Shown here: positions 1 through 64,000 of the stretch, one piece after another | How the letters are laid out: the number at the start of each line of letters is the position of its first letter | Numbering within the stretch: the stretch's first letter is position 1 | Made by a program: the position numbers and the translations under genes | Notes under the pieces: generated by a model | The model's input: only the letters and a program-made list of their open reading frames with translations | Database searches by the model: none | What the model was told of the DNA's origin: nothing | DNA from: Actinomycetes bacterium | GTDB lineage: Bacteria; Actinomycetota; Actinomycetes; Jiangellales; Jiangellaceae | Assembly: GCA_021793295.1 (NCBI GenBank) | Contig: JAJYTA010000002.1 | Location: 12,859-76,858, forward strand | Reading direction: 5' to 3' | DNA length: 64,000 nucleotides

Positions 1-127
1 AACGAGGCGACGTTCGAGGTTCAGATCGCTGACGACGCTGCTGCTGGTGAGCTGGGTGTCGCGGTGACGTCGGTGGCCGGTGACAACGGTGGCGAGGCCT
101 CGGCTGAGACCGTCATCACCGTCGCCG
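1..127 (+). repeat. Exact direct repeat, copy 1, inside the surface-protein gene
   Basis: These 127 bases are identical to 400-526, a period of 399 bp (133 codons), in frame. Perfect identity in third codon positions indicates very recent duplication or gene conversion. More copies probably lie upstream of the window. Confidence 0.9.
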
Positions 128-759
128 AGGAAGGCGTCGCGCTCGACGTTCAGGTCGACGAGTCGGTCCGCGCGGTAGCCGGCGAGGTCGTGGAGATTTC
201 CGGCACGGTGAACCACACCGGGACCGAGGACATGGTCGGTGGCACGGTGGATTTCGAGGTGCCGGAGGGCGCTGAGATCATCGGTGTGGCCGGTCAGGAG
301 CTCGAGGAAGGTACTGAGCGTCCGGCCGAGGGCTGCGCGTTGGCTTCGCCGCAGCATCTGGTGTGTGGCACGCAGGCGACGCTGCCGGCTGGTGCGTCGA
401 ACGAGGCGACGTTCGAGGTTCAGATCGCTGACGACGCTGCTGCTGGTGAGCTGGGTGTCGCGGTGACGTCGGTGGCCGGTGACAACGGTGGCGAGGCCTC
501 GGCTGAGACCGTCATCACCGTCGCCGGTACCGACGAGCCCACCGAGGAGCCGACCACGGAGCCCACCGAGGAGCCCACTGAGGAGCCGACGGCGGAGCCC
601 ACCGAGGACCCGGACGAGAACGGGGACGAGGCCGGCACGGAGTCCGGTGACGACGACGACCTGCCGGACACCGGTGCGTCCACGTCGGCCCTGCTGGCCG
701 CCGCGGGCCTCCTGCTCGTCGGCGGTGCCGCCGTGGCGCTGCGGGCCCGGAGGTCCTGA
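1..759 (+). CDS. LPXTG-type cell-wall-anchored repeat protein, C-terminal part
   Basis: The reading frame is open from the first base, so the N-terminus lies outside the window. What is visible is the end of one extracellular repeat, one complete beta-rich repeat of about 133 residues (DUF11-like in appearance), and a Pro/Thr/Glu-rich wall-spanning linker made of EPT-type units. A sortase signal follows: LPDTG, then a hydrophobic helix and the basic tail RARRS. This is the standard layout of a sortase-anchored surface protein; the linker would cross the peptidoglycan. The repeat is identical at DNA level between bases 1-127 and 400-526. A class E sortase gene lies at 53800-54504, but that class usually prefers LAXTG, so the partner enzyme is uncertain. 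Function of the ectodomain is unknown; adhesion or structural role is only a guess. Confidence 0.85.
   Translation, partial: NEATFEVQIADDAAAGELGVAVTSVAGDNGGEASAETVITVAEEGVALDVQVDESVRAVAGEVVEISGTVNHTGTEDMVGGTVDFEVPEGAEIIGVAGQELEEGTERPAEGCALASPQHLVCGTQATLPAGASNEATFEVQIADDAAAGELGVAVTSVAGDNGGEASAETVITVAGTDEPTEEPTTEPTEEPTEEPTAEPTEDPDENGDEAGTESGDDDDLPDTGASTSALLAAAGLLLVGGAAVALRARRS
400..526 (+). repeat. Exact direct repeat, copy 2, inside the surface-protein gene
   Basis: Second copy of the 127-bp in-frame repeat at 1-127. Divergence starts at the base after the repeat, where the reading frame passes into the EPT-rich linker. Confidence 0.9.
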
Positions 760-780
760 CCCAGAACGGGCCTGAATGAC

Positions 781-815
781 ACGGCCCCTTCCGGCACACC
801 GCCGGGAGGGGCCGT
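781..815 (+). terminator. Hairpin terminator after the surface-protein gene
   Basis: A 15-bp stem (781-795 with 801-815, one G-T wobble, 5-nt loop) starts 21 bp after the stop codon and is followed by a short T run. It is a good candidate intrinsic terminator for the upstream gene, and could also stop transcription of the minus-strand gene ending at 839. Confidence 0.75.
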
Positions 816-838
816 TTCATCTGCTGAGGAGCAACCGG

Positions 839-1051
839 TCAGATCGTCGGGCGCACCCGCAGGATCTTGCGGCGCAGGGTGATGCGGCGGGTGCCGTCGG
901 AGTCCAGTCGCACGCGAGCCAGTTCCCAATGGCCGTACTCCGCACGGTCGGTGAGCAGGCGCCGTGCTGCCCCGCGCGACGTGGTGCTGGGCAGACGGAG
1001 ATGCCAGAACTCGTACTCGGGAACCGCCGGTGCTGGGCGTTTCGAAGTCAT
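839..1051 (-). CDS. DUF5703 family protein
   Basis: A 70-residue protein with the conserved core EYEFWHLRLP, then AARRLLTDRAEYGHWEL, then a basic beta strand (RRITLRRKILR). This pattern is the small actinobacterial DUF5703 family, of unknown function. The start at 1051 gives the family length; longer upstream readings add sequence with no family character. The gene is divergent from the hypothetical gene starting at 1112, with 60 bp between them. Product is predicted cytoplasmic: no signal peptide or membrane segment. Confidence 0.7.
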   Translation of the reverse strand: MTSKRPAPAVPEYEFWHLRLPSTTSRGAARRLLTDRAEYGHWELARVRLDSDGTRRITLRRKILRVRPTI

Positions 1052-1097
1052 CGGCGCTAACCACTGCATCCGCATATCGTGCCACGCCCACATTGGG

Positions 1098-1103
1098 TAC
1101 GGT
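1098..1103 (+). promoter_or_regulatory. -10 hexamer TACGGT, leaderless start at 1112
   Basis: TANNNT-type -10 ending 8 nt before the GTG at 1112, so the predicted transcript begins at or next to the start codon. Confidence 0.45.
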
Positions 1104-1111
1104 CTGCGATT

Positions 1112-1729
1112 GTGACCACCCCCTCGCATGACACCGAACGCCTCCAGAACGCACTCGACGAATTGACCGACGCCCTCGAAGCGCACCTGCAGGCGGCCTT
1201 GGCTCGCAGCGGCGAATCCGACACCGCCGTACAAGCGGCGTACACGGCGCTGCGCCATGCGGCTGAGCGCTACGACGACCTGCTGTTCGACCTGTGCGAC
1301 GAAGTGACTCCCTGGGAGTTCCCCGAGGGGCCCCGTACCGACCTCGAATACGAGGACCCCGACACCTCGCCCGGCCTGGTCGGCGTGCTCGTGCGCCGTG
1401 ACTACCAGATCAGCGACATCGACGGGCTGCTCGGAGCCGGCCGGGAGGCTTACGGAGAGCTCTACCCGGGTGACCCGCTGGAGTCCGCGGTCGCCGACGT
1501 CTCACACCCGGGACGCGCCCTGTACCAGATGCTGCACGCCTACGGCGTGGACGGCCTGGACGAGCGGGCCGAGGACGCCGGGCTCCGCCCACGGGGCGGG
1601 ACGGTCTGGGTGCAGGCGTTGGCCGCCGGAGACGAGCAGACGTTGACCGACGACCCGTTCCAGGTGGCCGACGAAGATCTGCTGGTCTACCGCGTCGACG
1701 AGGTCATCCGAGGCGACGAGCAGGACTGA
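1112..1729 (+). CDS. Conserved actinobacterial protein of unknown function
   Basis: A 205-residue acidic soluble protein that I do not recognise as a named family. The first 60 residues look helical (an ALDELTDALEAHLQ stretch), followed by a Glu/Asp-rich segment and an alpha/beta C-terminal half. No signal peptide, membrane helix or catalytic motif is evident. The GTG start was chosen because a -10 hexamer lies 8 nt upstream and upstream residues look non-native. The 3' end shares a hairpin with the convergent aldo/keto reductase gene. Function unknown. Confidence 0.7.
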   Translation: MTTPSHDTERLQNALDELTDALEAHLQAALARSGESDTAVQAAYTALRHAAERYDDLLFDLCDEVTPWEFPEGPRTDLEYEDPDTSPGLVGVLVRRDYQISDIDGLLGAGREAYGELYPGDPLESAVADVSHPGRALYQMLHAYGVDGLDERAEDAGLRPRGGTVWVQALAAGDEQTLTDDPFQVADEDLLVYRVDEVIRGDEQD

Positions 1730-1752
1730 GGCCGGCTGCGTCAGCCGGCCTC
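1728..1752. terminator. Bidirectional hairpin overlapping two convergent stop codons
   Basis: A perfect 11-bp stem (1728-1738 with 1742-1752, 3-nt loop) covers part of the stop codon of the plus-strand gene (1727-1729) and the whole stop of the minus-strand gene (1741-1743). It lacks a T run but is placed exactly where a shared terminator would be. Confidence 0.65.
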
Positions 1753-2712
1753 GGGGTAGCCGGTGGCAATCGCCGACACCTCGTCCAGCGCGGCGCGGAT
1801 CTCCGCCGGCAGGACGAGGTCGCCGGCGGCCAGGACGTCACGCAGTTGAGCCGCGGTGCGTGCCCCGGCGACCGCCGATGCGACCCCCGGCTGGTCGCGT
1901 ACCCAGGCCAGGGCCACCTCGAGCGGTAGCGTCCCCAACCCGTCGGCCGCGGTGCACACGGCCTCGACGATGTGGCGGGACCGGTCGTCGAGGTACGGCT
2001 CGACGAACGACACGAGATGGCTCGAGGCAGCGCGCGAATCGGCCGGGGTCCCGCCGCGGTACTTCCCGGTCAGGACACCGCGTCCCAGCGGGGACCACGC
2101 CAGCACGCCCAGCCCGAAGCGCTGGGCGGCGGGCAGGGCTTCGCGTTCGATGCCGCGCTGCAGCAATGAGTACTCGACCTGGGTCGAGCACAGTGGAATC
2201 CGGCCGGGGGCGGCGCGCTGATGGACCGCTGCCGCCGCCGTCTGCCACCCGGAGTAGTTCGACACCCCCACGTACCGGGCTCGTCCGGACGCCACCGCGA
2301 TGTCGAGCGCGCCCAGGGTCTCGTCCATCGGCGCGTCGTCGCTCCACGCCTGGACTTGCCACAAGTCGACGTAGTCGAGATCGAGGCGGTCCAGCGAGTC
2401 GTCGAGCTGGTCGAGCAAGCTCTTGCGCGAGACGTCGACAGAACGACCGTCGCCGGGATACGAACCGCCGGCCTTGGTGGCGATCACGAGGTCGGAGCGA
2501 GGCACACACGAGTCGAGCAGCGCACCGACGAGCCGCTCGCTTTCCCCGCCGCCGTACGACGCCGCCGTGTCCAGCAACGTACCGCCGGCGTCGGCGAAGG
2601 CTTCGAGTTGTTCGCGGGCCTCGTGCTGATCGGTGTCGCGTCCCCAGGTCATGGTCCCGAGCGCGAGGCTTGACACCCGTAGGCCACTGTCACCGAGTCG
2701 TCGCTGTTCCAC
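1741..2712 (-). CDS. Aldo/keto reductase, catalytic His replaced
   Basis: A 323-residue NADPH-dependent aldo/keto reductase-type TIM barrel. It opens with RRLGDSGLRVSSLALGTMTWG, and carries the tetrad Asp and Tyr in DTAASYGGGESE and the Lys in IATKAG. The NADPH-binding end is AGARTAAQLRDVL. At the position where the family has a catalytic His (QVHxWD), this protein reads DLWQVQAWSDD, so His is Gln. Members with this change may have altered or low reductase activity. The GTG start follows a TAGCCT -10 by 7 nt and gives the normal family N-terminus. Substrate unknown. Confidence 0.88.
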   Translation of the reverse strand: MEQRRLGDSGLRVSSLALGTMTWGRDTDQHEAREQLEAFADAGGTLLDTAASYGGGESERLVGALLDSCVPRSDLVIATKAGGSYPGDGRSVDVSRKSLLDQLDDSLDRLDLDYVDLWQVQAWSDDAPMDETLGALDIAVASGRARYVGVSNYSGWQTAAAAVHQRAAPGRIPLCSTQVEYSLLQRGIEREALPAAQRFGLGVLAWSPLGRGVLTGKYRGGTPADSRAASSHLVSFVEPYLDDRSRHIVEAVCTAADGLGTLPLEVALAWVRDQPGVASAVAGARTAAQLRDVLAAGDLVLPAEIRAALDEVSAIATGYPEAG

Positions 2713-2719
2713 GCGGGTG

Positions 2720-2725
2720 AGGCTA
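2720..2725 (-). promoter_or_regulatory. -10 hexamer TAGCCT, leaderless start at 2712
   Basis: Minus-strand TANNNT element 7 nt before the GTG of the aldo/keto reductase gene. Confidence 0.5.
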
Positions 2726-2762
2726 CCTGGTGGGGACGGCGCGGGGCGCCAAGACGCTGCCG

Positions 2763-2768
2763 GTAGAG
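2763..2768 (+). promoter_or_regulatory. -10 hexamer TAGAGT upstream of the F420-type oxidoreductase gene
   Basis: Candidate -10 about 41 nt before the ATG at 2810; a ribosome binding site (GAAAGGTG, 2794-2801) lies between, so this transcript would have a leader. Confidence 0.4.
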
Positions 2769-2809
2769 TCCGCCGAGGCGCAAGCAGTACGACGAAAGGT
2801 GCGGGGCGA

Positions 2810-3865
2810 ATGCGGCTGGGGCTCAACCTGGGTTACCTGAGCGGGCCTGATGTTCGCGACCAGATCGCACTCGCACAGGAAGCCGAACGTCTCGGCTACT
2901 CGGTGGTCTGGGCTGCTGAGGCCTACGGCTCCGACGCGCCGACATTGCTGGCGTGGATCGCTGCGCAGACCGAACGGATCGACGTCGGCAGCGCGGTCAT
3001 GCAGATACCGGCCCGCACGCCTGCAGCCACCGCGATGACGGCGGTGACGCTGGACGCCGTGTCGGGTGGGCGGTTCCGGCTCGGTCTCGGCGTGTCCGGT
3101 CCGCAGGTGTCCGAAGGCTGGCACGGCGTGCGTTTCGAGCGGCCGCTGCAGCGCACCCGTGAGTACGTCGACATCGTCGAACGTGCGCTGCGGCAGGAGA
3201 AGGTGGCCTATCAGGGCGAGCACTTCACGCTGCCGCTGCCGGACGGCCCCGGCAAGGCGCTGCGGCTGATGATGCGTCCGGTGCGCGAGCGGATCCCGAT
3301 CTACCTCGCCTCGATCGGCCCGAAGAACCTCGAGCTGACCGGCCAGATCGCCGACGGATGGCTCAGCGTCTTCTTCGCTCCCGAGCACGCCGCGGAGTCC
3401 ATGGAGCCCATCCGGGCCGGGCGCGAACAGGCCGGGCGCTCCATGGACGGATTCGACGTCGTCACGACAGTGCCGCTGGTCATCGGGGACGACGTCGCAG
3501 CGTGCGCCGACGAGGTGCGCGCCTACACCGCCTTGTACATCGGCGGGATGGGCAGCCGGGAGCAGAACTTCTACAACCGGCTGGCGGTGCGGATGGGTTT
3601 CGAGCAGGCGGCCACGGAGGTGCAGGACCTGTTCCTGGACCGCGAGTACCGGGCTGCCGCCGCGGCGGTGCCGCAGGAGTTCATCGACCGCACCGCCCTC
3701 ATCGGCCCGCCGGAGCGGATCCGGGAGCGACTGCCCGCCTACGCTGAGGCCGGCGTCACGACCTTGACGGTCGCGTTCACCGGCGGGGCAGAGACCCTGC
3801 AGACTCGTCTAGCCCGACTGCGCGACCTCGCCGAGGCCGTCGACGCAGCCGGGCTGGCGGAGTGA
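2810..3865 (+). CDS. LLM-class F420-dependent oxidoreductase
   Basis: A 351-residue luciferase-like monooxygenase-fold protein. Family features include the N-terminal strand MRLGLNLGYL, the segment RIDVGSAVMQIPARTP, GRFRLGLGVSGPQV, and IPIYLASIGPKNLELTGQIADGW. In actinobacteria this subgroup normally uses reduced coenzyme F420 rather than FMN to reduce or oxidise small molecules; the substrate is not predictable. The ATG was chosen because it has a good ribosome binding site and starts at the first barrel strand. The gene lies 10 bp before uppP, in the same direction, and may be cotranscribed with it. Confidence 0.88.
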   Translation: MRLGLNLGYLSGPDVRDQIALAQEAERLGYSVVWAAEAYGSDAPTLLAWIAAQTERIDVGSAVMQIPARTPAATAMTAVTLDAVSGGRFRLGLGVSGPQVSEGWHGVRFERPLQRTREYVDIVERALRQEKVAYQGEHFTLPLPDGPGKALRLMMRPVRERIPIYLASIGPKNLELTGQIADGWLSVFFAPEHAAESMEPIRAGREQAGRSMDGFDVVTTVPLVIGDDVAACADEVRAYTALYIGGMGSREQNFYNRLAVRMGFEQAATEVQDLFLDREYRAAAAAVPQEFIDRTALIGPPERIRERLPAYAEAGVTTLTVAFTGGAETLQTRLARLRDLAEAVDAAGLAE

Positions 3866-3875
3866 GAAGGCGAGC

Positions 3876-4754
3876 GTGAGCGGAGGAATGGAGTGGTTCC
3901 AGGCCGCCGTGCTCGGCGTGCTGCAGGGCCTGACCGAGTTCTTGCCGATCTCGTCCAGCGCGCACCTGCGGATCTTCCCGGAGCTCTTCGGCTGGGAGGA
4001 CCCGGGCGCGGCCTTCACCGCAGTGAGCCAGATCGGCACCGAAACGGCCATCATTCTCTATTTCGCTCGTGACATCGGGCGGATCATCGACGCGTGGTTC
4101 CGGTCGTTGTTCGCACGACGGTCACGGGGCGACGCGTCGGCCCGGCGGGGCCGGCGCCGGCGGGGCTACGACCCGACCGACGCACGGATGGGCTGGTTCG
4201 TGATCGTCGGCACGCTGCCGATCGTGGTCGCCGGGTTGGCGCTCAAGGACGTCATCGAGAACGACTTCCGGTCGCTGTGGATCATCGGGACCACGCTCGT
4301 CGCGCTGGGGATCATCCTCGGCATCGCCGACCGAGTGGGGCGCAAGGAGCGCGGCGCGGCAGACCTGCGCATGCGCGACGCCGTGGCCATCGGTGCCGCA
4401 CAAGCGCTCGCCCTGGTGCCCGGGGTGTCGCGGTCCGGAGCGTCCATCACGATGGGGTTGTTCCTCGGGCTCGACCGCCCCACGGCCGCTCGATTCGCGT
4501 TCCTGCTGGCGATCCCGGCCGTGCTGGGTTCAGGCATCTACGAGTGGCCGAGCGCGATGGAGGAGGGCTCGGTGTACGGCACCGGGCCGACCATCATGGC
4601 CACGGTCATCGCGTTCCTCGTGGCGCTGGGTGTCATCGCGTGGCTGTTCCGATGGATCGAACGGCGCACGTTCGCGCCGTTCATCGTGTACCGCATCGTG
4701 TTGGGTTCGTTCACCCTGATCATGCTCATGACCGGGACGTGGTCCGCGTTGTGA
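3876..4754 (+). CDS. uppP: Undecaprenyl-diphosphatase UppP (BacA)
   Basis: An integral membrane phosphatase that recycles undecaprenyl diphosphate to the monophosphate carrier for peptidoglycan synthesis and confers bacitracin tolerance when abundant. Both family signatures are present: GLTEFLPISSSAHL near residue 16 (the usual SSxGHL has Ala here) and PGVSRSGASITMGL near residue 185. Several hydrophobic helices follow. A basic insert rich in Arg between helices (residues about 80-100) lies in a predicted loop. GTG at 3876 has an AGAAGG site 5 nt upstream; an in-frame ATG four codons later is the alternative. Length of 292 residues is normal. Confidence 0.93.
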   Translation: MSGGMEWFQAAVLGVLQGLTEFLPISSSAHLRIFPELFGWEDPGAAFTAVSQIGTETAIILYFARDIGRIIDAWFRSLFARRSRGDASARRGRRRRGYDPTDARMGWFVIVGTLPIVVAGLALKDVIENDFRSLWIIGTTLVALGIILGIADRVGRKERGAADLRMRDAVAIGAAQALALVPGVSRSGASITMGLFLGLDRPTAARFAFLLAIPAVLGSGIYEWPSAMEEGSVYGTGPTIMATVIAFLVALGVIAWLFRWIERRTFAPFIVYRIVLGSFTLIMLMTGTWSAL

Positions 4755-4764
4755 GGCGGGCGGC

Positions 4765-6288
4765 TCAGCCCGGAGCCGGCGCGTCGGCGACCCACGGCCA
4801 CGGGTCGGTGTGGTTGCCGTCGAGGCGGACCTCGAAGTGCAGGTGCGGCCCGGTGGAGTAGCCGGTGGAACCGATGGTTCCGATGACCTGGCCCTTCTCG
4901 ACCTTCTGTCCGACGGCGACGGCGAGGTCGCGCTGGTGGGCGTACATCGTCGTCAGGCGTTGGCCGTTCCAGAGCCCGTGGTCGACGATGACCATGTTGC
5001 CGTAGGCGGTGTTCCACGTCGCCTCGACGACGGTGCCGGAGTCGGCGGCGTACACCGCTCCGTCACCTCGCCCGAAGTCGAGGCCGGTGTGGAGCTTGAC
5101 GTAACCGAGGATGGGGTGCAGCCGCGGCCCGTACTCCGACGTGGTCGAGCCGGTACCCGGCCGGAGGAACGTGCCGGTGCCGTAACCGGGCCCGTAGTCC
5201 AGTCCGGCCAGCCGGGCGCCGATCGCGGTGGACTCGTTCAGCAGCGCCATGTATCGGCTGTAGTCCTCGAGACGTGCCTGCTCGGCCGCGTCGAGGGCGG
5301 AGGCGACCAATGCCGACTTCTCGTCGAGTACGCCTCGAGCCGCTTCGGCGGCTTGCTCGGCGGCTTCCTTGTCCTGGCGGGCGGTGGCGGCCTGCTCGGC
5401 GCGTCGGGCCAGTGTGACGCGTTGACCTGTCAGCCGGGCGTAGGCGTTGCGCAATTCGGCTTCGTCGACGGCCATGCGACCCAGGGTGGAATCGCCGGTG
5501 CGCAGCAGGGTGCGCATGCCGACGTAACGGGTGGTCAGCTCGGCCGGAGTCTCCGCGGCGAGCACGACACCCAGCGCCGCCAGGTTGGTGCCCTTGTACG
5601 CCTCACGGGCCACCAAGCCCAGCGTGTCGCGGGTGGATTCGGTGCGGCGCACCAGGTCCGCGATCTGCCGTTCGGTCCGCGCCGCCGACTCCTCGGCGAC
5701 CTTGAGGCGTCGCTGCGCCTCGTCAGCTTCACGCCGGGCGGCATCGGCGGCTGAGCGGGCCAGCGCGTAGGAGACCTGAGCCGTGTCCACGTCGGCCATG
5801 ACTTCGGCGAGCAGGCGGCGCGCCTCGGCGACGGCTACGGTCTGAGCGCCGGCGATGGCCTGCTGGTAGGCCGTGTCGGGGTCGGACGGTACGTCGTCGG
5901 GCACGAGGGTGTCGGGCGGCTGCTCGGGCGGCTTGTCCGTCGGCTTGTCGGGCGTGGTGGTCGGCGTCGGTGTTCCGGTCGGCTTCTTCGTCGGCTTCGG
6001 TGTCTTGGTCGGTGTCGGTGTCTTCGGCGGTGTCGGTGTCTTCGTCGGCGGGGGTGTTTTCGTCGGTGACGGAGATTTCGTCGGCGTGGGTGTGTCGGTA
6101 GAAGTAGGCGTGTCGGTGGGAGTTTGCGCCGTCTCAGTGGGGGTGGGCGACCCCGATGGCGACACCGACGGCGTAGGTGGTGTGGGTGGCGGCGTGGGGG
6201 ACATCCCGAAGGCCGGGGAGACCGCGACGCCGGCGCCCAGACCCATAGCGGCAAGCACACTCGCGAATCGGCGATGAACAAACCGCAT
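4765..6288 (-). CDS. Secreted M23 metallopeptidase with Pro/Thr linker and coiled coil
   Basis: A 507-residue exported protein. It has an N-terminal signal peptide (basic start, hydrophobic core, cleavage near SPAFG), a Pro/Thr/Lys-rich linker (about residues 30-125), and a long Ala/Arg/Glu-rich coiled coil (about 140-350). The C-terminal LytM/M23 domain has the zinc ligands in HTGLDFG (His, Asp) and HLHFEV (His). Such proteins cleave peptidoglycan cross-bridges or activate amidases at the septum. The complete zinc site suggests an active endopeptidase rather than a degenerate EnvC-type activator. It converges on uppP (10 bp apart). The DNA of the linker is low complexity, which matches the repeated Pro/Thr codons. 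Confidence 0.9.
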   Translation of the reverse strand: MRFVHRRFASVLAAMGLGAGVAVSPAFGMSPTPPPTPPTPSVSPSGSPTPTETAQTPTDTPTSTDTPTPTKSPSPTKTPPPTKTPTPPKTPTPTKTPKPTKKPTGTPTPTTTPDKPTDKPPEQPPDTLVPDDVPSDPDTAYQQAIAGAQTVAVAEARRLLAEVMADVDTAQVSYALARSAADAARREADEAQRRLKVAEESAARTERQIADLVRRTESTRDTLGLVAREAYKGTNLAALGVVLAAETPAELTTRYVGMRTLLRTGDSTLGRMAVDEAELRNAYARLTGQRVTLARRAEQAATARQDKEAAEQAAEAARGVLDEKSALVASALDAAEQARLEDYSRYMALLNESTAIGARLAGLDYGPGYGTGTFLRPGTGSTTSEYGPRLHPILGYVKLHTGLDFGRGDGAVYAADSGTVVEATWNTAYGNMVIVDHGLWNGQRLTTMYAHQRDLAVAVGQKVEKGQVIGTIGSTGYSTGPHLHFEVRLDGNHTDPWPWVADAPAPG

Positions 6289-6359
6289 CGGCGTTGGTCC
6301 CCCTCCGCTTGGGTTGAACGATCACAGCTTGACATATGCGCGGGGCCTTTGGAGGGTCG

Positions 6360-6365
6360 TATGCT
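6360..6365 (+). promoter_or_regulatory. -10 hexamer TATGCT, leaderless start at 6374
   Basis: TATGCT ends 8 nt before the ATG of the histidine phosphatase gene. A TTGACA at 6329-6334 is 25 nt upstream, too far for a standard -35. Confidence 0.5.
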
Positions 6366-6373
6366 GTGAGGCC

Positions 6374-7075
6374 ATGCCTACGGTCGTGCTGGTCCGCCAT
6401 GGACGTACGGCGGCCAACGCCGCTGAGACCCTGGCCGGGCGGACCCCCGGCGTCGATCTGGACGACACCGGTGTGGCCCAGGCCGAAGCTCTCGCGCGGC
6501 GCCTGGACGGTGTCCGTCCGGCCGCGATCGTCAGTAGCCCACTCGAGCGCTGTGTCCGTACGGCGCAGTTGTTGGCCGGCGACTCCGGCACCGTCGCCGT
6601 GGACGAGAACCTGACCGAGTGCGACTACGGCAGGTGGACGGGCCGACCACTGGCGGAGCTGCGGCGCGAGAAGTTGTGGAGAGTCGTGCAGGAGCACCCT
6701 TCTGGCGCGGTGTTCCCCGGTGGTGAGTCGTTACGAGCCGTGCAGGCCCGCGCCGTCGCCACGATCCGCGAGCATGACGCGCGCATCGCCGCCGAGGCCG
6801 GCCACTCGGCGGTCTGGTTCGCGGTGTCCCATGGCGACGTCATCAAGTCTGTCGTGGCTGACGCGTTGGGCATGCATCTGGATCACTTCCAGCGCCTGGC
6901 CGTCGACCCGTGTTCACTGACGGCCATCTCGTACACCGAGCGTCGGCCCTTCGTCCTGCGGCTCAACGATGTCGGAGGCGACGTGGGCTTTCTACGGATC
7001 ACCCGGCGCCGCAGCCGGAAAACGGCGAGCAGCGACGGCGTCGTCGGTGGTGGCCGTGGCGTCGGTGCGAGATAA
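6374..7075 (+). CDS. Histidine phosphatase, MSMEG_4193-type 'phosphomutase'
   Basis: A 233-residue branch-2 histidine phosphatase. The phosphohistidine motif is VLVRHGRTAAN at the N-terminus, the second Arg/Glu site is SPLERCVRTA and ENLTECDYG, and the C-terminal catalytic His is in FAVSHGDVIKSV. Together with the next two genes and mshC it forms a gene cluster conserved across actinobacteria (MSMEG_4193 family). The substrate is unknown. Its fixed linkage to mycothiol synthesis makes a phosphorylated mycothiol intermediate a reasonable idea, not a demonstrated one. The Arg-rich C-terminal tail is outside the conserved domain. Confidence 0.88.
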   Translation: MPTVVLVRHGRTAANAAETLAGRTPGVDLDDTGVAQAEALARRLDGVRPAAIVSSPLERCVRTAQLLAGDSGTVAVDENLTECDYGRWTGRPLAELRREKLWRVVQEHPSGAVFPGGESLRAVQARAVATIREHDARIAAEAGHSAVWFAVSHGDVIKSVVADALGMHLDHFQRLAVDPCSLTAISYTERRPFVLRLNDVGGDVGFLRITRRRSRKTASSDGVVGGGRGVGAR

Positions 7076-7078
7076 AGT
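7073..7078 (+). promoter_or_regulatory. -10 hexamer TAAAGT, leaderless start at 7085
   Basis: Overlaps the TAA stop of the preceding gene and ends 6 nt before the GTG of the DUF3090 gene. Confidence 0.5.
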
Positions 7079-7084
7079 CATCCC

Positions 7085-7645
7085 GTGGCAGCGCAGGTGT
7101 ACAAATTCGACTCGCCCGACCGCTTCGTCGCCGGAACGGTCGGACGTCCCGGCGAGCGTTCGTTCTTCCTCCAGGTCCGCGACGCCACTCGGCTGATCAG
7201 CGTGCTGTTGGAGAAGGAGCAGGTGGCTGTGCTCGCCGAGCGCGTCGACACCATGCTCGACGAACTGCTCCGGCGTTCCGGCGGCACCGCGCCCGTGCCG
7301 ACGGTCGCGCCGCCCGATGCCGACGATCTCGATCCGCTCGAGCAGCCGATCGTGGAGGAGTTCCGAGTCGGTGCCATGACGCTGTCCTGGGACAGTGAAG
7401 ATGAGCGGGTCGTCGTGGCCGCCTACGCCGTCAGCGACGAGGAGACCGAACCGCCGGACGACCCCGACGAATCCGACCGCGACGTCATCGTCGTGCGGCT
7501 GACCGGGCACGAGGCGCGGGCGTTCGTGAAACGAGCACAGGCCTTGGTGGCCGCCGGACGTCCGCCGTGTCCGCTGTGCAGCCTCCCACTCGACGCCGAA
7601 GGGCACATCTGCCCCCGGCAGAACGGTTACCGGCGGCGGAGCTGA
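7085..7645 (+). CDS. DUF3090 (TIGR03847) family protein
   Basis: A 186-residue soluble protein matching the actinobacterial DUF3090 family by its N-terminus (QVYKFDSPDRFVAGTVG and FFLQVRDATR) and by its place between the histidine phosphatase and the SCO1664-type gene. The C-terminus has a small zinc-ribbon-like set of cysteines: CPLC, then C in HICPRQNG. The middle is acidic. Function is unknown. The start is GTG, leaderless by the -10 at 7073. It is followed 7 bp later by the next gene, so the three genes probably share transcripts. Confidence 0.88.
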   Translation: MAAQVYKFDSPDRFVAGTVGRPGERSFFLQVRDATRLISVLLEKEQVAVLAERVDTMLDELLRRSGGTAPVPTVAPPDADDLDPLEQPIVEEFRVGAMTLSWDSEDERVVVAAYAVSDEETEPPDDPDESDRDVIVVRLTGHEARAFVKRAQALVAAGRPPCPLCSLPLDAEGHICPRQNGYRRRS

Positions 7646-7652
7646 CCTCCTC

Positions 7653-8447
7653 GTGGACACGCTGAGCCTGCTGCGAGAAGGCGAGTTGAGCATCGAGGGC
7701 AGGCTGACGGTCGCTTCGAACCTGACCCTGCGCGGGCACGTCACGCACGGCGATCGCACCGTGCGGTGTGTCTACAAGCCGATCAGCGGCGAACGGCCCT
7801 TGTGGGACTTCCCGACCGGCACGCTGGCCCGGCGTGAGGTCGCCGCGTACGAACTCGCCGAAGCTGCCGGCTGGCGACACGTGCCGCCGACCGTGCTGCG
7901 CGAGCAGGGCCCGTTCGGTCCGGGCATGTGCCAGCAGTGGATCGACGCGCCCGACGGAGCCGTGAGCTGGGTCGACGTCGTCGCCCCGGCGGAGGTCGAG
8001 CCGGGATGGCACGTCGTCCTCGAAGCCATGGACGACTCCGGCGCCCCGGTGGTCCTCGTCCACGCCGACACACCTGACCTGCGCCGACTCGCCTTGTTCG
8101 ACGTCGTCGTCAACAATGCCGACCGCAAGGGCGGACACGTCCTGGCGGCCCCGGCCGCCGTCGGTCGCACCGCGATCTTCGGCGTCGATCACGGGGTGTG
8201 CTTTCACCCGGATCCGAAGCTGCGCACCGTGCTGTGGGGGTGGTCCGGCGAGGCGATCACCGCGTCCGAACGCGCCGAACTGGTCTCCTTGCGCGAAGCC
8301 CTCGGACGTGATCTCGGCCACACCTTGAACACGCTGCTCAGCGGCGCTGAGGTGGCGGCGACCTCGGCGCGGATCGATGAATTGCTCACCGTGGGCAGAT
8401 TTCCCCATCCCACCGGCCGGATGCCCGTTCCATGGCCGGTGTTCTGA
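7653..8447 (+). CDS. SCO1664-type (TIGR03843) kinase-like protein
   Basis: A 264-residue protein of the family named after Streptomyces SCO1664, with a PI3/4-kinase-like or HipA-like fold. Visible kinase-like features are the Lys in RCVYKPISGERPLWDF, the catalytic-loop-like VVNNADRKGGHVL, and the metal-binding-like IFGVDHGVCFH. In the family these resemble an active ATP-dependent kinase, but the substrate is not known. GTG start at 7653, 7 bp after the DUF3090 gene. Its strict linkage to mshC suggests a role near mycothiol metabolism; this is inference from context. Confidence 0.85.
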   Translation: MDTLSLLREGELSIEGRLTVASNLTLRGHVTHGDRTVRCVYKPISGERPLWDFPTGTLARREVAAYELAEAAGWRHVPPTVLREQGPFGPGMCQQWIDAPDGAVSWVDVVAPAEVEPGWHVVLEAMDDSGAPVVLVHADTPDLRRLALFDVVVNNADRKGGHVLAAPAAVGRTAIFGVDHGVCFHPDPKLRTVLWGWSGEAITASERAELVSLREALGRDLGHTLNTLLSGAEVAATSARIDELLTVGRFPHPTGRMPVPWPVF

Positions 8448-8452
8448 GCACC

Positions 8453-8458
8453 TAGGCT
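8453..8458 (+). promoter_or_regulatory. -10 hexamer TAGGCT, leaderless start of mshC
   Basis: TAGGCT ends 6 nt before the mshC ATG at 8465 and 6 nt after the end of the previous gene, so mshC can be transcribed on its own. Confidence 0.5.
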
Positions 8459-8464
8459 TTCGGC

Positions 8465-9697
8465 ATGCGTGCATGGCCAGCCCCCGACCTGCCCGACCTC
8501 CCCGGCCGTGGTCTGCCGGTCCGGCTGCACGACACCTCGTCGGGCAGTACCCGGGTCGCGGCCGCCGGCCCCACAGCGTCGATGTACGTGTGCGGTATCA
8601 CGCCGTACGACGCAACCCACCTGGGTCACGCCGCCACCTACATCGCCTTCGACGTGCTCAATCGCGCCTGGCACGATGCCGGGTTCGCGGTCGCCTACGT
8701 CCAGAACGTCACCGACGTCGACGACCCGCTGCTCGAGCGCGCCATCGAGACCGGGCAGAACTGGCGCGATCTCGCCGACCAGCAGACGCAGCTGTTCACC
8801 GACGACATGGCGTGGCTGCGGGTGATACCGCCGCAGCACTTCGTCGGCGCCGTCGAGTCCATCCCGGTGATCATCGAGCTGATTCAGCGATTGCAAGCCG
8901 CCGGGGCGATCTACGACGTCGACGGCGACCTCTACTTCTCGGTTCGTTCCGACCCGAAGTTCGGCCAGGTGGCCGGGCTCGATCCCGCCACCATGCGGGA
9001 CCTGTTCGCCGAGCGCGGCGGCGACCCGCACCGACCCGGCAAGAAGGACGAGCTCGACTGCCTGGTCTGGCAGCGTGCGCGGCCGGGGGAGCCGTCCTGG
9101 GACAGCCCGTTCGGCCCGGGGCGTCCAGGCTGGCACGTGGAGTGTACGGCGATCGCATTGCAGCACCTCGGCATGCCGTTCGACGTGCAAGGCGGCGGCA
9201 ACGACCTTGCTTTCCCGCATCACGAGATGTCCGCGGCCCACGGACAGGTCGGGGAGGAGCGCTGGCCGTTCGCGCACGTCTACGCGCACGCCGGCATGGT
9301 CGGCCTGAACGGCGAGAAGATGTCCAAGTCGCTCGGCAACCTGGTGTTCGCCTCGGAGCTGCGCCGCAACGGGCACCACCCGGCGGCTGTGCGGCTGGCG
9401 TTGCTCAGCGGGCACTACCGAGCCGACCGCGAGTGGACCGACGACCTCCTGGAGCAGGCGTCCGCCCGGCTCGACCGCTGGCGTGAGGTGGCACGGTCGT
9501 CAGCGGCGCCGGATGCCGTGCAGCTGCTGTCCGACGTGCGCGGCCACATCGCCGACGACCTCGACACGCCGGGCGCCATCGCCACCATCGACCGGTGGGT
9601 GGACAGCGCCGCCGGCGCCGGCCAGCCGATGGATCCGTCAGCTCCGGCACTCTTCAGCGACCTCGTCGACGCCCTCCTCGGCCTTTCCCTTGAATGA
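8465..9697 (+). CDS. mshC: Cysteine:glucosaminylinositol ligase MshC
   Basis: MshC joins cysteine to GlcN-inositol with ATP, the third enzymatic step of mycothiol synthesis, in the cytoplasm. The protein (410 residues, the usual size) is a cysteinyl-tRNA-synthetase paralogue. It has the zinc/cysteine-binding Cys in [15 protein letters not shown] (HIGH-like motif at 52-55), the zinc ligands in [10 protein letters not shown] and FPHHE, and KMSKSLGN at 285-292. It lacks the anticodon-binding domain of CysRS, as expected for MshC. The last codon (Glu) and stop are the first bases of the left 80-bp inverted repeat, so the downstream unit supplies the end of the gene without disturbing the family length. 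Confidence 0.95.
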
Positions 9698-9771
9698 TCA
9701 TGTTCACTTGGCAATTCCCTGCTCCACCACCCATACACGCCTGGTGATGCGTCACAACGCCTCGTGATGCC
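9692..9771 (+). repeat. Left 80-bp terminal inverted repeat
   Basis: It begins with a near-palindrome (GAATGATCATGTTC, 9692-9705) containing the perfect ATGATCAT. It ends with two 14-bp direct repeats (ACGCCTGGTGATGC at 9737-9750 and ACGCCTCGTGATGC at 9757-9770) at 20-bp spacing. Only three positions differ from the reverse complement of the right repeat. The mshC stop codon (9695-9697) lies inside it. Confidence 0.92.
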
Positions 9772-9786
9772 CAGCGGCTGGCCGCC

Positions 9787-9824
9787 TCGTCCACAGGCAT
9801 GCCCCAAGCCGCAAGTTGTCCACA
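9787..9824 (+). promoter_or_regulatory. Two DnaA-box-like 9-mers upstream of the element gene
   Basis: TCGTCCACA (9787-9795) and TTGTCCACA (9816-9824), 29 bp apart on the same strand, both fit the actinobacterial DnaA-box consensus (TTGTCCACA being the preferred form). They lie in the 107-bp space between the left repeat and the gene. A third TTGTCCACA in the window overlaps the start of an FKBP gene, so single matches are not telling; the close pair is. Confidence 0.35.
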
Positions 9825-9878
9825 GATCGGCGAGCGCCCCTCGCGCCATGCGACCGCACTCGGCCACCGTCGGCTGCC

Positions 9879-10838
9879 ATGGACGAAATGCTGCAGACCC
9901 TGGCTGCGACTCAGGGCCATGTCATCTTGCGACCCCAAGCGCTCGACGCCGGATATCTCGATCACGAAATCGCTCGGCTGCGTGAACGTGGCGAATGGAT
10001 CACCGTCCGTCGCGGCGCCTACATGCAACGATGCGTGTGGGACACCCTCGACGACGTCGGCCGGCACCGTGCCCGCGCCCACGCCGTCCTCCGTCAGCTC
10101 GATGAGCCGGCCGTCGCCAGTCACGTGACCGCCGCCGTCCTCAGCGGGCTGGACGTGTGGGACGTCGACCTCACGACGGTGCACGTGACGCGGGCCGACC
10201 TGCATGCGCCGCGGCGCGAAGCCGGCGTGCACCACCACGTCGGGCCGCTGCCGGACTCAGAGGTCACCGAATACGCCGGCGGCATCGTCGCCACGTCAGA
10301 CGCGCGCACCGTCATCGATGTCGCCCGTACGGTGCCGTTCGAGTCCGGCGTCGTCACGGCCGACTCAGCGCTCGCGCGGCCACACGTGAAACCCGAGGCC
10401 CTGCTCGAGATGTTGGACGAGATGCGGACGTGGCAAGGCGCCCGCACGGCCGGGCGTGTCGTGGCCTTTGCCGACGGACGCGCGGAGAGCGTCGGTGAGT
10501 CCCGGCACCGGGTGCAGTTGTGGCGAATCGGGCTCCCGGCGCCGCAGCTGCAGGTCGTCGTCCAGGGGCTGGACGGCAGCGAGGACCGGGTCGACTTCTA
10601 CTTCGACGATTTCGCCACGGTCGGGGAGTTCGACGGACGGGAGAAATACGGGCGGCTGCTTCGCCCCGGCGAAAGCGCAGGCGATGCGATCTGGCGCGAG
10701 AAACGGCGAGAGGATCGGTTGCGCGAGCGCGGGATGCAGGTCGTGCGGCCGGTCTGGGCGGACCTGTATCGCGACGACGTCGTGGCGCAGCGCTATCGCC
10801 GGGCGTTCGCGTTGGCGCGGCGACGGCGCTACGTCTGA
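9879..10838 (+). CDS. AbiEi-like wHTH plus DUF559/Vsr-like nuclease-fold protein
   Basis: A 319-residue protein. The first 60 residues match the AbiEi antitoxin-type winged helix: a Gly-rich turn, a helix ending HEIARLRERGEW, then the wing VRRGAYM. The middle resembles the AbiEi C-terminal core. The last 110 residues resemble the DUF559/Vsr-like PD-(D/E)XK fold: RVDFYFDD, then VGEFDGREKYG, with Asp, Glu and Lys in plausible catalytic positions, then an RRED-Leu-Arg helix. No AbiEii toxin partner is adjacent. The ATG at 9879 starts the wHTH; an in-frame TTG at 9816 is less likely. No obvious promoter was found. It is the only gene between the 80-bp inverted repeats. A DNA-binding nuclease acting on the repeats is inference only. 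Confidence 0.75.
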   Translation: MDEMLQTLAATQGHVILRPQALDAGYLDHEIARLRERGEWITVRRGAYMQRCVWDTLDDVGRHRARAHAVLRQLDEPAVASHVTAAVLSGLDVWDVDLTTVHVTRADLHAPRREAGVHHHVGPLPDSEVTEYAGGIVATSDARTVIDVARTVPFESGVVTADSALARPHVKPEALLEMLDEMRTWQGARTAGRVVAFADGRAESVGESRHRVQLWRIGLPAPQLQVVVQGLDGSEDRVDFYFDDFATVGEFDGREKYGRLLRPGESAGDAIWREKRREDRLRERGMQVVRPVWADLYRDDVVAQRYRRAFALARRRRYV

Positions 10839-10847
10839 GCGGTCATC

Positions 10848-10927
10848 GGCACCACGAGGCGTTGTGGCGCATCACCAGGCGTGTATGGGTGGTGGGGCAG
10901 GGAATTGCCAAGTGAACATGATCATTC
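10848..10927 (-). repeat. Right 80-bp terminal inverted repeat
   Basis: Reverse complement of 9692-9771 with three substitutions. It starts 9 bp after the stop of the enclosed gene and ends 13 bp before the stop of the PAC2 gene. ATGATCAT is at 10918-10925. Confidence 0.92.
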
Positions 10928-10940
10928 GACAACAGTGGGG

Positions 10941-11780
10941 TCAGCGGTCGCGGCGGCGTAGGTAGCGCTCGAACTCGCGGGCGATGTGCTCGCCGGAGGC
11001 TTCAGGCAGGTCGACGGTGTCGCGGGCCTCTTCGAGACGGCGTACGTACTCGGCAACGTCGGCGTCTTCCTCGGCCAGTTCGTCGACGCCGTGTTGCCAC
11101 GCTTCTGCCTGCTCGACCAGGTCGTCGAGGCTGATCGACAGCTGTAGGTAGTCCTCGACATGCTGGAGCAGCACCAACGTGGCCTTCGGGCAGGGCGACT
11201 GCGCGACGTAGTGGGGTACTGCCGCCCACAGGGACAGCGCGTCGTAGCCGCCGGCGGTGGCGGCGTCCTGGAAGACGCCGACGATACCCGTGGGGCCTTC
11301 GTAGTTCGACGGCTCCAGGCCCAGACGGGCGGCCTTTTCGGGGTCGCTGGAGGCCGATGTGACCGGGACCGGACGGGTATGCGGGACATCGGCGAGTAGA
11401 GCGCCCAGCGTCACGATCTGTCGCACACCCAGCTCGCCGGCTGCGGCGAGCAGTTCGGCACAGAACGAGCGCCAGCGCAGATTCGGCTCGATGCCGCGCA
11501 AGAGAACGAGATCACGCCCGGCGTCGGCTTCGCGGACGACCGACAGCCGCGTAGTGGGCCACTCGATCTCGCGTGCCCCGGAGTCATCCAGACTCACCAA
11601 CGGCCGGTTGACCTGGAAGTCGTAGTACTCGTCCGGGTCGAGGCCGCCGATCGGGGTGGCGTTCCACTGCTGCTCGAGGTACTCGACGCCGGCCGTGGCC
11701 GACTCGCCTGCGTCGTTCCAACCCTCGAAAGCCGCGATGAGTACGGGATCGCGCAGCCGTGGCGCGCTGTCGAGCTCCAT
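10941..11780 (-). CDS. PAC2 family protein (proteasome assembly chaperone-like)
   Basis: A 279-residue member of the actinobacterial PAC2 family (related to M. tuberculosis Rv2125). It shows the typical N-terminus PVLIAAFEGWNDAGE, the segment IVTLGALLADVPHTRPVPVT, and GPTGIVGVFQDAA, and ends in a helical Glu/Arg-rich tail. The PAC2 fold is shared with eukaryotic proteasome assembly chaperones, but the bacterial role is not settled. The gene converges on mshC, the order seen in related genomes, with the inverted-repeat unit between them. ATG at 11780 with an AGGGAG site upstream; a GTG one codon earlier is also possible. A minus-strand TAGGGT at 11842-11847 is a candidate -10. Confidence 0.88.
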   Translation of the reverse strand: MELDSAPRLRDPVLIAAFEGWNDAGESATAGVEYLEQQWNATPIGGLDPDEYYDFQVNRPLVSLDDSGAREIEWPTTRLSVVREADAGRDLVLLRGIEPNLRWRSFCAELLAAAGELGVRQIVTLGALLADVPHTRPVPVTSASSDPEKAARLGLEPSNYEGPTGIVGVFQDAATAGGYDALSLWAAVPHYVAQSPCPKATLVLLQHVEDYLQLSISLDDLVEQAEAWQHGVDELAEEDADVAEYVRRLEEARDTVDLPEASGEHIAREFERYLRRRDR

Positions 11781-11934
11781 CACACTCGTCTCCCTGGGTG
11801 GCGATCATCCGCGTCCGTCGGACCCCGTCGTCCTGGGGCCCACCCTACGGCCATCGGCGGGCGAGGGCGCGGTCAGCGGGTCGCGATTGGACGGACGCGG
11901 AGATCACCATCAGGTCACGAGCGCGGGAGCTGCC

Positions 11935-12216
11935 TCATTCGGACTGTTCAGCCAGCGCGAACTGGACCGAACCGTCCGCGTCGACGGCGGCGTCGAGTGC
12001 CTTGTCGTCCAACATGACGGCGGCTTCGGCGTCGAGGAACAGCCGCACACCGGAGTCGTCGAGGACCTGGTCGCCCGCTTCGGGTTCGGGGGACAGGTTG
12101 AGGTTGAGCGCGCCGTCCTCGTTCGAGGCGATGCGCAACCCGGTCCCAGCCGGCATGTCCTGCTGCCCGGTGATGTTGCGGATGACCGCAGCGGCGTTCT
12201 CGGTCAACGTGAGCAT
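11935..12216 (-). CDS. HesB/IscA-like protein lacking all cysteines
   Basis: A 93-residue protein beginning MLTLTENAAAVIRNIT, with GLRIASNEDGALNLNLSP and FLDAEAAVMLDDKALDA, which follows the A-type Fe-S carrier (HesB/IscA) fold. True IscA/ErpA proteins bind iron or a cluster through three conserved Cys residues; here there is no Cys at all. It therefore cannot act as a classical A-type carrier. Many actinobacteria have such a Cys-free homologue of unknown role. The start is placed at the ATG with a GAGAGG site about 9 nt upstream; longer readings add unrelated sequence. Confidence 0.8.
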   Translation of the reverse strand: MLTLTENAAAVIRNITGQQDMPAGTGLRIASNEDGALNLNLSPEPEAGDQVLDDSGVRLFLDAEAAVMLDDKALDAAVDADGSVQFALAEQSE

Positions 12217-12408
12217 GGTGAATGACCTCTCAAGAAAAGGGGGAGTCTCGAATGCGGACTCGGACTGACAGTGCGGGGTCATGCGAAGACCCGACGAGCA
12301 CGTCTTGTCGGCGGTTGAAATCCTCTCCCGGCGGCTGGGCCGGTCGACTGCCGTTCGCCATTCCCACGCTTCCCGCCGTGTGGCCATCCGTCAAGCGGGA
12401 TGGCCGAA

Positions 12409-15345
12409 TCATTTCCCGGGCGACTGGGCGGGCGCGGACGAGTCGGTCAAACCGGCGGCGAGGACTTCGGCCAGGTGAACCGCCCGGCGGCCGCTGCCCT
12501 GCCGGATCTGGGTCCGGCAGCTGAATCCGTCGGCGACGATCAACGTCTGGTGAGCGGCTGAGCGGACCGCCGGCAGCAATGCTTGCTCGGCGATGGCCTG
12601 AGAGATCTGGAAGTGACCCTGCTCGAAGCCGAAATTGCCGGCCAGCCCGCAACAACCGGCGCCGGTGCGGGTGGACTGCACCCCGGCGGCGGCAAGCAGG
12701 GCGTCTTCGGCGTCGTACCCCAACGTGGCGTGCTGATGGCAATGGACCTGTGTCAGCGCGGTGCGTTCGCTGTGCGGCGGCGACCAGTCCGGCGCGTGCT
12801 CGGTCAGGAACCCGGCCAGCGTCTGGCTGCGCGCGGCGAGCTGTTCGGCGCGTGGATCGTCGGGCAGGAGATCCGGCATCTCGTTGCGCAGGGTGGACAG
12901 GCAACTGGGCTCGAGCCCGATCACCGGAGCGCCGGCGGCGAGCGCGGGTTCGACGGCGCGCAGCGTGCGCTGCATGACCCGTTTGGCCACCCCCAACTGA
13001 CCGGTCGACACCCACGTCAGCCCGCAGCACACCGGGCCGCGGGGCAGGCGTGGGTCGAAGCCGGCCGCACGCAGGACCGCGACGGCCGCCCGGCCGATCT
13101 CGGGGGCGAACCGGTCGGTGAACGTGTCCGGCCACAACAGCACCTGTGGCCCGCTGGTTCGGCCCGCACGACGGCGGAACCAGCGCGTGAACGTCTCTGG
13201 CGCGAGCTCGGGGAGGTCTCGCTCGGCGGCGATTCCGCCGATGCGCTTGGCCAGGCGGGACAGCACCGGTGAGCGCATCGCCGCATTGGCCGGCCCGGCC
13301 GCCAGCGAGCCCAGCCGCAGCCACAGCGGCAGCCAACCCATCGAGTAGTGCGCGGCCGGTCGCAGCCGGCCGCGGTAGTGGTGGTACAGGAACTCCGCCT
13401 TGTAGGTGGCCATGTCGACGTCGACCGGGCAGTCGCTCAGACACCCCTTGCACGACAAGCACAGATCGAGTGCGTCGCGGACTTCGGTGGAGCGCCAGCC
13501 GTCGGTGATGACCTCACCGGCGAGCATCTCGTGCAGCAGGTGCGCGCGGCCGCGGGTGGAGTGCTCTTCCTGCCCGGTGACCTGGAAGCTGGGGCACATG
13601 ACGGCGCCCGCAGCGGTACCGGCGGCCCCGGCGCGATTGCGGCATTTCCCGACGCCGACACACCGGCGCACCGCCTGCGCGAAGTCGCCGTCGTCATGCG
13701 GGTACGAAAAGATCGTGGCCGGAACCTCCGTGCGCACCGCGGCGAATCGCAGGTCGGTGTCCAACGGCCGGGGCCGGACGATGACGCCGGGATTGAGCCG
13801 GAATTGCGGATCCCAGATCCGCTTGAACCGATCGAACAGCCGCATCACCTCCGGGGAGTACATGCGCGGCAGCAACTCCGATCGGGCCTGGCCGTCCCCG
13901 TGCTCGCCGGACAGCGACCCGCCATGCTGGGCGACCAGGTCGGCGGCTTCGGTCATGAAGCGGCGATAGGCGGCGACACCGTCGTCGGTGATCAGGTCGA
14001 AGTCGATCCGGATGTGCAAGCAACCTTCGCCGAAGTGCCCGTAGGGGATGCCGTGCAGACCGTGCGATCTCAGCAGGGAGCGGAACTCACGCAGGTAAGC
14101 GCCCAGCCGATCAGGGGGTACGGCCGCGTCCTCCCAGCCGGGCCAGGCCTCGGAACCGTCGGCCATTCGCGTCGCCGTTCCCGAGCCTTCCTCTCGCAGC
14201 CGCCACAAGGCGCGCTGCTCGGCCGGGTCGGTGAGGACCCGGTGCGAGGCCGGTGAGCACTCCGCTGCGATCCGGGCGGCCTGCTCGGTCGCATGCCCGA
14301 CGTCTGCACCGGCGACCTCGACGAACAGCCAGGCCCCGCCCTTCGGCAGCTCCGGTCGTCGTCCTCGACCGCCGCGTTTGGCGTCGCGGATGGCGACCAG
14401 GCGTTCGTCCATACCCTCCACGGTCAGCGGATGATGGGGGAGGACGGCGGGGACGGCGTCGGCCGCGGCGACGTCGTCGGGAAAGCCGAGGACCAGCAGG
14501 ACCCGCGCGGCGGGCACCTCGACCAGGCGCACGGTCGCGCCGAGCACGACCGCACAGGTGCCTTCGGAACCGACCAGCGCCCGGGCGACATGGTGACCGT
14601 TCTCGGGCAGCAGTCGGTCGAGGCCGTACCCGGAGACCTGCCGGGGGATCCGGCCGAGCTCCCGGCGGATCACCGCGAGGTCGCCGTTCACCAGATCGCG
14701 AAGCGCAGCGTGTATCTGGCCCGCGCGCCCGGGCAGTGCGGCTCGCCGGTCGAGCTCCGGACCGGGCGCCGCCCCGACGGTCAGGCAGGTGCCGTCGCTG
14801 AGGACGACGTCGAGCTCCTCGACGTTGTCCGCGGTGGTTCCCCAGGCCACCGAGTGCGAGCCGCAGGAGTTGTTACCGATCATGCCGCCCAGGGTGCAGC
14901 GGCTGTGGGTGGAGGGATCCGGGCCGAAGGTCAAGCCGTGGGGCGCCGCAGCGGCTCGCAGGTCGTCGAGGATGACGCCGGGCTGCACCCGGGCGGTCCG
15001 GGTCGCCGGGTCGACCTCGACGATCCGGTCGAGCTCGGTGAGGTCGAGCATCAGGCCCCCGCCGCACGCGTTGCCGGCCAGACTCGTCCCGCCGCCGCGT
15101 GCGACGACGTCGACGCCGAGCTCATGGGCGGCCTGCAGCGCATCGACCACCTCGCCGGGGGCGCGCACGACGGCTACGGCACCGGGCACGCGGCGATGGT
15201 TCGAGGCATCCATCGTGTACAGCGCCCGAGTGGCGGGATCGTCGTGCACCTGGATCGCCGTTGTGCTGCGCAACTGCTCGACCAGGGCACGCACGGCGCC
15301 GGCCGAAGCCTCGGTGGTCGCGTCCTGCGCGGTGGCGTTCCTCAT
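12409..15345 (-). CDS. FAD/Fe-S dehydrogenase fusion (GlcD + GlpC/CCG domains)
   Basis: A 978-residue fusion. The N-terminal half is a VAO/GlcD-type FAD-linked oxidase (ARGGGTSLAGN, GMIGNNSCGSHS, and the C-terminal GEGCLHIRIDFD and SLSGEHGDGQARSELL). The C-terminal half is a 4Fe-4S unit (CVGVGKC and CLSCKGCLSDCPVDVD) followed by two CCG domains (CCGLTW, CCGLAGNFGF). Such fusions oxidise 2-hydroxy acids (D-lactate or 2-hydroxyglutarate type) and pass electrons to the membrane quinone pool; the exact substrate is not known. ATG at 15345 was chosen because it gives a normal N-terminus and stays clear of the divergent HAD gene (start 15379). Confidence 0.9.
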   Translation of the reverse strand: MRNATAQDATTEASAGAVRALVEQLRSTTAIQVHDDPATRALYTMDASNHRRVPGAVAVVRAPGEVVDALQAAHELGVDVVARGGGTSLAGNACGGGLMLDLTELDRIVEVDPATRTARVQPGVILDDLRAAAAPHGLTFGPDPSTHSRCTLGGMIGNNSCGSHSVAWGTTADNVEELDVVLSDGTCLTVGAAPGPELDRRAALPGRAGQIHAALRDLVNGDLAVIRRELGRIPRQVSGYGLDRLLPENGHHVARALVGSEGTCAVVLGATVRLVEVPAARVLLVLGFPDDVAAADAVPAVLPHHPLTVEGMDERLVAIRDAKRGGRGRRPELPKGGAWLFVEVAGADVGHATEQAARIAAECSPASHRVLTDPAEQRALWRLREEGSGTATRMADGSEAWPGWEDAAVPPDRLGAYLREFRSLLRSHGLHGIPYGHFGEGCLHIRIDFDLITDDGVAAYRRFMTEAADLVAQHGGSLSGEHGDGQARSELLPRMYSPEVMRLFDRFKRIWDPQFRLNPGVIVRPRPLDTDLRFAAVRTEVPATIFSYPHDDGDFAQAVRRCVGVGKCRNRAGAAGTAAGAVMCPSFQVTGQEEHSTRGRAHLLHEMLAGEVITDGWRSTEVRDALDLCLSCKGCLSDCPVDVDMATYKAEFLYHHYRGRLRPAAHYSMGWLPLWLRLGSLAAGPANAAMRSPVLSRLAKRIGGIAAERDLPELAPETFTRWFRRRAGRTSGPQVLLWPDTFTDRFAPEIGRAAVAVLRAAGFDPRLPRGPVCCGLTWVSTGQLGVAKRVMQRTLRAVEPALAAGAPVIGLEPSCLSTLRNEMPDLLPDDPRAEQLAARSQTLAGFLTEHAPDWSPPHSERTALTQVHCHQHATLGYDAEDALLAAAGVQSTRTGAGCCGLAGNFGFEQGHFQISQAIAEQALLPAVRSAAHQTLIVADGFSCRTQIRQGSGRRAVHLAEVLAAGLTDSSAPAQSPGK

Positions 15346-15378
15346 GGGGTCATGGCTATCACGATCACGCATGCGACC

Positions 15379-16077
15379 ATGGAGTACGTGACTGCTCAAT
15401 TGCCTGCCGCGGTGCTCTGGGACATGGACGGCACCATGGTCGACACCGAACCGCTGTGGATCGATGCCGAGAAGGCGCTCGTGGAACGACACGGAGGGAC
15501 GTGGACCGAAGCCGACAGCCTGTCGCTGGTCGGCAGTGATCTCCTGGCGGCCGGGGCGTACATCCGCGAGCGCGGCGGATTGTCGATGACGCCGGAGCAG
15601 GTGGTCGACCATCTGCTCGGTGAGGTGCTGCTCGGCGTGGACGAAGACCTGACGTGGCAGCCGGGGGTGCGAGAACTGCTGGCCGAACTGAATCATCTCG
15701 GCGTGCCCTGCGCGCTGGTCACCATGTCGTATCGGGTGCTCGCCGAGGCCGTCATCGCCCAACTGCCATCGAACACGTTCACCGCGGTGCTGACCGGCGA
15801 CGAAGTCGCGCACGGCAAGCCGCACCCGGAGCCCTACCTGGCCGCGGCGGCCCAGCTCGGCGTCGATCCGGAAAGTTGCGTGGTCATCGAGGATTCACCG
15901 ACCGGCGCGGCCTCCGGGCTGGCCGCCGGCGCGCGCGTGGTGTCGGTGCCCAACGCCGTGGCGCCGCGCCCGGAGCCAGGCATGGTGGTCATCGATTCGC
16001 TCGGCGGGGTGGCCGCAGCTGATCTGCTGGCCTTGTTCGACGAGCGGCGCGAGACACTTGTGCGCATATCGGAATGA
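15379..16077 (+). CDS. HAD-superfamily phosphatase (beta-phosphoglucomutase-like)
   Basis: A 232-residue HAD hydrolase with a helical cap domain. Motif I is WDMDGTMVDTEP (nucleophile Asp and acid/base Asp), motif II is the Thr of LVTMSYR, motif III is the Lys of GKPHPEPYL, and motif IV is VIEDSPTGAASG. This is the pattern of small-molecule phosphatases or sugar-phosphate mutases of the YniC/PGMB group. Substrate unknown. Start could be ATG 15379 or GTG 15388. The gene is divergent from the FAD/Fe-S dehydrogenase with only 33 bp between starts, so their promoters overlap. Confidence 0.88.
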   Translation: MEYVTAQLPAAVLWDMDGTMVDTEPLWIDAEKALVERHGGTWTEADSLSLVGSDLLAAGAYIRERGGLSMTPEQVVDHLLGEVLLGVDEDLTWQPGVRELLAELNHLGVPCALVTMSYRVLAEAVIAQLPSNTFTAVLTGDEVAHGKPHPEPYLAAAAQLGVDPESCVVIEDSPTGAASGLAAGARVVSVPNAVAPRPEPGMVVIDSLGGVAAADLLALFDERRETLVRISE

Positions 16078-16105
16078 ACTGTTGCTGAATCGCGATGTCT
16101 TTCTG

Positions 16106-16133
16106 ACGCCTCAGTGACTCTGGGTAGAGGCGT
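16106..16133. other. 7-bp inverted repeat between the HAD gene and the peptide ABC operon
   Basis: ACGCCTC (16106-16112) pairs with GAGGCGT (16127-16133) across 14 nt. It may end transcription of the HAD gene or be an operator just upstream of the candidate -10 at 16141. There is no T run. Confidence 0.3.
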
Positions 16134-16140
16134 GAGGCAG

Positions 16141-16146
16141 TACTGT
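16141..16146 (+). promoter_or_regulatory. -10 hexamer TACTGT for the peptide ABC operon
   Basis: About 53 nt before the ATG at 16199, leaving room for a leader with a GAGGTG ribosome binding site (16189-16194). No convincing -35 was found. Confidence 0.35.
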
Positions 16147-16198
16147 CACACTCCACGGGTCGGATCACCGCCCGGCAGTCGAACTTGTGAGGTGTGAG

Positions 16199-17872
16199 AT
16201 GCGTGGCACTGGCCTGAAGCGCAGGCTGATCGCCGGAGCGATCGCCGGTGGGCTGGTCCTGACTGTGGCGGCGTGCGGCGGCGACGACGACAGCGGCAGC
16301 GGCGCATCCGGTGATGGCGGAACCCTCGTGTTCGGCGCATCGGCTGACCCGGTGATCCTCGACGGCGCCTTGATCAGCGACGGCGAGTCCGCCCGGCCCA
16401 TCCAGCAGATCTACGAAGGACTGGTCGGCACCGAGGAGGGCGGCACCGAACTGGTCCCCGAGCTCGCCGAGTCGTGGGAGCCCAGCGACGACGGACTGCA
16501 GTGGACCTTCACCCTGCGTGACGACGTCACCTTCCACGACGGCGAGCCGTTCAACGCCGAGGCTGTGTGCTTCAACTTCGACCGCTGGTACAACTTCAGC
16601 GGCATCATGCAGAGCCCGTCGGTGAGCTACTACTGGAACGCAGTCATGGGCGGGTTCGCGAACAACGAGGGCCCGGAACAAGGCGAGAGCATGTATGCCT
16701 CGTGCGAAGCCACTGACGAGTTCACCGCCACCGTCACCCTGACGCGGCCGTCCTCCACGTTCATCTCCGCCTTGGCCATGCCCGCGTTCTCCATGGCCAG
16801 CCCCAAGGCGCTGGAGGAGTACGAAGCCGACGCCGTCAGCGGGACCGGCGAGTCCCCGTCCTTCGACGGCACGTTCGGTTACGAGCACCCGGTGGGGACC
16901 GGCCCGTTCATGCTGGCCGACCCCTCCGACTGGGAGCGGGGCAGCCAGCTCACGCTGACCCGCAACGACGACTACTGGGGTGAGCCGGCCAAGCTCGAGC
17001 GGCTGATCTTCACCGTCATCCCGGACGGGCCCGCTCGGCGCCAGGCGCTCGAGGCCGGCGACATCGACGGCTACGACCTGGTCGCGCCCGCCGACCTCGG
17101 TGCCCTCGAGCAGGCCGGGTTCCAGATCCTGTACCGCCCGGCGTTCAACGTCGCTTACGTGGGCTTCCAGCAGAACACCCCGCCATTGGACAATCTGAAG
17201 ATCCGGCAGGCCATCGCGCACGCGATCAACCGCGAGAACCTCGTCAGGACGAACTATCCCGAGGGCTCGCAGGTGGCCACGCAGTTCATGCCGCCGGAGC
17301 TGTTCGGCTACGCCGAGGACGTGCCGACGTACGAGTACGACCCGGAGCTGGCGAAACAACTCATCGCCGAATCCGGTGAGACCAACCTCGACATCGAGTT
17401 CTGGTACCCGACGGACGTCTCGCGTCCGTACATGCCGAACGCAGAGGCGAACTGGGAACTCATCCGGACCGATCTGGAAGCGGTCGGGTTCACCATCACG
17501 CCGAAGCGCGCGCCGTGGGACCCGGACTACCTCAACACCTACCAGACCGGCAACACGCCGATGTACCTGATCGGCTGGACCGGCGACTTCGGTGACCCGG
17601 ACAACTTCCTCGGCACCTTCTTCAAGAACCCGAACCAGGAGTTCGCGTTCAACAACCCGGAGATCCACCAGCTGTTGCAGCAAGCCGAGGCCGAAACCGA
17701 CCTGGAAGCTCGCACGGCGTTGTACGAGGAAGCCAACAGGTTGATCATGGAGTTCCTGCCCGGCGTTCCCTACGTGCACACCGAGCCGGCCGTGGCCTTC
17801 GCCGAGGGCGTGTCCGGCTATGTCCCGGGCCCGCTGAACAACGAAAGCTTCGCGTCGGTCACGGTTGAGTGA
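16199..17872 (+). CDS. Peptide/nickel-type ABC substrate-binding lipoprotein (SBP family 5)
   Basis: A 557-residue lipoprotein. Signal peptide with lipobox LTVAAC (Cys26), a Gly/Ser/Asp-rich spacer, then the family 5 fold: PQxxYEGLV-like IQQIYEGLVG, LAESWEPSDDGLQWTFTLRDDVTFHDGEPFNAE motif region, HPVGTGPFML, and the ligand-lobe motif NLKIRQAIAHAINRE. Proteins of this family deliver oligopeptides, dipeptides, nickel complexes or oligosaccharides to a DppBCDF-type importer, which is encoded by the next four genes. The ATG is preceded by GAGGTG. The ligand cannot be read from sequence. Confidence 0.93.
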   Translation: MRGTGLKRRLIAGAIAGGLVLTVAACGGDDDSGSGASGDGGTLVFGASADPVILDGALISDGESARPIQQIYEGLVGTEEGGTELVPELAESWEPSDDGLQWTFTLRDDVTFHDGEPFNAEAVCFNFDRWYNFSGIMQSPSVSYYWNAVMGGFANNEGPEQGESMYASCEATDEFTATVTLTRPSSTFISALAMPAFSMASPKALEEYEADAVSGTGESPSFDGTFGYEHPVGTGPFMLADPSDWERGSQLTLTRNDDYWGEPAKLERLIFTVIPDGPARRQALEAGDIDGYDLVAPADLGALEQAGFQILYRPAFNVAYVGFQQNTPPLDNLKIRQAIAHAINRENLVRTNYPEGSQVATQFMPPELFGYAEDVPTYEYDPELAKQLIAESGETNLDIEFWYPTDVSRPYMPNAEANWELIRTDLEAVGFTITPKRAPWDPDYLNTYQTGNTPMYLIGWTGDFGDPDNFLGTFFKNPNQEFAFNNPEIHQLLQQAEAETDLEARTALYEEANRLIMEFLPGVPYVHTEPAVAFAEGVSGYVPGPLNNESFASVTVE

Positions 17873-17887
17873 GTAGCTGAGCTTTTC

Positions 17888-18892
17888 GTGCTGAAGTTCG
17901 TCGTCCGTCGCCTGTTGCTGCTCGGCCCGATCCTGCTGGGTCTGTCGGTCCTGCTGTTCTTCTGGGTGCGTGCGCTGCCGGGCGGGCCTGCCGTGGCCCT
18001 GCTCGGCGAGCGCGCGACACCCGAGTCGCTGGCCCGGGTCGAGCAGCTCTACGGCCTGAATCAGCCGTGGTACGTGCAGTACAGCAAGTTCCTCACCCGG
18101 GCCGTCCAGCTCGACTTCGGCAACAGCACCCAGACGAACCGACCCGTCACCGAAGAGATGGCCCGGACCTTCCCGGCGACGTTCGAGCTCGCGGTGGCGG
18201 CGTTGCTTCTGGCCGTGGCCGTGGGCATCCCGTTGGGATATCTGGCCGCGCGGCACTACGGACGCTGGCTGGACAACCTGTCGGTGACCGGGTCGCTGCT
18301 GGGTGTGGCGATCCCGGTGTTCTTCCTCGCCTACATCCTCAAGTACGTCTTCGCCGTGCGGTTGGGGTGGTTCCCGACGCAGGGCCGGCAGGATCCGCGC
18401 ATGGATGCCGACCATCCGACGGGACTGTACGTCTTGGACGGCATCCTGACCGGGAATCTCGAGGCCAGCTGGGACGCGGTCATGCATCTGGTGCTGCCGG
18501 CGTTCGCGCTCGCCTCCATCCCGTTGGCGATCATCGTCCGGATCACCCGGGCGAGTGTGCTCGACGTCGTTCACGAGGACTACGTCCGCACGGCCGAGGC
18601 GAAGGGGCTCTGGGAGCGGACCATCACCCGGCGTCACGTGCTGCGTAACGCGCTGCTACCCGTGGTCACCGTCGTCGGCTTGCAAGCGGGGTTGCTGTTC
18701 TCCGGCGCGATCCTGACCGAGACGGTGTTCGCTTTCGACGGCGTGGGCCGCTTCGTCGCCGAAGCCATCTCGAACCGGGACTACGCGGTCCTGCAGGGCT
18801 TCATCCTGGTCATCGCGGCGCTGTACGTCTTGATCAACCTCGCCGTCGACGTCTCGTACGGGTTGATCGACCCGAGGGTGAGAGTGAAATGA
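17888..18892 (+). CDS. ABC importer permease, DppB type
   Basis: A 334-residue inner-membrane permease with an N-terminal helix (FVVRRLLLLGPILLGLSVL) and five further hydrophobic segments. The EAA loop, which docks the ATPases, is visible as VRTAEAKGLWERTITRRHVLRNALLP. DppB-type proteins pair with a DppC-type permease to form the peptide channel. It starts with GTG 15 bp after the binding-protein gene and overlaps the next gene by the ATGA arrangement, so translation is coupled. Confidence 0.93.
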   Translation: MLKFVVRRLLLLGPILLGLSVLLFFWVRALPGGPAVALLGERATPESLARVEQLYGLNQPWYVQYSKFLTRAVQLDFGNSTQTNRPVTEEMARTFPATFELAVAALLLAVAVGIPLGYLAARHYGRWLDNLSVTGSLLGVAIPVFFLAYILKYVFAVRLGWFPTQGRQDPRMDADHPTGLYVLDGILTGNLEASWDAVMHLVLPAFALASIPLAIIVRITRASVLDVVHEDYVRTAEAKGLWERTITRRHVLRNALLPVVTVVGLQAGLLFSGAILTETVFAFDGVGRFVAEAISNRDYAVLQGFILVIAALYVLINLAVDVSYGLIDPRVRVK

Positions 18893-19803
18893 GCCTTTCG
18901 CAAGTCGAAGCGGCCACCGAGTCCGATCAACTGGAACCCGGTGGCGCCAACCTGCGCCGGGCTGCGTGGCGGCGGCTGCGGCGAGACCCGGTCGCGCTCG
19001 TCGGGTTCGCGCTCATCGCGATGTTCGTCCTGGTGGCCATCCTGGCGCCGCTGATCGCTCCGTACGGGCCGCGTGACCAGCCCGGTGCGGGACTGATCAC
19101 CCCGACGACCATCCCCGGGCCCTCGGCCGAGCACTGGTTCGGTCTCGATGAGCAGGGCCGGGACGAACTGAGCCGGATCATCTACGGGGCCCGGCAGTCG
19201 CTGCTGGTCGGCGTGGTGGCCATGCTGCTCGGTATGGCCGGCGGGCTGGTGCTGGGTATGCTGGCCGGCGCGTTCGGCCGATGGGTCGACACCGTCGTGA
19301 TGCGCATCGTCGACGTCATGCTCTCCATCCCGGGGCTGCTGATGGCGATCGCGATCGCCGCCGTGCTCGGCCAGAGCCTGACCTCGGTGATGATCGCGAT
19401 CGCGGTCATCAACGTGCCGATCTTCGCTCGGCTGCTACGCGGACAGATGCTGTCGCAGCGCGAGAGTGACTATGTGCTCGCCGCCAGGTCGCTGGGTGTG
19501 CGGCACCGGTCCATCGTGCTGTCGCACGTCCTGCCCAACTCGATGTCACCGGTTATCGTGCAGGCCACGCTCACGTTGGCCACGGCCATCATCGAGGCGG
19601 CGGCGCTGTCGTTCCTCGGCCTCGGCGGCGCCGACCCCTCGGTGCCCGAATGGGGCCGGATGTTGGCCAGCACCCAGCTCTACCTCGCCAGCGCACCGCA
19701 CCTGGCCCTGTTCCCAGGGCTGGCCATCGTGATCGCGGCGCTCGGGTTCACGCTGGTGGGCGAGCGCCTGCGCGAAGCCCTCGACCCCAAGTACCGGCGG
19801 TGA
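18889..19803 (+). CDS. ABC importer permease, DppC type
   Basis: A 304-residue permease. After a short cytoplasmic N-terminus (AWRRLRRDPVALVGFALI, typical of DppC) there are about six hydrophobic helices. The EAA loop is YVLAARSLGVRHRSIVLSHVLPN. The conserved DEQGRDELSRIIYGARQSL segment precedes the core. It overlaps both neighbours by 4 bp, as expected for an equimolar complex with the DppB-type subunit. Confidence 0.93.
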   Translation: MSLSQVEAATESDQLEPGGANLRRAAWRRLRRDPVALVGFALIAMFVLVAILAPLIAPYGPRDQPGAGLITPTTIPGPSAEHWFGLDEQGRDELSRIIYGARQSLLVGVVAMLLGMAGGLVLGMLAGAFGRWVDTVVMRIVDVMLSIPGLLMAIAIAAVLGQSLTSVMIAIAVINVPIFARLLRGQMLSQRESDYVLAARSLGVRHRSIVLSHVLPNSMSPVIVQATLTLATAIIEAAALSFLGLGGADPSVPEWGRMLASTQLYLASAPHLALFPGLAIVIAALGFTLVGERLREALDPKYRR

Positions 19804-20810
19804 CCGTGACGAATTCCGCAACCGGGCCGTTGCTCGACGTCCGAGATCTCACGGTGACGTTCACGCGCCGCGGCGGCCCGGACACGCGCGCGGTGGACGG
19901 TGTGTCGTTCCAGGTGAGCCCCGGGCAGACGCTCGGCCTGGTGGGGGAGTCCGGCAGCGGCAAGAGCGTGACGTCGCTGGCGGTGATGGGCCTGCTGCCG
20001 CGGCGCAGCGTTAGCGTCGAGGGCCACGTCTACTTCGACGGTGACGACTTGCTGACGTTGCCCCGAGACCGGATGCGCGACATCCGCGGGCGCGACATGG
20101 CCATGGTGTTCCAAGACCCGATGACGTCACTGAATCCGGTGGTGCCCATCGGGGTACAGGTCACCGAGGTGTTCGAACGACACCAGGACATGACCGGCGA
20201 GGCCGCGCGCAAGGCCGCCGCCGAACTGCTCGACCGCGTCGGCATCCCGGACCCGGGCCGCCGGCTCAAGGAGTATCCACACCAGTTGTCCGGCGGGATG
20301 CGCCAGCGCGCCCTGATCGCGATGGCGCTGGCTTGCCGCCCGCGCGTGCTGATCGCCGACGAGCCGACCACGGCTTTGGACGTCACCATCCAGGCGCAGA
20401 TCCTGGAGCTGCTCAAAGACCTCGTCCAGGACACCGGCGCGGCATTGATCATGATCACCCACGATCTGGGCGTCGTAGCCGGCCTGTGTGACACCGTGCA
20501 CGTCATGTACGCCGGCCGGGTGGTCGAGTCGGCCGGCCGGCGTGAGCTGTTCGCCGAACCGCGCCATCCCTACACCGGAGGGCTGCTGGCGTCGGTGCCC
20601 AGGCTGGACGCACCGCGTGGTGCTCCGCTGCAGCCGATCCCGGGCTCGCCGACCGACGTGTTGTCGTGGCCCGACGGGTGCGCCTTCGCGCCCCGGTGCC
20701 CGAACCGCATCGACGCCTGCACCGGGGCGCCACCGCCATTGGAAGCGATCGGCGGGCGCACTCTGCGCTGTGTGAACCCGCTGCCCACGGCCGAGGAGGT
20801 GCCGGCATGA
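19800..20810 (+). CDS. ABC importer ATPase, DppD type
   Basis: A 336-residue nucleotide-binding subunit. Walker [11 protein letters not shown]-loop [11 protein letters not shown], signature [12 protein letters not shown], Walker [13 protein letters not shown] and the H-loop ITHDLGV are all intact. The C-terminal oligopeptide-transporter extension with [14 protein letters not shown] is present; in relatives this Cys-rich region binds an Fe-S cluster. The GTG overlaps the stop of the permease gene (GTGA), preferred over a second GTG two codons later. Confidence 0.93.
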
Positions 20811-21898
20811 CCGAAGCCCCGGCCGAACAGGGCAGGCGGCGGCGCAGCATCGACCCGACCGACGCCTTGCTGACGGTCGACGACCTGCAGGTGCATTTCC
20901 CGATCCGTCGGGGCATCCTGGTCGAGCGCCAGGTCGGTGCGGTGAAGGCGGTCGATGGCGTCGACCTCACCATTCCGCGTGGTTCGACCGTCGGCCTGGT
21001 CGGGGAGTCCGGCTGCGGGAAGTCCACGTTCGGCCGGGCCCTGCTCCGGCTGGTGGAGCCCACCGGCGGATCGGTCCATTTCGACGGTACCGATCTGCTC
21101 GCGCTCGACGACGAGCAGATGCGCCGGATGCGCCGACAGATGCAGATGGTCTTCCAGGACCCGATGGCCAGCCTCGATCCGCGACAGGACGTCGAGTCGG
21201 TGCTCACCGAGCCACTGCGGGCGCACCGGATCGAAGGCGATCACCGGGCTCGGGCACGTGAGCTACTCGACCTCGTCGGGTTGCCCGCGACGGCGCTGTC
21301 GCGATACCCGCACGAATTCTCCGGCGGGCAACGCCAGCGCATCGGCATCGCTCGGGCGATCGCGCTCGAGCCACAGCTGATCGTCGCCGACGAGCCGGTG
21401 TCCGCGCTCGACGTCTCCATCCAGGCCCAGGTCGTGAACCTGCTGGAAGAGCTGCAGGACCGCCTCGGGCTGACCTATCTCGTCATCGCCCACGACCTCG
21501 CCGTGGTGCGTCACATCGCCGACGTCGTGGCCGTCATGTACCTCGGCGGCCTGGTCGAGCAAGCCGCCTCGGACGAGCTGTACGCAGCGCCGCTGCACCC
21601 GTACACCAGGGCGCTGATGTCGGCGGTGCCGATTCCCGATCCGGAGGTCGAAGACACCCGGCAACGGATCCTGCTCGCCGGCGACCTGCCGTCGCCGGCG
21701 GCACCGCCGCCCGGGTGCAGGTTCCACACGCGGTGCCCGTTCCGGCAGGAGACCCGCTGCGACGACGAGCGTCCCCAGTTGCGGTCAGTGGCCACCCGAC
21801 CGCCGTCGCATCGAGTGGCCTGCCACTGGGCCGAGGACATCGACGCCGGGCGGATCCAGCCCCGGGCCTCCGCGGTGGTCGAGCCCGACGCGTCCTGA
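20807..21898 (+). CDS. ABC importer ATPase, DppF type
   Basis: A 363-residue second ATPase of the importer. It has [11 protein letters not shown] with the DppF-type N-terminus, Walker [21 protein letters not shown], signature [12 protein letters not shown], Walker [13 protein letters not shown] and switch His in VIAHDLAV. The C-terminal extension has CRFHTRCPF and a later Cys, again the likely Fe-S ligands. ATGA overlap with the upstream ATPase. This is the last gene of the operon; the opposite-strand ABC permease gene ends 3 bp beyond it. Confidence 0.93.
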
Positions 21899-21900
21899 GC

Positions 21901-24456
21901 TCACTCCGTGGTGATCGCGCGCAGGATGTCCAGCTTCGCCGCACGCCGGGCGGGCCAGACGGCGGCGAGGACCCCGACCACGGCGGCGAGAACGACGAAG
22001 ACCGCGAGCCGGCCACCCGGCACGGCGAGGATGTCCAGGCCTTCGTCGGCCACGGCTTGCTGAAGCGCCACCCCGAACACGAGACCCAGCGCGATACCGA
22101 GGACGGCGCCGAGCACGGCGATGGCCACTGACTCCAGCCGTACCGTGGTCCGCAGCTGCCGGCGGCTCATCCCGACGGCACGCAGCAGGCCCACCTCACG
22201 GGTGCGTTCCATGACCGACAGCGCGAGCGTGTTCACGATGCCCAGCACGGCGATCAGGACCGCGAGACCCAGCAGCGCGTAGACCAGGAACAGCAGTTGG
22301 TTCACCTGATCGCGGGATTGCTGCTTGTACTCCTGCTGGTCCTGAACCGTCACGGTCGGAATGTCGGCGGTCACCTCGTTCAACTCGTCCTGCACGGCCG
22401 AGACGTCGGCGCCGTCCTCGAGCACGATGTACACCAGGGAGTCGACGGGCGGCACGCCGCCGTTCTCCAAGGTGCGCTGGCTGGTGATGTAGCCGCCGAA
22501 CAGCAGCGGGCTCTCGGCGTAGACGCCGACGATCTCGACCGGCTCGTCCAATGAGGGCAACGTGAGTTGGACGGAGTCGCCCACGCCCAAGCCTTCGGCC
22601 TCGGCGGTCTCCTCGCTCACGAGAACGCCGCCGTCGTCGATGTCGCCGCTGCCGGAGACGATGTCGAGCTTCGCCGCCTGATCGAACGCCTCGGGGTCGA
22701 AGGCCTGCAGGTACGTCGTCTCACCGTTGACCAGACCGGGGGCAGCGCGCACCGACACGGTCTGCGCCACGCCGTCGACCTGGGCCGCCGCCGTGGCAAT
22801 GGCCGGCGAGAACGGCTGCCCGACGGCGTTGGAGACGACCAACTCCGCGCGCACGCCGTCGTCGAGCGCACGGTCGACCGACTCGTTGGCAGAAGCACCG
22901 ATGATGGAGATCGCCGCGACGAGGGCCATACCGATCATGAGCGCCGAGGCGGTCGCGGCCGTGCGCCGCGGATTGCGCAGTGCGTTCTCGCGGGCCAGGC
23001 GCCCGACGGTGCCGAAAACCGACGGATACCAGCCGGCCAGGACCCGGATCACCGGTACCGAGATGATGGGCGCGAGCATCGCCACGCCGACGAAGACCGC
23101 GAGGATACCGACGCCGACGATCAGTGCGGCCCTGCCGACGTCGGCGAACAGGCCGATCAGCATGGCAGCCGCGCCGACGAGGACGAGCGCCGAGCCGAAA
23201 CCGGTGCGGGTGTGCCGCGACGACTCCGGCAGCACGACGTCGTCGCGCATGGCCGCCACGGGCGGAACGCGGGCGGCACGGCGCGCCGGCACGAACGCCG
23301 CGATCATCGTCACGAGGACGCCGACGACGTACCCGACGAGCACCGTGCGCGCCTGCACCACCAGGCCCTCGCCGAGCTCGAGGCCGAACGCGCCGAAGAC
23401 GACCTTGAGCAGTTGGGCCACGCCGATGCCGAGCGCCAACCCGGCGGTCGAGCCGACGATGCCGACGATGAACGCCTCGACCAGCACCGAGCGGGTGACC
23501 TGTCGGCGCTCAGCCCCGAGTGCTCGCAGCAGCGCCATCTCCTGGGAGCGCTGCGCGACCAGGATCGAGAAGGTGTTGAGAATCAAGAAGACGCCGACGA
23601 ACAACGCGATGGCGGCGAAGACCAGCAGGAACGTGTTGAAGAACGACAGCCCCTCCTCGATGGCGGTCGCGGTCTCTTCGTCCACCTCGGCCCCGGTGAT
23701 CGACTCGAATCCGTCCGGCAGGATGCCGGCGATCTCGTCTCGAACCTGCTCGGTGTCGGCATCGTCGGTGGTGGTGACCGCGACGCGCGTGTAGGCGTTC
23801 TCCCCGTCGAGGAAGAGCTCCTGCGCGGTCTGGGTGTCGAACACCGACAGGCTGGCGCCGGCGAGGCTGCCGGACTCACCGAACCGCATGACCCCGACCA
23901 GTTCGGCACTGACCTGCGGCGTGTCTCCAGTCGAGACGAACCGGACGGTGTCGCCGATGGCGTAGCCGGCCTCGTCGAAGGTGCGATCGTCGAGCGCCAC
24001 CTCGCCTTCGCCCTCGGGAACACGTCCGTCGATGAGCTCCAGCACTTGCGAGCCGTCGGCGGAGGGGCCGTCGTGCCAGTTCACCGCGATGCCGGGCGCC
24101 CCTTGGCTGGTGACCGGTTCACCGTCGGTGTCGAGGACGAACATGCTCTGGTTCTCGATTTCGCCGTCGGCGCGTTCGACGCCGGGCAGCTCGGCGATGC
24201 GGTCCACGAGCTCGGCCGGAATGGTCGTGGTGGTGCCGGGATTGAACCCACTGACGAAGTCCGCCTCGACCGGCAGCTCGGGACGCACGACGACGTCGGA
24301 GCTCAGGCCGCCGAAGATGTCCTCGAAGGTCTTGTCGATCGTGTCGGTGAACACGTACGAGCCGACGACGAAGGCGACACCGAGCACGATCGCGAAGGCG
24401 CTCATCGCCAGGCGCAGCTTGCGCGCGGCCAGACTCTTGAGAGTGGCGCGGATCAT
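21901..24456 (-). CDS. FtsX/MacB-type ABC permease
   Basis: An 851-residue membrane protein with two FtsX units, each a hydrophobic helix, an extracytoplasmic domain and a three-helix bundle, as in actinobacterial MacB-like exporters. N-terminus MIRATLKSLAARKLRLAMSAF is the cytoplasmic entry to helix 1. Bundles contain the typical LVAQRSQEMALLRALGAERRQV and LSVMERTREVGLLRAVGMSRRQL segments, and each ends with PARRAA. This class does not transport through a channel but moves substrates or transmits force at the envelope (lipoproteins, peptides, antibiotics). The partner ATPase is encoded 2 bp upstream. Confidence 0.92.
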   Translation of the reverse strand: MIRATLKSLAARKLRLAMSAFAIVLGVAFVVGSYVFTDTIDKTFEDIFGGLSSDVVVRPELPVEADFVSGFNPGTTTTIPAELVDRIAELPGVERADGEIENQSMFVLDTDGEPVTSQGAPGIAVNWHDGPSADGSQVLELIDGRVPEGEGEVALDDRTFDEAGYAIGDTVRFVSTGDTPQVSAELVGVMRFGESGSLAGASLSVFDTQTAQELFLDGENAYTRVAVTTTDDADTEQVRDEIAGILPDGFESITGAEVDEETATAIEEGLSFFNTFLLVFAAIALFVGVFLILNTFSILVAQRSQEMALLRALGAERRQVTRSVLVEAFIVGIVGSTAGLALGIGVAQLLKVVFGAFGLELGEGLVVQARTVLVGYVVGVLVTMIAAFVPARRAARVPPVAAMRDDVVLPESSRHTRTGFGSALVLVGAAAMLIGLFADVGRAALIVGVGILAVFVGVAMLAPIISVPVIRVLAGWYPSVFGTVGRLARENALRNPRRTAATASALMIGMALVAAISIIGASANESVDRALDDGVRAELVVSNAVGQPFSPAIATAAAQVDGVAQTVSVRAAPGLVNGETTYLQAFDPEAFDQAAKLDIVSGSGDIDDGGVLVSEETAEAEGLGVGDSVQLTLPSLDEPVEIVGVYAESPLLFGGYITSQRTLENGGVPPVDSLVYIVLEDGADVSAVQDELNEVTADIPTVTVQDQQEYKQQSRDQVNQLLFLVYALLGLAVLIAVLGIVNTLALSVMERTREVGLLRAVGMSRRQLRTTVRLESVAIAVLGAVLGIALGLVFGVALQQAVADEGLDILAVPGGRLAVFVVLAAVVGVLAAVWPARRAAKLDILRAITTE

Positions 24457-24458
24457 GG

Positions 24459-25226
24459 TCAGCCGGCCTCCGGCACCTGCTGAAGGCCGTCGAAGCCCTT
24501 CATTCTCTCCAGGACGCGCTCGGCGGTCGGCTCCATCATCTCGTCCACGATGACGCCGTCACTGAGGAACAGCACCCGATCGGCGTAGGCCGCCGCTGCG
24601 GGGTCGTGGGTCACCATCACGATGGTCTGGCCGAACTCGCGCACCGAGCGGCGCAGGAACGACAGCACCTCGATGCCCGACCTGGAGTCGAGGTTTCCGG
24701 TGGGCTCGTCGGCGAAGATGATCTCCGGCTTGCTCACCAGGGCACGTGCGCAGGCCACTCGCTGCTGCTGGCCCCCGGACAGCTCGTTGGGCTTGTGGTC
24801 GAGCCGGTCGCCGAGGCCGACGGTGGAGATGACGGTGTCGAACCAGGACTGGTCGAGGTCGCGCCCGGCGATGTCGAGCGGAAGGGTGATGTTCTCGCGT
24901 GCGTTCAGCGTCGGCACCAGGTTGTAGGCCTGAAAGACGAAACCGATCTTGTCGCGGCGAAGCCGGGTGAGCTGCTTGTCGCCCAGCTGTGTCAGTTCGG
25001 TGTCGCCCACGTACACCTGTCCGGCCGTGGCTGAGTCGAGGGCCGCCATGCAGTGCATGAGCGTGGACTTGCCCGAGCCCGACGGCCCCATGATGGCGGT
25101 GTACCGGCCCGCGGCGAACTCCACCGTCACCCCGCCCAGCGCGACCACCTGGGTGTCACCGGTTCCGTACACCTTGGCCAGATCGACGGCGCGGGCCGCC
25201 GCAGGGGGCGCCTCGAGATCGTTCAC
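24459..25226 (-). CDS. ABC exporter ATPase, MacB/LolD type
   Basis: A 255-residue ATPase with Walker A GPSGSGKST, Q-loop VFQAYNLVPTL, signature LSGGQQQRVACA, Walker B IIFADEPTGNLD and MVTHD. The motifs put it with the FtsX-partner (LolD/MacB) ATPases. It starts at GTG 25226 after a GAGGAG ribosome binding site; longer in-frame readings run into intergenic sequence. Forms an operon with the 851-residue permease. The two-component genes nearby could regulate the pair, but that is context only. Confidence 0.92.
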   Translation of the reverse strand: MNDLEAPPAAARAVDLAKVYGTGDTQVVALGGVTVEFAAGRYTAIMGPSGSGKSTLMHCMAALDSATAGQVYVGDTELTQLGDKQLTRLRRDKIGFVFQAYNLVPTLNARENITLPLDIAGRDLDQSWFDTVISTVGLGDRLDHKPNELSGGQQQRVACARALVSKPEIIFADEPTGNLDSRSGIEVLSFLRRSVREFGQTIVMVTHDPAAAAYADRVLFLSDGVIVDEMMEPTAERVLERMKGFDGLQQVPEAG

Positions 25227-25368
25227 CGAACTGCTCCTCGGTCGACTTCCTCGGTCAAGAACAACGTTAAGGCTCGTGACCCGGGTATGGGGTCCGTGCC
25301 CAGAGCGGTACGGCAACTCCGCCCGGGGGATGACCGGCTACGTGAACTCATCCGGGAGGATGACGGCC

Positions 25369-25488
25369 ATGACACCGCGTGGCATCTATCTGTTGACCGG
25401 CATCTCTGCGGCTGGCAAATCATCGGTCGCCGAGGCCCTCGCAGCGCGTGCGGAGGTCGTTGCCGAGCGCGAGGCGGGTCGGCAGTAG
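25369..25488 (+). pseudogene. Remnant of a P-loop kinase/AAA gene with internal deletion
   Basis: A 39-codon reading frame with a good GGGAGG site and start ATG. It begins as a P-loop phosphotransferase-like protein, with RGIYLLTGISAAGKSSVAEALAAR (Walker A). After LAAR it passes directly into VVAEREAGR, a segment that in full-length members of this family occurs much later, just before the C-terminal part. The simplest reading is an in-frame internal deletion, with the C-terminus also lost. Walker B and the rest of the fold are missing, so the product cannot be an active enzyme. A bona fide microprotein is less likely. Confidence 0.6.
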
Positions 25489-25534
25489 TCGGGCTAGAGA
25501 TCCTCAGCCGTGCGCGGGCGGAGGAGACCGGGGC

Positions 25535-26215
25535 TCACAGCGTTCCGGGCTGGACCAGTCCGCTCTCGTAGGCATAGACGGCGGCCTGGACCCGGTCGCG
25601 CAGGCTCAGCTTGCTCAGCACGTTGCCGACGTGGGTCTTGACCGTCGTCTCGGACACGATCAACTCCGCGGCGATTTCGGCGTTGGAGTACCCCCGCGCC
25701 ACGAGCATCAGGACTTCGCGTTCGCGGTCGGTGAGATGATCCAGGCTGGACGGCGTGGGGGAGTCGCTGGCCGGCAGCCGGGTGGCGAACATGTCGAGCA
25801 GGCGACGCGTGATACTCGGCGCGACGACCGCGTCCCCGCGGGCGACCGTGCGGATCGCGGTGACGAGGTCGTCGGCCGGTACGTCCTTGAGCAGGAAGCC
25901 ACTGGCGCCGGCGCGCAGGGCCTCGACGACGTACTCGTCCAGATCGAACGTGGTGAGCACCAGCACCCGCGGCGCCTCCGTCCGGGCCGAGCCGGTGATC
26001 GCGCGGGTGGCCTGGACCCCGTCCATCCTGGGCATCCGGATGTCCATCAGCACGACGTCGGGCTGTAGGGCCCTGGTGTCGGCGACGGCGGCTTCGCCGT
26101 CGCCGGACTCGCCGACCACGGCGATGTCGGTTTCGGCCTCGAGGATCATGCGGAAGCCGGTTCGCAGCAGTGGCTGGTCGTCGACCAGCAGGACCCGCAC
26201 CGGCTTGCTCGTCAT
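25535..26215 (-). CDS. NarL/FixJ-type response regulator
   Basis: A 226-residue two-component regulator. Receiver domain: VLLVDDQPLLR (acidic pair), phospho-acceptor Asp in VVLMDIRMP, the Thr in VLTTFDLD and Lys in GFLLKDVP. C-terminal LuxR-type helix-turn-helix: LTDREREVLMLVARGYSNAEIAAEL and TVKTHVGNVLSKL. It is encoded one base after its histidine kinase, clearly a pair. Targets unknown; the neighbouring MacB-type exporter is the obvious candidate. Confidence 0.93.
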   Translation of the reverse strand: MTSKPVRVLLVDDQPLLRTGFRMILEAETDIAVVGESGDGEAAVADTRALQPDVVLMDIRMPRMDGVQATRAITGSARTEAPRVLVLTTFDLDEYVVEALRAGASGFLLKDVPADDLVTAIRTVARGDAVVAPSITRRLLDMFATRLPASDSPTPSSLDHLTDREREVLMLVARGYSNAEIAAELIVSETTVKTHVGNVLSKLSLRDRVQAAVYAYESGLVQPGTL

Positions 26216-26216
26216 G

Positions 26217-27431
26217 TCACACCACCGAGTTGTCGTAGGGAATCCGGACCCGAACCTCGAAGCCGCCGCCGCGACGCGGGCCCACCGCGACAGAGCCACC
26301 ATAAAGAGCCACGCGTTCGCGCATCCCCAGCAGCCCGTGTCCCTGCCTGCGCCCGTCGAGGACGCTGGCGATCCCATGGCCGTTGTCGGCGACCGTCACC
26401 CGCAGCTCCGCGGAATGGTAACTGACATGCACCTGGGCGGTGGACGGTCCGGCGTGCTTGATCGTGTTGGTCAGCGCCTCCTGGATCACGCGATAGGCGG
26501 TGAGGTCCACGCCCAGCGGGATCGGTTCACGCTCGCCGTCGATCGTGACGTCCACCGGCAACCCGGCGGCACGCATCTGCTCGGCCAGGCCGGCGAGGTC
26601 ATTCAGGCCGGGCTGTGGGCTGAGTTCGGCCTCGTCGCTGCGCTCGGCATCGCCGGGCCCGCGCAGTACGCCCACCACACGACGCATCTCGGCCAGCGCC
26701 GCGCGCCCGGTCTCCTCGACCGACAGCAGTGCCTCGACGCTGCGCTGCGGATCGCGGTCCATCGACCTGCGCGCACCGGCGGCCTGCACGGTCATCACGG
26801 ACACGTGGTGGGCCACGACGTCGTGCAGCTCTCGGGCGATGCGGGAGCGTTCTTCGGCGATCGCGGCCCGTACTTCGGCCTCGCCGGCGCGTTCCAGTCG
26901 GCGTGCCCGGTCCTCGAGCTCGGCGGTGTAGCGGCGCCGGTTACCCACGGCGCGGCCCACCCCCCACGCCCCGACCAGCACCAGGACGTTGACCATGGCG
27001 TTCGGGACGTCGAGATCCGGATGCCCGGGATGCCGGTTCGACGACGCGACGACGTAGGCGATCGTGGACCCGATGTGGGCCGCGGTGACCACGAGCGAAC
27101 GCGGCAGGCTCGCATAGACGCCGGCGGAGTAGATGGCCACGACGATGACCACGACGGCCGTCGGCACGGCGTAGTCCCAGATCGTGAACGCCAGCATCGC
27201 CCCGGCCGTCATCAGCCCGACGGCCAACGGCAGCCGGCGGCGCAAGATCAGCGGCAGCGTCACGGCGGCGACGAGGACCACGCCCCAGGCGTCACCGTCC
27301 TGGTACTCGGTGCCCAGCGGATCGACATAGGCGAACAGCAAGATGACCCCGGCGACGAACAACCCGCCGGTCAACACCACGTCCAGCAGCCACGGCGAAA
27401 CCCGAGGCGGCCGGGCAGGTCGAGAAGTCAC
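26217..27431 (-). CDS. Sensor histidine kinase (NarL-partner, HisKA_3)
   Basis: A 404-residue kinase. The N-terminal half has about four to five hydrophobic helices with very short loops, so sensing is probably within the membrane. The dimerisation/phosphorylation motif is EERSRIARELHDVVAHHVSVM (phospho-His in ELHD), and the ATP-binding domain has NTIKHAG and DNGHGI and GLLGMRERV. This is the DesK/NarX-like class that pairs with LuxR-type regulators. GTG 27431 was chosen because a TACCGT -10 lies 6 nt upstream; longer readings enter the next gene region. Confidence 0.92.
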   Translation of the reverse strand: MTSRPARPPRVSPWLLDVVLTGGLFVAGVILLFAYVDPLGTEYQDGDAWGVVLVAAVTLPLILRRRLPLAVGLMTAGAMLAFTIWDYAVPTAVVVIVVAIYSAGVYASLPRSLVVTAAHIGSTIAYVVASSNRHPGHPDLDVPNAMVNVLVLVGAWGVGRAVGNRRRYTAELEDRARRLERAGEAEVRAAIAEERSRIARELHDVVAHHVSVMTVQAAGARRSMDRDPQRSVEALLSVEETGRAALAEMRRVVGVLRGPGDAERSDEAELSPQPGLNDLAGLAEQMRAAGLPVDVTIDGEREPIPLGVDLTAYRVIQEALTNTIKHAGPSTAQVHVSYHSAELRVTVADNGHGIASVLDGRRQGHGLLGMRERVALYGGSVAVGPRRGGGFEVRVRIPYDNSVV

Positions 27432-27437
27432 ACGTCC

Positions 27438-27443
27438 ACGGTA
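27438..27443 (-). promoter_or_regulatory. -10 hexamer TACCGT, leaderless start at 27431
   Basis: Minus-strand TANNNT ending 6 nt before the histidine kinase GTG. Confidence 0.5.
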
Positions 27444-27531
27444 GGGGTCCGATCGTGGGACGCGGCTCGTCCGTCTCGGCGAGGCGGCGTCTCCACCGTC
27501 AGGAGGACGCAGCTCGACGCGGTCAGTCAGC

Positions 27532-28461
27532 TCAGGCGTCGACAGGCGAGGTACGCGGCGACGGTGCCTCGTCGGCCGCGGTGTCCGCTGTGGCCTCGGG
27601 CAACGGCGGAGGCGTGCCACCGTAGGCGGGACACAGGGCCTGGTGATTGCACCAGTCGCACAACCGGCTCGGGCTGGGCCGCCAGTCGCGGTTGTCCGTG
27701 GCGCGCCGGATCGCCTGCCACAGCGCGGCGAGCTTGCGCTCGGTGGCCCGGAGGTCGGCTTCGTCGGGCTCGTAACGCAGGATCTCGGAGCTGCCGAGGT
27801 AGATCAGTTGGAGCAGCCGTGGCACCTGCCCGTACAGGCGCCACAACACCAGGGCGTAGAAGCGCATCTGGAACATCGCCCGCTGTTCGAACCCCTCGCG
27901 AGGGGCCCGGCCGGTCTTGTAGTCGACCACGCGCAGCTCGCCGGTGGCGGCGGCACGGTCGAGACGATCGACGTAGCCGCGTAGCCGTAGTCCGGAGTCG
28001 AGCGTGGTCTCGACGTAGAGCTCGCGCTCGGCCGGCTCGAGGACCTGCGGATTCTCGAGAGTGAAATAGCGGAGCACGAGGTCTTCGGCGCTGCGTAACC
28101 AGGTCGCCATCGCTGAGCCGTCGGCGTCGTCGCTGAACAGCTCGCCGACCGCGGGTTCGGCTTCGAGGAGGCGATCCCACTCCGGGCGGATCATCGTCGC
28201 GGCGTGCTCGGGGGTGCGCTGCTCGGCGGGGAGTTCGAACAACCGCTCGAGGACGGCGTGGACGATGGTGCCGCGGGTGGCCTCCGGGCTGGGCGGTTCG
28301 GGCAGCCGGTCGATGGTGCGGAACCGATAGAGCAGCGGGCAGGTCATGAAGTCGGCTGCCCGCGACGGCGAGAGTGTGAACGCGCCGGGCAATGCGCCGG
28401 GATTGGCATCGTCGGTTCCGCGAGATCCGGACTCGGAGTCGATGGTGGTGCGCGCCGTCAT
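27532..28461 (-). CDS. RecB-family PD-(D/E)XK exonuclease with Fe-S cysteines
   Basis: A 309-residue nuclease of the actinobacterial RecB/Cas4-like family. N-terminal LSPSRAADFMTCPLLYRFR holds the first Cys of the iron-sulfur staple; the other three are in LCDWCNHQALC near the C-terminus. The nuclease core is RGYVDRLD and VVDYKTG (Asp, Lys), with the His region GTIVHAVLERLF earlier. Such proteins trim DNA ends in repair. It is divergent from the M50 protease gene and has its own leaderless-type promoter (-10 at 28468). Confidence 0.9.
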   Translation of the reverse strand: MTARTTIDSESGSRGTDDANPGALPGAFTLSPSRAADFMTCPLLYRFRTIDRLPEPPSPEATRGTIVHAVLERLFELPAEQRTPEHAATMIRPEWDRLLEAEPAVGELFSDDADGSAMATWLRSAEDLVLRYFTLENPQVLEPAERELYVETTLDSGLRLRGYVDRLDRAAATGELRVVDYKTGRAPREGFEQRAMFQMRFYALVLWRLYGQVPRLLQLIYLGSSEILRYEPDEADLRATERKLAALWQAIRRATDNRDWRPSPSRLCDWCNHQALCPAYGGTPPPLPEATADTAADEAPSPRTSPVDA

Positions 28462-28467
28462 GCGGCG

Positions 28468-28473
28468 AGCCTA
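28468..28473 (-). promoter_or_regulatory. -10 hexamer TAGGCT, leaderless start at 28461
   Basis: Minus-strand element ending 6 nt before the ATG of the RecB-type exonuclease. Confidence 0.5.
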
Positions 28474-28521
28474 GAACACGGCACCGACACAAGCGGCCCA
28501 CCGCGCCCGAGCCGGTGCCCG

Positions 28522-28527
28522 TAGCCT
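28522..28527 (+). promoter_or_regulatory. -10 hexamer TAGCCT, leaderless start at 28534
   Basis: Ends 6 nt before the GTG of the M50 protease gene, divergent from the -10 at 28468. Confidence 0.5.
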
Positions 28528-28533
28528 TGTGTC

Positions 28534-29640
28534 GTGGCATTCGGAGACAGCCAGAGCCTCAAGCTCGGCAGGGTAGCGGGCATACCGGTCCGCGTCAGCC
28601 CGACGTGGTTCATCGTGGCCGCGGTCATCACGATCGGTTTCGAGCCACTCGTCGCGCGGTACCTGCCCGACCTCGGAACCGGTGGTTACGTGGTCGCGTT
28701 CGCCTTCGCGGTCCTGCTGTACTTCTCTGTCTTCTTGCACGAGGTCAGCCACGCGCTCACCGCCCGGGCGTTCGGGCTTCCGGTCCGGGGCATCACGCTG
28801 CATTTCCTGGGTGGATACACCGAGATCGAGCGCGAATCGCCCACCCCCGGCCGTGATCTGGTGGTCTCGGCCGCGGGCCCGGCGCTGTCGCTGCTCCTCG
28901 GCGCCGCCGCGTATGCGGGCACCGTCCCCGTCACCGGCGACGTCGTCGAGTTCCTCCTGTACGAGCTGGCAGCGGCCAACCTCGTCGTCGGGGTGTTCAA
29001 TCTGCTGCCCGCGCTCCCGCTCGACGGTGGGCACATGCTCCGCGCGGTCGTGTGGCGCTTCAGCGGCGACGAGAACCGCGGCACCATCGTGGCGGCACGG
29101 TCCGGACAAGTCCTCGCGGTCCTGGTGCTGATCGTGCCGTTCGTGTTGACCGGCGGCGATCCTGGTGTCTTCGCACTGGTGTGGGCGGCGCTGGTGGCGA
29201 TGCTGCTGTGGTCCGGAGCCACCCGGGCCCTGGCCGTCGGCCGGATGAGAGCACGCCTGCCGGGTCTCGACGTGCAGCGCCTGGCCCGCCCGGCCGCTCC
29301 GGTCGCGCACGACGTGCCCGTCTCCGAAGCGCTCAACCAGGCCCGGCGGGCCAAGGTCACGTCGTTGGTGGTGGTCGACAGCGCGAACCGGCCCACCGGG
29401 GTGGTCAACGAGGCGGCGATCGCGGCGATCCCCGAGGAGCGCCGGCCGTGGGTGAACATCGGTCAGTCGTCGCGCTCGCTCGAGCCGGGTCTGGTGCTGC
29501 GCCTCGGCGTCGCCGGCGACGAACTGTTGCGAGCCATGCGTGCCACACCGGCCACCGAGTACCTCGTCGTGGACGAGCACGAGCGCGTGTACGGCGTGCT
29601 GGTCACGTCGGACGTCGATGCGGCCTTGGCCGCCAAATGA
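28534..29640 (+). CDS. Site-2 protease (M50) with CBS domains
   Basis: A 368-residue intramembrane zinc metalloprotease. The zinc motif is HEVSH (His69-His73) in a hydrophobic helix, and the third ligand is in LPALPLDGGHM. About six hydrophobic helices fill residues 20-235. The remaining 130 residues are two CBS-like units (SLVVVDSANRPTGVV and EYLVVDEHERVYGVLVTSD), which in relatives bind adenine nucleotides and may gate activity (Rv2625c-like group). Substrates may be anti-sigma factors or other membrane proteins. GTG start supported by the -10 at 28522. Confidence 0.92.
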   Translation: MAFGDSQSLKLGRVAGIPVRVSPTWFIVAAVITIGFEPLVARYLPDLGTGGYVVAFAFAVLLYFSVFLHEVSHALTARAFGLPVRGITLHFLGGYTEIERESPTPGRDLVVSAAGPALSLLLGAAAYAGTVPVTGDVVEFLLYELAAANLVVGVFNLLPALPLDGGHMLRAVVWRFSGDENRGTIVAARSGQVLAVLVLIVPFVLTGGDPGVFALVWAALVAMLLWSGATRALAVGRMRARLPGLDVQRLARPAAPVAHDVPVSEALNQARRAKVTSLVVVDSANRPTGVVNEAAIAAIPEERRPWVNIGQSSRSLEPGLVLRLGVAGDELLRAMRATPATEYLVVDEHERVYGVLVTSDVDAALAAK

Positions 29641-30582
<942 letters not shown>

Positions 30583-30649
30583 TCCCGCGACGAAAGTCAC
30601 CTTCTGGCCAATCGTTGATCACGTGCGTGGCGAACGAGGCTTGCGACTG

Positions 30650-30655
30650 TAGGGT
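30650..30655 (+). promoter_or_regulatory. -10 hexamer TAGGGT upstream of arc
   Basis: Candidate -10 about 36 nt before the ATG; the transcript would have a leader with a strong AGGAGG site (30680-30685, 6 nt from the ATG at 30692). Confidence 0.45.
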
Positions 30656-30691
30656 CTGGCTATAGACGACCCCCTTCCGAGGAGGTGCGAG

Positions 30692-32377
30692 ATGGCTTCG
30701 TACGACGATGGCTTCGAACACGGGCGCCGAGGCTCGGGCCGTGAGCCGTCCGACATGGCTGGTGAGGTGGCCTTCCTCGAGGCGCGCCTGGCGTCGGTCA
30801 ACGCGCAGAACGAGCGGCTGGCCGCCACACTTCGCGAGGCCCGCGACCAGATCGTGGCGCTCAAAGAGGAGATCGACCGCCTCGCTCAGCCTCCGTCCGG
30901 GTTCGGAACCTTCCTGGTCAAACACGACGACGGCACGGTCGACGTGTTCACCGGCGGGCGGAAGCTGCGCGTCGCCGTCAGCCCCGACGTCGAGACCGAC
31001 GAGCTGCGCCCAGGCCAGGAGGTCATGCTCAACGAAGCGCTCAACGTCGTACGCGCCTTGGAATACGAGCGGGTCGGCGAGGTCGTCATGGTCAAGGAGC
31101 TGCTCGCCGACGGCGAACGGGCCCTGGTCATCGGCCACACCGATGACGAGCGCGTCGTCCGGATCGCTTCGCCGCTGCAGGACACCGGGCTGCGGGTCGG
31201 CGACTCCGTCCTGCTCGAACCGAGGGCCGGCTTCGTCTACGAGCGCATCCCGAAGTCCGAGGTCGAGGAGTTGATCCTCGAAGAGGTCCCCGACATCGAC
31301 TACGCCGACATCGGTGGACTGGCGCGCCAGATCGACCAGATCCGCGACGCCGTCGAGATGCCGTTCCTGCACGCCAACCTGTTCCATGAGCACCAGTTGC
31401 GGCCCCCGAAAGGGGTGCTGCTCTACGGCCCGCCCGGATGCGGCAAGACGCTCATCGCCAAGGCCGTCGCCAACTCCCTGGCCAAGCAGATCGCGCAGAC
31501 CAAGGGGCTCTCGGAGCACAAGTCGTACTTCCTCAACATCAAGGGTCCGGAGCTGCTGAACAAGTACGTCGGCGAGACCGAGCGGCACATCCGGCTGGTC
31601 TTCCAGCGTGCTCGCGAGAAGGCCAGCGAAGGCACCCCGGTCATCGTGTTCTTCGACGAGATGGACTCGCTGTTCCGCACCCGCGGCTCCGGCGTGTCCT
31701 CCGACGTCGAGAACACGATCGTGCCGCAATTGCTGTCCGAGATCGACGGCGTGGAAGGCCTCGAGAACGTCATCGTCATCGGCGCGTCCAACCGTGAAGA
31801 CATGATCGACCCCGCGATCTTGCGGCCCGGGCGGCTGGACGTGAAGATCAAGATCGAGCGGCCGGACGCCGAAGCCGCCCGCGACATCTTCAGCAAGTAC
31901 CTCACCGCCGACCTGCCGCTGCACCCCGACGACGTCGCCGAACACGGCGGCGACCCGGAGGCCACGACGGCCGCGATGATCCAAAGGTCGGTCGAGCGGA
32001 TGTACGCCGAGAGCGACGAGAATCGCTTCCTCGAGGTCACGTACGCCAATGGCGACAAGGAAGTGTTGTACTTCCGCGATTTCAACTCCGGCGCGATGAT
32101 CCAGAACATCGTCGACCGGGCGAAGAAGATGGCGATCAAGGACCTGCTCGAGACCGGCACCAAGGGCATCCGGGTCCAGCACTTGCTGACCGCGTGCTTC
32201 GACGAGTTCAAGGAGAACGAGGACCTGCCCAACACCACCAACCCCGACGACTGGGCGCGCATCTCCGGCAAGAAGGGCGAGCGCATCGTGTTCATCCGAA
32301 CCCTGGTCTCGGGCAAGCAGGGCAGCGAGGCGGGCCGCTCCATCGACACCGTCGCCAACACCGGGCAGTACCTGTAG
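30692..32377 (+). CDS. arc: Proteasomal AAA+ ATPase Arc/Mpa
   Basis: The hexameric unfoldase that recognises Pup on substrates and threads them into the 20S proteasome. The 561-residue protein has the N-terminal coiled coil (about residues 22-66) that binds Pup, two OB-fold domains, and the AAA module: Walker A GPPGCGKT (246-253), Walker [10 protein letters not shown], and SRH region near [18 protein letters not shown]. The C-terminus is GQYL, the tail that docks into the alpha-ring of the proteasome and opens its gate. Good ribosome binding site. It begins the proteasome locus, separated from dop by a Gfo/Idh-type gene. Confidence 0.97.
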
Positions 32378-32409
32378 ATCGCCCGGCTGTCGCGCGACGC
32401 GCCCGGACG

Positions 32410-32442
32410 CCCTACCGGTGGGCGCCTCGTCCACCGGTAGGG
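32410..32442. promoter_or_regulatory. Perfect 12-bp inverted repeat overlapping a -10 box
   Basis: CCCTACCGGTGG (32410-32421) and CCACCGGTAGGG (32431-32442) pair perfectly across 9 nt. The right arm contains most of the TAGGGT -10 (32438-32443) of the next gene. It may be the terminator of arc, an operator for the oxidoreductase gene, or both; there is no T run after it. Confidence 0.55.
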
Positions 32443-32450
32443 TGCGCGGG

Positions 32451-33464
32451 ATGAATTCCCAACGAAGCATCGGGTGGGGCGTCGTCGCCACCGGAAACAT
32501 CGCCCACAGCGTCACCGGCGATCTCCAGTTGCTCGAGAACAGCCGGGTGGCGGCGGTCAGCTCGCGAGAACGTGCCCGGGCCGAGGCGTTCGCCAAGGAG
32601 TTCGGCATCGATCAGGCGTACGACGACGTCGACGCGCTGATCGACGACGACGCCGTCGACGTCGTGTACGTGGCCACGCCCCACGCCCAGCATTCGGCCA
32701 TCGTGCGATCGGCGCTCGAGGCGGGCAAGGCCGTGCTGTGTGAGAAGTCGTTCACCACCACGCTGGCCGATACCGAGAAGCTCGTCGCTCTCGCCCGCGA
32801 GCGCGGCGTGTTCTGCATGGAAGCGATGTGGACGCGGTTCAACCCGTTGATCGTCAAGGTGCGCGAGCTGGTCGCCGACGGCCGAATCGGCGAGGTGCGC
32901 TCGGTCAGCGCCGAGCTGGGCATGATCGGTCCGGACGACCCGCACCACCGGTTGTGGGATCCGGCGCTGGGCGGCGGCGCGCTGCTTGATGTCGGCGTCT
33001 ACCCGGTCGCCTTCGCTCAGATGCTGCTGGGTACCCCGGCCGACGTCCGAGTCACCGGGTCGCTGACTGCTCGCGGCGTCGACGCGGAGGCCGGCCTGAT
33101 GCTGTCCTGGCCGGGCGGCGCCAGAGCGCATCTGGAAGCGTCGCTGGTGTCTCCCGTGCCCGGCGGCGCGGTGATTCTGGGGACCGAGGGCCGCATCGAG
33201 ATCCCACCGCGGTTCCATTCACCGGCCCTGATCCGCTACGTCCACACACCGGCCCGCGGGGTCGAGGAGCCCGAACTGCACGACGCCGACCGCGAAGGCC
33301 GTGGCTACGTGCCGATGCTGCGTGCGGTGGCTCAGGCGGTGCGCGAAGGCCGCACGGAGTGCGCGCAGATGCCGTTGTCCGACACGATCGACGTCATGCG
33401 GATCCTCGACGAGGCGCTGCGAAGCCTCGGCGTGCAGTACCCCGATCCCGCCCCGATGAGCTGA
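32451..33464 (+). CDS. Gfo/Idh/MocA family oxidoreductase
   Basis: A 337-residue NAD(P)-dependent dehydrogenase. The Rossmann start is WGVVATGNIAHSV, the dinucleotide region continues with VDVVYVATPHAQHS, and the Lys of the EKP-like motif is in AVLCEKSFTTT (Pro is Ser here). The substrate domain has MEAMWTRFNP and GGALLDVGVYP. Family members act on sugars, inositols or trans-dihydrodiols; the closest pattern is dihydrodiol-dehydrogenase-like. It lies between arc and dop, with its own promoter, and has no known link with the proteasome. Confidence 0.9.
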   Translation: MNSQRSIGWGVVATGNIAHSVTGDLQLLENSRVAAVSSRERARAEAFAKEFGIDQAYDDVDALIDDDAVDVVYVATPHAQHSAIVRSALEAGKAVLCEKSFTTTLADTEKLVALARERGVFCMEAMWTRFNPLIVKVRELVADGRIGEVRSVSAELGMIGPDDPHHRLWDPALGGGALLDVGVYPVAFAQMLLGTPADVRVTGSLTARGVDAEAGLMLSWPGGARAHLEASLVSPVPGGAVILGTEGRIEIPPRFHSPALIRYVHTPARGVEEPELHDADREGRGYVPMLRAVAQAVREGRTECAQMPLSDTIDVMRILDEALRSLGVQYPDPAPMS

Positions 33465-33519
33465 CGGCGAGCTCCGACACCGGACGGCCTCGGACGGCGA
33501 CGGTTTCGCCGGAGCCACG

Positions 33520-33525
33520 TAGGCT
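33520..33525 (+). promoter_or_regulatory. -10 hexamer TAGGCT, leaderless start of dop
   Basis: Ends 6 nt before the dop ATG at 33532. Confidence 0.5.
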
Positions 33526-33531
33526 CGTGAC

Positions 33532-35043
33532 ATGAGTGTCCGGCGCATCATGGGAATCGAGACCGAGTACGGCATCTCGGTGCCCAGCAACCCTGCGGCC
33601 AACTCGATGTTGGCCTCGTCGCAGGTCGTCAATGCCTACGCCGCCCAGCGCGCCCGCGCGCGGCGGGCACGGTGGGACTTCGAGGAGGAGAACCCGCTGC
33701 GAGACGCGCGGGGTTTCGAGATCTCGCGCGCAGGCGCCGACCCCAGTCAGCTCACCGACGAAGAGATCGGGCTGGCGAACCTCATCCTGACCAACGGGGC
33801 GCGGCTGTACGTCGACCACGCGCACCCGGAGTACTCCTCACCCGAGGTGACCTCGCCGCGTGATGCGGTGGTGTGGGACAAGGCCGGCGAGCGCATCATG
33901 GCCGCGGCGGCCCGGTGGGCGGGCAGCATGCCGGGCGCGGCGCCGATCCAGCTGTACAAGAACAACGTCGACAACAAGGGCGCGTCCTACGGCTGCCACG
34001 AGAATTACTTCATGGAGCGCTCCACGCCGTTCGCCGACATCGTGCGCCATCTCATTCCGTTCTTCGTGTCGCGGCAGGTCATATGCGGCGCCGGGCGAGT
34101 CGGCATCGGCCAGGACGGTAGCGGCGAAGGCTTCCAGATCTCGCAACGCGCCGACTACTTCGAAGTCGAGGTCGGGCTCGAGACGACGCTGAAGCGGCCG
34201 ATCATCAACACCAGGGACGAACCGCACGCCGACCCGGAGCGTTACCGCCGGTTGCACGTCATCATCGGCGACGCCAACCTGTCCGAGATCTCCACCTACC
34301 TCAAGCTCGGCACCACCGCCTTGGTACTGGCGATGATCGAGGACGGGTTCCTCAGCGGCGACCTGACGATCACCCGCCCGGTCGCGGCGTTGCACAACGT
34401 GTCACACGACCCCTCGCTGCGGCACGAGGTCGAACTGGCTGACGGTCGACGGCTGACCGCCGTCCAGGTGCAGACCGAGTACGCCGAGCAGGCCCGCAAG
34501 TTCGTCGAAGACCGCTACGGCGGTGACGCCGACGCCGAGACCGTGGCGATCCTCGACCTGTGGGAGTCGACGCTGGCCGCGCTGGCCACCGACCCGATGT
34601 CCTTGGCCGACCGGCTGGACTGGGTGGCCAAGCTGGCGTTGTTGAACTCCTACCGCCAGCGCGACAGCATGGACTGGTCGCACCCCAAGCTGCACCTGAT
34701 CGACTTGCAGTACGCTGACATCCGGCCGGAGCGCGGGCTGTACCAGCGGCTGGTGGACAAGGGACGGATCCGGCGGTTGGTCGACGACGAAGCGGTCGAC
34801 GCGGCGGTGCACGACCCGCCGGAAGACACCCGGGCGTACTTCCGCGGCCGCTGTCTGGACAAATACAGCGATGCCATCGCCGCGGCGTCGTGGGATTCGG
34901 TCATCTTCGATCTACCTGGGCGCGAGGCGCTGCAGCGTGTCCCCACGCTCGACCCCACGCGCGGCACCAAGGCCCACGTCGGCGAGCTGGTCGATCGATG
35001 CGATACTGCAGATGACCTGGTCAGCGCGTTGACGACGCGGTGA
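33532..35043 (+). CDS. dop: Depupylase/Pup deamidase Dop
   Basis: Dop removes Pup from substrates and, in species whose Pup ends in Gln, deamidates it first. The 503-residue protein has the glutamine-synthetase-like ATP-binding core ([52 protein letters not shown]). The Dop-specific loop, Arg/Ala-rich around residues 38-70, is what distinguishes it from PafA. Pup in this window already ends in Glu, so the deamidase step looks unnecessary and depupylation would be the main role. Leaderless-type start. Confidence 0.96.
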
Positions 35044-35168
35044 TCACCAGGCCGTGCCCTGGGCCGGACCGCCCACCTGCCGGACCCGGTACTTCGCTCT
35101 CGGCGTAACCAACGTATCCAGGTGTCCACGAGTGGGCCCGGGCGGCACGATATCGACGCGGAAGTGGA

Positions 35169-35174
35169 TAGGGT
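35169..35174 (+). promoter_or_regulatory. -10 hexamer TAGGGT for the pup operon
   Basis: In the 162-bp gap after dop, 31 nt before the pup ATG. A strong GGAGGT site (35195-35200) follows, 5 nt from the ATG. The rest of the gap shows no gene. Confidence 0.45.
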
Positions 35175-35205
35175 CGAGTCAAGGCGACCAGCACGGAGGT
35201 TGGCG

Positions 35206-35427
35206 ATGGCGCGAGAGACCACTGGCGGGCAGCAGCACAAGCAGCCCCGGAAGAACGAAGATGCCGAGGTCCAGGAGACCACTGCCGCGGAGTCGAGCGA
35301 AGAGCTCAAGGAGCGGCAGGACAAGATCGAGGACGACGTCGACTCCATCCTTGACGAGATCGACGACGTGCTGGAAGAAAACGCTGAAGACTTCGTGCGC
35401 TCGTTCGTGCAGAAGGGTGGAGAGTAA
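35206..35427 (+). CDS. pup: Prokaryotic ubiquitin-like protein Pup
   Basis: Pup is attached by its C-terminal Glu to substrate lysines and is threaded by Arc into the proteasome. This 73-residue protein is acidic and mostly disordered, with a helical Arc-binding segment (ELKERQDKIEDDVDSIL) and the C-terminal FVRSFVQKGGE. The last residue is Glu, not Gln, so it is ready for ligation. The ATG at 35206 has an ideal ribosome binding site; a longer in-frame reading upstream is not part of the family. Its stop codon directly abuts the prcB start. Confidence 0.97.
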   Translation: MARETTGGQQHKQPRKNEDAEVQETTAAESSEELKERQDKIEDDVDSILDEIDDVLEENAEDFVRSFVQKGGE

Positions 35428-36273
35428 GTGGACGTGACCCGTTTGGGCAGCCTGCCGGCGGCGTTCCTGGCCCCAGGGACGTCGTCGTTCACCGACTTCC
35501 TTCGGCAGCACGCGCCTGAGCTGTTGCCGGGTAATCGCGTGTTGAACAATGCCGGCACCGACCTGTCGAGTCTGTCGCCCCACGGCACCACGATCGTGGC
35601 CGCGACGTTCCAGGGCGGGGTCGTCATGGCAGGCGATCGACGGGCCACCATGGGCAACATGATCGCGCAACGCGACATCGAGAAGGTCTTTCAGGCCGAC
35701 GAGTTCTCCGCGGTCGGGATCTCGGGCTCGGCCGGCATCGGAGCCGAAATCGTCCGGTTGTTCCAGCTCGAGCTCGAACACTACGAGAAGATCGAAGGCA
35801 CGGTCCTGTCGCTGGAGGGCAAGGCGAACCGCCTGTCCCACATGATTCGCGGCAACCTGGGCATGGCGATGCAAGGCCTGGTGGTCGTGCCTCTGTTCGC
35901 GGGGTACGACCACGGCCAACAGGCCGGGCGGATCTTCTCGTACGAGCCCACCGGCGGACGCTACGAGGAACACGCGTTCTTCGGCGTCGGCTCGGGCTCG
36001 GTGTTCGCTCGCGGCGCCCTGAAGAAGCTGCACCACAGCGACCTCGACGTCGACGGCGCCACCACCGTCGCCGTCCAGGCGCTGTTCGACGCCGCCGATG
36101 ACGACTCAGCCACCGGCGGACCCGACATGCAACGACACATCTATCCGATCGTCGCGGTGGTGGACGAGAACGGCTTCCGGCGACAGCCCGAGTCCGCTGT
36201 CGCCGAGGTCGTGCAAGGGGTCGTGGCCGGCCGCAACGAGCGGCCCGACGGCCCCCGCGCCCCACTGAGCTGA
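35428..36273 (+). CDS. prcB: Proteasome beta subunit PrcB
   Basis: The proteolytic subunit of the 20S core. A propeptide of 53 residues is followed by the N-terminal nucleophile Thr54 ([26 protein letters not shown]); autocleavage between Gly53 and Thr54 activates the enzyme. The catalytic Asp and Lys are in MAGDRRAT and the following strand. Length of 281 residues is normal. The GTG start immediately follows the pup stop codon, so translation of the two is coupled. Forms two inner heptameric rings. Confidence 0.96.
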
Positions 36274-36301
36274 GCCCCCCGTACCCCCGAGAGGAAGACC
36301 G

Positions 36302-37036
36302 GTGTCGATGCAGTTCGGATACGTCTCGCCCGAGCAGATCATGAAGGACCGGGCGGACTACGCCCGCAAGGGCATCGCGCGCGGCCGGTCCGTGGTCGTC
36401 ATCCAGTACACGGACGGGATTCTGTTCGCTGCAGAGAGCCCGTCGCCGTCGCTGCACAAGATCAGTGAGATCTACGACCGGATCGCGTTCGCCGCGGTGG
36501 GCAAGTACAACGAGTTCGAGAACCTTCGCCAGGCCGGTGTCCGCCTGGCCGATCTGCGCGGTTACTCCTTCGACCGGGTCGACGTGTCGGGACGTGCCTT
36601 GGCCAGCGTCTATGCGCAGACGCTTGGCACCATCTTCACCCAAGAGCCCAAGCCGTACGAGGTCGAGCTCGTCGTGGCCGAGCTGGGGACGACGATGGCC
36701 GAAGATCAGATCTATCGCATCACCTACGACGGTTCGGTGGCTGCCGAGAACGGCTTCGCCGTCATGGGTGGAGCCGCCGAGCAAGTCGGCAAGTACGTGG
36801 GGCAGCACATGACGCCCGGCGGTGCCTCGTTGGAGGGCACGCTGCGCCTGGCCGTCGACGCGCTCGGGCGCGACAACGACAACGAACCGCGCCAACTGCC
36901 CACCGCATCGCTCGAAGTGGCCGTGCTCGATCGGGGCCGCGCTCGGCGCGCGTTCCGCCGGATCCCCTCGTCTGCACTCGACTCGTTGCTCGACCGTGGC
37001 CAAGTTGGGGCGGAGACTGACGAGCCGGGCGGCTAA
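36302..37036 (+). CDS. prcA: Proteasome alpha subunit PrcA
   Basis: The outer-ring subunit that gates the 20S proteasome. The 244-residue protein begins with the gate peptide [26 protein letters not shown] and has no catalytic Thr. Further conserved parts are [17 protein letters not shown] and [23 protein letters not shown] start with a GAGAGGAAG site; an ATG two codons later (36308) is an alternative. The Arc GQYL tail docks between adjacent alpha subunits. Confidence 0.95.
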
Positions 37037-37039
37037 GGT
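37034..37039 (+). promoter_or_regulatory. -10 hexamer TAAGGT, leaderless start of pafA
   Basis: Overlaps the prcA stop codon and ends 6 nt before the pafA ATG at 37046. Confidence 0.45.
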
Positions 37040-37045
37040 CGAGTC

Positions 37046-38407
37046 ATGGACCGTCGCATCTTCGGGCTCGAGAACGAATACGGTGTCACGTGTACGTTCC
37101 GCGGCCAGCGACGGCTGTCTCCGGACGAGGTGGCGCGTTACCTGTTCCGGCGGGTCGTCACCTGGGGACGTAGCAGCAACGTCTTTCTGTCCAACGGCGC
37201 CCGGCTGTACCTCGACGTGGGCAGCCACCCCGAGTACGCCACGCCGGAGTGCGACAACGTCGTCGACCTCGTGACTCACGACAAGGCCGGCGAACGCGTG
37301 CTCGAAGGCTTGTTGGTAGACGCGGAGAAGCGGCTGGCCGAAGAAGGCATCGCCGGCGACGTCTACCTGTTCAAGAACAACACCGACTCCGCGGGCAACT
37401 CCTACGGCTGCCACGAGAACTACCTCGTCGGGCGGCACGGCGAGTTCTCCCGGCTGGCCGACGTCCTCATTCCGTTCCTGGTCACCCGCCAGATCGTGTG
37501 CGGAGCCGGCAAGGTGCTGCAGACGCCTCGCGGCGCGGTCTACGCCGTCAGCCAGCGTGCCGAGCACATCTGGGAAGGCGTCTCCAGCGCCACCACCCGC
37601 AGCCGGCCCATCATCAACACGCGCGACGAGCCGCATGCCGATGCCGAGCGCTACCGCCGTCTGCACGTCATCGTCGGCGACTCCAACATGAACGAGTGCA
37701 CGACCCTCCTGAAGGTCGGCGCCACCGATCTGGTGCTGCGCATGATCGAGGCCGGTGTCGGGTTGCGCGATCTGACGCTGGAGAACCCGATCCGGGCCAT
37801 TCGCGAGATCAGCCACGACATCACCGGCCGGCGCAAGGTTCGCCTGGCCGGCGGCCGGGAAGCCTCGGCGCTGGAGATCCAGGAGGAGTACTTCACCAAG
37901 GCTCGCGATTTCGTCGAGCGGCGCGAGATCGCCACGCCGACGGTGCGCCGGGTGCTCGACCTCTGGGAGCGCACCATCAAGGCCGTCGACTCCGGGGATC
38001 TGTCCCTGGTCGAACGAGAGATCGACTGGGTCACGAAGTACCGGATGATCGAGCGCTACCGGGCCCGGCACAACATGACCCTGACTCATCCGCGCATCGC
38101 CCAGCTCGACTTGGCCTACCACGACATCCACCGGGGCCGAGGGCTGTATTACCTGCTCGAACGACGCGGCGGGGTGTCGAGGGTGTCTCGTGACCTCGAC
38201 ACGTTCGAGGCGAAGTCGGTCCCGCCGCAGACGACCAGGGCGAAACTCCGCGGTGAGTTCATCAAGCGTGCGCAGGAACGCCGCCGCGATTTCACCGTCG
38301 ACTGGGTGCACCTGAAGCTCAATGATCAGGCCCAGCGCACGGTACTGTGTAAAGACCCGTTCCGGTCGGTCGACGAGCGGGTGGCACGGTTGATCGACGG
38401 TATGTGA
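37046..38407 (+). CDS. pafA: Pup-protein ligase PafA
   Basis: PafA uses ATP to join the gamma-carboxylate of the Pup C-terminal Glu to substrate lysines. The 453-residue protein has the Dop-like glutamine-synthetase fold ([69 protein letters not shown]) but lacks the Dop loop, as expected for the ligase. It lies 9 bp after prcA and has its own predicted leaderless promoter. Confidence 0.96.
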
Positions 38408-38462
38408 GATGCTGCGGGCCGCGGACGACTGGGGCGCTCAGGCAGTTCTCAGGTCGCTGTCT

Positions 38463-38468
38463 TAAAGT
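38463..38468 (+). promoter_or_regulatory. -10 hexamer TAAAGT upstream of the FKBP lipoprotein gene
   Basis: About 57 nt before the GTG start; a GAAGGA ribosome binding site (38510-38515) lies between. Confidence 0.4.
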
Positions 38469-38525
38469 AACCGCTTGCGAAAACGTCAGCTCTGAACATC
38501 AATCTGATCGAAGGACTTGTCCACA

Positions 38526-39587
38526 GTGCGCACCAGACAGGCCCTCGTGGCCGTGCTAGCGACGTCCGCGCTCGCCCTGACGGCCTGCGGCTCGGACTCT
38601 GACTCCGACTCCGACGGTGCCGTCGTCTCCTCTGACATCGGTGTCGAGGTCTCCGGGGACGTCGGCGAGAAGCCGGAGCTGTCCATCCCGGACGACGCGC
38701 CGCCCGCGGAACTCGCGGTCGAGGTTCTCTCCGAGGGCGACGGCGCCGAAGTGGCTCCGACCGACGTCGTGGTGGCCGACTACCTGGGCCAGACGTGGGA
38801 GCCTCGGGCGCCGGAGGAGCCCGCGGACCAGGGCGCCGAAGGTACTGAAAGTACTGAAGGTACTGAGGACGGCGCCGCCGGAGGCGGAGCGTCCCCGCAA
38901 GATTCCGAGGAGTCCACGGACGACCCCGCTTCGTCGGGCGATGCGGAGCCGTACGTCTTCGACAACTCCTACGATCGCGGCGAGGCCGCGGGCTTCTCGC
39001 TCGATGCGGTCATTCCGGGGTGGAAGGAAGGCCTGGCCGGTCAGAAGGTGGGCTCGCGGGTGCTGCTGTCCATCCCGCCCGACCAGGGCTACGGCGCTTC
39101 CGACGGACACGACCTGCAGAACGACACGCTGGTGTTCGTCGTCGACATCGTCGACACGATCGGCGCGACGGCGACGGCGTCGGGGGAGCCGGTGCAGGAC
39201 CTGCCCGAGGGCATGCCGAGCGTCGAGTCCAACGACGGCGCTGCGCCGACGATCGACCTGGCCGACGCCGAGCCGCCGGAGCAGTCCGACTCGACCGTCG
39301 TGATCAACGGCGACGGGAAAGAGCTGGGCACGAACATCGTCGTCAACATGGTGCAGGCGTCCTACCCCGACGGGGCGGACGCCATCAGCTCGTGGGATGA
39401 GAACCAGACGCCGATCGTGCTGGCGCCGCAGCAGCTGACCGGTATCCCGGGCCTCGCTGAGGCGTTGCAGGACCAGACCGTGGGCACCCGGGTCGTCACG
39501 CGGATCGCCGCGGCGGACAACCCCACCCAGGGTGAGTCCGGTGGCACCGCGCTCGTGCTGGTCATCGACGTGATCGGCACGTTCTGA
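38526..39587 (+). CDS. Lipoprotein with two FKBP-like domains
   Basis: A 353-residue exported lipoprotein with the lipobox LTAC after a short hydrophobic helix. Two FKBP-type units follow. The first (about 50-220) is split by a low-complexity Glu/Gly/Ser insert (about 95-140); its strand FDNSYDRGEAAGFSLDAVIPGWKEGLAGQKVGSRVLLSIPP is FKBP-like. The second (about 240-353) is more diverged. It likely catalyses or assists proline isomerisation of secreted proteins. GTG 38526 is preferred over TTG 38517, which would leave no space after GAAGGA. FKBP genes commonly follow pafA in actinobacteria. Confidence 0.88.
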   Translation: MRTRQALVAVLATSALALTACGSDSDSDSDGAVVSSDIGVEVSGDVGEKPELSIPDDAPPAELAVEVLSEGDGAEVAPTDVVVADYLGQTWEPRAPEEPADQGAEGTESTEGTEDGAAGGGASPQDSEESTDDPASSGDAEPYVFDNSYDRGEAAGFSLDAVIPGWKEGLAGQKVGSRVLLSIPPDQGYGASDGHDLQNDTLVFVVDIVDTIGATATASGEPVQDLPEGMPSVESNDGAAPTIDLADAEPPEQSDSTVVINGDGKELGTNIVVNMVQASYPDGADAISSWDENQTPIVLAPQQLTGIPGLAEALQDQTVGTRVVTRIAAADNPTQGESGGTALVLVIDVIGTF

Positions 39588-39588
39588 C

Positions 39589-39948
39589 ATGGAACGCCCG
39601 GAGATCGACTTTCCGGGGGATGCGCCTCCGGACGAGCTCGAGATCACCGACGTCGTGGTCGGTTCCGGCGCGGAGGCGCCGCCCGGCGCGACGGTCCTGG
39701 TGCACTATGCCGGGGTCGACTTCGAGTCCGGTGAGGAGTTCGACGCGTCGTGGAACCGCGGTAAGCCGACGGAGCTACCGCTGGACAGCGTCATCGAAGG
39801 TTGGCAGCGGGGGATCCCCGGAATGCGTGTGGGTGGGCGGCGCAAGCTCGTGGTGCCGGCCCATCAGGCGTACGGCCCCGCGGGCAGCGGGCATCGGCTG
39901 TCCGGCCGAACCCTGATCTTCGTCGTCGACCTGCTGGCGGTCAGCTGA
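39589..39948 (+). CDS. FKBP-type peptidyl-prolyl isomerase
   Basis: A 119-residue single-domain FKBP without a signal peptide, so it is cytoplasmic. Family signatures are VLVHYAGVDFESGEEFDASWNRG, the active-site strand VIEGWQRGIPGMRVGGRRKLVVPAHQAYG, and the C-terminal TLIFVVDLLAV. It starts 1 bp after the stop of the FKBP lipoprotein gene and ends before the convergent DUF3866 gene. Confidence 0.93.
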   Translation: MERPEIDFPGDAPPDELEITDVVVGSGAEAPPGATVLVHYAGVDFESGEEFDASWNRGKPTELPLDSVIEGWQRGIPGMRVGGRRKLVVPAHQAYGPAGSGHRLSGRTLIFVVDLLAVS

Positions 39949-39984
39949 GGTCTCGGCCGCGGGGCGCGCGCAGCCGGTGTTCGG

Positions 39985-41103
39985 TCAACCGTCGTGGCGC
40001 AGGAGGGCGGCGGCGTGCGCGCCGGCCGCGGCGGCGGCGACGAAGTACTCCGGATCATCGTCGAGCCCGCGGCCCATCGTCGACAGCCGCACGGGAACGC
40101 GGCGTAGTTCCTCCTCCAAGCCGGCCACCGGTGCGGTGACCACGTGGTGCCGCCCGGCCAGGCGCTGCGCCTGGGTGTGGACCTTCTGGCCGAACTCGCC
40201 GGGCAGGTCGGGCACGACGATGTCAGCGGGGGCCAGCGCGACTTTGCCGTAAGCGGTGAGGCTGTGATGAGACACGCCGTGGTGGCGGCCACGTGGGTCG
40301 GCCGAGCTGATCCGCAACGACCCCACGGGCCGCCCGCCCAGCACGACAGCGGCGTTGATCGCTTCTCCGCACGCGACGCCGGAGAAACCCCAGCGCGTAC
40401 CGGTACCGAGGTTTCCCGGGCCCTGGGTGACGATGGCGACGTCCGCCTGGAGCACGTGCCTGGCGGCCAGGAGGCCCGTGTGGAGGGTGACCGCCTCGAT
40501 GTCACCGCCGAAGGCCTGTCCGACCGTCACGGTCGCCGTCAGGAGCCCGGCACTGCTCAGCTCGGCCACGGTGCGGCTGAACCGTAGTGGCAGCGCGCCG
40601 CCGTCGGTCATGACGTAGACCACCCGCACCGGACCGGCCGGGCGGTCGTCGGAACGCAGCGGAGCCTGCGCGTCCTCGGTGCTCCATACTCCGGCGAGGA
40701 TGGCCGGCAGCGCGGAGTGCAGGTCGGCGACGACGACGGGCATACCGTCCAGGTCGTCAGCATCGCGCAGCGTCGCATGCCACTGGGAGTCCTGCTCGTC
40801 GACGCCGAGAACGGTGGTCTGCAGGGGCGTGTAGCGCGCCTTGACCAGGTGCCCCGGCGCTGGCGGCGGGTCCGCGGGCAGCCGGTCGGGGATCGCCACG
40901 ACATGGGCGTAGCCACCGGTGCCCAGCCCCATGTCCAGCGCCGTCGTGTTGAGTACCACGCGGTCACCAGGCTGAGGCAGCCCGACCAGATCGACGTAGG
41001 CCAGCGCCCGTATCTCCACTCCGGCCACGTCCACGGCCAGCTCCGCCGCACCGGGCCAGGAGGTCTTCACATTGGTCACCACGCCGTTGCGCCACCGAAT
41101 CAC
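39985..41103 (-). CDS. DUF3866 family protein
   Basis: A 372-residue protein matching the actinobacterial DUF3866 family. Characteristic parts are the N-terminal strand IRWRNGVVTNV, the segment VVLNTTALDMGLGTGGYAHVVA, VYVMTDGGALPL, and VTQGPGNLGTGTRWGFSG. The fold looks alpha/beta with Gly-rich loops that could bind a ligand. Function unknown. Located between the FKBP genes and pafB, as in many relatives. The GTG start is supported by a TAGTCT -10 that ends 6 nt upstream. Confidence 0.9.
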   Translation of the reverse strand: MIRWRNGVVTNVKTSWPGAAELAVDVAGVEIRALAYVDLVGLPQPGDRVVLNTTALDMGLGTGGYAHVVAIPDRLPADPPPAPGHLVKARYTPLQTTVLGVDEQDSQWHATLRDADDLDGMPVVVADLHSALPAILAGVWSTEDAQAPLRSDDRPAGPVRVVYVMTDGGALPLRFSRTVAELSSAGLLTATVTVGQAFGGDIEAVTLHTGLLAARHVLQADVAIVTQGPGNLGTGTRWGFSGVACGEAINAAVVLGGRPVGSLRISSADPRGRHHGVSHHSLTAYGKVALAPADIVVPDLPGEFGQKVHTQAQRLAGRHHVVTAPVAGLEEELRRVPVRLSTMGRGLDDDPEYFVAAAAAGAHAAALLRHDG

Positions 41104-41109
41104 GCGCTG

Positions 41110-41130
41110 AGACTAGCGACCCGCTAATCT
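41110..41130. promoter_or_regulatory. Divergent -10 boxes for DUF3866 gene (minus) and pafB (plus)
   Basis: TAGTCT on the minus strand (41110-41115) ends 6 nt before the DUF3866 GTG. TAATCT on the plus strand (41125-41130) would start the pafBC transcript near 41137, giving a leader of roughly 17 nt before the GTG at 41154. Confidence 0.45.
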
Positions 41131-41153
41131 CGCGGTGTCAGGGGATTGGGGTT

Positions 41154-42134
41154 GTGAGCATGTCGCAGGCGGCGAAGAGCGAGCGGCTGATGAATCTGGT
41201 CATCTGCCTGCTCGTTGCGCGCGGGTATGTGCCGAAAAGCCGCATCCGCCAGGTGGTCGGGGGATACGGCGGGCAGAGCGACGAGGCGTTCGAGCGCATG
41301 TTCGAGCGCGACAAGGAAGAGCTGCGCGAGGTCGGCATTCCCATCGAGACCGGCTCGTTCGATCCCTTCGGCGACGAAGAGCCGGGCTATCGCATCCATC
41401 GCCAGGAGTTCGAGCTGCCGGAGATCCGGCTCGAGCCGGACGAGGCCGCTGTCGTGGGCCTGGCGGCGCGGATGTGGCAACACACCTTCCTGTCGGCGGC
41501 ATCGAGCGCGGCGGTGCTGAAGCTGCAGGCTGCCGGCATCGAGGCCGACACTCGCTCGATCAGCGCCGTCGAGCCTCGGGTGGGCGGCGAGGAACCGGCG
41601 TTCTGGCCGCTGTGGGAGGCCGTGCGCGATCGGCGCGCCGTGCGGTTCCGGCACCGCAAGAGCGCCGGCACCCAGCCGCTGTTGCGCCACCTCCAGCCGT
41701 GGAGCGTGTTGTCGTGGCACGGGCGCTGGTACGTCGTGGGGTACGACGTCGATCGCCAGGCGCCGCGCATGTTCCGCCTGTCGCGCATCGTCGACAACGT
41801 TCAACCCGACGGCCCCGCCGGCGGCTTCGAGGTACCTCCGTTGGAGGTCGTGCGCGAGGCGGCCGCCAACCTGGCGCCGCCGGAACAGGCCCAGCGTTCC
41901 CGCGCGCGCCTACGCGTCCGGACCGGCACTGGGCACGCGCTGCGGCGGCGGGCGGCGTTGGTCGAAGCCGGCGACGAGCCCGGCTGGGACGAGGTCACCG
42001 TGACTTATTCCAGCCCCGAGGACCTGGCCGAGGAACTCGTCGTGCATGCGGCCGACGTGGTCGTGCTCGATCCGCCGGAGTTGCGCGACGCGGTGGTGCA
42101 GCGCCTGCAGGCCATCGTGAAGGCGTCGGCATGA
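41154..42134 (+). CDS. pafB: WYL-domain transcriptional regulator PafB
   Basis: PafB and PafC form a heterodimer that activates DNA-damage genes in mycobacteria, independently of LexA/RecA. The 326-residue protein has an N-terminal winged helix (SERLMNLVICLLVARGYVPKSRIRQ), a linker, the WYL domain (with SWHGRWYVVGYDVDRQ and FRLSRIVDN) and the WCX end. GTG at 41154 or ATG at 41160 are both possible. ATGA overlap with pafC, so the partners are co-translated. Confidence 0.94.
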   Translation: MSMSQAAKSERLMNLVICLLVARGYVPKSRIRQVVGGYGGQSDEAFERMFERDKEELREVGIPIETGSFDPFGDEEPGYRIHRQEFELPEIRLEPDEAAVVGLAARMWQHTFLSAASSAAVLKLQAAGIEADTRSISAVEPRVGGEEPAFWPLWEAVRDRRAVRFRHRKSAGTQPLLRHLQPWSVLSWHGRWYVVGYDVDRQAPRMFRLSRIVDNVQPDGPAGGFEVPPLEVVREAAANLAPPEQAQRSRARLRVRTGTGHALRRRAALVEAGDEPGWDEVTVTYSSPEDLAEELVVHAADVVVLDPPELRDAVVQRLQAIVKASA

Positions 42135-43135
42135 CGACACCGCAGCGACGCCGTCCGCGGCGCTCCGACAGCGCGCCCGCGCAGGTCGCACGGCTGCTGT
42201 CGATGCTGCCGTACCTGCGTTCCCACCCCAGCACCCCGGTGTCCGAGGTCGCCCGGCTGTTCGGGGTCAGCGAACGTCAAGTCATCCGCGACTTGCAGGT
42301 TCTGTGGTTCTCCGGCCTGCCGGGCCTGCAGATGGGTGACTACATCGAGGTCGACATGGAGGCCGTGGAAGGCGAAGGCGTCATCAATGTCGCCAACGCC
42401 GACTACCTGGCGCGGCCGCTGCGGCTGCGCACCGACGAGGCGGTGGCGCTGATCGTCGCGCTGCGTACGCTCGCCTCGGTGCCCGGCTCGTTCGACCGCG
42501 GCGCCATCGAGCGGGCCGTGGCCAAGCTCGAGGACGCTGCCGGCGAGATGGCCGAGCAGGCGGCATCGGTGCAGGTCAAGGTTGACGGCGATGCTGTGGC
42601 CGAGGTCGCGGCCACCGTGCGCGCCGCCCTGGACGACCAGCGCCGGCTGCACCTGTCGTACTGGGTCCCGGCGCGCGACGAGGCCACCGAACGCGACGTC
42701 GACCCGATGCGCCTGGTCGTCGTCGACGGGCGGCTCTACCTGGAAGGATGGTGCCACCGCGCCGGGGCCGTGCGACTGTTCCGCCTCGACCGCGTTCTCG
42801 GCATCCACCTACTCGACACACCGGCGCAGATTCCCACCGACGTGCGCCCGCGCGACCTCGACGCCGGACTGTTCCAGCCGTCGCCAGATGACGAATTGGT
42901 GACAATCGAGCTCACGACCGCCGGACGTTGGGTGGCCGATTATTACCCCCACGAGAGCGCCGAGGAGCTGGCCGACGGCGGGCTCCGGCTGCGCCTACGA
43001 GCGCGCGATCGACAGTGGGTACGCCGCCTTGCGCTGCGCCTCGGCGACTCCGGGCGCATCGTCGACCCACCGGACCTGTCTGCGGAGGTCACCGCTTCGG
43101 CGCGCGAGGCCCTGGCCGCTTACGGACTGCAGTAG
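42131..43135 (+). CDS. pafC: WYL-domain transcriptional regulator PafC
   Basis: A 334-residue partner of PafB. The winged helix has VARLLSMLPYLRSHPSTPVSEVARLFGVSERQVIRDLQVL; the WYL domain has LHLSYWVPARDEATERDVDPM and VDGRLYLEGWCHRAGAVRLFRLDRV; a WCX-type C-terminus follows. The ATG overlaps the pafB stop. A longer reading in the same frame upstream is a shadow inside pafB. Confidence 0.94.
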   Translation: MTTPQRRRPRRSDSAPAQVARLLSMLPYLRSHPSTPVSEVARLFGVSERQVIRDLQVLWFSGLPGLQMGDYIEVDMEAVEGEGVINVANADYLARPLRLRTDEAVALIVALRTLASVPGSFDRGAIERAVAKLEDAAGEMAEQAASVQVKVDGDAVAEVAATVRAALDDQRRLHLSYWVPARDEATERDVDPMRLVVVDGRLYLEGWCHRAGAVRLFRLDRVLGIHLLDTPAQIPTDVRPRDLDAGLFQPSPDDELVTIELTTAGRWVADYYPHESAEELADGGLRLRLRARDRQWVRRLALRLGDSGRIVDPPDLSAEVTASAREALAAYGLQ

Positions 43136-43138
43136 AGT
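43133..43138 (+). promoter_or_regulatory. -10 hexamer TAGAGT, leaderless start at 43147
   Basis: Overlaps the pafC stop codon; ends 8 nt before the ATG of the small membrane protein. Confidence 0.4.
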
Positions 43139-43146
43139 CTGCGGCA

Positions 43147-43374
43147 ATGTCCAGCTTGGCGATCTGGCTCTTCGTAGCGCTCGGGTTCCTGTTCGCGGTG
43201 GCCATCGTGGTCGTCGTCGCGGCCGGGGTCGCCGTCGTGCGCAAGACCACGGTGCTGGCGGGGGAGATGAACGATCTTCTCCGCGAGCTTGACACCGCCG
43301 TAGGATCTGTATCGTCGGATCCACCGGGCGTGCCTGCGCGCCGGGCGGACGGCACAGACCGGCCCACGACGTAG
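43147..43374 (+). CDS. Small single-pass membrane protein
   Basis: A 75-residue protein with one hydrophobic helix (residues about 4-32, [18 protein letters not shown]), a short basic turn and a soluble tail ending in Pro/Arg/Thr. It resembles other short N-in or N-out anchor proteins but I do not recognise a family. It lies between pafC and tatA, just before the tatA promoter. Whether it takes part in Tat export is unknown. Confidence 0.6.
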
Positions 43375-43414
43375 TCTGGATAGCATCGACGGGACGTCAC
43401 CCGTCAGGAAGAGG
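43372..43414 (+). promoter_or_regulatory. tatA promoter and leader hairpin
   Basis: TAGTCT (43372-43377) is a candidate -10. In the leader, GACGGG (43388-43393) and CCCGTC (43400-43405) form a 6-bp stem just before the AGGAAGAGG ribosome binding site (43406-43414), so the hairpin could affect translation of tatA. Confidence 0.4.
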
Positions 43415-43420
43415 TCGACC

Positions 43421-43708
43421 ATGGGTAACATCGGACCTTGGCAGCTGATCATCGTCCTCGCGATCGTGCTGGTGCTGTTCGGGGCGAAGAGGTTGCCGGA
43501 GGCCGCCCGGGGCCTCGGACGGTCGTTGAAGATCTTCAAGGCTGAGACACAGGGCCTGGTGAGCGGCGACGATGACAAGTCGGCGGACTCCGCCGGCGAG
43601 CGCAACGACTCGGGTCCGGCGCAAACCCAGCGAGCCGTCGAGCCGCCGGCCACGGCACAGCCGGAACAGAGCGCGCCGGTGAACGAGCAGTCCAAGCACG
43701 ACGCCTGA
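43421..43708 (+). CDS. tatA: Twin-arginine translocase subunit TatA
   Basis: A 95-residue Tat pore component. It has a short N-terminal membrane helix ([18 protein letters not shown]), the hinge [12 protein letters not shown], an amphipathic helix ([11 protein letters not shown]) and an unstructured acidic tail. TatA multimers form the passage for folded proteins delivered by TatC. Strong ribosome binding site; tatC follows 21 bp later. Confidence 0.95.
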
Positions 43709-43729
43709 GCTGCTTGACGTCGCACTGAC

Positions 43730-44596
43730 GTGGCCACAGTGATAGGCCGTCGGGGCAAGGGCTCGAAGCCGGAGCGCGATCCCGAAGGCCGGATGACTCT
43801 GAGTGAGCACCTGCGCGAGTTGCGCTCGCGCGTGCTCAAATCCGCGCTAGCGGTCGTCGCCTTCGGCATTGTCGGGTTCGTCTTTCGCGACCAGATCATC
43901 AGCTTCCTGACCGATCCGTTCCAGGATGCCGCGGCGGCCACCGACGCGCAGGCGGAGATGAACTTCCGCAACATGACCGATCCGCTGGTCGTTCCGCTGC
44001 AGATCGCCATGTTGACCGGCCTCGTGTTCGGCGCACCGGTCTGGATCTACCAGATCTGGGGTTTCGTCACTCCGGCGCTGTACCGCAACGAGAAGCGGTG
44101 GGCGGCGGCCGTCGTGGGCGCGGCGGTGCCGATGTTCGCCCTCGGCGTTCTGCTCGCGATGTGGATCATGCCGCGGGCCATGCAGTTCCTCTTGAACTTC
44201 ACGCCCACCGACGACGTCAGCAACATCGTCGACTTCAGCAGTTACCTCAGCTTCGTCATCCGCATCGTTCTCGTCTTCGGCATCGGCTTCCTGCTGCCCA
44301 TCTTCGTGGTGCTGCTCAACGTGGTCGGCGTCCTCCGGCACGAGACGCTGTCCTCGGCGCGCCGGTGGGTGATCGTCGGCATCTTCTGCTTCGGCGCCAT
44401 CGCGACACCGACGGGTGATCCGCTCTCGCTGATGGTGTTGGCGACGCCGATGTGGCTGCTGTTCGAAGTCGCGGTCTTGGTGTGCCGGGTGCTCGATCGC
44501 CGGCGCCGCCGCGTGCTCGGATCCGAGCTGGCCGACGACGAGGCGACCCCGGACGACGAGCTCGACCGCCTGGGCCGAATCGACGACGACGGCTGA
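43730..44596 (+). CDS. tatC: Twin-arginine translocase subunit TatC
   Basis: The Tat signal-peptide receptor, 288 residues with six membrane helices. N-terminal cytoplasmic motif MTLSEHLRELRSRVLKS, conserved periplasmic Pro region DPLVVPLQIAML, and ATPTGDPLSLMVLATPMWLLFEV at helix 5-6. The acidic C-terminal tail is cytoplasmic. GTG start at 43730; the in-frame ATG at 43793 would lose only the basic N-terminal extension. Confidence 0.95.
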   Translation: MATVIGRRGKGSKPERDPEGRMTLSEHLRELRSRVLKSALAVVAFGIVGFVFRDQIISFLTDPFQDAAAATDAQAEMNFRNMTDPLVVPLQIAMLTGLVFGAPVWIYQIWGFVTPALYRNEKRWAAAVVGAAVPMFALGVLLAMWIMPRAMQFLLNFTPTDDVSNIVDFSSYLSFVIRIVLVFGIGFLLPIFVVLLNVVGVLRHETLSSARRWVIVGIFCFGAIATPTGDPLSLMVLATPMWLLFEVAVLVCRVLDRRRRRVLGSELADDEATPDDELDRLGRIDDDG

Positions 44597-44600
44597 GGTC

Positions 44601-45485
44601 ATGACCGACGAGATCGCGCTGCTGGTGAACCCGACGTCCGGTCGAGGGCGGGGAGCACGGGCCGGGCGCCGGGCCGCGGCGCGTCTGGCCGAGGCGGGCC
44701 TGCCGGTGCGGGTCCTGACCGGTCGCGACGTCCGTGAGGCCGGTGACCTGGCGCTGGAGAGCGTGGAGTCCGGCGCCCGCTCGCTGGTCGTGGTCGGCGG
44801 CGACGGCATGGTGCACCTGGGGCTGCAAGCCGTGGGTGGCGCCGAGACCGTCCTCGGCGTCATTCCGGCCGGGACCGGTAATGACCTCGCTCGATCGCTG
44901 GGGTTGCCGCTGAAAGATCCGGTCGCCGCCGCCGATGTCATCGTCGCCGGTGCCGAGCGCGAGATCGATCTGGGCCGGACCGACGGCCAGTGGTTCGCCG
45001 GCGTCGTCGCCGCCGGGTTCGACGCCCGTGTCAACGATCGCGTCAACCGAATGCGCTGGCCGAAAGGTCCGCGGCGCTACGACGTCGCCACGATCGCCGA
45101 GCTGGGCGTCTTCAAACCCATCTCGTACCACATCGAGCTGGACGACCAGGTTCTCGACACCGAGGCGATGCTGGTGGCAGTCGGCAACCTGCCGTCCTAC
45201 GGCGGGGGCATGCGGATCACACCGGGTGCGGAACCCGACAACGGGGTGTTCGACGTGCTGGTCGTATCGCCGGTCAGCAAGGCGACGTTGCTCCGGGCGT
45301 TTCCGCGGGTGCGCCAAGGTAAACACCTGACGTACCCGTTCGTCTCGGTGCACCGGGCCCGGCGAGTCAAACTCGATGCGGCCGACGTCACGGCCTATGT
45401 CGACGGCGAACGTCTCGGGCCGCTGCCCCGCACATTCGATCTCGTCGGTCGCGCCCAGCGGGTGTACGTCCCCGCATCGGGTTAA
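44601..45485 (+). CDS. Diacylglycerol/lipid kinase family protein
   Basis: A 294-residue DAGK-catalytic-domain protein. N-terminal ALLVNPTSGRG and the ATP-binding VVVGGDGMVHLGLQAV and IPAGTGNDLARSLG are intact. The C-terminal domain is beta-rich (DQVLDTEAMLVAVGNLPSYGGGMRITPGA). Members phosphorylate diacylglycerol or related lipids; in mycobacteria the homologue acts in phosphatidylinositol-mannoside biology. Start 4 bp after tatC with GAGGTC just upstream. Confidence 0.92.
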   Translation: MTDEIALLVNPTSGRGRGARAGRRAAARLAEAGLPVRVLTGRDVREAGDLALESVESGARSLVVVGGDGMVHLGLQAVGGAETVLGVIPAGTGNDLARSLGLPLKDPVAAADVIVAGAEREIDLGRTDGQWFAGVVAAGFDARVNDRVNRMRWPKGPRRYDVATIAELGVFKPISYHIELDDQVLDTEAMLVAVGNLPSYGGGMRITPGAEPDNGVFDVLVVSPVSKATLLRAFPRVRQGKHLTYPFVSVHRARRVKLDAADVTAYVDGERLGPLPRTFDLVGRAQRVYVPASG

Positions 45486-45488
45486 CGT
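45483..45488 (+). promoter_or_regulatory. -10 hexamer TAACGT, leaderless start of the helicase gene
   Basis: Overlaps the stop codon of the lipid kinase gene and ends 6 nt before the ATG at 45495. Confidence 0.5.
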
Positions 45489-45494
45489 AGGGGC

Positions 45495-48239
45495 ATGAGT
45501 TCGCCCGCGGAGCGTTACGCGGCCGCGAGGCAGCGCCAGCGTGAACCGCATTTGCACCGGTTCCGGTCTCAGTACGGCTTCAAGTTCGACGACTTCCAAG
45601 TTCGAGCGTGCCGCAGCGTCGAAGCAGGCCGTGGCGTCTTGGTGGCTGCCCCTACCGGCGCCGGCAAGACTCTGGTCGGCGAGTTCGCCGTGTACTTGGC
45701 CCTCGAGGAGGGCCGCAAATGCTTCTACACCACGCCGATCAAGGCGCTGTCGAACCAGAAGTACCACGATCTGGTCGCGCGCCACGGTGAGGAGTCGGTG
45801 GGCCTGCTCACCGGCGACAACACCGTCAACGGCGAGGCACCGGTAGTCGTGATGACGACCGAGGTGCTGCGGAACATGATCTATGCCGGTTCGCACACGC
45901 TGGACGGGCTGTCCTACGTGGTGATGGACGAGGTCCACTACCTGGCCGACCGGTTCCGCGGAGCGGTGTGGGAAGAAGTCATCATCAACCTGCCCGACTC
46001 GGTGAGCGTGATCTCCCTGTCGGCGACGGTGTCCAACGCCGAAGAGTTCGGCGAGTGGCTGACCACGGTGCGCGGCGACACCGACGTCGTGGTCGAGGAG
46101 CAGCGCCCGGTGCCGTTGTGGCAGCACGTCATGGTCGGGCCGCGGCTGCTCGACCTGTTTGCCCAGTCCGGCTCCGGCGCCGACGCCAAGCGGGTGGTGA
46201 ACCCACAGCTGACCCGGCTGGCCAGAGATGACCACCGGGTGGGACGCAACGGTGGCCGCCAGGGTCGCGGCTACGGGAACCGGCGCCCGCGAGGGGTCTA
46301 CACGCCTGGCCGGGTCGAGGTGGTCAACCGGCTCGAGGCTGCTGATCTGCTCCCGGCCATCGTCTTCGTGTTCAGCCGGGCGGGATGCGAGATGGCCGTA
46401 CAGCAGTGCCTGAGTGCCGGTATCCGGCTGACCTCGGCCGACGAGCGTGACGAGATCCGCGCGGTGATCGAGCGCCGCTGCGCGGACATCCCGGACGACG
46501 ACCTGCGCGTGCTGGGCTACTACGAATGGGCCGACGGCCTGGAGCGCGGGGTGGCTGCCCACCACGCGGGCATGCTGCCCACGTTCAAAGAGGTCGTCGA
46601 GGAGTTGTTCGTTCGTGGCCTGATCCGCGTGGTGTTCGCTACCGAGACGTTGGCGCTGGGCATCAACATGCCGGCGCGTTCGGTGGTCATCGAGCGGCTG
46701 GTGAAATGGAACGGCGAAACCCACGCCGACATCACGCCCGGTGAGTACACGCAGCTGACCGGGCGGGCGGGACGTCGTGGCATCGACGTCGAAGGCCACG
46801 CGGTGGTCCTGTGGCAGCCGGGGTTCGACCCGACGGCCGTGGCCGGGCTCGCCTCCACCCGGACGTTTCCGCTGCGCTCGTCGTTCCGCCCGTCGTACAA
46901 CATGGCGGTCAATCTCGTGGACCGCGTGGGGCGCAACGCCGCGCGCGAGATCCTGGAGTCGTCGTTCGCGCAGTTCCAGGCCGACCGCGCCGTGGTGGGC
47001 CTGGCGCGGCAGTTGCGCCGCAACCAGGAAGGCCTCGACGGCTACCGCGAGGCCATGACCTGTCACCTGGGCGACTTCGAGGAATACTGGCGGCTTCGGC
47101 ACGCGATCAAGGACCGCGAGACCGCGCTGGCCCGCGAAGGCACCGCACAACGGCGGGCCGCGGCTGTTGCGGCACTGGAAAAGCTCCGCGCGGGCGACGT
47201 CATCCGGGTTCCGCGGGGGAAGTTCGCCGGCTACGCCGTGGTGCTCGATCCAGGCATGTCGGGCGGCGGCAGCGAAGGCGACGGTCCGCGGCCCACCGTG
47301 CTCACCGAGGGTCGTCAGGTCCGCAAACTCTCCCTGATCGACTTCCCGTCCGCGGTGGAGCCGCTGACCTCGATGCGGATCCCGCGTTCGTTCAATCCGA
47401 AGGTGCCGGCCTCGCGGCGCGATCTCGCCGCGGCGTTGCGGTCCAAGATCCCGGCCGACCACTCCGGTCGTGGTCACCGGCCGCGACGGCCGCGATCGGC
47501 CGCTGCCGACGATCCCGAGCTGCACCGGCTGCGGCGGGAGCTGCGGGCCCACCCGTGTCACGGCTGCCCGGACCGTGAGGAGCACGCTCGCTGGGCGGAG
47601 CGCTGGTTCCGGCTTCAGCGCGAGAACGACCAGCTCTCGCGGCGGGTGGAGTCGCGGACCAATACCGTGGCGCGGCAGTTCGACCGAGTCTGCGCGGTCC
47701 TGGACGACCTGGGCTACCTCGACGGCGACGAGGTCACCGGGCCGGGGCGGCGCCTGGCCCGGCTCTACGGGGAGCTCGACCTGGTGGCCGCCGAATGCCT
47801 GCGCACCGGCATGTGGAACGATCTCGACCCCGCCGAGCTGGCCGCCTGCGTCGCGGCCTTGACGTTCGAGTCCCGCCAGCCCGACGAGGGCGTCGTCGCG
47901 CACGTGCAGAACGGCCGGGTACGCGACGTCCTCGCGAGCATGACGAGGCTGTGGAACGACCTCGATCATTTGGAGTCCCAGCACGGGCTGGACTTCCTGC
48001 GTGAGCCCGATGTGGGCTTCTCGCAAGCCGCCTGGCGGTGGGCGAGCGGGCACCGGCTCGAGGTGGTCCTGGACGAAGCCGATCTGGCCGCCGGCGACTT
48101 CGTACGTGCGGTGCGCCAGTTGCTCGACCTGCTCGACCAGATCGCCGTCGCCGCGGCGGGCACTCCGCTGCGCGAGACGGCGCGGCTCGCGTCGGGATCG
48201 CTGCGGCGCGGGGTCGTGGCCTACGCGACGCTCAGCTGA
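45495..48239 (+). CDS. helY: Ski2-like DExH-box helicase HelY
   Basis: A 914-residue superfamily 2 helicase. Motif I is APTGAGKTLVGE, motif II VMDEVHYLADR (DEVH), motif III LSATVSNAEEF, and motif VI QLTGRAGRRGID. The C-terminal half has the Ski2/Mtr4-type arch and DSHCT domain (ELDLVAAECLRTGMWNDLDPAELAACVAAL). Homologous to HelY of mycobacteria; probably acts on RNA, with a role in RNA processing. A small Cys set (HPCHGCPD) lies in the middle region. Ends with an 8-bp overlap with the convergent monooxygenase gene. Confidence 0.94.
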   Translation: MSSPAERYAAARQRQREPHLHRFRSQYGFKFDDFQVRACRSVEAGRGVLVAAPTGAGKTLVGEFAVYLALEEGRKCFYTTPIKALSNQKYHDLVARHGEESVGLLTGDNTVNGEAPVVVMTTEVLRNMIYAGSHTLDGLSYVVMDEVHYLADRFRGAVWEEVIINLPDSVSVISLSATVSNAEEFGEWLTTVRGDTDVVVEEQRPVPLWQHVMVGPRLLDLFAQSGSGADAKRVVNPQLTRLARDDHRVGRNGGRQGRGYGNRRPRGVYTPGRVEVVNRLEAADLLPAIVFVFSRAGCEMAVQQCLSAGIRLTSADERDEIRAVIERRCADIPDDDLRVLGYYEWADGLERGVAAHHAGMLPTFKEVVEELFVRGLIRVVFATETLALGINMPARSVVIERLVKWNGETHADITPGEYTQLTGRAGRRGIDVEGHAVVLWQPGFDPTAVAGLASTRTFPLRSSFRPSYNMAVNLVDRVGRNAAREILESSFAQFQADRAVVGLARQLRRNQEGLDGYREAMTCHLGDFEEYWRLRHAIKDRETALAREGTAQRRAAAVAALEKLRAGDVIRVPRGKFAGYAVVLDPGMSGGGSEGDGPRPTVLTEGRQVRKLSLIDFPSAVEPLTSMRIPRSFNPKVPASRRDLAAALRSKIPADHSGRGHRPRRPRSAAADDPELHRLRRELRAHPCHGCPDREEHARWAERWFRLQRENDQLSRRVESRTNTVARQFDRVCAVLDDLGYLDGDEVTGPGRRLARLYGELDLVAAECLRTGMWNDLDPAELAACVAALTFESRQPDEGVVAHVQNGRVRDVLASMTRLWNDLDHLESQHGLDFLREPDVGFSQAAWRWASGHRLEVVLDEADLAAGDFVRAVRQLLDLLDQIAVAAAGTPLRETARLASGSLRRGVVAYATLS

Positions 48240-49461
48240 GCTCGGTCCGGCTCCCCAATGCTGAGGCGCCTGGGCCGGCCCACTCCACGCGGTATTCGTA
48301 CGTCTCGCGGGCGCTCTTGGTGTCGGCGGTCAGGCGCAGGATCGTCGGCAACATGAGGTCACGCAGCAGCCTGCCGACCGGCCCTGGGGCTTTGGTGTTG
48401 TTGATGCGTGCAGCCGCCTTGATGATCTTCTCGACCCGGGGCCTGCGGACGGACTCGAAGCCGGCGAACGCCTCTGCGGGCGTGCGCGCGTCGCGCAGGG
48501 CGGTGGCCAGGACGACGGCGTCCTCGATCGACAGCGATGCTCCCTGGCCCGAGGTCGGTGACGGAGCATGCGCAGCGTCGCCGACGACGATCATCCGGTC
48601 GGTGTGCCACCGTGGCAGGTGCGCCATCGTGTGGATCGACGTCATCGGGGCAAAGTCCGGGGTCGCCGCGACGAGGTCCAGAGCAGGCCCGGCGTCGTCG
48701 GCATACACCCTCTGGAACGTCTCGCGCCAGCGTTGGGCGGGTACGGCGCGCAGCTGCGTGCGCGGTGGCTCCTTCGGTTCGGGCAGGTTGACGAACCACC
48801 AGATCTCACCGTCGGGGGCGACGGCGTAGCCGAAGAAGGCGCGCCGGCCGAAGATCATCTCGTAGCCACCCGGGTTGGCATCGACCTCGACGGCCGAGGC
48901 GTAGCCGCCGGTGGTCAGCAGGCCGGCGTAGGCCGGCCGCGGGGCCTCCGGGTCGATGTACGAGCGCACGGTCGAGTGGACGCCGTCGGCGCCGATCAGG
49001 ATGTCGGACTCGACGACGGCGCCGTCGGCCAGGACGGCTCGCACGCCGTGGGGGTGCTCAGCGACGCGTTCCACCCGGCTGTCCTCACGGATGGTGACGC
49101 CACGTCGGCGTGCCTCGTCGCGCAGCGCGGCACTGAGATCGGCCCGGCGCACCGTTTGACTCTGCGTGCCGTCCGGTAGGAGGCCGCCGGTGAAGGTGTC
49201 GCCCAGGCGCTTGCCGGTGTGGGTGCGCAACGTGATCGTGGGCGTGGGGAATCCGAGCCCGGTGACGCAATGGTCGGCGTCGATGGCGCGTAGGGCGTTG
49301 ATGCCGTTGGTGGCCACAGTGAGCATGACGCCGTCGAGATCGGCCGCGGTCGAGCGAGCTTCCAGTACGGTCGTCGCGATACCGGCCTTGGTCAGGGCGA
49401 TCGCCGTAGCTGATCCGGCGATGCCGCCGCCCACGACCACCGCACTGCGTGGTGCGCTCAT
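48232..49461 (-). CDS. FAD-dependent monooxygenase (aromatic hydroxylase type)
   Basis: A 409-residue group A flavoprotein monooxygenase. FAD-binding GGGIAGSATAIALTKAG at the N-terminus, the DG-type motif ILIGADGVHSTVR, and the second FAD motif VVGDAAHAPSPTSGQGASLSIEDAVVLA. Such enzymes hydroxylate aromatic or polyketide substrates or inactivate drugs such as rifamycins and tetracyclines; substrate unknown. It overlaps the padR gene by 4 bp, so the regulator and enzyme are made together. Confidence 0.92.
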   Translation of the reverse strand: MSAPRSAVVVGGGIAGSATAIALTKAGIATTVLEARSTAADLDGVMLTVATNGINALRAIDADHCVTGLGFPTPTITLRTHTGKRLGDTFTGGLLPDGTQSQTVRRADLSAALRDEARRRGVTIREDSRVERVAEHPHGVRAVLADGAVVESDILIGADGVHSTVRSYIDPEAPRPAYAGLLTTGGYASAVEVDANPGGYEMIFGRRAFFGYAVAPDGEIWWFVNLPEPKEPPRTQLRAVPAQRWRETFQRVYADDAGPALDLVAATPDFAPMTSIHTMAHLPRWHTDRMIVVGDAAHAPSPTSGQGASLSIEDAVVLATALRDARTPAEAFAGFESVRRPRVEKIIKAAARINNTKAPGPVGRLLRDLMLPTILRLTADTKSARETYEYRVEWAGPGASALGSRTELS

Positions 49462-50102
49462 GACTGCTCTCCTTCGGGTGGGGACGCGGTACCGGAGTGG
49501 TAGTGGTCCCAGGTCCTGAACCAGCCGGCGTCGGGATTGTTGATGCGCTCGATCAGCTCGCGGATGAATCGGGCTTCAGCGCGAAGCAGCGCGACCCGGT
49601 AGTCGTCCTCGACGAGGAAGACCGGATGCACGCCGGCGCCGACGACGTCGTCCTTGCGGCGCTCGATGTCGTCGGCGTTGTGCTCGATGCGGTCGAGCCG
49701 CGTACGCAGCAGCTCGGTGACCTCGGCCGGGGGAAGGACGATCACCAGTGACAACGCAGCGGCAAAGGCGGGATATTCGTGCCGGGGCGTGGCGAGCAGC
49801 TCACGCAGCCAGGAGCGCATCTCAGCCTCTCCGGCCGAGGTCAGCTCGTAAATCGTGTGCTCGGGCTGGTTCCCGGTACGACCGGAGCCGGCCACGGCGA
49901 TGAAGCCTTCGCGGAGCAGTTGGCGCACGACGCTGTAGAGCGCCCCATAGCTCAACCTGAATGTGCCGGCGGCGTCATTCTCCTTCAGTTGGCGTTGCAG
50001 CTCGTAGGCGTGCATCGGGCGCTGGGTGAGGTACGACAGGACCGCCAGACCAAGCAGGTTGCTGACCGGCCGGCGGGATGCGTCTGTGCGTCGCTTCGCC
50101 AT
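49458..50102 (-). CDS. PadR family transcriptional regulator
   Basis: A 214-residue PadR repressor with the N-terminal winged helix (LLGLAVLSYLTQRPMHAYELQRQLKEND; LSYGALYSVVRQLLREGFIAV) and a C-terminal helical dimerisation domain (VirR/Vinculin-like, subfamily 2-like). It is the first gene of a pair with the FAD monooxygenase and probably controls it in response to a phenolic or drug-like ligand. The predicted promoter is leaderless and covered by repeated TAGTTTTAC boxes. Confidence 0.92.
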   Translation of the reverse strand: MAKRRTDASRRPVSNLLGLAVLSYLTQRPMHAYELQRQLKENDAAGTFRLSYGALYSVVRQLLREGFIAVAGSGRTGNQPEHTIYELTSAGEAEMRSWLRELLATPRHEYPAFAAALSLVIVLPPAEVTELLRTRLDRIEHNADDIERRKDDVVGAGVHPVFLVEDDYRVALLRAEARFIRELIERINNPDAGWFRTWDHYHSGTASPPEGEQS

Positions 50103-50106
50103 GGGC

Positions 50107-50142
50107 GTAATGTAGTCACGTAAAACTAGTCTTGTAAAACTA
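50107..50142 (-). promoter_or_regulatory. padR promoter with direct-repeat operator
   Basis: On the minus strand: TTACAA (-35), 17 nt, TACATT (-10, 50109-50114), then 6 nt to the padR ATG. Two exact TAGTTTTAC repeats (plus-strand GTAAAACTA at 50120-50128 and 50134-50142, 14 bp apart) overlie the -35 and spacer; a degenerate third copy covers the -10. This suits an autoregulated PadR operator. Confidence 0.55.
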
Positions 50143-50211
50143 CCCTGTTCATCGCGGTTTGCGGCGAGTGCCTGGGGAACTCACCAGCCCCAGTGATGAG
50201 AAGATGTGACG

Positions 50212-51225
50212 ATGCGTCTTCTGGTGCTCGGTGGGTCCGCCTTCCTCGGCCGCGCGGTCGTCGATGCCGCAGTCGAGCGCGGCTGGGAGGTGACGACGTT
50301 CAATCGCGGCCAGTCCCGCAACGCTCACCCGCGGGTCGAGTGCCTCCGTGGCGACCGGCTCGACCCGGACAGCCTGACGCCCCTGCGCACACGGGAATGG
50401 GACGCGGTGGTCGACACCTGGTCCGGGATCCCACGAGCGGTCCGCGACAGCGCGGCAGCGTTGTCCGGTCGAGTCGGCCACTACGGCTACGTGTCCAGCC
50501 GCTCGGTGTACCGCCCGCCGCTGGCCGTCGGCGCGGACGAGACCGCCCCGGTCGTGGCCTCGTCACCTGACGCCGAGGACGGCTCCTACGCCGAGATGAA
50601 GGCGGGGGGAGAGCTGGCGGCGCAGGCCGCGTTCGGCGACCAGGCCTTGTGCGCGCGGGCCGGCCTGGTGATCGGACCGTACGAAGACGTCGGCCGGTTG
50701 CCCTGGTGGCTGTTGCGTGCCAGTCGCGGTGGCCCCATGCTGGCGCCCGGGCCGCCGGAATTGCCGCTGCAGTACATCGACGCCCGTGACCTGGCCAGCT
50801 GGCTGCTCGATTGCGCTCAACGACGTATCGGCGGCGCGTTCAACGTCGTGAGCGCTCAGGGACACGCGACGATGCAGCAGCTGTTGTCGAGCTGTGTCGA
50901 CGTGACGGGTCACGTCGCCGAGCTGGTCTGGGTGCGGCCGGAGCAGGTCCTCGCCCATGGCGTGGAGCCGTGGAACGACCTCCCGGTGTGGATCCCGCCG
51001 GGCCATCCGTACTCCGAACTCGGCCTGCACACCGGCGACGTCACCAAGGCGTACCAGACCGGGCTACAGCCGCGCCCCATCGAGGAGACCGTGGCCGACA
51101 CGTGGGCATGGCTGCGCGAGGTCGACGGCGCGGCGCCGCAGCGTGACGACCGCTCACCGGTCGGCTTGAGCGCCGAGACCGAAGCGGCCATCCTGGCGTC
51201 GGCGTCACCGTTCACAACCGGTTAA
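50212..51225 (+). CDS. NAD-dependent epimerase/dehydratase-like SDR
   Basis: A 337-residue extended short-chain dehydrogenase. Rossmann motif MRLLVLGGSAFLGRAVVDAA; the active-site region is GYVSSRSVYRPP, then DGSYAEMKAGGELAA with Tyr and Lys (YxxxK: YAEMK). C-terminal substrate domain follows the SDR pattern. Substrate is probably an NDP-sugar or reductase-type ligand; unknown. ATG 50212 is preferred over GTG 50206 because GAGAAG is 8 nt from it. Confidence 0.88.
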   Translation: MRLLVLGGSAFLGRAVVDAAVERGWEVTTFNRGQSRNAHPRVECLRGDRLDPDSLTPLRTREWDAVVDTWSGIPRAVRDSAAALSGRVGHYGYVSSRSVYRPPLAVGADETAPVVASSPDAEDGSYAEMKAGGELAAQAAFGDQALCARAGLVIGPYEDVGRLPWWLLRASRGGPMLAPGPPELPLQYIDARDLASWLLDCAQRRIGGAFNVVSAQGHATMQQLLSSCVDVTGHVAELVWVRPEQVLAHGVEPWNDLPVWIPPGHPYSELGLHTGDVTKAYQTGLQPRPIEETVADTWAWLREVDGAAPQRDDRSPVGLSAETEAAILASASPFTTG

Positions 51226-51237
51226 CACGCCCGTGCC

Positions 51238-51243
51238 TACGTT
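51238..51243 (+). promoter_or_regulatory. -10 hexamer TACGTT upstream of the serine hydrolase gene
   Basis: Ends 8 nt before the ATG at 51252. Confidence 0.4.
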
Positions 51244-51251
51244 CGTTGCTC

Positions 51252-52455
51252 ATGAGACGACGTGTGGGTGTTGCCGCTGCGACCTTGGTGTTCCTCGCGG
51301 CATGTGCGGGCGACGGCGACCTGAGTGATGGCGAGCGCGCGCCCGAGTGTCCAACCGAGCTCATCGAAGCGCTCAGCGCGTGGGAGGACGCGGGGTTCAG
51401 CGGATCCATCGCCGTCTCGACCGCTAGCGAGTTCGACTGTCGTGCCGGCTTCGGCGAGGCGGATCGATCCGACGGCATGCCCAACACACCAGACACCGTG
51501 TACAGCATCGGGTCGGTGTCCAAGGCATTCACCGCCGGAGCAGTCGCCGGCCTGGTCGACGACGGGCGCGTGGCCTTGACCGACCGCGCGGGAGATGTCG
51601 TGCCCGGGTTACGTGGTGCGGCAGCGGACGCCACGATCAAGCAGCTTCTGTTGCACACCAGCGGGCTGAGCGGTTCACATGGTGCGGACCACGAGCCGCT
51701 GAGCCGTAGCCAGGCGATCGCCGCGATCAACACCATGCGGCCGGCCTTCACGCCGGGCACCGATCACCTGTACTCGAACTCCGGCTACACCCTGCTGGCG
51801 GCCGTGGTCGAGGAAGCGGCCCAGACCAGCTTCCGTGAGTACCTCACGGCGCGGATCCTCCGATTGCCCGACGGTGATGTCGCCGGTGGCTTCTGGGATG
51901 GCCGACCGGCCGCGGCCGGGCCGCGCGCGATCGGCTACCACCAGGCGGGAGCGACCAGCGCCATGGGCGAGTTCGCAGGACCGCACTGGGCTCTGCAGGG
52001 CAACGGCGACCTCGCTGATGACGATGCCGGATCTCGCGGCATGGACACACGCGTTGTTCACCGGACAGATCATCGCGCCGGACGCCGTAGACCTGATCAA
52101 CGGCACTACCTTGATCAACGACGCGTCCGAGACTCCCGGCTGGGTCGCCCACCCGGCATCGGACTACGGTCAGCCGTTTCTGACCAGTACAGGTGGGGGC
52201 GGCGATATCGGGCACGAGGTCGTCATCGCGTGGGTTCCCGACGGCGAGCGAGCTGTGGCGATCGCGTCCAACACGCCCGCGATCACGGCCGGTGAGCTGC
52301 TGCGAGCGATCGGGCCGGCGTTGATGACAGGACAGGCACTGCCGGTTCCCGACCGGCGCGCAGCCGACGCCGCTGACGTCCAGCTCAGGGCCGGCCGTCG
52401 TGCCCACGTGACGAGATCTGCTGGACGGCCCAGGCATTGCCGTCGGGGTCGTTGA
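51252..52455 (+). pseudogene. Beta-lactamase-type serine hydrolase lipoprotein, frameshifted
   Basis: The N-terminal 255 codons encode a lipoprotein signal (lipobox LAAC) and a class C beta-lactamase/D-Ala-D-Ala-carboxypeptidase fold with the SxxK nucleophile (IGSVSKAFTAG), the YxN motif (LYSNSGYTLL) and WALQGNGDLA. At about 52014-52026 the homology moves to the +1 frame (continuing MPDLAAWTHALFTGQ and GWVAHPASDYG, GGDIGHEV, the HxG-like region). One extra base near 52017 or two missing bases explains it. Without repair the product lacks the third active-site motif. Sequencing error or a recent mutation are both possible. The C-terminal end overlaps the convergent VOC gene by about 70 bp. Confidence 0.75.
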
Positions 52456-52810
52456 AGAACACGAAGCCGACGTTGTCGAGAGGATCGGGCATGGGCTGCG
52501 GGTTGGCGCCGAGGACCTGGACGTCGCTGACGTTCACGCCGCGCTCGAGCAGCGTGGCACGCGCGGCGTTGATGTCCGGCACGACGAGCTGCAGGCCCTT
52601 GAGCGAACCGGGTTCCATCGCGGGGACGGCATCACCTTCGCCGATGACGATGGAGCAGCCCGATCCCGGTGGTGTCAGTTGGACGATCCGGGTGCCCTCG
52701 GCGATCGGGGTGTCGTGGTCGACGACGAACCCCAACTGGTCGGCGTAGAAGGCCTTGGCGCGGTTCACGTCGCTGACCGGAACGATCACGACCTCGAGAC
52801 TCCACTGCAT
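52385..52810 (-). CDS. VOC (glyoxalase/bleomycin-resistance fold) protein
   Basis: A 141-residue vicinal-oxygen-chelate protein made of two beta-alpha-beta-beta-beta units: VVIVPVSDVNRAKAFYADQLGFVVDHD and GLQLVVPDINAARATLLERGVNVSDV, ending with FFNDPDGNAWAVQQ. Metal ligands may be in the second strand and the GNAWAVQ Gln. Such proteins act as dioxygenases, isomerases or antibiotic-binding proteins; function unknown. The ATG has a GAGAGGAG site about 6 nt upstream. Confidence 0.88.
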   Translation of the reverse strand: MQWSLEVVIVPVSDVNRAKAFYADQLGFVVDHDTPIAEGTRIVQLTPPGSGCSIVIGEGDAVPAMEPGSLKGLQLVVPDINAARATLLERGVNVSDVQVLGANPQPMPDPLDNVGFVFFNDPDGNAWAVQQISSRGHDGRP

Positions 52811-52829
52811 CGCGGGCTCCTCTCTGTCA

Positions 52830-53762
52830 TCACGCTGATACCGAACGGCCCCGCAGGGCATGGAGCACGCGGTTGAGCGAGGAGTCGATGCCCCACCGTT
52901 CGCCCAGGGCGACCAGCGCTTCCGGGTCGGCGGGCTCGCTGGGCAACGCGTCGTCGTAGTCAGGCAGCGGCACGTCGGTGCGCACCGCGACGACCGCCGG
53001 CGCGACGGCGAGGTAGTCGCGGGCGTCGGCCAGCTTGCGCCGCAGCGTCGGCGACAGGTCGGCCGCGGGATCGTCGAGCGCGGCGAGCAGGCCCGGCACG
53101 TCGCCGAAGCGCGTGATGAGCGTGGCGGCCGTCTTGTCACCGACACCGGAGACGCCGGGCAGGCCGTCGCTCGGGTCGCCGCGCAGCGTGGCGAAATCGG
53201 CGTACGCCCGGCCGGGGATGGCGTACTTGCTCGCCACGACGGACTCGTCGACGATCTCGTGCTTGCCGACCCCTCGGGCGGTGTAGAGGATCCGTACTCC
53301 GCGCGCGTCGTCAACCAGTTGGAACAGATCGCGGTCACCGGTGACGATGTCGACCGGGCCGGTGTCACGGGTCGCCAACGTGCCGATGACGTCGTCGGCC
53401 TCGAAACCCGGAACCCCGACGTGCGCGAGGCCCAACGCGTCCAGGACCTCGAGGATGACCGGCACCTGCGCTTCGAGCGCGGGCGGGATCTGTTCGGCAT
53501 TGGTCGCGGGATCAGCGACCCGGTGTTGTTTGTAGGTCGGCAGCAGCTCCACCCGGAAGGCAGGGCGCCAGTCGGCATCGAGGCACGCGACCAACCGGTC
53601 GGGGGAGCGGTCGGTCACCAGCCGGGCGATGAAGTCGAGCAAGCCGCGTACGGCGTTCACCGGGGTGCCGTCCGGCGCGGTGATCGACTCCGGAACTCCG
53701 TAGAAAGCCCGGAAGTACAGCGACGCCGTGTCCAGCAGGAGAAGCTTGTGGTCCCTAGCCAT
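52830..53762 (-). CDS. 5'-3' exonuclease (PolA/FEN type)
   Basis: A 310-residue stand-alone flap nuclease. The N-terminal Mg-binding part is LLLLDTASLYFRAFYG; the acidic cluster is GFEADDVIGTLA and VTGDRDLFQLV; the helix-3-turn-helix is GLPGVSGVGDKTAATLI. It resembles the Rv2090-type exonuclease of mycobacteria, encoded near helY there too. Acts on 5' flaps or RNA primers. The start is backed by a -10 6 nt upstream. Confidence 0.92.
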   Translation of the reverse strand: MARDHKLLLLDTASLYFRAFYGVPESITAPDGTPVNAVRGLLDFIARLVTDRSPDRLVACLDADWRPAFRVELLPTYKQHRVADPATNAEQIPPALEAQVPVILEVLDALGLAHVGVPGFEADDVIGTLATRDTGPVDIVTGDRDLFQLVDDARGVRILYTARGVGKHEIVDESVVASKYAIPGRAYADFATLRGDPSDGLPGVSGVGDKTAATLITRFGDVPGLLAALDDPAADLSPTLRRKLADARDYLAVAPAVVAVRTDVPLPDYDDALPSEPADPEALVALGERWGIDSSLNRVLHALRGRSVSA

Positions 53763-53768
53763 GCACGC

Positions 53769-53774
53769 AGCTTA
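53769..53774 (-). promoter_or_regulatory. -10 hexamer TAAGCT, leaderless start of the exonuclease gene
   Basis: Minus-strand element ending 6 nt before the ATG at 53762. Confidence 0.5.
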
Positions 53775-53799
53775 GACGCGAGCGGTGACAGCGGCGCAT

Positions 53800-54504
53800 T
53801 CAAGAATCCGGAGCACTGATCAGCACGCCGGTCGCGTACATCCGATGCGAGGCGCCCCACCGGGGCCAGCACGTGGTCAAGGTGATGCGCCGCTCGGTGG
53901 GTCGGGTTCCGGGCGGCTGCCCAGGAACGGGGTCGACCACCCAGGTGTCGTTGATGTTGATCTTGTTGCCGTCGTCGTCGCCGTCGGGGGCGTCATCGAG
54001 CTCGTAGACGTAGACGCCATCAGCCATCTCGACCTCGATCCGATCGCCGACATGCAGCTCAGGGAACTGCGCGAACGGCTCGCCGTGTCCGGCCCGGTGC
54101 GCGGCCAAGCCGACGTTACCGAGTTCGCCCGGGTCGGCGGTGTCCGGGTAGTGGCCAGGGCCGTCCGCGAGATGTTCCGGCTCGACACCCTGGACGATGA
54201 TCTTCTCGTAGTCGTCACCGAAACGTGGGATGCGCAGGATGCCATAGGCCTCGCCTTCGGCGATCTCGTCCGGGCCTGATGGGTCGGAGGGGTCGTCGAG
54301 TCCGGCCCAGCGCTGTTCCAGCTCGCGGCCGAGGTCGTCCTGGGCCTGTGCCGTCTGCAGCCCGGTTCCCCAGAGCATGTAGACCACGAACAGCAGAACC
54401 ACGGCGCCAGCGGTGAGGAGGAGTTCGCCGACGACACCGACGGCCACGGCCCAGGCACTACGCCGAGGTGGTTGCCGACTTGCACGCACCCCGTCACGTG
54501 GCAT
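53800..54504 (-). CDS. Class E sortase
   Basis: A 234-residue membrane-anchored transpeptidase. One hydrophobic N-terminal helix (VAVGVVGELLLTAGAVVLLFVV), an extracytoplasmic linker, then the sortase barrel with His in GLAAHRAGHGEPF, Cys in ITLTTCWPRW and Arg in ASHRMYATG. Class E enzymes anchor surface proteins through LAXTG-like signals in high-GC bacteria. The window's only visible anchor signal is LPDTG (1-759). The ATG 54504 is chosen over the longer start at 54555 because a TAAAGT -10 ends 7 nt upstream. Confidence 0.92.
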   Translation of the reverse strand: MPRDGVRASRQPPRRSAWAVAVGVVGELLLTAGAVVLLFVVYMLWGTGLQTAQAQDDLGRELEQRWAGLDDPSDPSGPDEIAEGEAYGILRIPRFGDDYEKIIVQGVEPEHLADGPGHYPDTADPGELGNVGLAAHRAGHGEPFAQFPELHVGDRIEVEMADGVYVYELDDAPDGDDDGNKININDTWVVDPVPGQPPGTRPTERRITLTTCWPRWGASHRMYATGVLISAPDS

Positions 54505-54511
54505 GGACACG

Positions 54512-54517
54512 ACTTTA
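54512..54517 (-). promoter_or_regulatory. -10 hexamer TAAAGT, leaderless start of the sortase gene
   Basis: Minus-strand element ending 7 nt before the ATG at 54504. Confidence 0.45.
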
Positions 54518-54568
54518 ATGCGGCGCTCACGATGGCGGAACACATGCGCGACCATGTTCGTGCGCGGG

Positions 54569-54574
54569 TAGCGT
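54569..54574 (+). promoter_or_regulatory. -10 hexamer TAGCGT, leaderless start at 54582
   Basis: Ends 7 nt before the ATG of the GPP34 gene. Confidence 0.45.
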
Positions 54575-54581
54575 CAGGGTC

Positions 54582-55259
54582 ATGCTGATAGCCGAGGATC
54601 TGTTGCTGTTGTTCTATGACGACGAATCCGGGCGAGCGTCTTTCGACGGCACCAAGGTCGGCTATGCGCTGGCCGGCGCCGTTCTGGTCGAGCTGTCGAT
54701 GCTCGGCAAGGTCGGCATAGCCGAACGCGGCGAGGCGGTCCGAGCTGGGCGGATCATGGTCCGCGACGAGACGCCGACCGGTGACGACGTGCTCGACACC
54801 GGGCTGAAGCGACTCGCTCACCGGACGGGGCAAAAGCCGAAGGGCGTACTCGGGTCGCTGCGGAAAGACCTGCGTGAACGACTGCTCGAGAGACTGGCCG
54901 ATTCCGGGCACCTGCGGCGCGACAAGCGCAAGATTCTCGGCCTGTTCCCCAGCACCCGGTGGCCTTCGGCCAACGCGGTTCACAAGAACCAGGTGCGCGA
55001 GAGCCTGCGGTCGGCCTTGGTTTCCGGCACTCGCCCGGACGACCGCACGGCTGCATTGATCGCGCTGCTGGTGGCCATCGACGGTGTCACCAAGGTGGTA
55101 CCCACCGACCACAAGAAGGCGACGAAACGCCGGGCCAAAGAGATCTCGGAGAGCGACTGGGCGGCCGAGGCGGTACGCAAGGCCGTGCAGGAGGTCAACA
55201 CCGTCGTCATCGCCGCGGTGGCCGCGTCGGCGGCGGCAGGATCGGCCGGGGGCAGTTGA
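54582..55259 (+). CDS. GPP34 (GOLPH3-like) family protein
   Basis: A 225-residue protein of the GPP34 fold, best known from the eukaryotic phosphoinositide-binding Golgi protein. Seen here: LIAEDLLLLFYDDESGRA, the helix YALAGAVLVELSMLGKV, KGVLGSLRKDLRERLLERLADSGHL, RWPSANAV, and an Ala/Gly-rich C-terminal tail. Bacterial members are common in actinobacteria; the function is not known, though lipid binding is possible. Divergent from the sortase gene. Confidence 0.9.
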   Translation: MLIAEDLLLLFYDDESGRASFDGTKVGYALAGAVLVELSMLGKVGIAERGEAVRAGRIMVRDETPTGDDVLDTGLKRLAHRTGQKPKGVLGSLRKDLRERLLERLADSGHLRRDKRKILGLFPSTRWPSANAVHKNQVRESLRSALVSGTRPDDRTAALIALLVAIDGVTKVVPTDHKKATKRRAKEISESDWAAEAVRKAVQEVNTVVIAAVAASAAAGSAGGS

Positions 55260-55275
55260 CGGTAGAAATACACCC

Positions 55276-56379
55276 ATGACCCAGGACCACCATGACCGCC
55301 TGGACCGCGCCCGAACAGCGGCCGGCGAGGCCGGCATCGACGCCTTGCTCATCACCCCGGGCGCTGCGCTGCGGTATCTGACCGGATACGACGCCCTTCC
55401 ACTCGAGCGGCTGACGTGCTTGATCGTCCCGTCCCACGGCCCGGTCAGCCTGGTGGTGCCTGCGTTGGAGGAGCCTGCCGCGCGCGCGTCGGTACCGGAG
55501 GGGTTGACTGTCACAGCGTGGCCGGAGACCGACGATCCGGTCGACGTGGTGGCCGCACAACTACGGGGTGTCCGCCGGGTCGGCCTGGACGACGAGATGT
55601 GGGCGGAGAAGGTCCTGCGGTTTCGCGCGGCGATGCCGGCCGCCGAGCAGACACTGGCCGGCCCGGTGCTGTCCCGGCTGCGGGTGCGCAAGTCCGGCGC
55701 GGAGATCGACGCACTGCGAGCCGCGGGAGCGGCCATCGACCGGGTGCATGCCCGGATGGGCGAGTGGCTGCGCGCCGGTCGCACGGAGGCCGAGGTGGCC
55801 CGTGACATCGCCGCCGCCATCGTTGCCGAGGGTCATCGGCAGGTCGACTTCGTGATCGTCGCGTCGGGCCCGAACTCGGCCAGTCCCCATCACGACAGCG
55901 GTGAGCGGGTCATCGAGGCCGGCGACGCGGTGGTGGTCGACATCGGCGGCACGATCGAGGCCGGGTACTGCTCCGACGAGACCCGCACCTACGCCGTCGG
56001 CGAACCGTCGGCTGAGTTCCGGGACGCCTACGCCGTCCTGCAGCGTGCACAGCAAGCCGCGGTGCGCCGAGTCGGGCCGGGGGTGACGTCGGGGGCGATC
56101 GACGCAGCGGCCCGAGACGCCTTGACCGACGCCGGGCTCGGCGAGTACTTCATCCACCGCACCGGCCACGGCATCGGCGTCGAGACCCATGAAGAGCCGT
56201 ACATCATGCCCGGCAGCGCCGAACCGGTCGAACCCGGCATGGCGTTCTCGATCGAGCCCGGGTTCTACGTGCCGGGACGGCACGGGGCCCGGATCGAGGA
56301 CATCGTCGTCGTCACCGAGGCCGGTGTGGAACTTCTCAACCACAGGCCGAGGGAGTTGCAGGTCCTTCCTGTCCGCTAG
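55276..56379 (+). CDS. M24 aminopeptidase P-type (Xaa-Pro) peptidase
   Basis: A 367-residue creatinase/prolidase-fold metallopeptidase. N-terminal creatinase-like domain (GIDALLITPGAALRYLTGYDAL), then the pita-bread catalytic domain with metal ligands Asp in VVVDIGG, Asp in YCSDETRTY, His in IHRTGHGIG, Glu in SIEPGFY and Glu in ARIEDIVVV. It likely cleaves Xaa-Pro peptides. Cytoplasmic; no signal peptide. Starts 16 bp after the GPP34 gene and is probably cotranscribed with it. Confidence 0.93.
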   Translation: MTQDHHDRLDRARTAAGEAGIDALLITPGAALRYLTGYDALPLERLTCLIVPSHGPVSLVVPALEEPAARASVPEGLTVTAWPETDDPVDVVAAQLRGVRRVGLDDEMWAEKVLRFRAAMPAAEQTLAGPVLSRLRVRKSGAEIDALRAAGAAIDRVHARMGEWLRAGRTEAEVARDIAAAIVAEGHRQVDFVIVASGPNSASPHHDSGERVIEAGDAVVVDIGGTIEAGYCSDETRTYAVGEPSAEFRDAYAVLQRAQQAAVRRVGPGVTSGAIDAAARDALTDAGLGEYFIHRTGHGIGVETHEEPYIMPGSAEPVEPGMAFSIEPGFYVPGRHGARIEDIVVVTEAGVELLNHRPRELQVLPVR

Positions 56380-56390
56380 TCGCTGATCGG

Positions 56391-57749
56391 TCAGGTCGCC
56401 GGCGGAATGTTGTGGTTGTACCTGAACAGGTTGCCGGGATCGTAATCGCGCTTGACCTCGGTGAGCCGGGTGTAGGTGGCGGGGTCGTAGGCGGCGCGTA
56501 CCTCGTCCGTGGTCGAGCCGTGATGCAGGAAGTTCAGGAACATGCCGACACGAGTGTCGTCGGCGATGCCGGCCAGCGCCTCGTCCATCAGATCAACGGT
56601 CGTGGCGGCCTGCGCTTCATCCGCCGGAGCGGCGTGCATCGCCACGAGGTAGGGCGCATCGCGATGCGGGATCGCGCTGGAGTCTCGCGGCGCGCGGGCT
56701 GCAGCGCCACCGAGGTGGCGGATCTCGAGCGCCGAGATGGGGGAGTTCGGACCGCCGGCAGCGGTGAGCTGCGCGATCGTGGGCTCGGACAGGCTGGTGA
56801 GCAGCGCGCTGCGCCCGGCGGATGTGGACGGGTCTTCGGGCTCCATGCCGGACATCGCCGCGCGAAGGTAGCCCGACGGGGCGAACGTGTCGATGAGTGG
56901 CGCACCGAGCTGGGAACGAAGTTGGTCGAGCGCGGCGGTGTCGGCGCCCACGACCGTGGCCAGCACCATGACCAGATGTTGCCCGCGCATCGGCTCGGGC
57001 ACCTCGGGCACGGAGGGAATGGTGACCAGCATGACGATCGACGTGACGTCGTCAGGGACGTGCTGCGTCCACTGGGCCCAGGCGCTGACTACCTCAGCTG
57101 CACGTGCACCGGGGTAGGCCATCATGCCGTTGACGACCTGGGGCACCGGATACAACCGGAGGTCGATCGAGGTGACCACGCCGAAGTTGCCGCCGCCGCC
57201 CTTGAGTGCCCAGAACAGATCCGGATTCTGGGCGTCGTCGGCTCGCACCAACTCACCGTCGGCGGTCACGAGGTCGGCTCCCAGCAGGCTGTCGGCGGCG
57301 AAGCCGAAGGTTCGCATGGTGATACCGAGCCCGCCGCCGAGGGTGTACCCCACGACGCCCACGCCGTGTGCGGTACCCGACAGACCGATCAAACCGTACG
57401 GATCGGTGGCCTCCAGAACCGAGCGCCACCGCTGCCCTGCGCCCAGCCGGGCGAGCTGGGCGCCGGGGTCGACCTGGAGGTCGGTCATCCTGGAGACGTT
57501 GACGACGATGCCGCCGTCGCACGGATGTACCGCACCGTGCCCGGAGGACTGCACAGCCAGGGGCAGGCCAGCGCCTGCGGCGACGCGGACGGCAGCCTGG
57601 ACGTCGGCGGTGGACTCAGCCATCACCACGAGGGCCGGCTGTTGGTCGATGGACAGGTTCCACGGGCGGCGCAGTGACTCGTAGCCGTCGTCGTGCGGGC
57701 CGAATGCGCGGCCGGCCAGAGCCGAGCGCAGGTGTTGAACGTCGTTCAT
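56391..57749 (-). CDS. FAD-binding oxidase, berberine-bridge-enzyme type
   Basis: A 452-residue VAO-fold oxidoreductase. The FAD site has SSGHGAVHPCDGGIVVNVSRM: the His of SGHGA is the usual 8-alpha linkage and a Cys lies seven residues further. Later GTAHGVGVVGYTLGGGLGITMRTFGFAADSLLGADLVTADG and WALKGGGGNFGVVTSI are typical, and the BBE tail ends YNHNIPPAT. Enzymes of this group oxidise sugars or secondary metabolites with O2. GGGGAG site upstream of the ATG. Confidence 0.92.
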   Translation of the reverse strand: MNDVQHLRSALAGRAFGPHDDGYESLRRPWNLSIDQQPALVVMAESTADVQAAVRVAAGAGLPLAVQSSGHGAVHPCDGGIVVNVSRMTDLQVDPGAQLARLGAGQRWRSVLEATDPYGLIGLSGTAHGVGVVGYTLGGGLGITMRTFGFAADSLLGADLVTADGELVRADDAQNPDLFWALKGGGGNFGVVTSIDLRLYPVPQVVNGMMAYPGARAAEVVSAWAQWTQHVPDDVTSIVMLVTIPSVPEVPEPMRGQHLVMVLATVVGADTAALDQLRSQLGAPLIDTFAPSGYLRAAMSGMEPEDPSTSAGRSALLTSLSEPTIAQLTAAGGPNSPISALEIRHLGGAAARAPRDSSAIPHRDAPYLVAMHAAPADEAQAATTVDLMDEALAGIADDTRVGMFLNFLHHGSTTDEVRAAYDPATYTRLTEVKRDYDPGNLFRYNHNIPPAT

Positions 57750-57815
57750 GGCGATGAAGCTCCCCGGGTTGTCGGTGCAGGTGCGTCGGCTGCGTCCAGT
57801 CGATGACGACAGTGT

Positions 57816-58448
57816 CTAGGTCGCCACCGACAAGGTCGCGGTGACCGTGTTCGGGTCGGCGGCGGCGTCCAAGAGCGCATGCGCCAGATCGGCGCGCGGC
57901 ATCCGGTAGCCGCCCCGGACCGAGCCGCTTTCGTTGACGCGGAAGCGCCCGGTGTACGGGCGGTCGGTCAGCTGGGGCGGGCGCACGATGGTCCAGTCGA
58001 GGCCGCTGTTGACGACGATGCGTTCGAGTTCGCGCATGTCGTTGAACGGGTGGCGCAGGATCCGGTTGAGGATCGGCTTGACCACCCAGCGGACGAACAG
58101 CGGGTCGCCGTCGGTGGAGATGCCGGCGGCACTGGTCACGACCAGGCGCGTGAGTCCGCTCTTCGACATCGCGGCGGTGATCGACCGAGCGCTGTCGGTG
58201 CAGGTCGTGGTGGGTCCGTTGCCGTTGGGTCCCAGCGCCGACACGACGGCGTCGTGGCTCTCGAGGACGGGTGCGAGGTGGGCGGGGTCCATGACGTCGG
58301 CGGTGACGACGTCGAGCGGCTCGGAACCGGCGACACGGAGTTTCGTGGGGTCGCGCACCACGGCAGTGACGGTGTGACCCCGGTCGATGGCCTGTTCGAC
58401 GACGTGTCGGCCGGTACGACCGGTGGCGCCGAGTACGACGATGCGCAT
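57816..58448 (-). CDS. NAD(P)-binding atypical SDR
   Basis: A 210-residue atypical short-chain dehydrogenase (NAD(P)H-binding, NmrA/BVR-B-like). Rossmann motif VVLGATGRTGRHVVEQA, then TADVMDPAHL, SALGPNGNG and RLVVTSAAGIS, IVRPPQLTD. No YxxxK motif is apparent, so catalysis is doubtful and the protein may be a sensor or flavin/biliverdin-reductase-like. It is divergent from the TetR gene and shares its operator. Start ATG with an AAAGGAA site. Confidence 0.88.
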   Translation of the reverse strand: MRIVVLGATGRTGRHVVEQAIDRGHTVTAVVRDPTKLRVAGSEPLDVVTADVMDPAHLAPVLESHDAVVSALGPNGNGPTTTCTDSARSITAAMSKSGLTRLVVTSAAGISTDGDPLFVRWVVKPILNRILRHPFNDMRELERIVVNSGLDWTIVRPPQLTDRPYTGRFRVNESGSVRGGYRMPRADLAHALLDAAADPNTVTATLSVAT

Positions 58449-58470
58449 GGAAGTTCCTTTGGTGGTCAGG

Positions 58471-58516
58471 GTGAGTAAGTGTTTACTAACCGCTAGTCTG
58501 GTAAACGTTCACTCAC
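58471..58516. promoter_or_regulatory. Inverted-repeat operator between SDR and TetR genes
   Basis: Arms 58471-58486 and 58501-58516 match as inverted repeats at 13 of 16 positions (GTTTAC facing GTAAAC at the inner ends), separated by 14 nt. They lie in the shared divergent promoter region, the normal place for a TetR-type autorepressor site. Confidence 0.6.
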
Positions 58517-58535
58517 CTGTCAAGAAGGGGCGACG

Positions 58536-59123
58536 TTGACGACGCGAGACCGGATCCTCGACGCAGCCGCGCGGATCATGCGCACCGAAGGTGTGGCCCG
58601 GGCGACGACCAGACAGATCGCGCGCGAGGCCGGGTATTCCGAGGCGACGCTGTACAAGCACTTCAGCGACAAGGCCGACCTGTTCAAGGGTGTGCTGCGC
58701 GAACGCATGCCCAGCCTCGTGGCCACGCTGGAACAGCTCCACAGCCGAATCGGGCAGGGGAGCGTGCGCGACAACCTGGTCGACGTGACGACGGCCGCCC
58801 TGGCGTTCTACGAGGACTCCTTGCCGATGACGGCCGGGCTGTTCGCCGAACGCCACCGACTCGACGAGCACGTGGCCGGGCTGCGGCGTGGTGGGGGCGG
58901 GCCCGGCGTGCCGAACCAGGTGTTGGCGCAGTATCTGCGGGCGGAGCAAGCGGCCGGGCGCATCGGCGCGCACGTCGTCCCCGAAGCGGTCGCGGCGTTG
59001 TTGTTCGGCGCGTGCCTGCAACGGGCTTTGCTGGCGGCGTTCGCCGAGGACGACGGCGCTGATCGCGTCGAGACGGCGACGACGCTGGTGGACACCTTGC
59101 TGACCGGGATCGCCGGTCAGTGA
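58536..59123 (+). CDS. TetR/AcrR family regulator
   Basis: A 195-residue repressor. N-terminal helix-turn-helix: RDRILDAAARIMRTEGVARATTRQIAREAGYSEATLYKHFSDKADLF. The C-terminal ligand-binding half is helical. TTG start after a GAAGGGG site 5 nt upstream; there is no better start that keeps helix 1. It probably represses the divergent SDR gene and itself. Ligand unknown. Confidence 0.9.
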   Translation: MTTRDRILDAAARIMRTEGVARATTRQIAREAGYSEATLYKHFSDKADLFKGVLRERMPSLVATLEQLHSRIGQGSVRDNLVDVTTAALAFYEDSLPMTAGLFAERHRLDEHVAGLRRGGGGPGVPNQVLAQYLRAEQAAGRIGAHVVPEAVAALLFGACLQRALLAAFAEDDGADRVETATTLVDTLLTGIAGQ

Positions 59124-59194
59124 GCCGAGGGCACGAAAAACGGCGCGGGCGGGGCGGACGGCGCTGGTTGTACTACGACGGGCCCGGCGCACCA

Positions 59195-59200
59195 TAGAGT
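59195..59200 (+). promoter_or_regulatory. -10 hexamer TAGAGT, leaderless start of the Lrp gene
   Basis: Ends 7 nt before the GTG at 59208. Confidence 0.45.
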
Positions 59201-59207
59201 GAGCTGC

Positions 59208-59645
59208 GTGGAAGAGATCGACAGGAAGATCGTGGCGCTGCTGGAGCAGGACGGCCGGATGAGCTACACCGATCTCGGCAAGGCGACCGGCCTGTCCACG
59301 TCCGCTGTGCACCAGCGTGTGCGCCGGCTCGAGGAGCGCGGCGTCATCCAGGGATATGCCGCCGTCGTCGACCACGAAGCGCTGGGCTTGTCGCTGACGG
59401 CGTTCATCTCCATCAAGCCGATCGACCCGAGCGAACCCGATGACACGCCGGACCGGCTGGCCGGCATCCCGGAGATCGAAGCGTGCTACTCGGTGGCAGG
59501 GGATGAGAACTACATCCTCAAGGTCCGCGTCGCCAAGCCGGTCGATCTCGAACAGTTGCTGGCCCGGATCCGGTCGTCGGCCAACGTGTCCACCCGGACC
59601 ACCATCGTGTTGTCCACGCCGTACGAGAATCGGCCGATGACCTAG
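59208..59645 (+). CDS. Lrp/AsnC family regulator
   Basis: A 145-residue feast/famine regulator. HTH: IDRKIVALLEQDGRMSYTDLGKATGLSTSAVHQRVRRLEERGVIQGY. C-terminal RAM ligand-binding domain: GLSLTAFISIKP, IPEIEACYSVAGDENYILKVRV, TRTTIVLSTPYE. Such proteins bind amino acids and act locally or globally. No linked biosynthetic gene shows its target. GTG start is supported by the -10. Confidence 0.92.
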   Translation: MEEIDRKIVALLEQDGRMSYTDLGKATGLSTSAVHQRVRRLEERGVIQGYAAVVDHEALGLSLTAFISIKPIDPSEPDDTPDRLAGIPEIEACYSVAGDENYILKVRVAKPVDLEQLLARIRSSANVSTRTTIVLSTPYENRPMT

Positions 59646-59731
59646 ACGGCCTCCACTCCGCCGAGTCCAATCCCTTCGCGGGACATTCGTTATCGACTTG
59701 TCACCAAGCCAGGAGAGGCGTCGCTTCGAAG

Positions 59732-59759
59732 TTGTTATAACATTCCAACGTCATACCTA
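59732..59759 (+). promoter_or_regulatory. Candidate promoter and palindromic operator of the sugar ABC operon
   Basis: TTGTTA (59732-59737) and TACCTA (59754-59759), 16 bp apart, are weak -35 and -10 elements. TGTTATAACA (59733-59742) is a perfect 10-bp palindrome that overlaps the -35 and resembles GntR-type half-sites (GT...AC). The GntR gene at the end of the operon is the likely binder. Confidence 0.4.
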
Positions 59760-59788
59760 ATCCGCGACCGCACGCTGGGAGAACGACC

Positions 59789-61108
59789 ATGGTCGGACTG
59801 AACCGAGGGCGATGGATGGTCTCCGCCCTGGCTGCGTTGACGATGTTGGCCGCCTGTGGATCCGACGGCGCGGAATCCGGGGAAGACGGGAACGTCCAGA
59901 TCTCGTTCCTGACGCACTGGGGGCCGGACCAGGTCACCATGCTGAACGAGGCGGTCGAGGCGTTTGAAGAGGAGAACCCGGACATCAGCGTCGAGGTCCG
60001 GGCGGTGCCGTTCGCGAATCTGCTCAGCACCTTGCGTACTCAGGGCTCCTCGCCGAACGGGCCGACCATGGCCAGCGTGTACGACCTGTGGCTGCCCGAG
60101 CTCGTCCGCGACGGTCTGGCCGCCCCGGCGCCGGACGCGGTCGCCGACGAGGTGACCTCAGGCTGGCCGGAGAATCTCGTCGACGTCATCACCGTCGACG
60201 ACGCCGTCCGCGGCTTCCCGAACGAGGTCAACCTCTACGCCCTCAACTACAACAAGGCGTTGTTCGACGAGGCCGGTATCGACGCGCCGCCCACCACCTG
60301 GGACGAGCTTCGCGACACGGCCGAGCAGCTGACCGACCCCGAGAAGGGACAGCAGGGCTTCGGTGTGATCACCAGCTGGCCGGCGGGCAGCGTCCACCCG
60401 TGGCTGTCGCTCGTTGCATCCAATGGCGGGCAGTTGCTCGACGGAAACACCGCGCAGCTGGAGGCCGGTCCGGTTCTGGAGACCACGCAGTTGTACGCCG
60501 ACCTGGTGGCCGACGGTTCGACGGTGCCGGAGATGAGTACGGCCAACGCGAACACGACCGGGCCGTACCTCGACAACTTCGTCAACGGCAAGACTGCCAT
60601 GATCATCATGGCGAACTGGTGGAAGGGCTCCTTGAGCGAGGCGATGGGGGACCGCTTCGACGACGTGGGGGTCGCACCGATCCCGGTCGGGCCATCGGGC
60701 AGCGAGCCGACCGGCGTGTCGTACTCCTGGCTCACCGTCGTCAACGAGCAGGCACAGCCTGCCCAGCAGGAAGCAGCCTGGAAGTTCCTGAGCTGGCTGA
60801 ACGGGGAGTCCAGCGGTGAAGACGGATCGTCGGCGATGGGCGACATCCTGATGTCCATGGGCATCCTGCCCAGCCGTACCGGTGACCTCGACGCGCACGC
60901 CGACGATCTCTCCGACCCGTTCCTGTCCGCCTACGTCGACCAGTTGCCGGCCGCCACGCCGTTCCCGATCGTCCTGGGCGGTGAAGAGCTGACGGTGTCG
61001 GTCCAGCAGCAACTCGAGAACGTGATCTTCGGCTCCAGCGACCCGGAGACGGCCATGGGACAGGCCCAGTCGGAGGCCCAGGCCATCCTCGACAAGTCCG
61101 GTGAGTGA
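59789..61108 (+). CDS. Sugar ABC transporter substrate-binding lipoprotein
   Basis: A 439-residue family 1 extracellular solute-binding protein. Lipobox MLAAC (Cys23) after a hydrophobic helix; then ISFLTHWGPDQVTMLNEAVEAFEEENPDISVEV, the ligand-lobe pattern LYALNYNKALFDEAGIDAPPTTWDEL, and GKTAMIIMANWW. These proteins bind mono- or oligosaccharides for MalFG-type importers, encoded next. GGGAGA ribosome binding site. A kinase and a regulator follow in the same operon. Confidence 0.93.
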   Translation: MVGLNRGRWMVSALAALTMLAACGSDGAESGEDGNVQISFLTHWGPDQVTMLNEAVEAFEEENPDISVEVRAVPFANLLSTLRTQGSSPNGPTMASVYDLWLPELVRDGLAAPAPDAVADEVTSGWPENLVDVITVDDAVRGFPNEVNLYALNYNKALFDEAGIDAPPTTWDELRDTAEQLTDPEKGQQGFGVITSWPAGSVHPWLSLVASNGGQLLDGNTAQLEAGPVLETTQLYADLVADGSTVPEMSTANANTTGPYLDNFVNGKTAMIIMANWWKGSLSEAMGDRFDDVGVAPIPVGPSGSEPTGVSYSWLTVVNEQAQPAQQEAAWKFLSWLNGESSGEDGSSAMGDILMSMGILPSRTGDLDAHADDLSDPFLSAYVDQLPAATPFPIVLGGEELTVSVQQQLENVIFGSSDPETAMGQAQSEAQAILDKSGE

Positions 61109-62046
61109 GTCGCCCGACGATGACGATCACCCGACAGGCCGCACCGGCAGCGCCCGTGGCCACCGCGAAGCTCGGTGGCCCCAGCGACCGCAAGTGGGCG
61201 GCGATCTTCGTGTCGCCCGCGGTGCTGATCATGACGGCGTTCATGCTCGTGCCGATCCTGCTGACCTTGTGGATCAGCCTGCACGAGTGGTCGATGCTCA
61301 CTCCGATCGGCGACATGACGTGGCGGGGGCTGGGAAACTACGCCGACCTCATCGGCGATCCGGCCTTCCGCGGCTCGATGCGCAACACCATCGTCTACGT
61401 CCTGCTCGTCGTCGCGTTGACGGTACCGCTGGCGGTGTTGCTCGGCCTGTTGCTGTACTTCCCCCGGGTGGGCGGCAAGGGTGCGGTCCGTACCGCGTTG
61501 TTCGCCACCTACGTGATCCCGACGGTGGCGATCGCAATGGTCTGGGGCGCGCTGTACGCCCCGACCTACGGCCCGTTCGACCAGATTCTCGGCTGGTTCG
61601 GGATCTCCGGCGTCGGCTGGCTGAGCTCGCCCAGCACCGCACTGATCAGCCTGGTGATCTTTCACGTCTGGCAGATGGTCGGGTACTACACCGTGCTCGT
61701 CGTCGCGGGCCTGACCCAGATCCCCGGTGACCTCTACGAGGTGGCGCGCGTCGACGGCGCGGGGTTCTGGCGCCAGACGGTGTCGATCACGTTGCCGATG
61801 CTGGGACGCACGATGACGTTCATCGTGCTGGTGGCGGTGGTCAACGCCGTGCAGGTGTTCGACCCGATCTACATCCTGACCCAGGGCGGACCGGCGGGCA
61901 GCACGGACATCGTGTCCTTCTCGATCCAACGCGCCGCATTCCAGTACGGCCTGGCCGGGCAGGCCAGCGCGATGGCGTTCTCGCTGTTCATCGTGATGAT
62001 CGCCGTAGTGGCGGCGATCATGGCCGCGATGCGGAGGCGGCGATGA
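61105..62046 (+). CDS. Sugar ABC permease, MalF type
   Basis: A 313-residue permease with about six membrane helices (first: FVSPAVLIMTAFMLVPILLTLWISL). The EAA docking loop is LYEVARVDGAGFWRQTVSITLPML. DPIYILTQGGP is typical of MalF-like subunits. GTG start overlaps the binding-protein stop by 4 bp; an ATG at 61120 is the alternative. The ATPase is not in this operon and is probably a shared MsiK-type subunit elsewhere. Confidence 0.92.
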   Translation: MSRPTMTITRQAAPAAPVATAKLGGPSDRKWAAIFVSPAVLIMTAFMLVPILLTLWISLHEWSMLTPIGDMTWRGLGNYADLIGDPAFRGSMRNTIVYVLLVVALTVPLAVLLGLLLYFPRVGGKGAVRTALFATYVIPTVAIAMVWGALYAPTYGPFDQILGWFGISGVGWLSSPSTALISLVIFHVWQMVGYYTVLVVAGLTQIPGDLYEVARVDGAGFWRQTVSITLPMLGRTMTFIVLVAVVNAVQVFDPIYILTQGGPAGSTDIVSFSIQRAAFQYGLAGQASAMAFSLFIVMIAVVAAIMAAMRRRR

Positions 62047-62882
62047 CCAACGCATGGCGAAAGATGATCGCCCGGTCCGGGCTGCGACTGCTCCTGGCGC
62101 TCGTCCTCCTGGTCCCGGTCTTCCCGCTGGCGTGGATGCTGCTGTCCAGCGTCAAGAGCCCGCAGGAATTGATGCAGACACCGCCGAGCTGGTGGCCGGA
62201 GCAGCCGAGCCTGGACGCCTACCGCACGGTGTTCGAGATCCTTCCGTTCGGACGGGCGTTCGGCAACAGCTTCCTGGTGGCCGGTGTCGCCACCCTGTCC
62301 GTGGTCGTCACCAGTGTGCTGGCCGGTTACGCCTTCGCGAAATATCGCTTCAAGGGCCGCGACACCCTGTTCTGGGTCCTCGTCGGCACGATGTTCCTGC
62401 CGCCGGTCGTCATGCTCGTGCCGCTGTACTGGCTGGTGTCACAGTTGGGCCTGTCCGACAGCTATCTGGGCGTGATGCTTCCGTGGCTGGCCAACGGGTT
62501 CGGCATCTTCTTGATGCGTCAGTTCATCGCGGACGTGCCCGACGAGCTGATCGACGCCGCCCGCCTCGACGGGGCGGGCGAGGCACGCATCGTGCGCACC
62601 GTCGTCGCGCCGTTGGTCATGCCTGCCGTGGTGACGTTGTCGATCTTCGCCTTCGTCTTCTACTGGAACAACTTCTTGTGGCCGCTGTCCATTCTGCAGA
62701 CCACCGAGAAGTTCCCGGTCGTGCTCATGCTCAGCCAGTTGCTGTCGTACAGCACGAGCGTGCAGTACCAGAACGTCGTCATGGCCGGGGCAGCCGTCGC
62801 CAGCATCCCGACCATCGTGTTGTTCCTGCTCACCCAGCGGGTGTTCGTCGCCGGGATCGCCCGGACGGGGGTGAAGGGATGA
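62043..62882 (+). CDS. Sugar ABC permease, MalG type
   Basis: A 279-residue permease; first helix LLLALVLLVPVFPLAWMLLSSVK, EAA loop LIDAARLDGAGEARIVRTVVAPLV. The segment NSFLVAGVATLSVVVTSVLAGYAFAKYRFKG is typical. ATGA overlaps on both sides (with the MalF-type permease and the ROK gene), so all of these genes are translationally coupled. Confidence 0.93.
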   Translation: MTNAWRKMIARSGLRLLLALVLLVPVFPLAWMLLSSVKSPQELMQTPPSWWPEQPSLDAYRTVFEILPFGRAFGNSFLVAGVATLSVVVTSVLAGYAFAKYRFKGRDTLFWVLVGTMFLPPVVMLVPLYWLVSQLGLSDSYLGVMLPWLANGFGIFLMRQFIADVPDELIDAARLDGAGEARIVRTVVAPLVMPAVVTLSIFAFVFYWNNFLWPLSILQTTEKFPVVLMLSQLLSYSTSVQYQNVVMAGAAVASIPTIVLFLLTQRVFVAGIARTGVKG

Positions 62883-63772
62883 GTGGCGAGAGCGAGGTCG
62901 CCGCAGGACGATGCCTGCTCGGGGTGGACCTGGGCGGGACCCGGCTCCGGCTGCTCGTCGAGCGTCCCGACGGTGACCGCGAGCCGTTGGTCACGACCGC
63001 CGCGCCGGGGTCGTACGCCGAGCTGATCGAGACGATCGCGCTGCAGGCACGAGCCGCGCCAGTTGCCGTCGACGCCGTCGGCCTGGGCATTCCCGGCACC
63101 TGTCATGGTTCGCGGGCCGGGTTCGTTCCCGCGTTGCCGTGGTTGGACGGCCGTGATGTCGGTGCCGATCTGAGCGCCCGGCTGGCCGCGGAGGTGACGG
63201 TTGCGAACGACGCTCAATTGAGCCTGCTGGCAGAAGCCCGGACCGGCGCGGCGCGCGATGCCGACTCGGCGATCATGGTCACGGTCGGCACGGGCATCGG
63301 TGGAGCGATGATGCTCGGTGGCCGGTTGTGGCGCGGTGCCCACGGCAGTGCCGGCTCGTGGGGATGGCTCGACGCTGCGGAGGCCGAGCCCGACGCGGTG
63401 CACGGTCCGTTCGAACAGGTCGCTTCGGGTTCCGCTCTTGATGCACTCGCCGGCGACATCGGCGGGGAGGACGTGGTCGAACGGGCACGGCGCGGTGAGC
63501 GCGGAGCGCAGCAGATCGTCGAGACCTACGCCCGCCGGCTCGGCCGCGGCCTCGCCGGGCTGTGCAGCGCCCTGGACCCCGAAGTAGTCGTCATGGCCGG
63601 AGGCGTGGTCGCTGCGTTCGACGTGATCGGACCGGTGATGAACGACGAACGCCGCCGCTGGAGCTCCCCTGATGGACGTGGCATCCGGGTGGTTCCGGCC
63701 GAGCTCGGCGCTTCGGCGGGGGTCGCCGGAGCGCTCGAAGCTGCCCGCCGCGGCCAGGAGGTGTGGGCATGA
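62879..63772 (+). CDS. ROK-family sugar kinase-like protein, non-canonical zinc motif
   Basis: A 297-residue protein with the actin-like ATPase fold of ROK kinases: LLGVDLGGTRLRLLV (phosphate 1), VANDAQLSLLAEA (catalytic Asp of the NDA motif), VTVGTGIGGAMMLGG, and VVMAGGVVAAFD. The usual ROK GHxxxxxxGxxCxCGxxGCxE zinc motif is absent; the region reads HGSAGSWGWLDAA. So it may be a zinc-free kinase or a diverged one. It lies in the operon with the sugar importer and GntR gene and would phosphorylate the imported sugar. Confidence 0.85.
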   Translation: MSGESEVAAGRCLLGVDLGGTRLRLLVERPDGDREPLVTTAAPGSYAELIETIALQARAAPVAVDAVGLGIPGTCHGSRAGFVPALPWLDGRDVGADLSARLAAEVTVANDAQLSLLAEARTGAARDADSAIMVTVGTGIGGAMMLGGRLWRGAHGSAGSWGWLDAAEAEPDAVHGPFEQVASGSALDALAGDIGGEDVVERARRGERGAQQIVETYARRLGRGLAGLCSALDPEVVVMAGGVVAAFDVIGPVMNDERRRWSSPDGRGIRVVPAELGASAGVAGALEAARRGQEVWA

Positions 63773-64000
63773 CCGCGATTCCGTACTCGACGGCACTCGA
63801 CCCAGCATCCGGTGTGCCCCTGTACATGCAGGTCGAACAGAGCCTGCAAGAACGTGTCGACGCCGGCGAGTGGCAGGCCGGTGAGAGGGTGCCCACGGAA
63901 GGCGAGCTGTGCGAGGCCTACGGGGTCAGCCGGGTGACGATCCGCCAGGCCCTGGCCCGGATGGTCGACCGCGGTGTCCTGGTCCGAGAGCGTGGCCGCG
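63769..64000 (+). CDS. GntR family regulator, N-terminal part
   Basis: The first 77 codons of a GntR-type regulator, cut by the window end. The winged helix is VPLYMQVEQSLQERVDAGEWQAGERVPTEGELCEAYGVSRVTIRQALARMVDRGVLVRERGR. The spacing and the PTEGELCEAYGVSRVTIRQAL pattern suit the HutC subfamily, whose C-terminal domain binds a small ligand such as a sugar phosphate; that domain is outside the window. ATGA overlap with the ROK gene, so it belongs to the sugar operon and probably controls it. Confidence 0.88.
   Translation, partial: MTAIPYSTALDPASGVPLYMQVEQSLQERVDAGEWQAGERVPTEGELCEAYGVSRVTIRQALARMVDRGVLVRERGR

Follow-up and report, generated by a model that had tools for sequence, protein, structure and literature searches.

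A predicted AbiEi-Vsr-like nuclease gene between inverted copies of its own dispersed repeat: a probable REPtron-like system in actinobacteria

The closest described systems are those of RAYT genes and REP sequences, in which one gene lies between two inverted cognate repeats, further repeat copies are dispersed, repeat abundance tracks the gene, and gene and repeats diverge together (PMC2817692). In REPtrons (a RAYT with its REP/REPIN repeats; PMC2817692, PMC3116915) the enzyme is a HUH/Y1 transposase and the repeats are short stem-loops with a GTAG tag, while in TIRtrons (PMC3733652) the Y1 tyrosine transposase, or TIRYT, is flanked by long inverted repeats that belong to genomic families of moderate abundance. 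The proteins AbiEi and Rv2827c, the latter from Mycobacterium tuberculosis, attach to inverted repeats within their own promoters (PMC7319586). Here we describe a unit from the actinobacterial family Jiangellaceae in which a gene of another kind is enclosed by inverted repeats; the repeats are dispersed through the genome and evolve in concert within it, the presence of the gene is associated with repeat abundance, and the unit has changed its location. A search of openly licensed literature turned up work on RAYTs and TIRYTs but no account of this nuclease-repeat family; an earlier account elsewhere is possible.

The unit lies in a 64,000-nucleotide stretch of DNA (the window), where it is located between two convergent host genes, mshC at its left edge (8465..9697, + strand; TIGR03447, E 8e-184) and a PAC2-family gene at its right edge (10941..11783, - strand; PF09754, E 1e-66). 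An inverted-repeat search places the left repeat at 9692..9771 (+ strand; outer end GAATGATCATG at 9692-9702) and the right repeat, an inverted copy of it, at 10848..10927 (- strand). The arms are 80 nt each, 96% complementary (77/80) and 1076 nt apart; as a measure of chance, 2 matches, both of them one 43-bp match, came from testing the window at 294 other placements. Between the arms there is a single ORF (9879..10838, + strand), with its ATG at 9879 and a stop that ends at 10838, which encodes a nuclease-like protein of 319 aa. The left repeat supplies the stop codon of mshC (TGA at 9695-9697, in GAA TGA at 9692-9697), and 13 bp separate the right repeat from the end of the PAC2 gene. The left arm, as read from sequence, also contains a direct repeat (9738..9770, + strand) made up of CGCCTGGTGATGC (9738-9750) and CGCCTCGTGATGC (9758-9770), of which the second copy is a tail that in other lineages copies the 3' arm of the stem. 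Rfam and PHROGs gave no match.

Pfam AbiEi_4, at the N-terminus, is the sole Pfam match in the window's protein, and this part of it is also hit by PADLOC AbiEi models (E 2e-15); among homologs, matches to DUF559 and REase_MTES_1575 occur as well. The AlphaFold2 model (pLDDT 94) is matched by Foldseek to AbiEi (6y8q, E 2e-5) and Rv2827c (1zel, E 7e-5), and its C-terminal fold, weakly, to I-Bth0305I and Vsr (E 0.05-0.15). Five residues, E207, D239, E250, D252 and K256, do not vary among 43 homologs. We model the protein as an AbiEi-type DNA-binding fold at the N-terminus joined to a C-terminal Vsr/I-Bth0305I-like nuclease domain. An earlier, sequence-only reading of this DNA had proposed 80-bp inverted repeats alike at 77 of 80 positions around one gene, inserted between convergent genes, and a product combining an AbiEi-like wHTH with a DUF559/Vsr-like nuclease in place of a transposase; the repeats and their coordinates are confirmed, as are both neighbours by their profile matches, and Pfam, homolog domains, model and Foldseek agree with the proposed protein. 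By Pfam there is no known transposase inside the unit. An AbiE operon was rejected for want of a toxin gene, given that no AbiEii (DUF1814) gene adjoins the nuclease gene, whose neighbours are mshC and PAC2. A RAYT acting in trans was rejected as well, since Y1 (RAYT-type) transposases are absent from 21/21 genomes searched, with control genomes giving matches.

The arm belongs to a dispersed repeat family. When the genome that contains the window was searched for the 80-bp repeat, a check that the sequence-only reading had suggested, at least 42 scored matches came up, 84-100% identical and with sharp ends; the outer 11-mer AATGATCAYGT occurs there 54 times per strand (108 in total), while the reversed pattern has 0 occurrences. 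Repeat ends in Jiangellaceae are of the RAATGATCAYG type. Copies occur singly, as inverted pairs, as tandem arrays and as compact palindromes of 44-95 bp with common ends; other inward pairs in the window's genome surround ordinary host DNA, and no transposase was recognised by eye in five further pairs that were inspected. With gene calls from a simple codon-usage finder, the 3' end of the 5' neighbour faces the repeat in 30 of the 36 intergenic copies for which that neighbour is resolved (binomial p=7e-5). The distance from gene end to repeat is usually within about 25 bp, and in about ten copies the TGA of the repeat is the neighbour's stop codon, as at mshC. The window's own repeat folds no better than shuffles, and clear stems are confined to other lineages (median z -2.7 for 75 arms, by an approximate shuffle and RNA-style folding code). 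Two 44-bp near-perfect palindromes in G001 (AATGATCACGTTCCGCATGGAATTCCATGCGGAACGTGATCATT; C10:103278, L237, and C2:423007, L238) comprise the repeat's outer part only, and G046 holds a head-to-tail array of overlapping repeat copies (C1:3435991-3436189, L255).

Within the family, one ortholog is present in 15/22 genomes and none in 7/22. Each lineage has its own diverged version of the repeat around the ortholog, in inverted orientation, with the left repeat only in G001. Motif counts are higher where the ortholog is present (one-sided p=0.005), amounting to 28-277 in 13/15 ortholog-bearing genomes and to 1-6 in the ortholog-less ones, except G011 (27) and G012 (31), where the copies without a detected ortholog may reflect recent gene loss or an assembly gap. 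The two exceptions among ortholog bearers are G005, in which the motif reads ATGACCACGT and the genome's own repeat has many dispersed matches, and G015, whose nuclease gene has an internal stop. Relative to the window, the gene is inverted between its repeats in G007 (L066) and G013 (L067), with the arrangement of mshC and PAC2 unchanged. A different compact palindrome, CATGATCATCAACCTTTTG...CAAAA-GTTGATGATCATGG, is found in gene-less Jiangella genomes (in the mshC-PAC2 intergenic region of G021, L025, and near 4581000 in G015) and may be another repeat family with its own enzyme.

Repeats of one genome evolve together. The two arms of one genome are 85% alike on average, compared with 68% for arms of different genomes; in the window's genome the arms are 96% alike, whereas the best arm from the same side and locus elsewhere reaches 71-74% (eight genomes compared). 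G013 and G020 have repeats at one shared site, in the same position and orientation, and each repeat is of its own genome's type. Distances between proteins and between repeats are correlated (Mantel r=0.62, 0/5000 permutations), a figure that includes phylogeny, and shared phylogeny may explain part of it. Concerted evolution of this kind is compatible with homing-like copying by repair.

Four different loci hold the unit within this one family. Genera g1 and g3 have it at mshC-PAC2; in g6 and g2 it adjoins a VOC-like gene and, where this was read, one like an ABC permease; in G015 it lies between MFS-like and methyltransferase-like genes, and in G005 between gpm-like and phoU-like genes. The neighbours at the last three loci are named from sequence rather than from a profile scan. 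Neighbours are convergent in G006, G002, G015 and G005, as in the window. The G015 unit measures about 1.1 kb, and its matched flanks lie about 47, 48 and 12 bp apart in G016, G018 and G009, respectively; both host stop codons in G015 are within the unit's ends, and some intergenic DNA has been lost. Small copies have empty sites too: a full palindrome in G013 leaves 120 bp unaligned where G018 has 16 bp, and for a single copy the figures are 113 bp and, in G020, 19 bp. No target duplication was seen at the G015 unit or at the small copies, in comparisons with species that differ by 9-19%; because these species share about 81-91% DNA identity, the exact junctions are uncertain. Some of the genomes are drafts. 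Where mshC-PAC2 lacks the unit, the interval is nearly empty in G005, with about 27 bp from gene to gene, and in G030, with about 68 bp, which answers the sequence-only reading's call for strains with an empty site, and it contains an acetyltransferase-like ORF, about 430 bp, in G018 (L023), G017 (L024), G021 (L025) and G015 (L068).

The four loci and the G015 empty-site comparison support the proposal in that reading that this is a mobile unit whose type has no name, or one moved in trans. It had also held that repeats found only here, with gene and repeats fixed at one locus across distant genera, would argue against mobility. Part of this does apply, the unit being at the mshC-PAC2 locus in both g1 and g3. 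Given this shared locus, the unit moves rarely and its inheritance is mostly vertical; the small repeats are what multiplies.

The association between gene and repeats extends across Actinomycetota. Inverted repeats, usually palindromic, flank 79/124 homologs, as against 3/488 pairs in a null in which flanks of different genes were paired, and 45/124 have no flanking repeat at the threshold used. Homologs in other actinobacterial families share about 36-50% identity, and their flanking repeats are of quite different sequence and often alike in design, with a palindrome or a motif like GATCACGT on the outside, a stem-loop, and a tail that copies the stem's 3' arm. The gene's own flanking repeat is dispersed in 10/10 genomes examined from genera other than the window's, with 16-76 matches, some of which are one copy read on both strands. 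The named genera are Jiangella, Phytoactinopolyspora, Kribbella, Nocardioides, Marmoricola, Pseudonocardia, Geodermatophilus, Blastococcus, Nocardia, Prescottella, Tomitella and Skermania. Three genomes (G081, G095 and G070) have two homologs each, every one with its own distinct flanking repeat. The flanking-repeat label is somewhat clustered on the protein tree; the idea that it marks one protein clade was rejected, as the label occurs across the whole tree with 29 changes. Since 7 plasmid records and 1 phage record match partially at 30-37% identity, a typical plasmid or phage gene was rejected too.

The unit likely serves as master locus for a REP-like (REPtron-like) repeat system, in which a nuclease unrelated to RAYTs would recognise its own repeats and spread or homogenise them. 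An unlikely alternative is that the repeats are MITEs moved by a classical (for example DDE) transposase elsewhere in the genome and that the nuclease gene is a passenger between two copies. The compact 44-95 bp palindromes with shared ends do resemble MITEs, and other inward pairs in the window's genome surround ordinary host DNA, yet a passenger would not explain why members of one gene family have flanking repeats across many genera although those repeats differ in sequence; the five further inward pairs in which no transposase was recognised by eye and the 21 genomes without a Y1 transposase also count against it.

A further alternative is that the repeats are autoregulation sites of an AbiEi-like protein, or its regulon, the second domain being incidental: the promoters of AbiEi and Rv2827c contain inverted repeats that these proteins bind (PMC7319586), and one repeat lies upstream of the gene here. 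We regard this as very improbable, considering that the other repeat is downstream, that 30/36 dispersed copies with a resolved 5' neighbour are behind gene ends and not in promoters, and that insertion is evident from the empty sites. We give just as little credence to transcription terminators or mRNA-end structures under selection, with the gene between two of them by chance: the window's own repeat folds no better than shuffles, repeat copy number follows the gene and the gene takes its repeats along to new loci, although the repeats do abut stop codons in one orientation and form stems in many lineages. Least probable of all is an anti-phage or AbiE-type toxin-antitoxin component with unrelated repeats. 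PADLOC AbiEi models (E 2e-15) and Pfam AbiEi_4 match its N-terminal part, but an AbiEii partner is absent next to mshC and PAC2, the C-terminal part is nuclease-like, and the repeat association is far above the null (79/124 vs 3/488).

For the REPtron-like master locus, we infer an enzymatic role of the protein on the repeats. The wHTH would recognise the conserved outer repeat ends (TGATCA-type motif), the Vsr-like domain would nick or cut at these ends, and strand transfer or repair would copy repeats to new sites and convert old copies. The data are compatible both with transposition and with homing-like gene conversion. More tentatively, and with some doubt, we suggest that predicted AbiEi-Vsr nucleases could represent an enzyme class new to mobile DNA, with no relation to the DDE, HUH, tyrosine and serine recombinases. 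Such an enzyme would cut its own palindromic repeats and spread them, often to positions behind stop codons, and would sustain populations of repeats across the actinobacteria. If true, this would mean a REPIN-like system of the actinobacteria's own, driven by a kind of enzyme that is not known to move DNA; the large family whose members now carry the annotation orphan AbiEi antitoxin or DUF559 protein would gain a role, and dispersed repeats in Jiangella, Nocardioides, Kribbella, Pseudonocardia and Nocardia would be explained.

By analogy, the system appears to work like a REPtron without being one, because the RAYT/REP features are present, the enzyme is not a RAYT and Y1 transposases are lacking in 21/21 genomes. 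As in REPtrons (PMC2817692, PMC3116915), a chromosomal gene lies between inverted cognate palindromic repeats, copies are dispersed, repeat abundance follows the gene (p=0.005; exceptions G011 and G012), and gene and repeats diverge together (Mantel r=0.62, phylogeny included); unlike in REPtrons, the enzyme is AbiEi-Vsr-like and not a HUH/Y1 transposase, and the repeats are about 80 bp long without a GTAG tag, rather than short GTAG stem-loops. TIRtrons (PMC3733652) share the long inverted repeats around the gene and the moderately abundant families, but TIRYTs are Y1 tyrosine transposases, which the enzyme here is not. The predicted N-terminal fold is that of AbiEi antitoxin and Rv2827c (6y8q, 1zel), a fold that binds inverted repeats (PMC7319586), whereas the present protein has a nuclease-like domain, no AbiEii partner and repeats genome-wide. 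Its predicted C-terminal fold resembles Vsr and the homing endonuclease I-Bth0305I (1vsr, 3r3p) in a weak structural match, but the gene sits outside an intron or mismatch-repair setting and is flanked by its own repeat family. Insertion-sequence MITEs are likewise small and palindromic, are scattered over the genome, and have conserved ends and empty sites. Here the repeats are linked to one nuclease gene family; no transposase was recognised inside the unit and no Y1 transposase in 21 genomes, and no target duplication was seen against species that differ by 9-19%. The claim of novelty rests on the type of enzyme.
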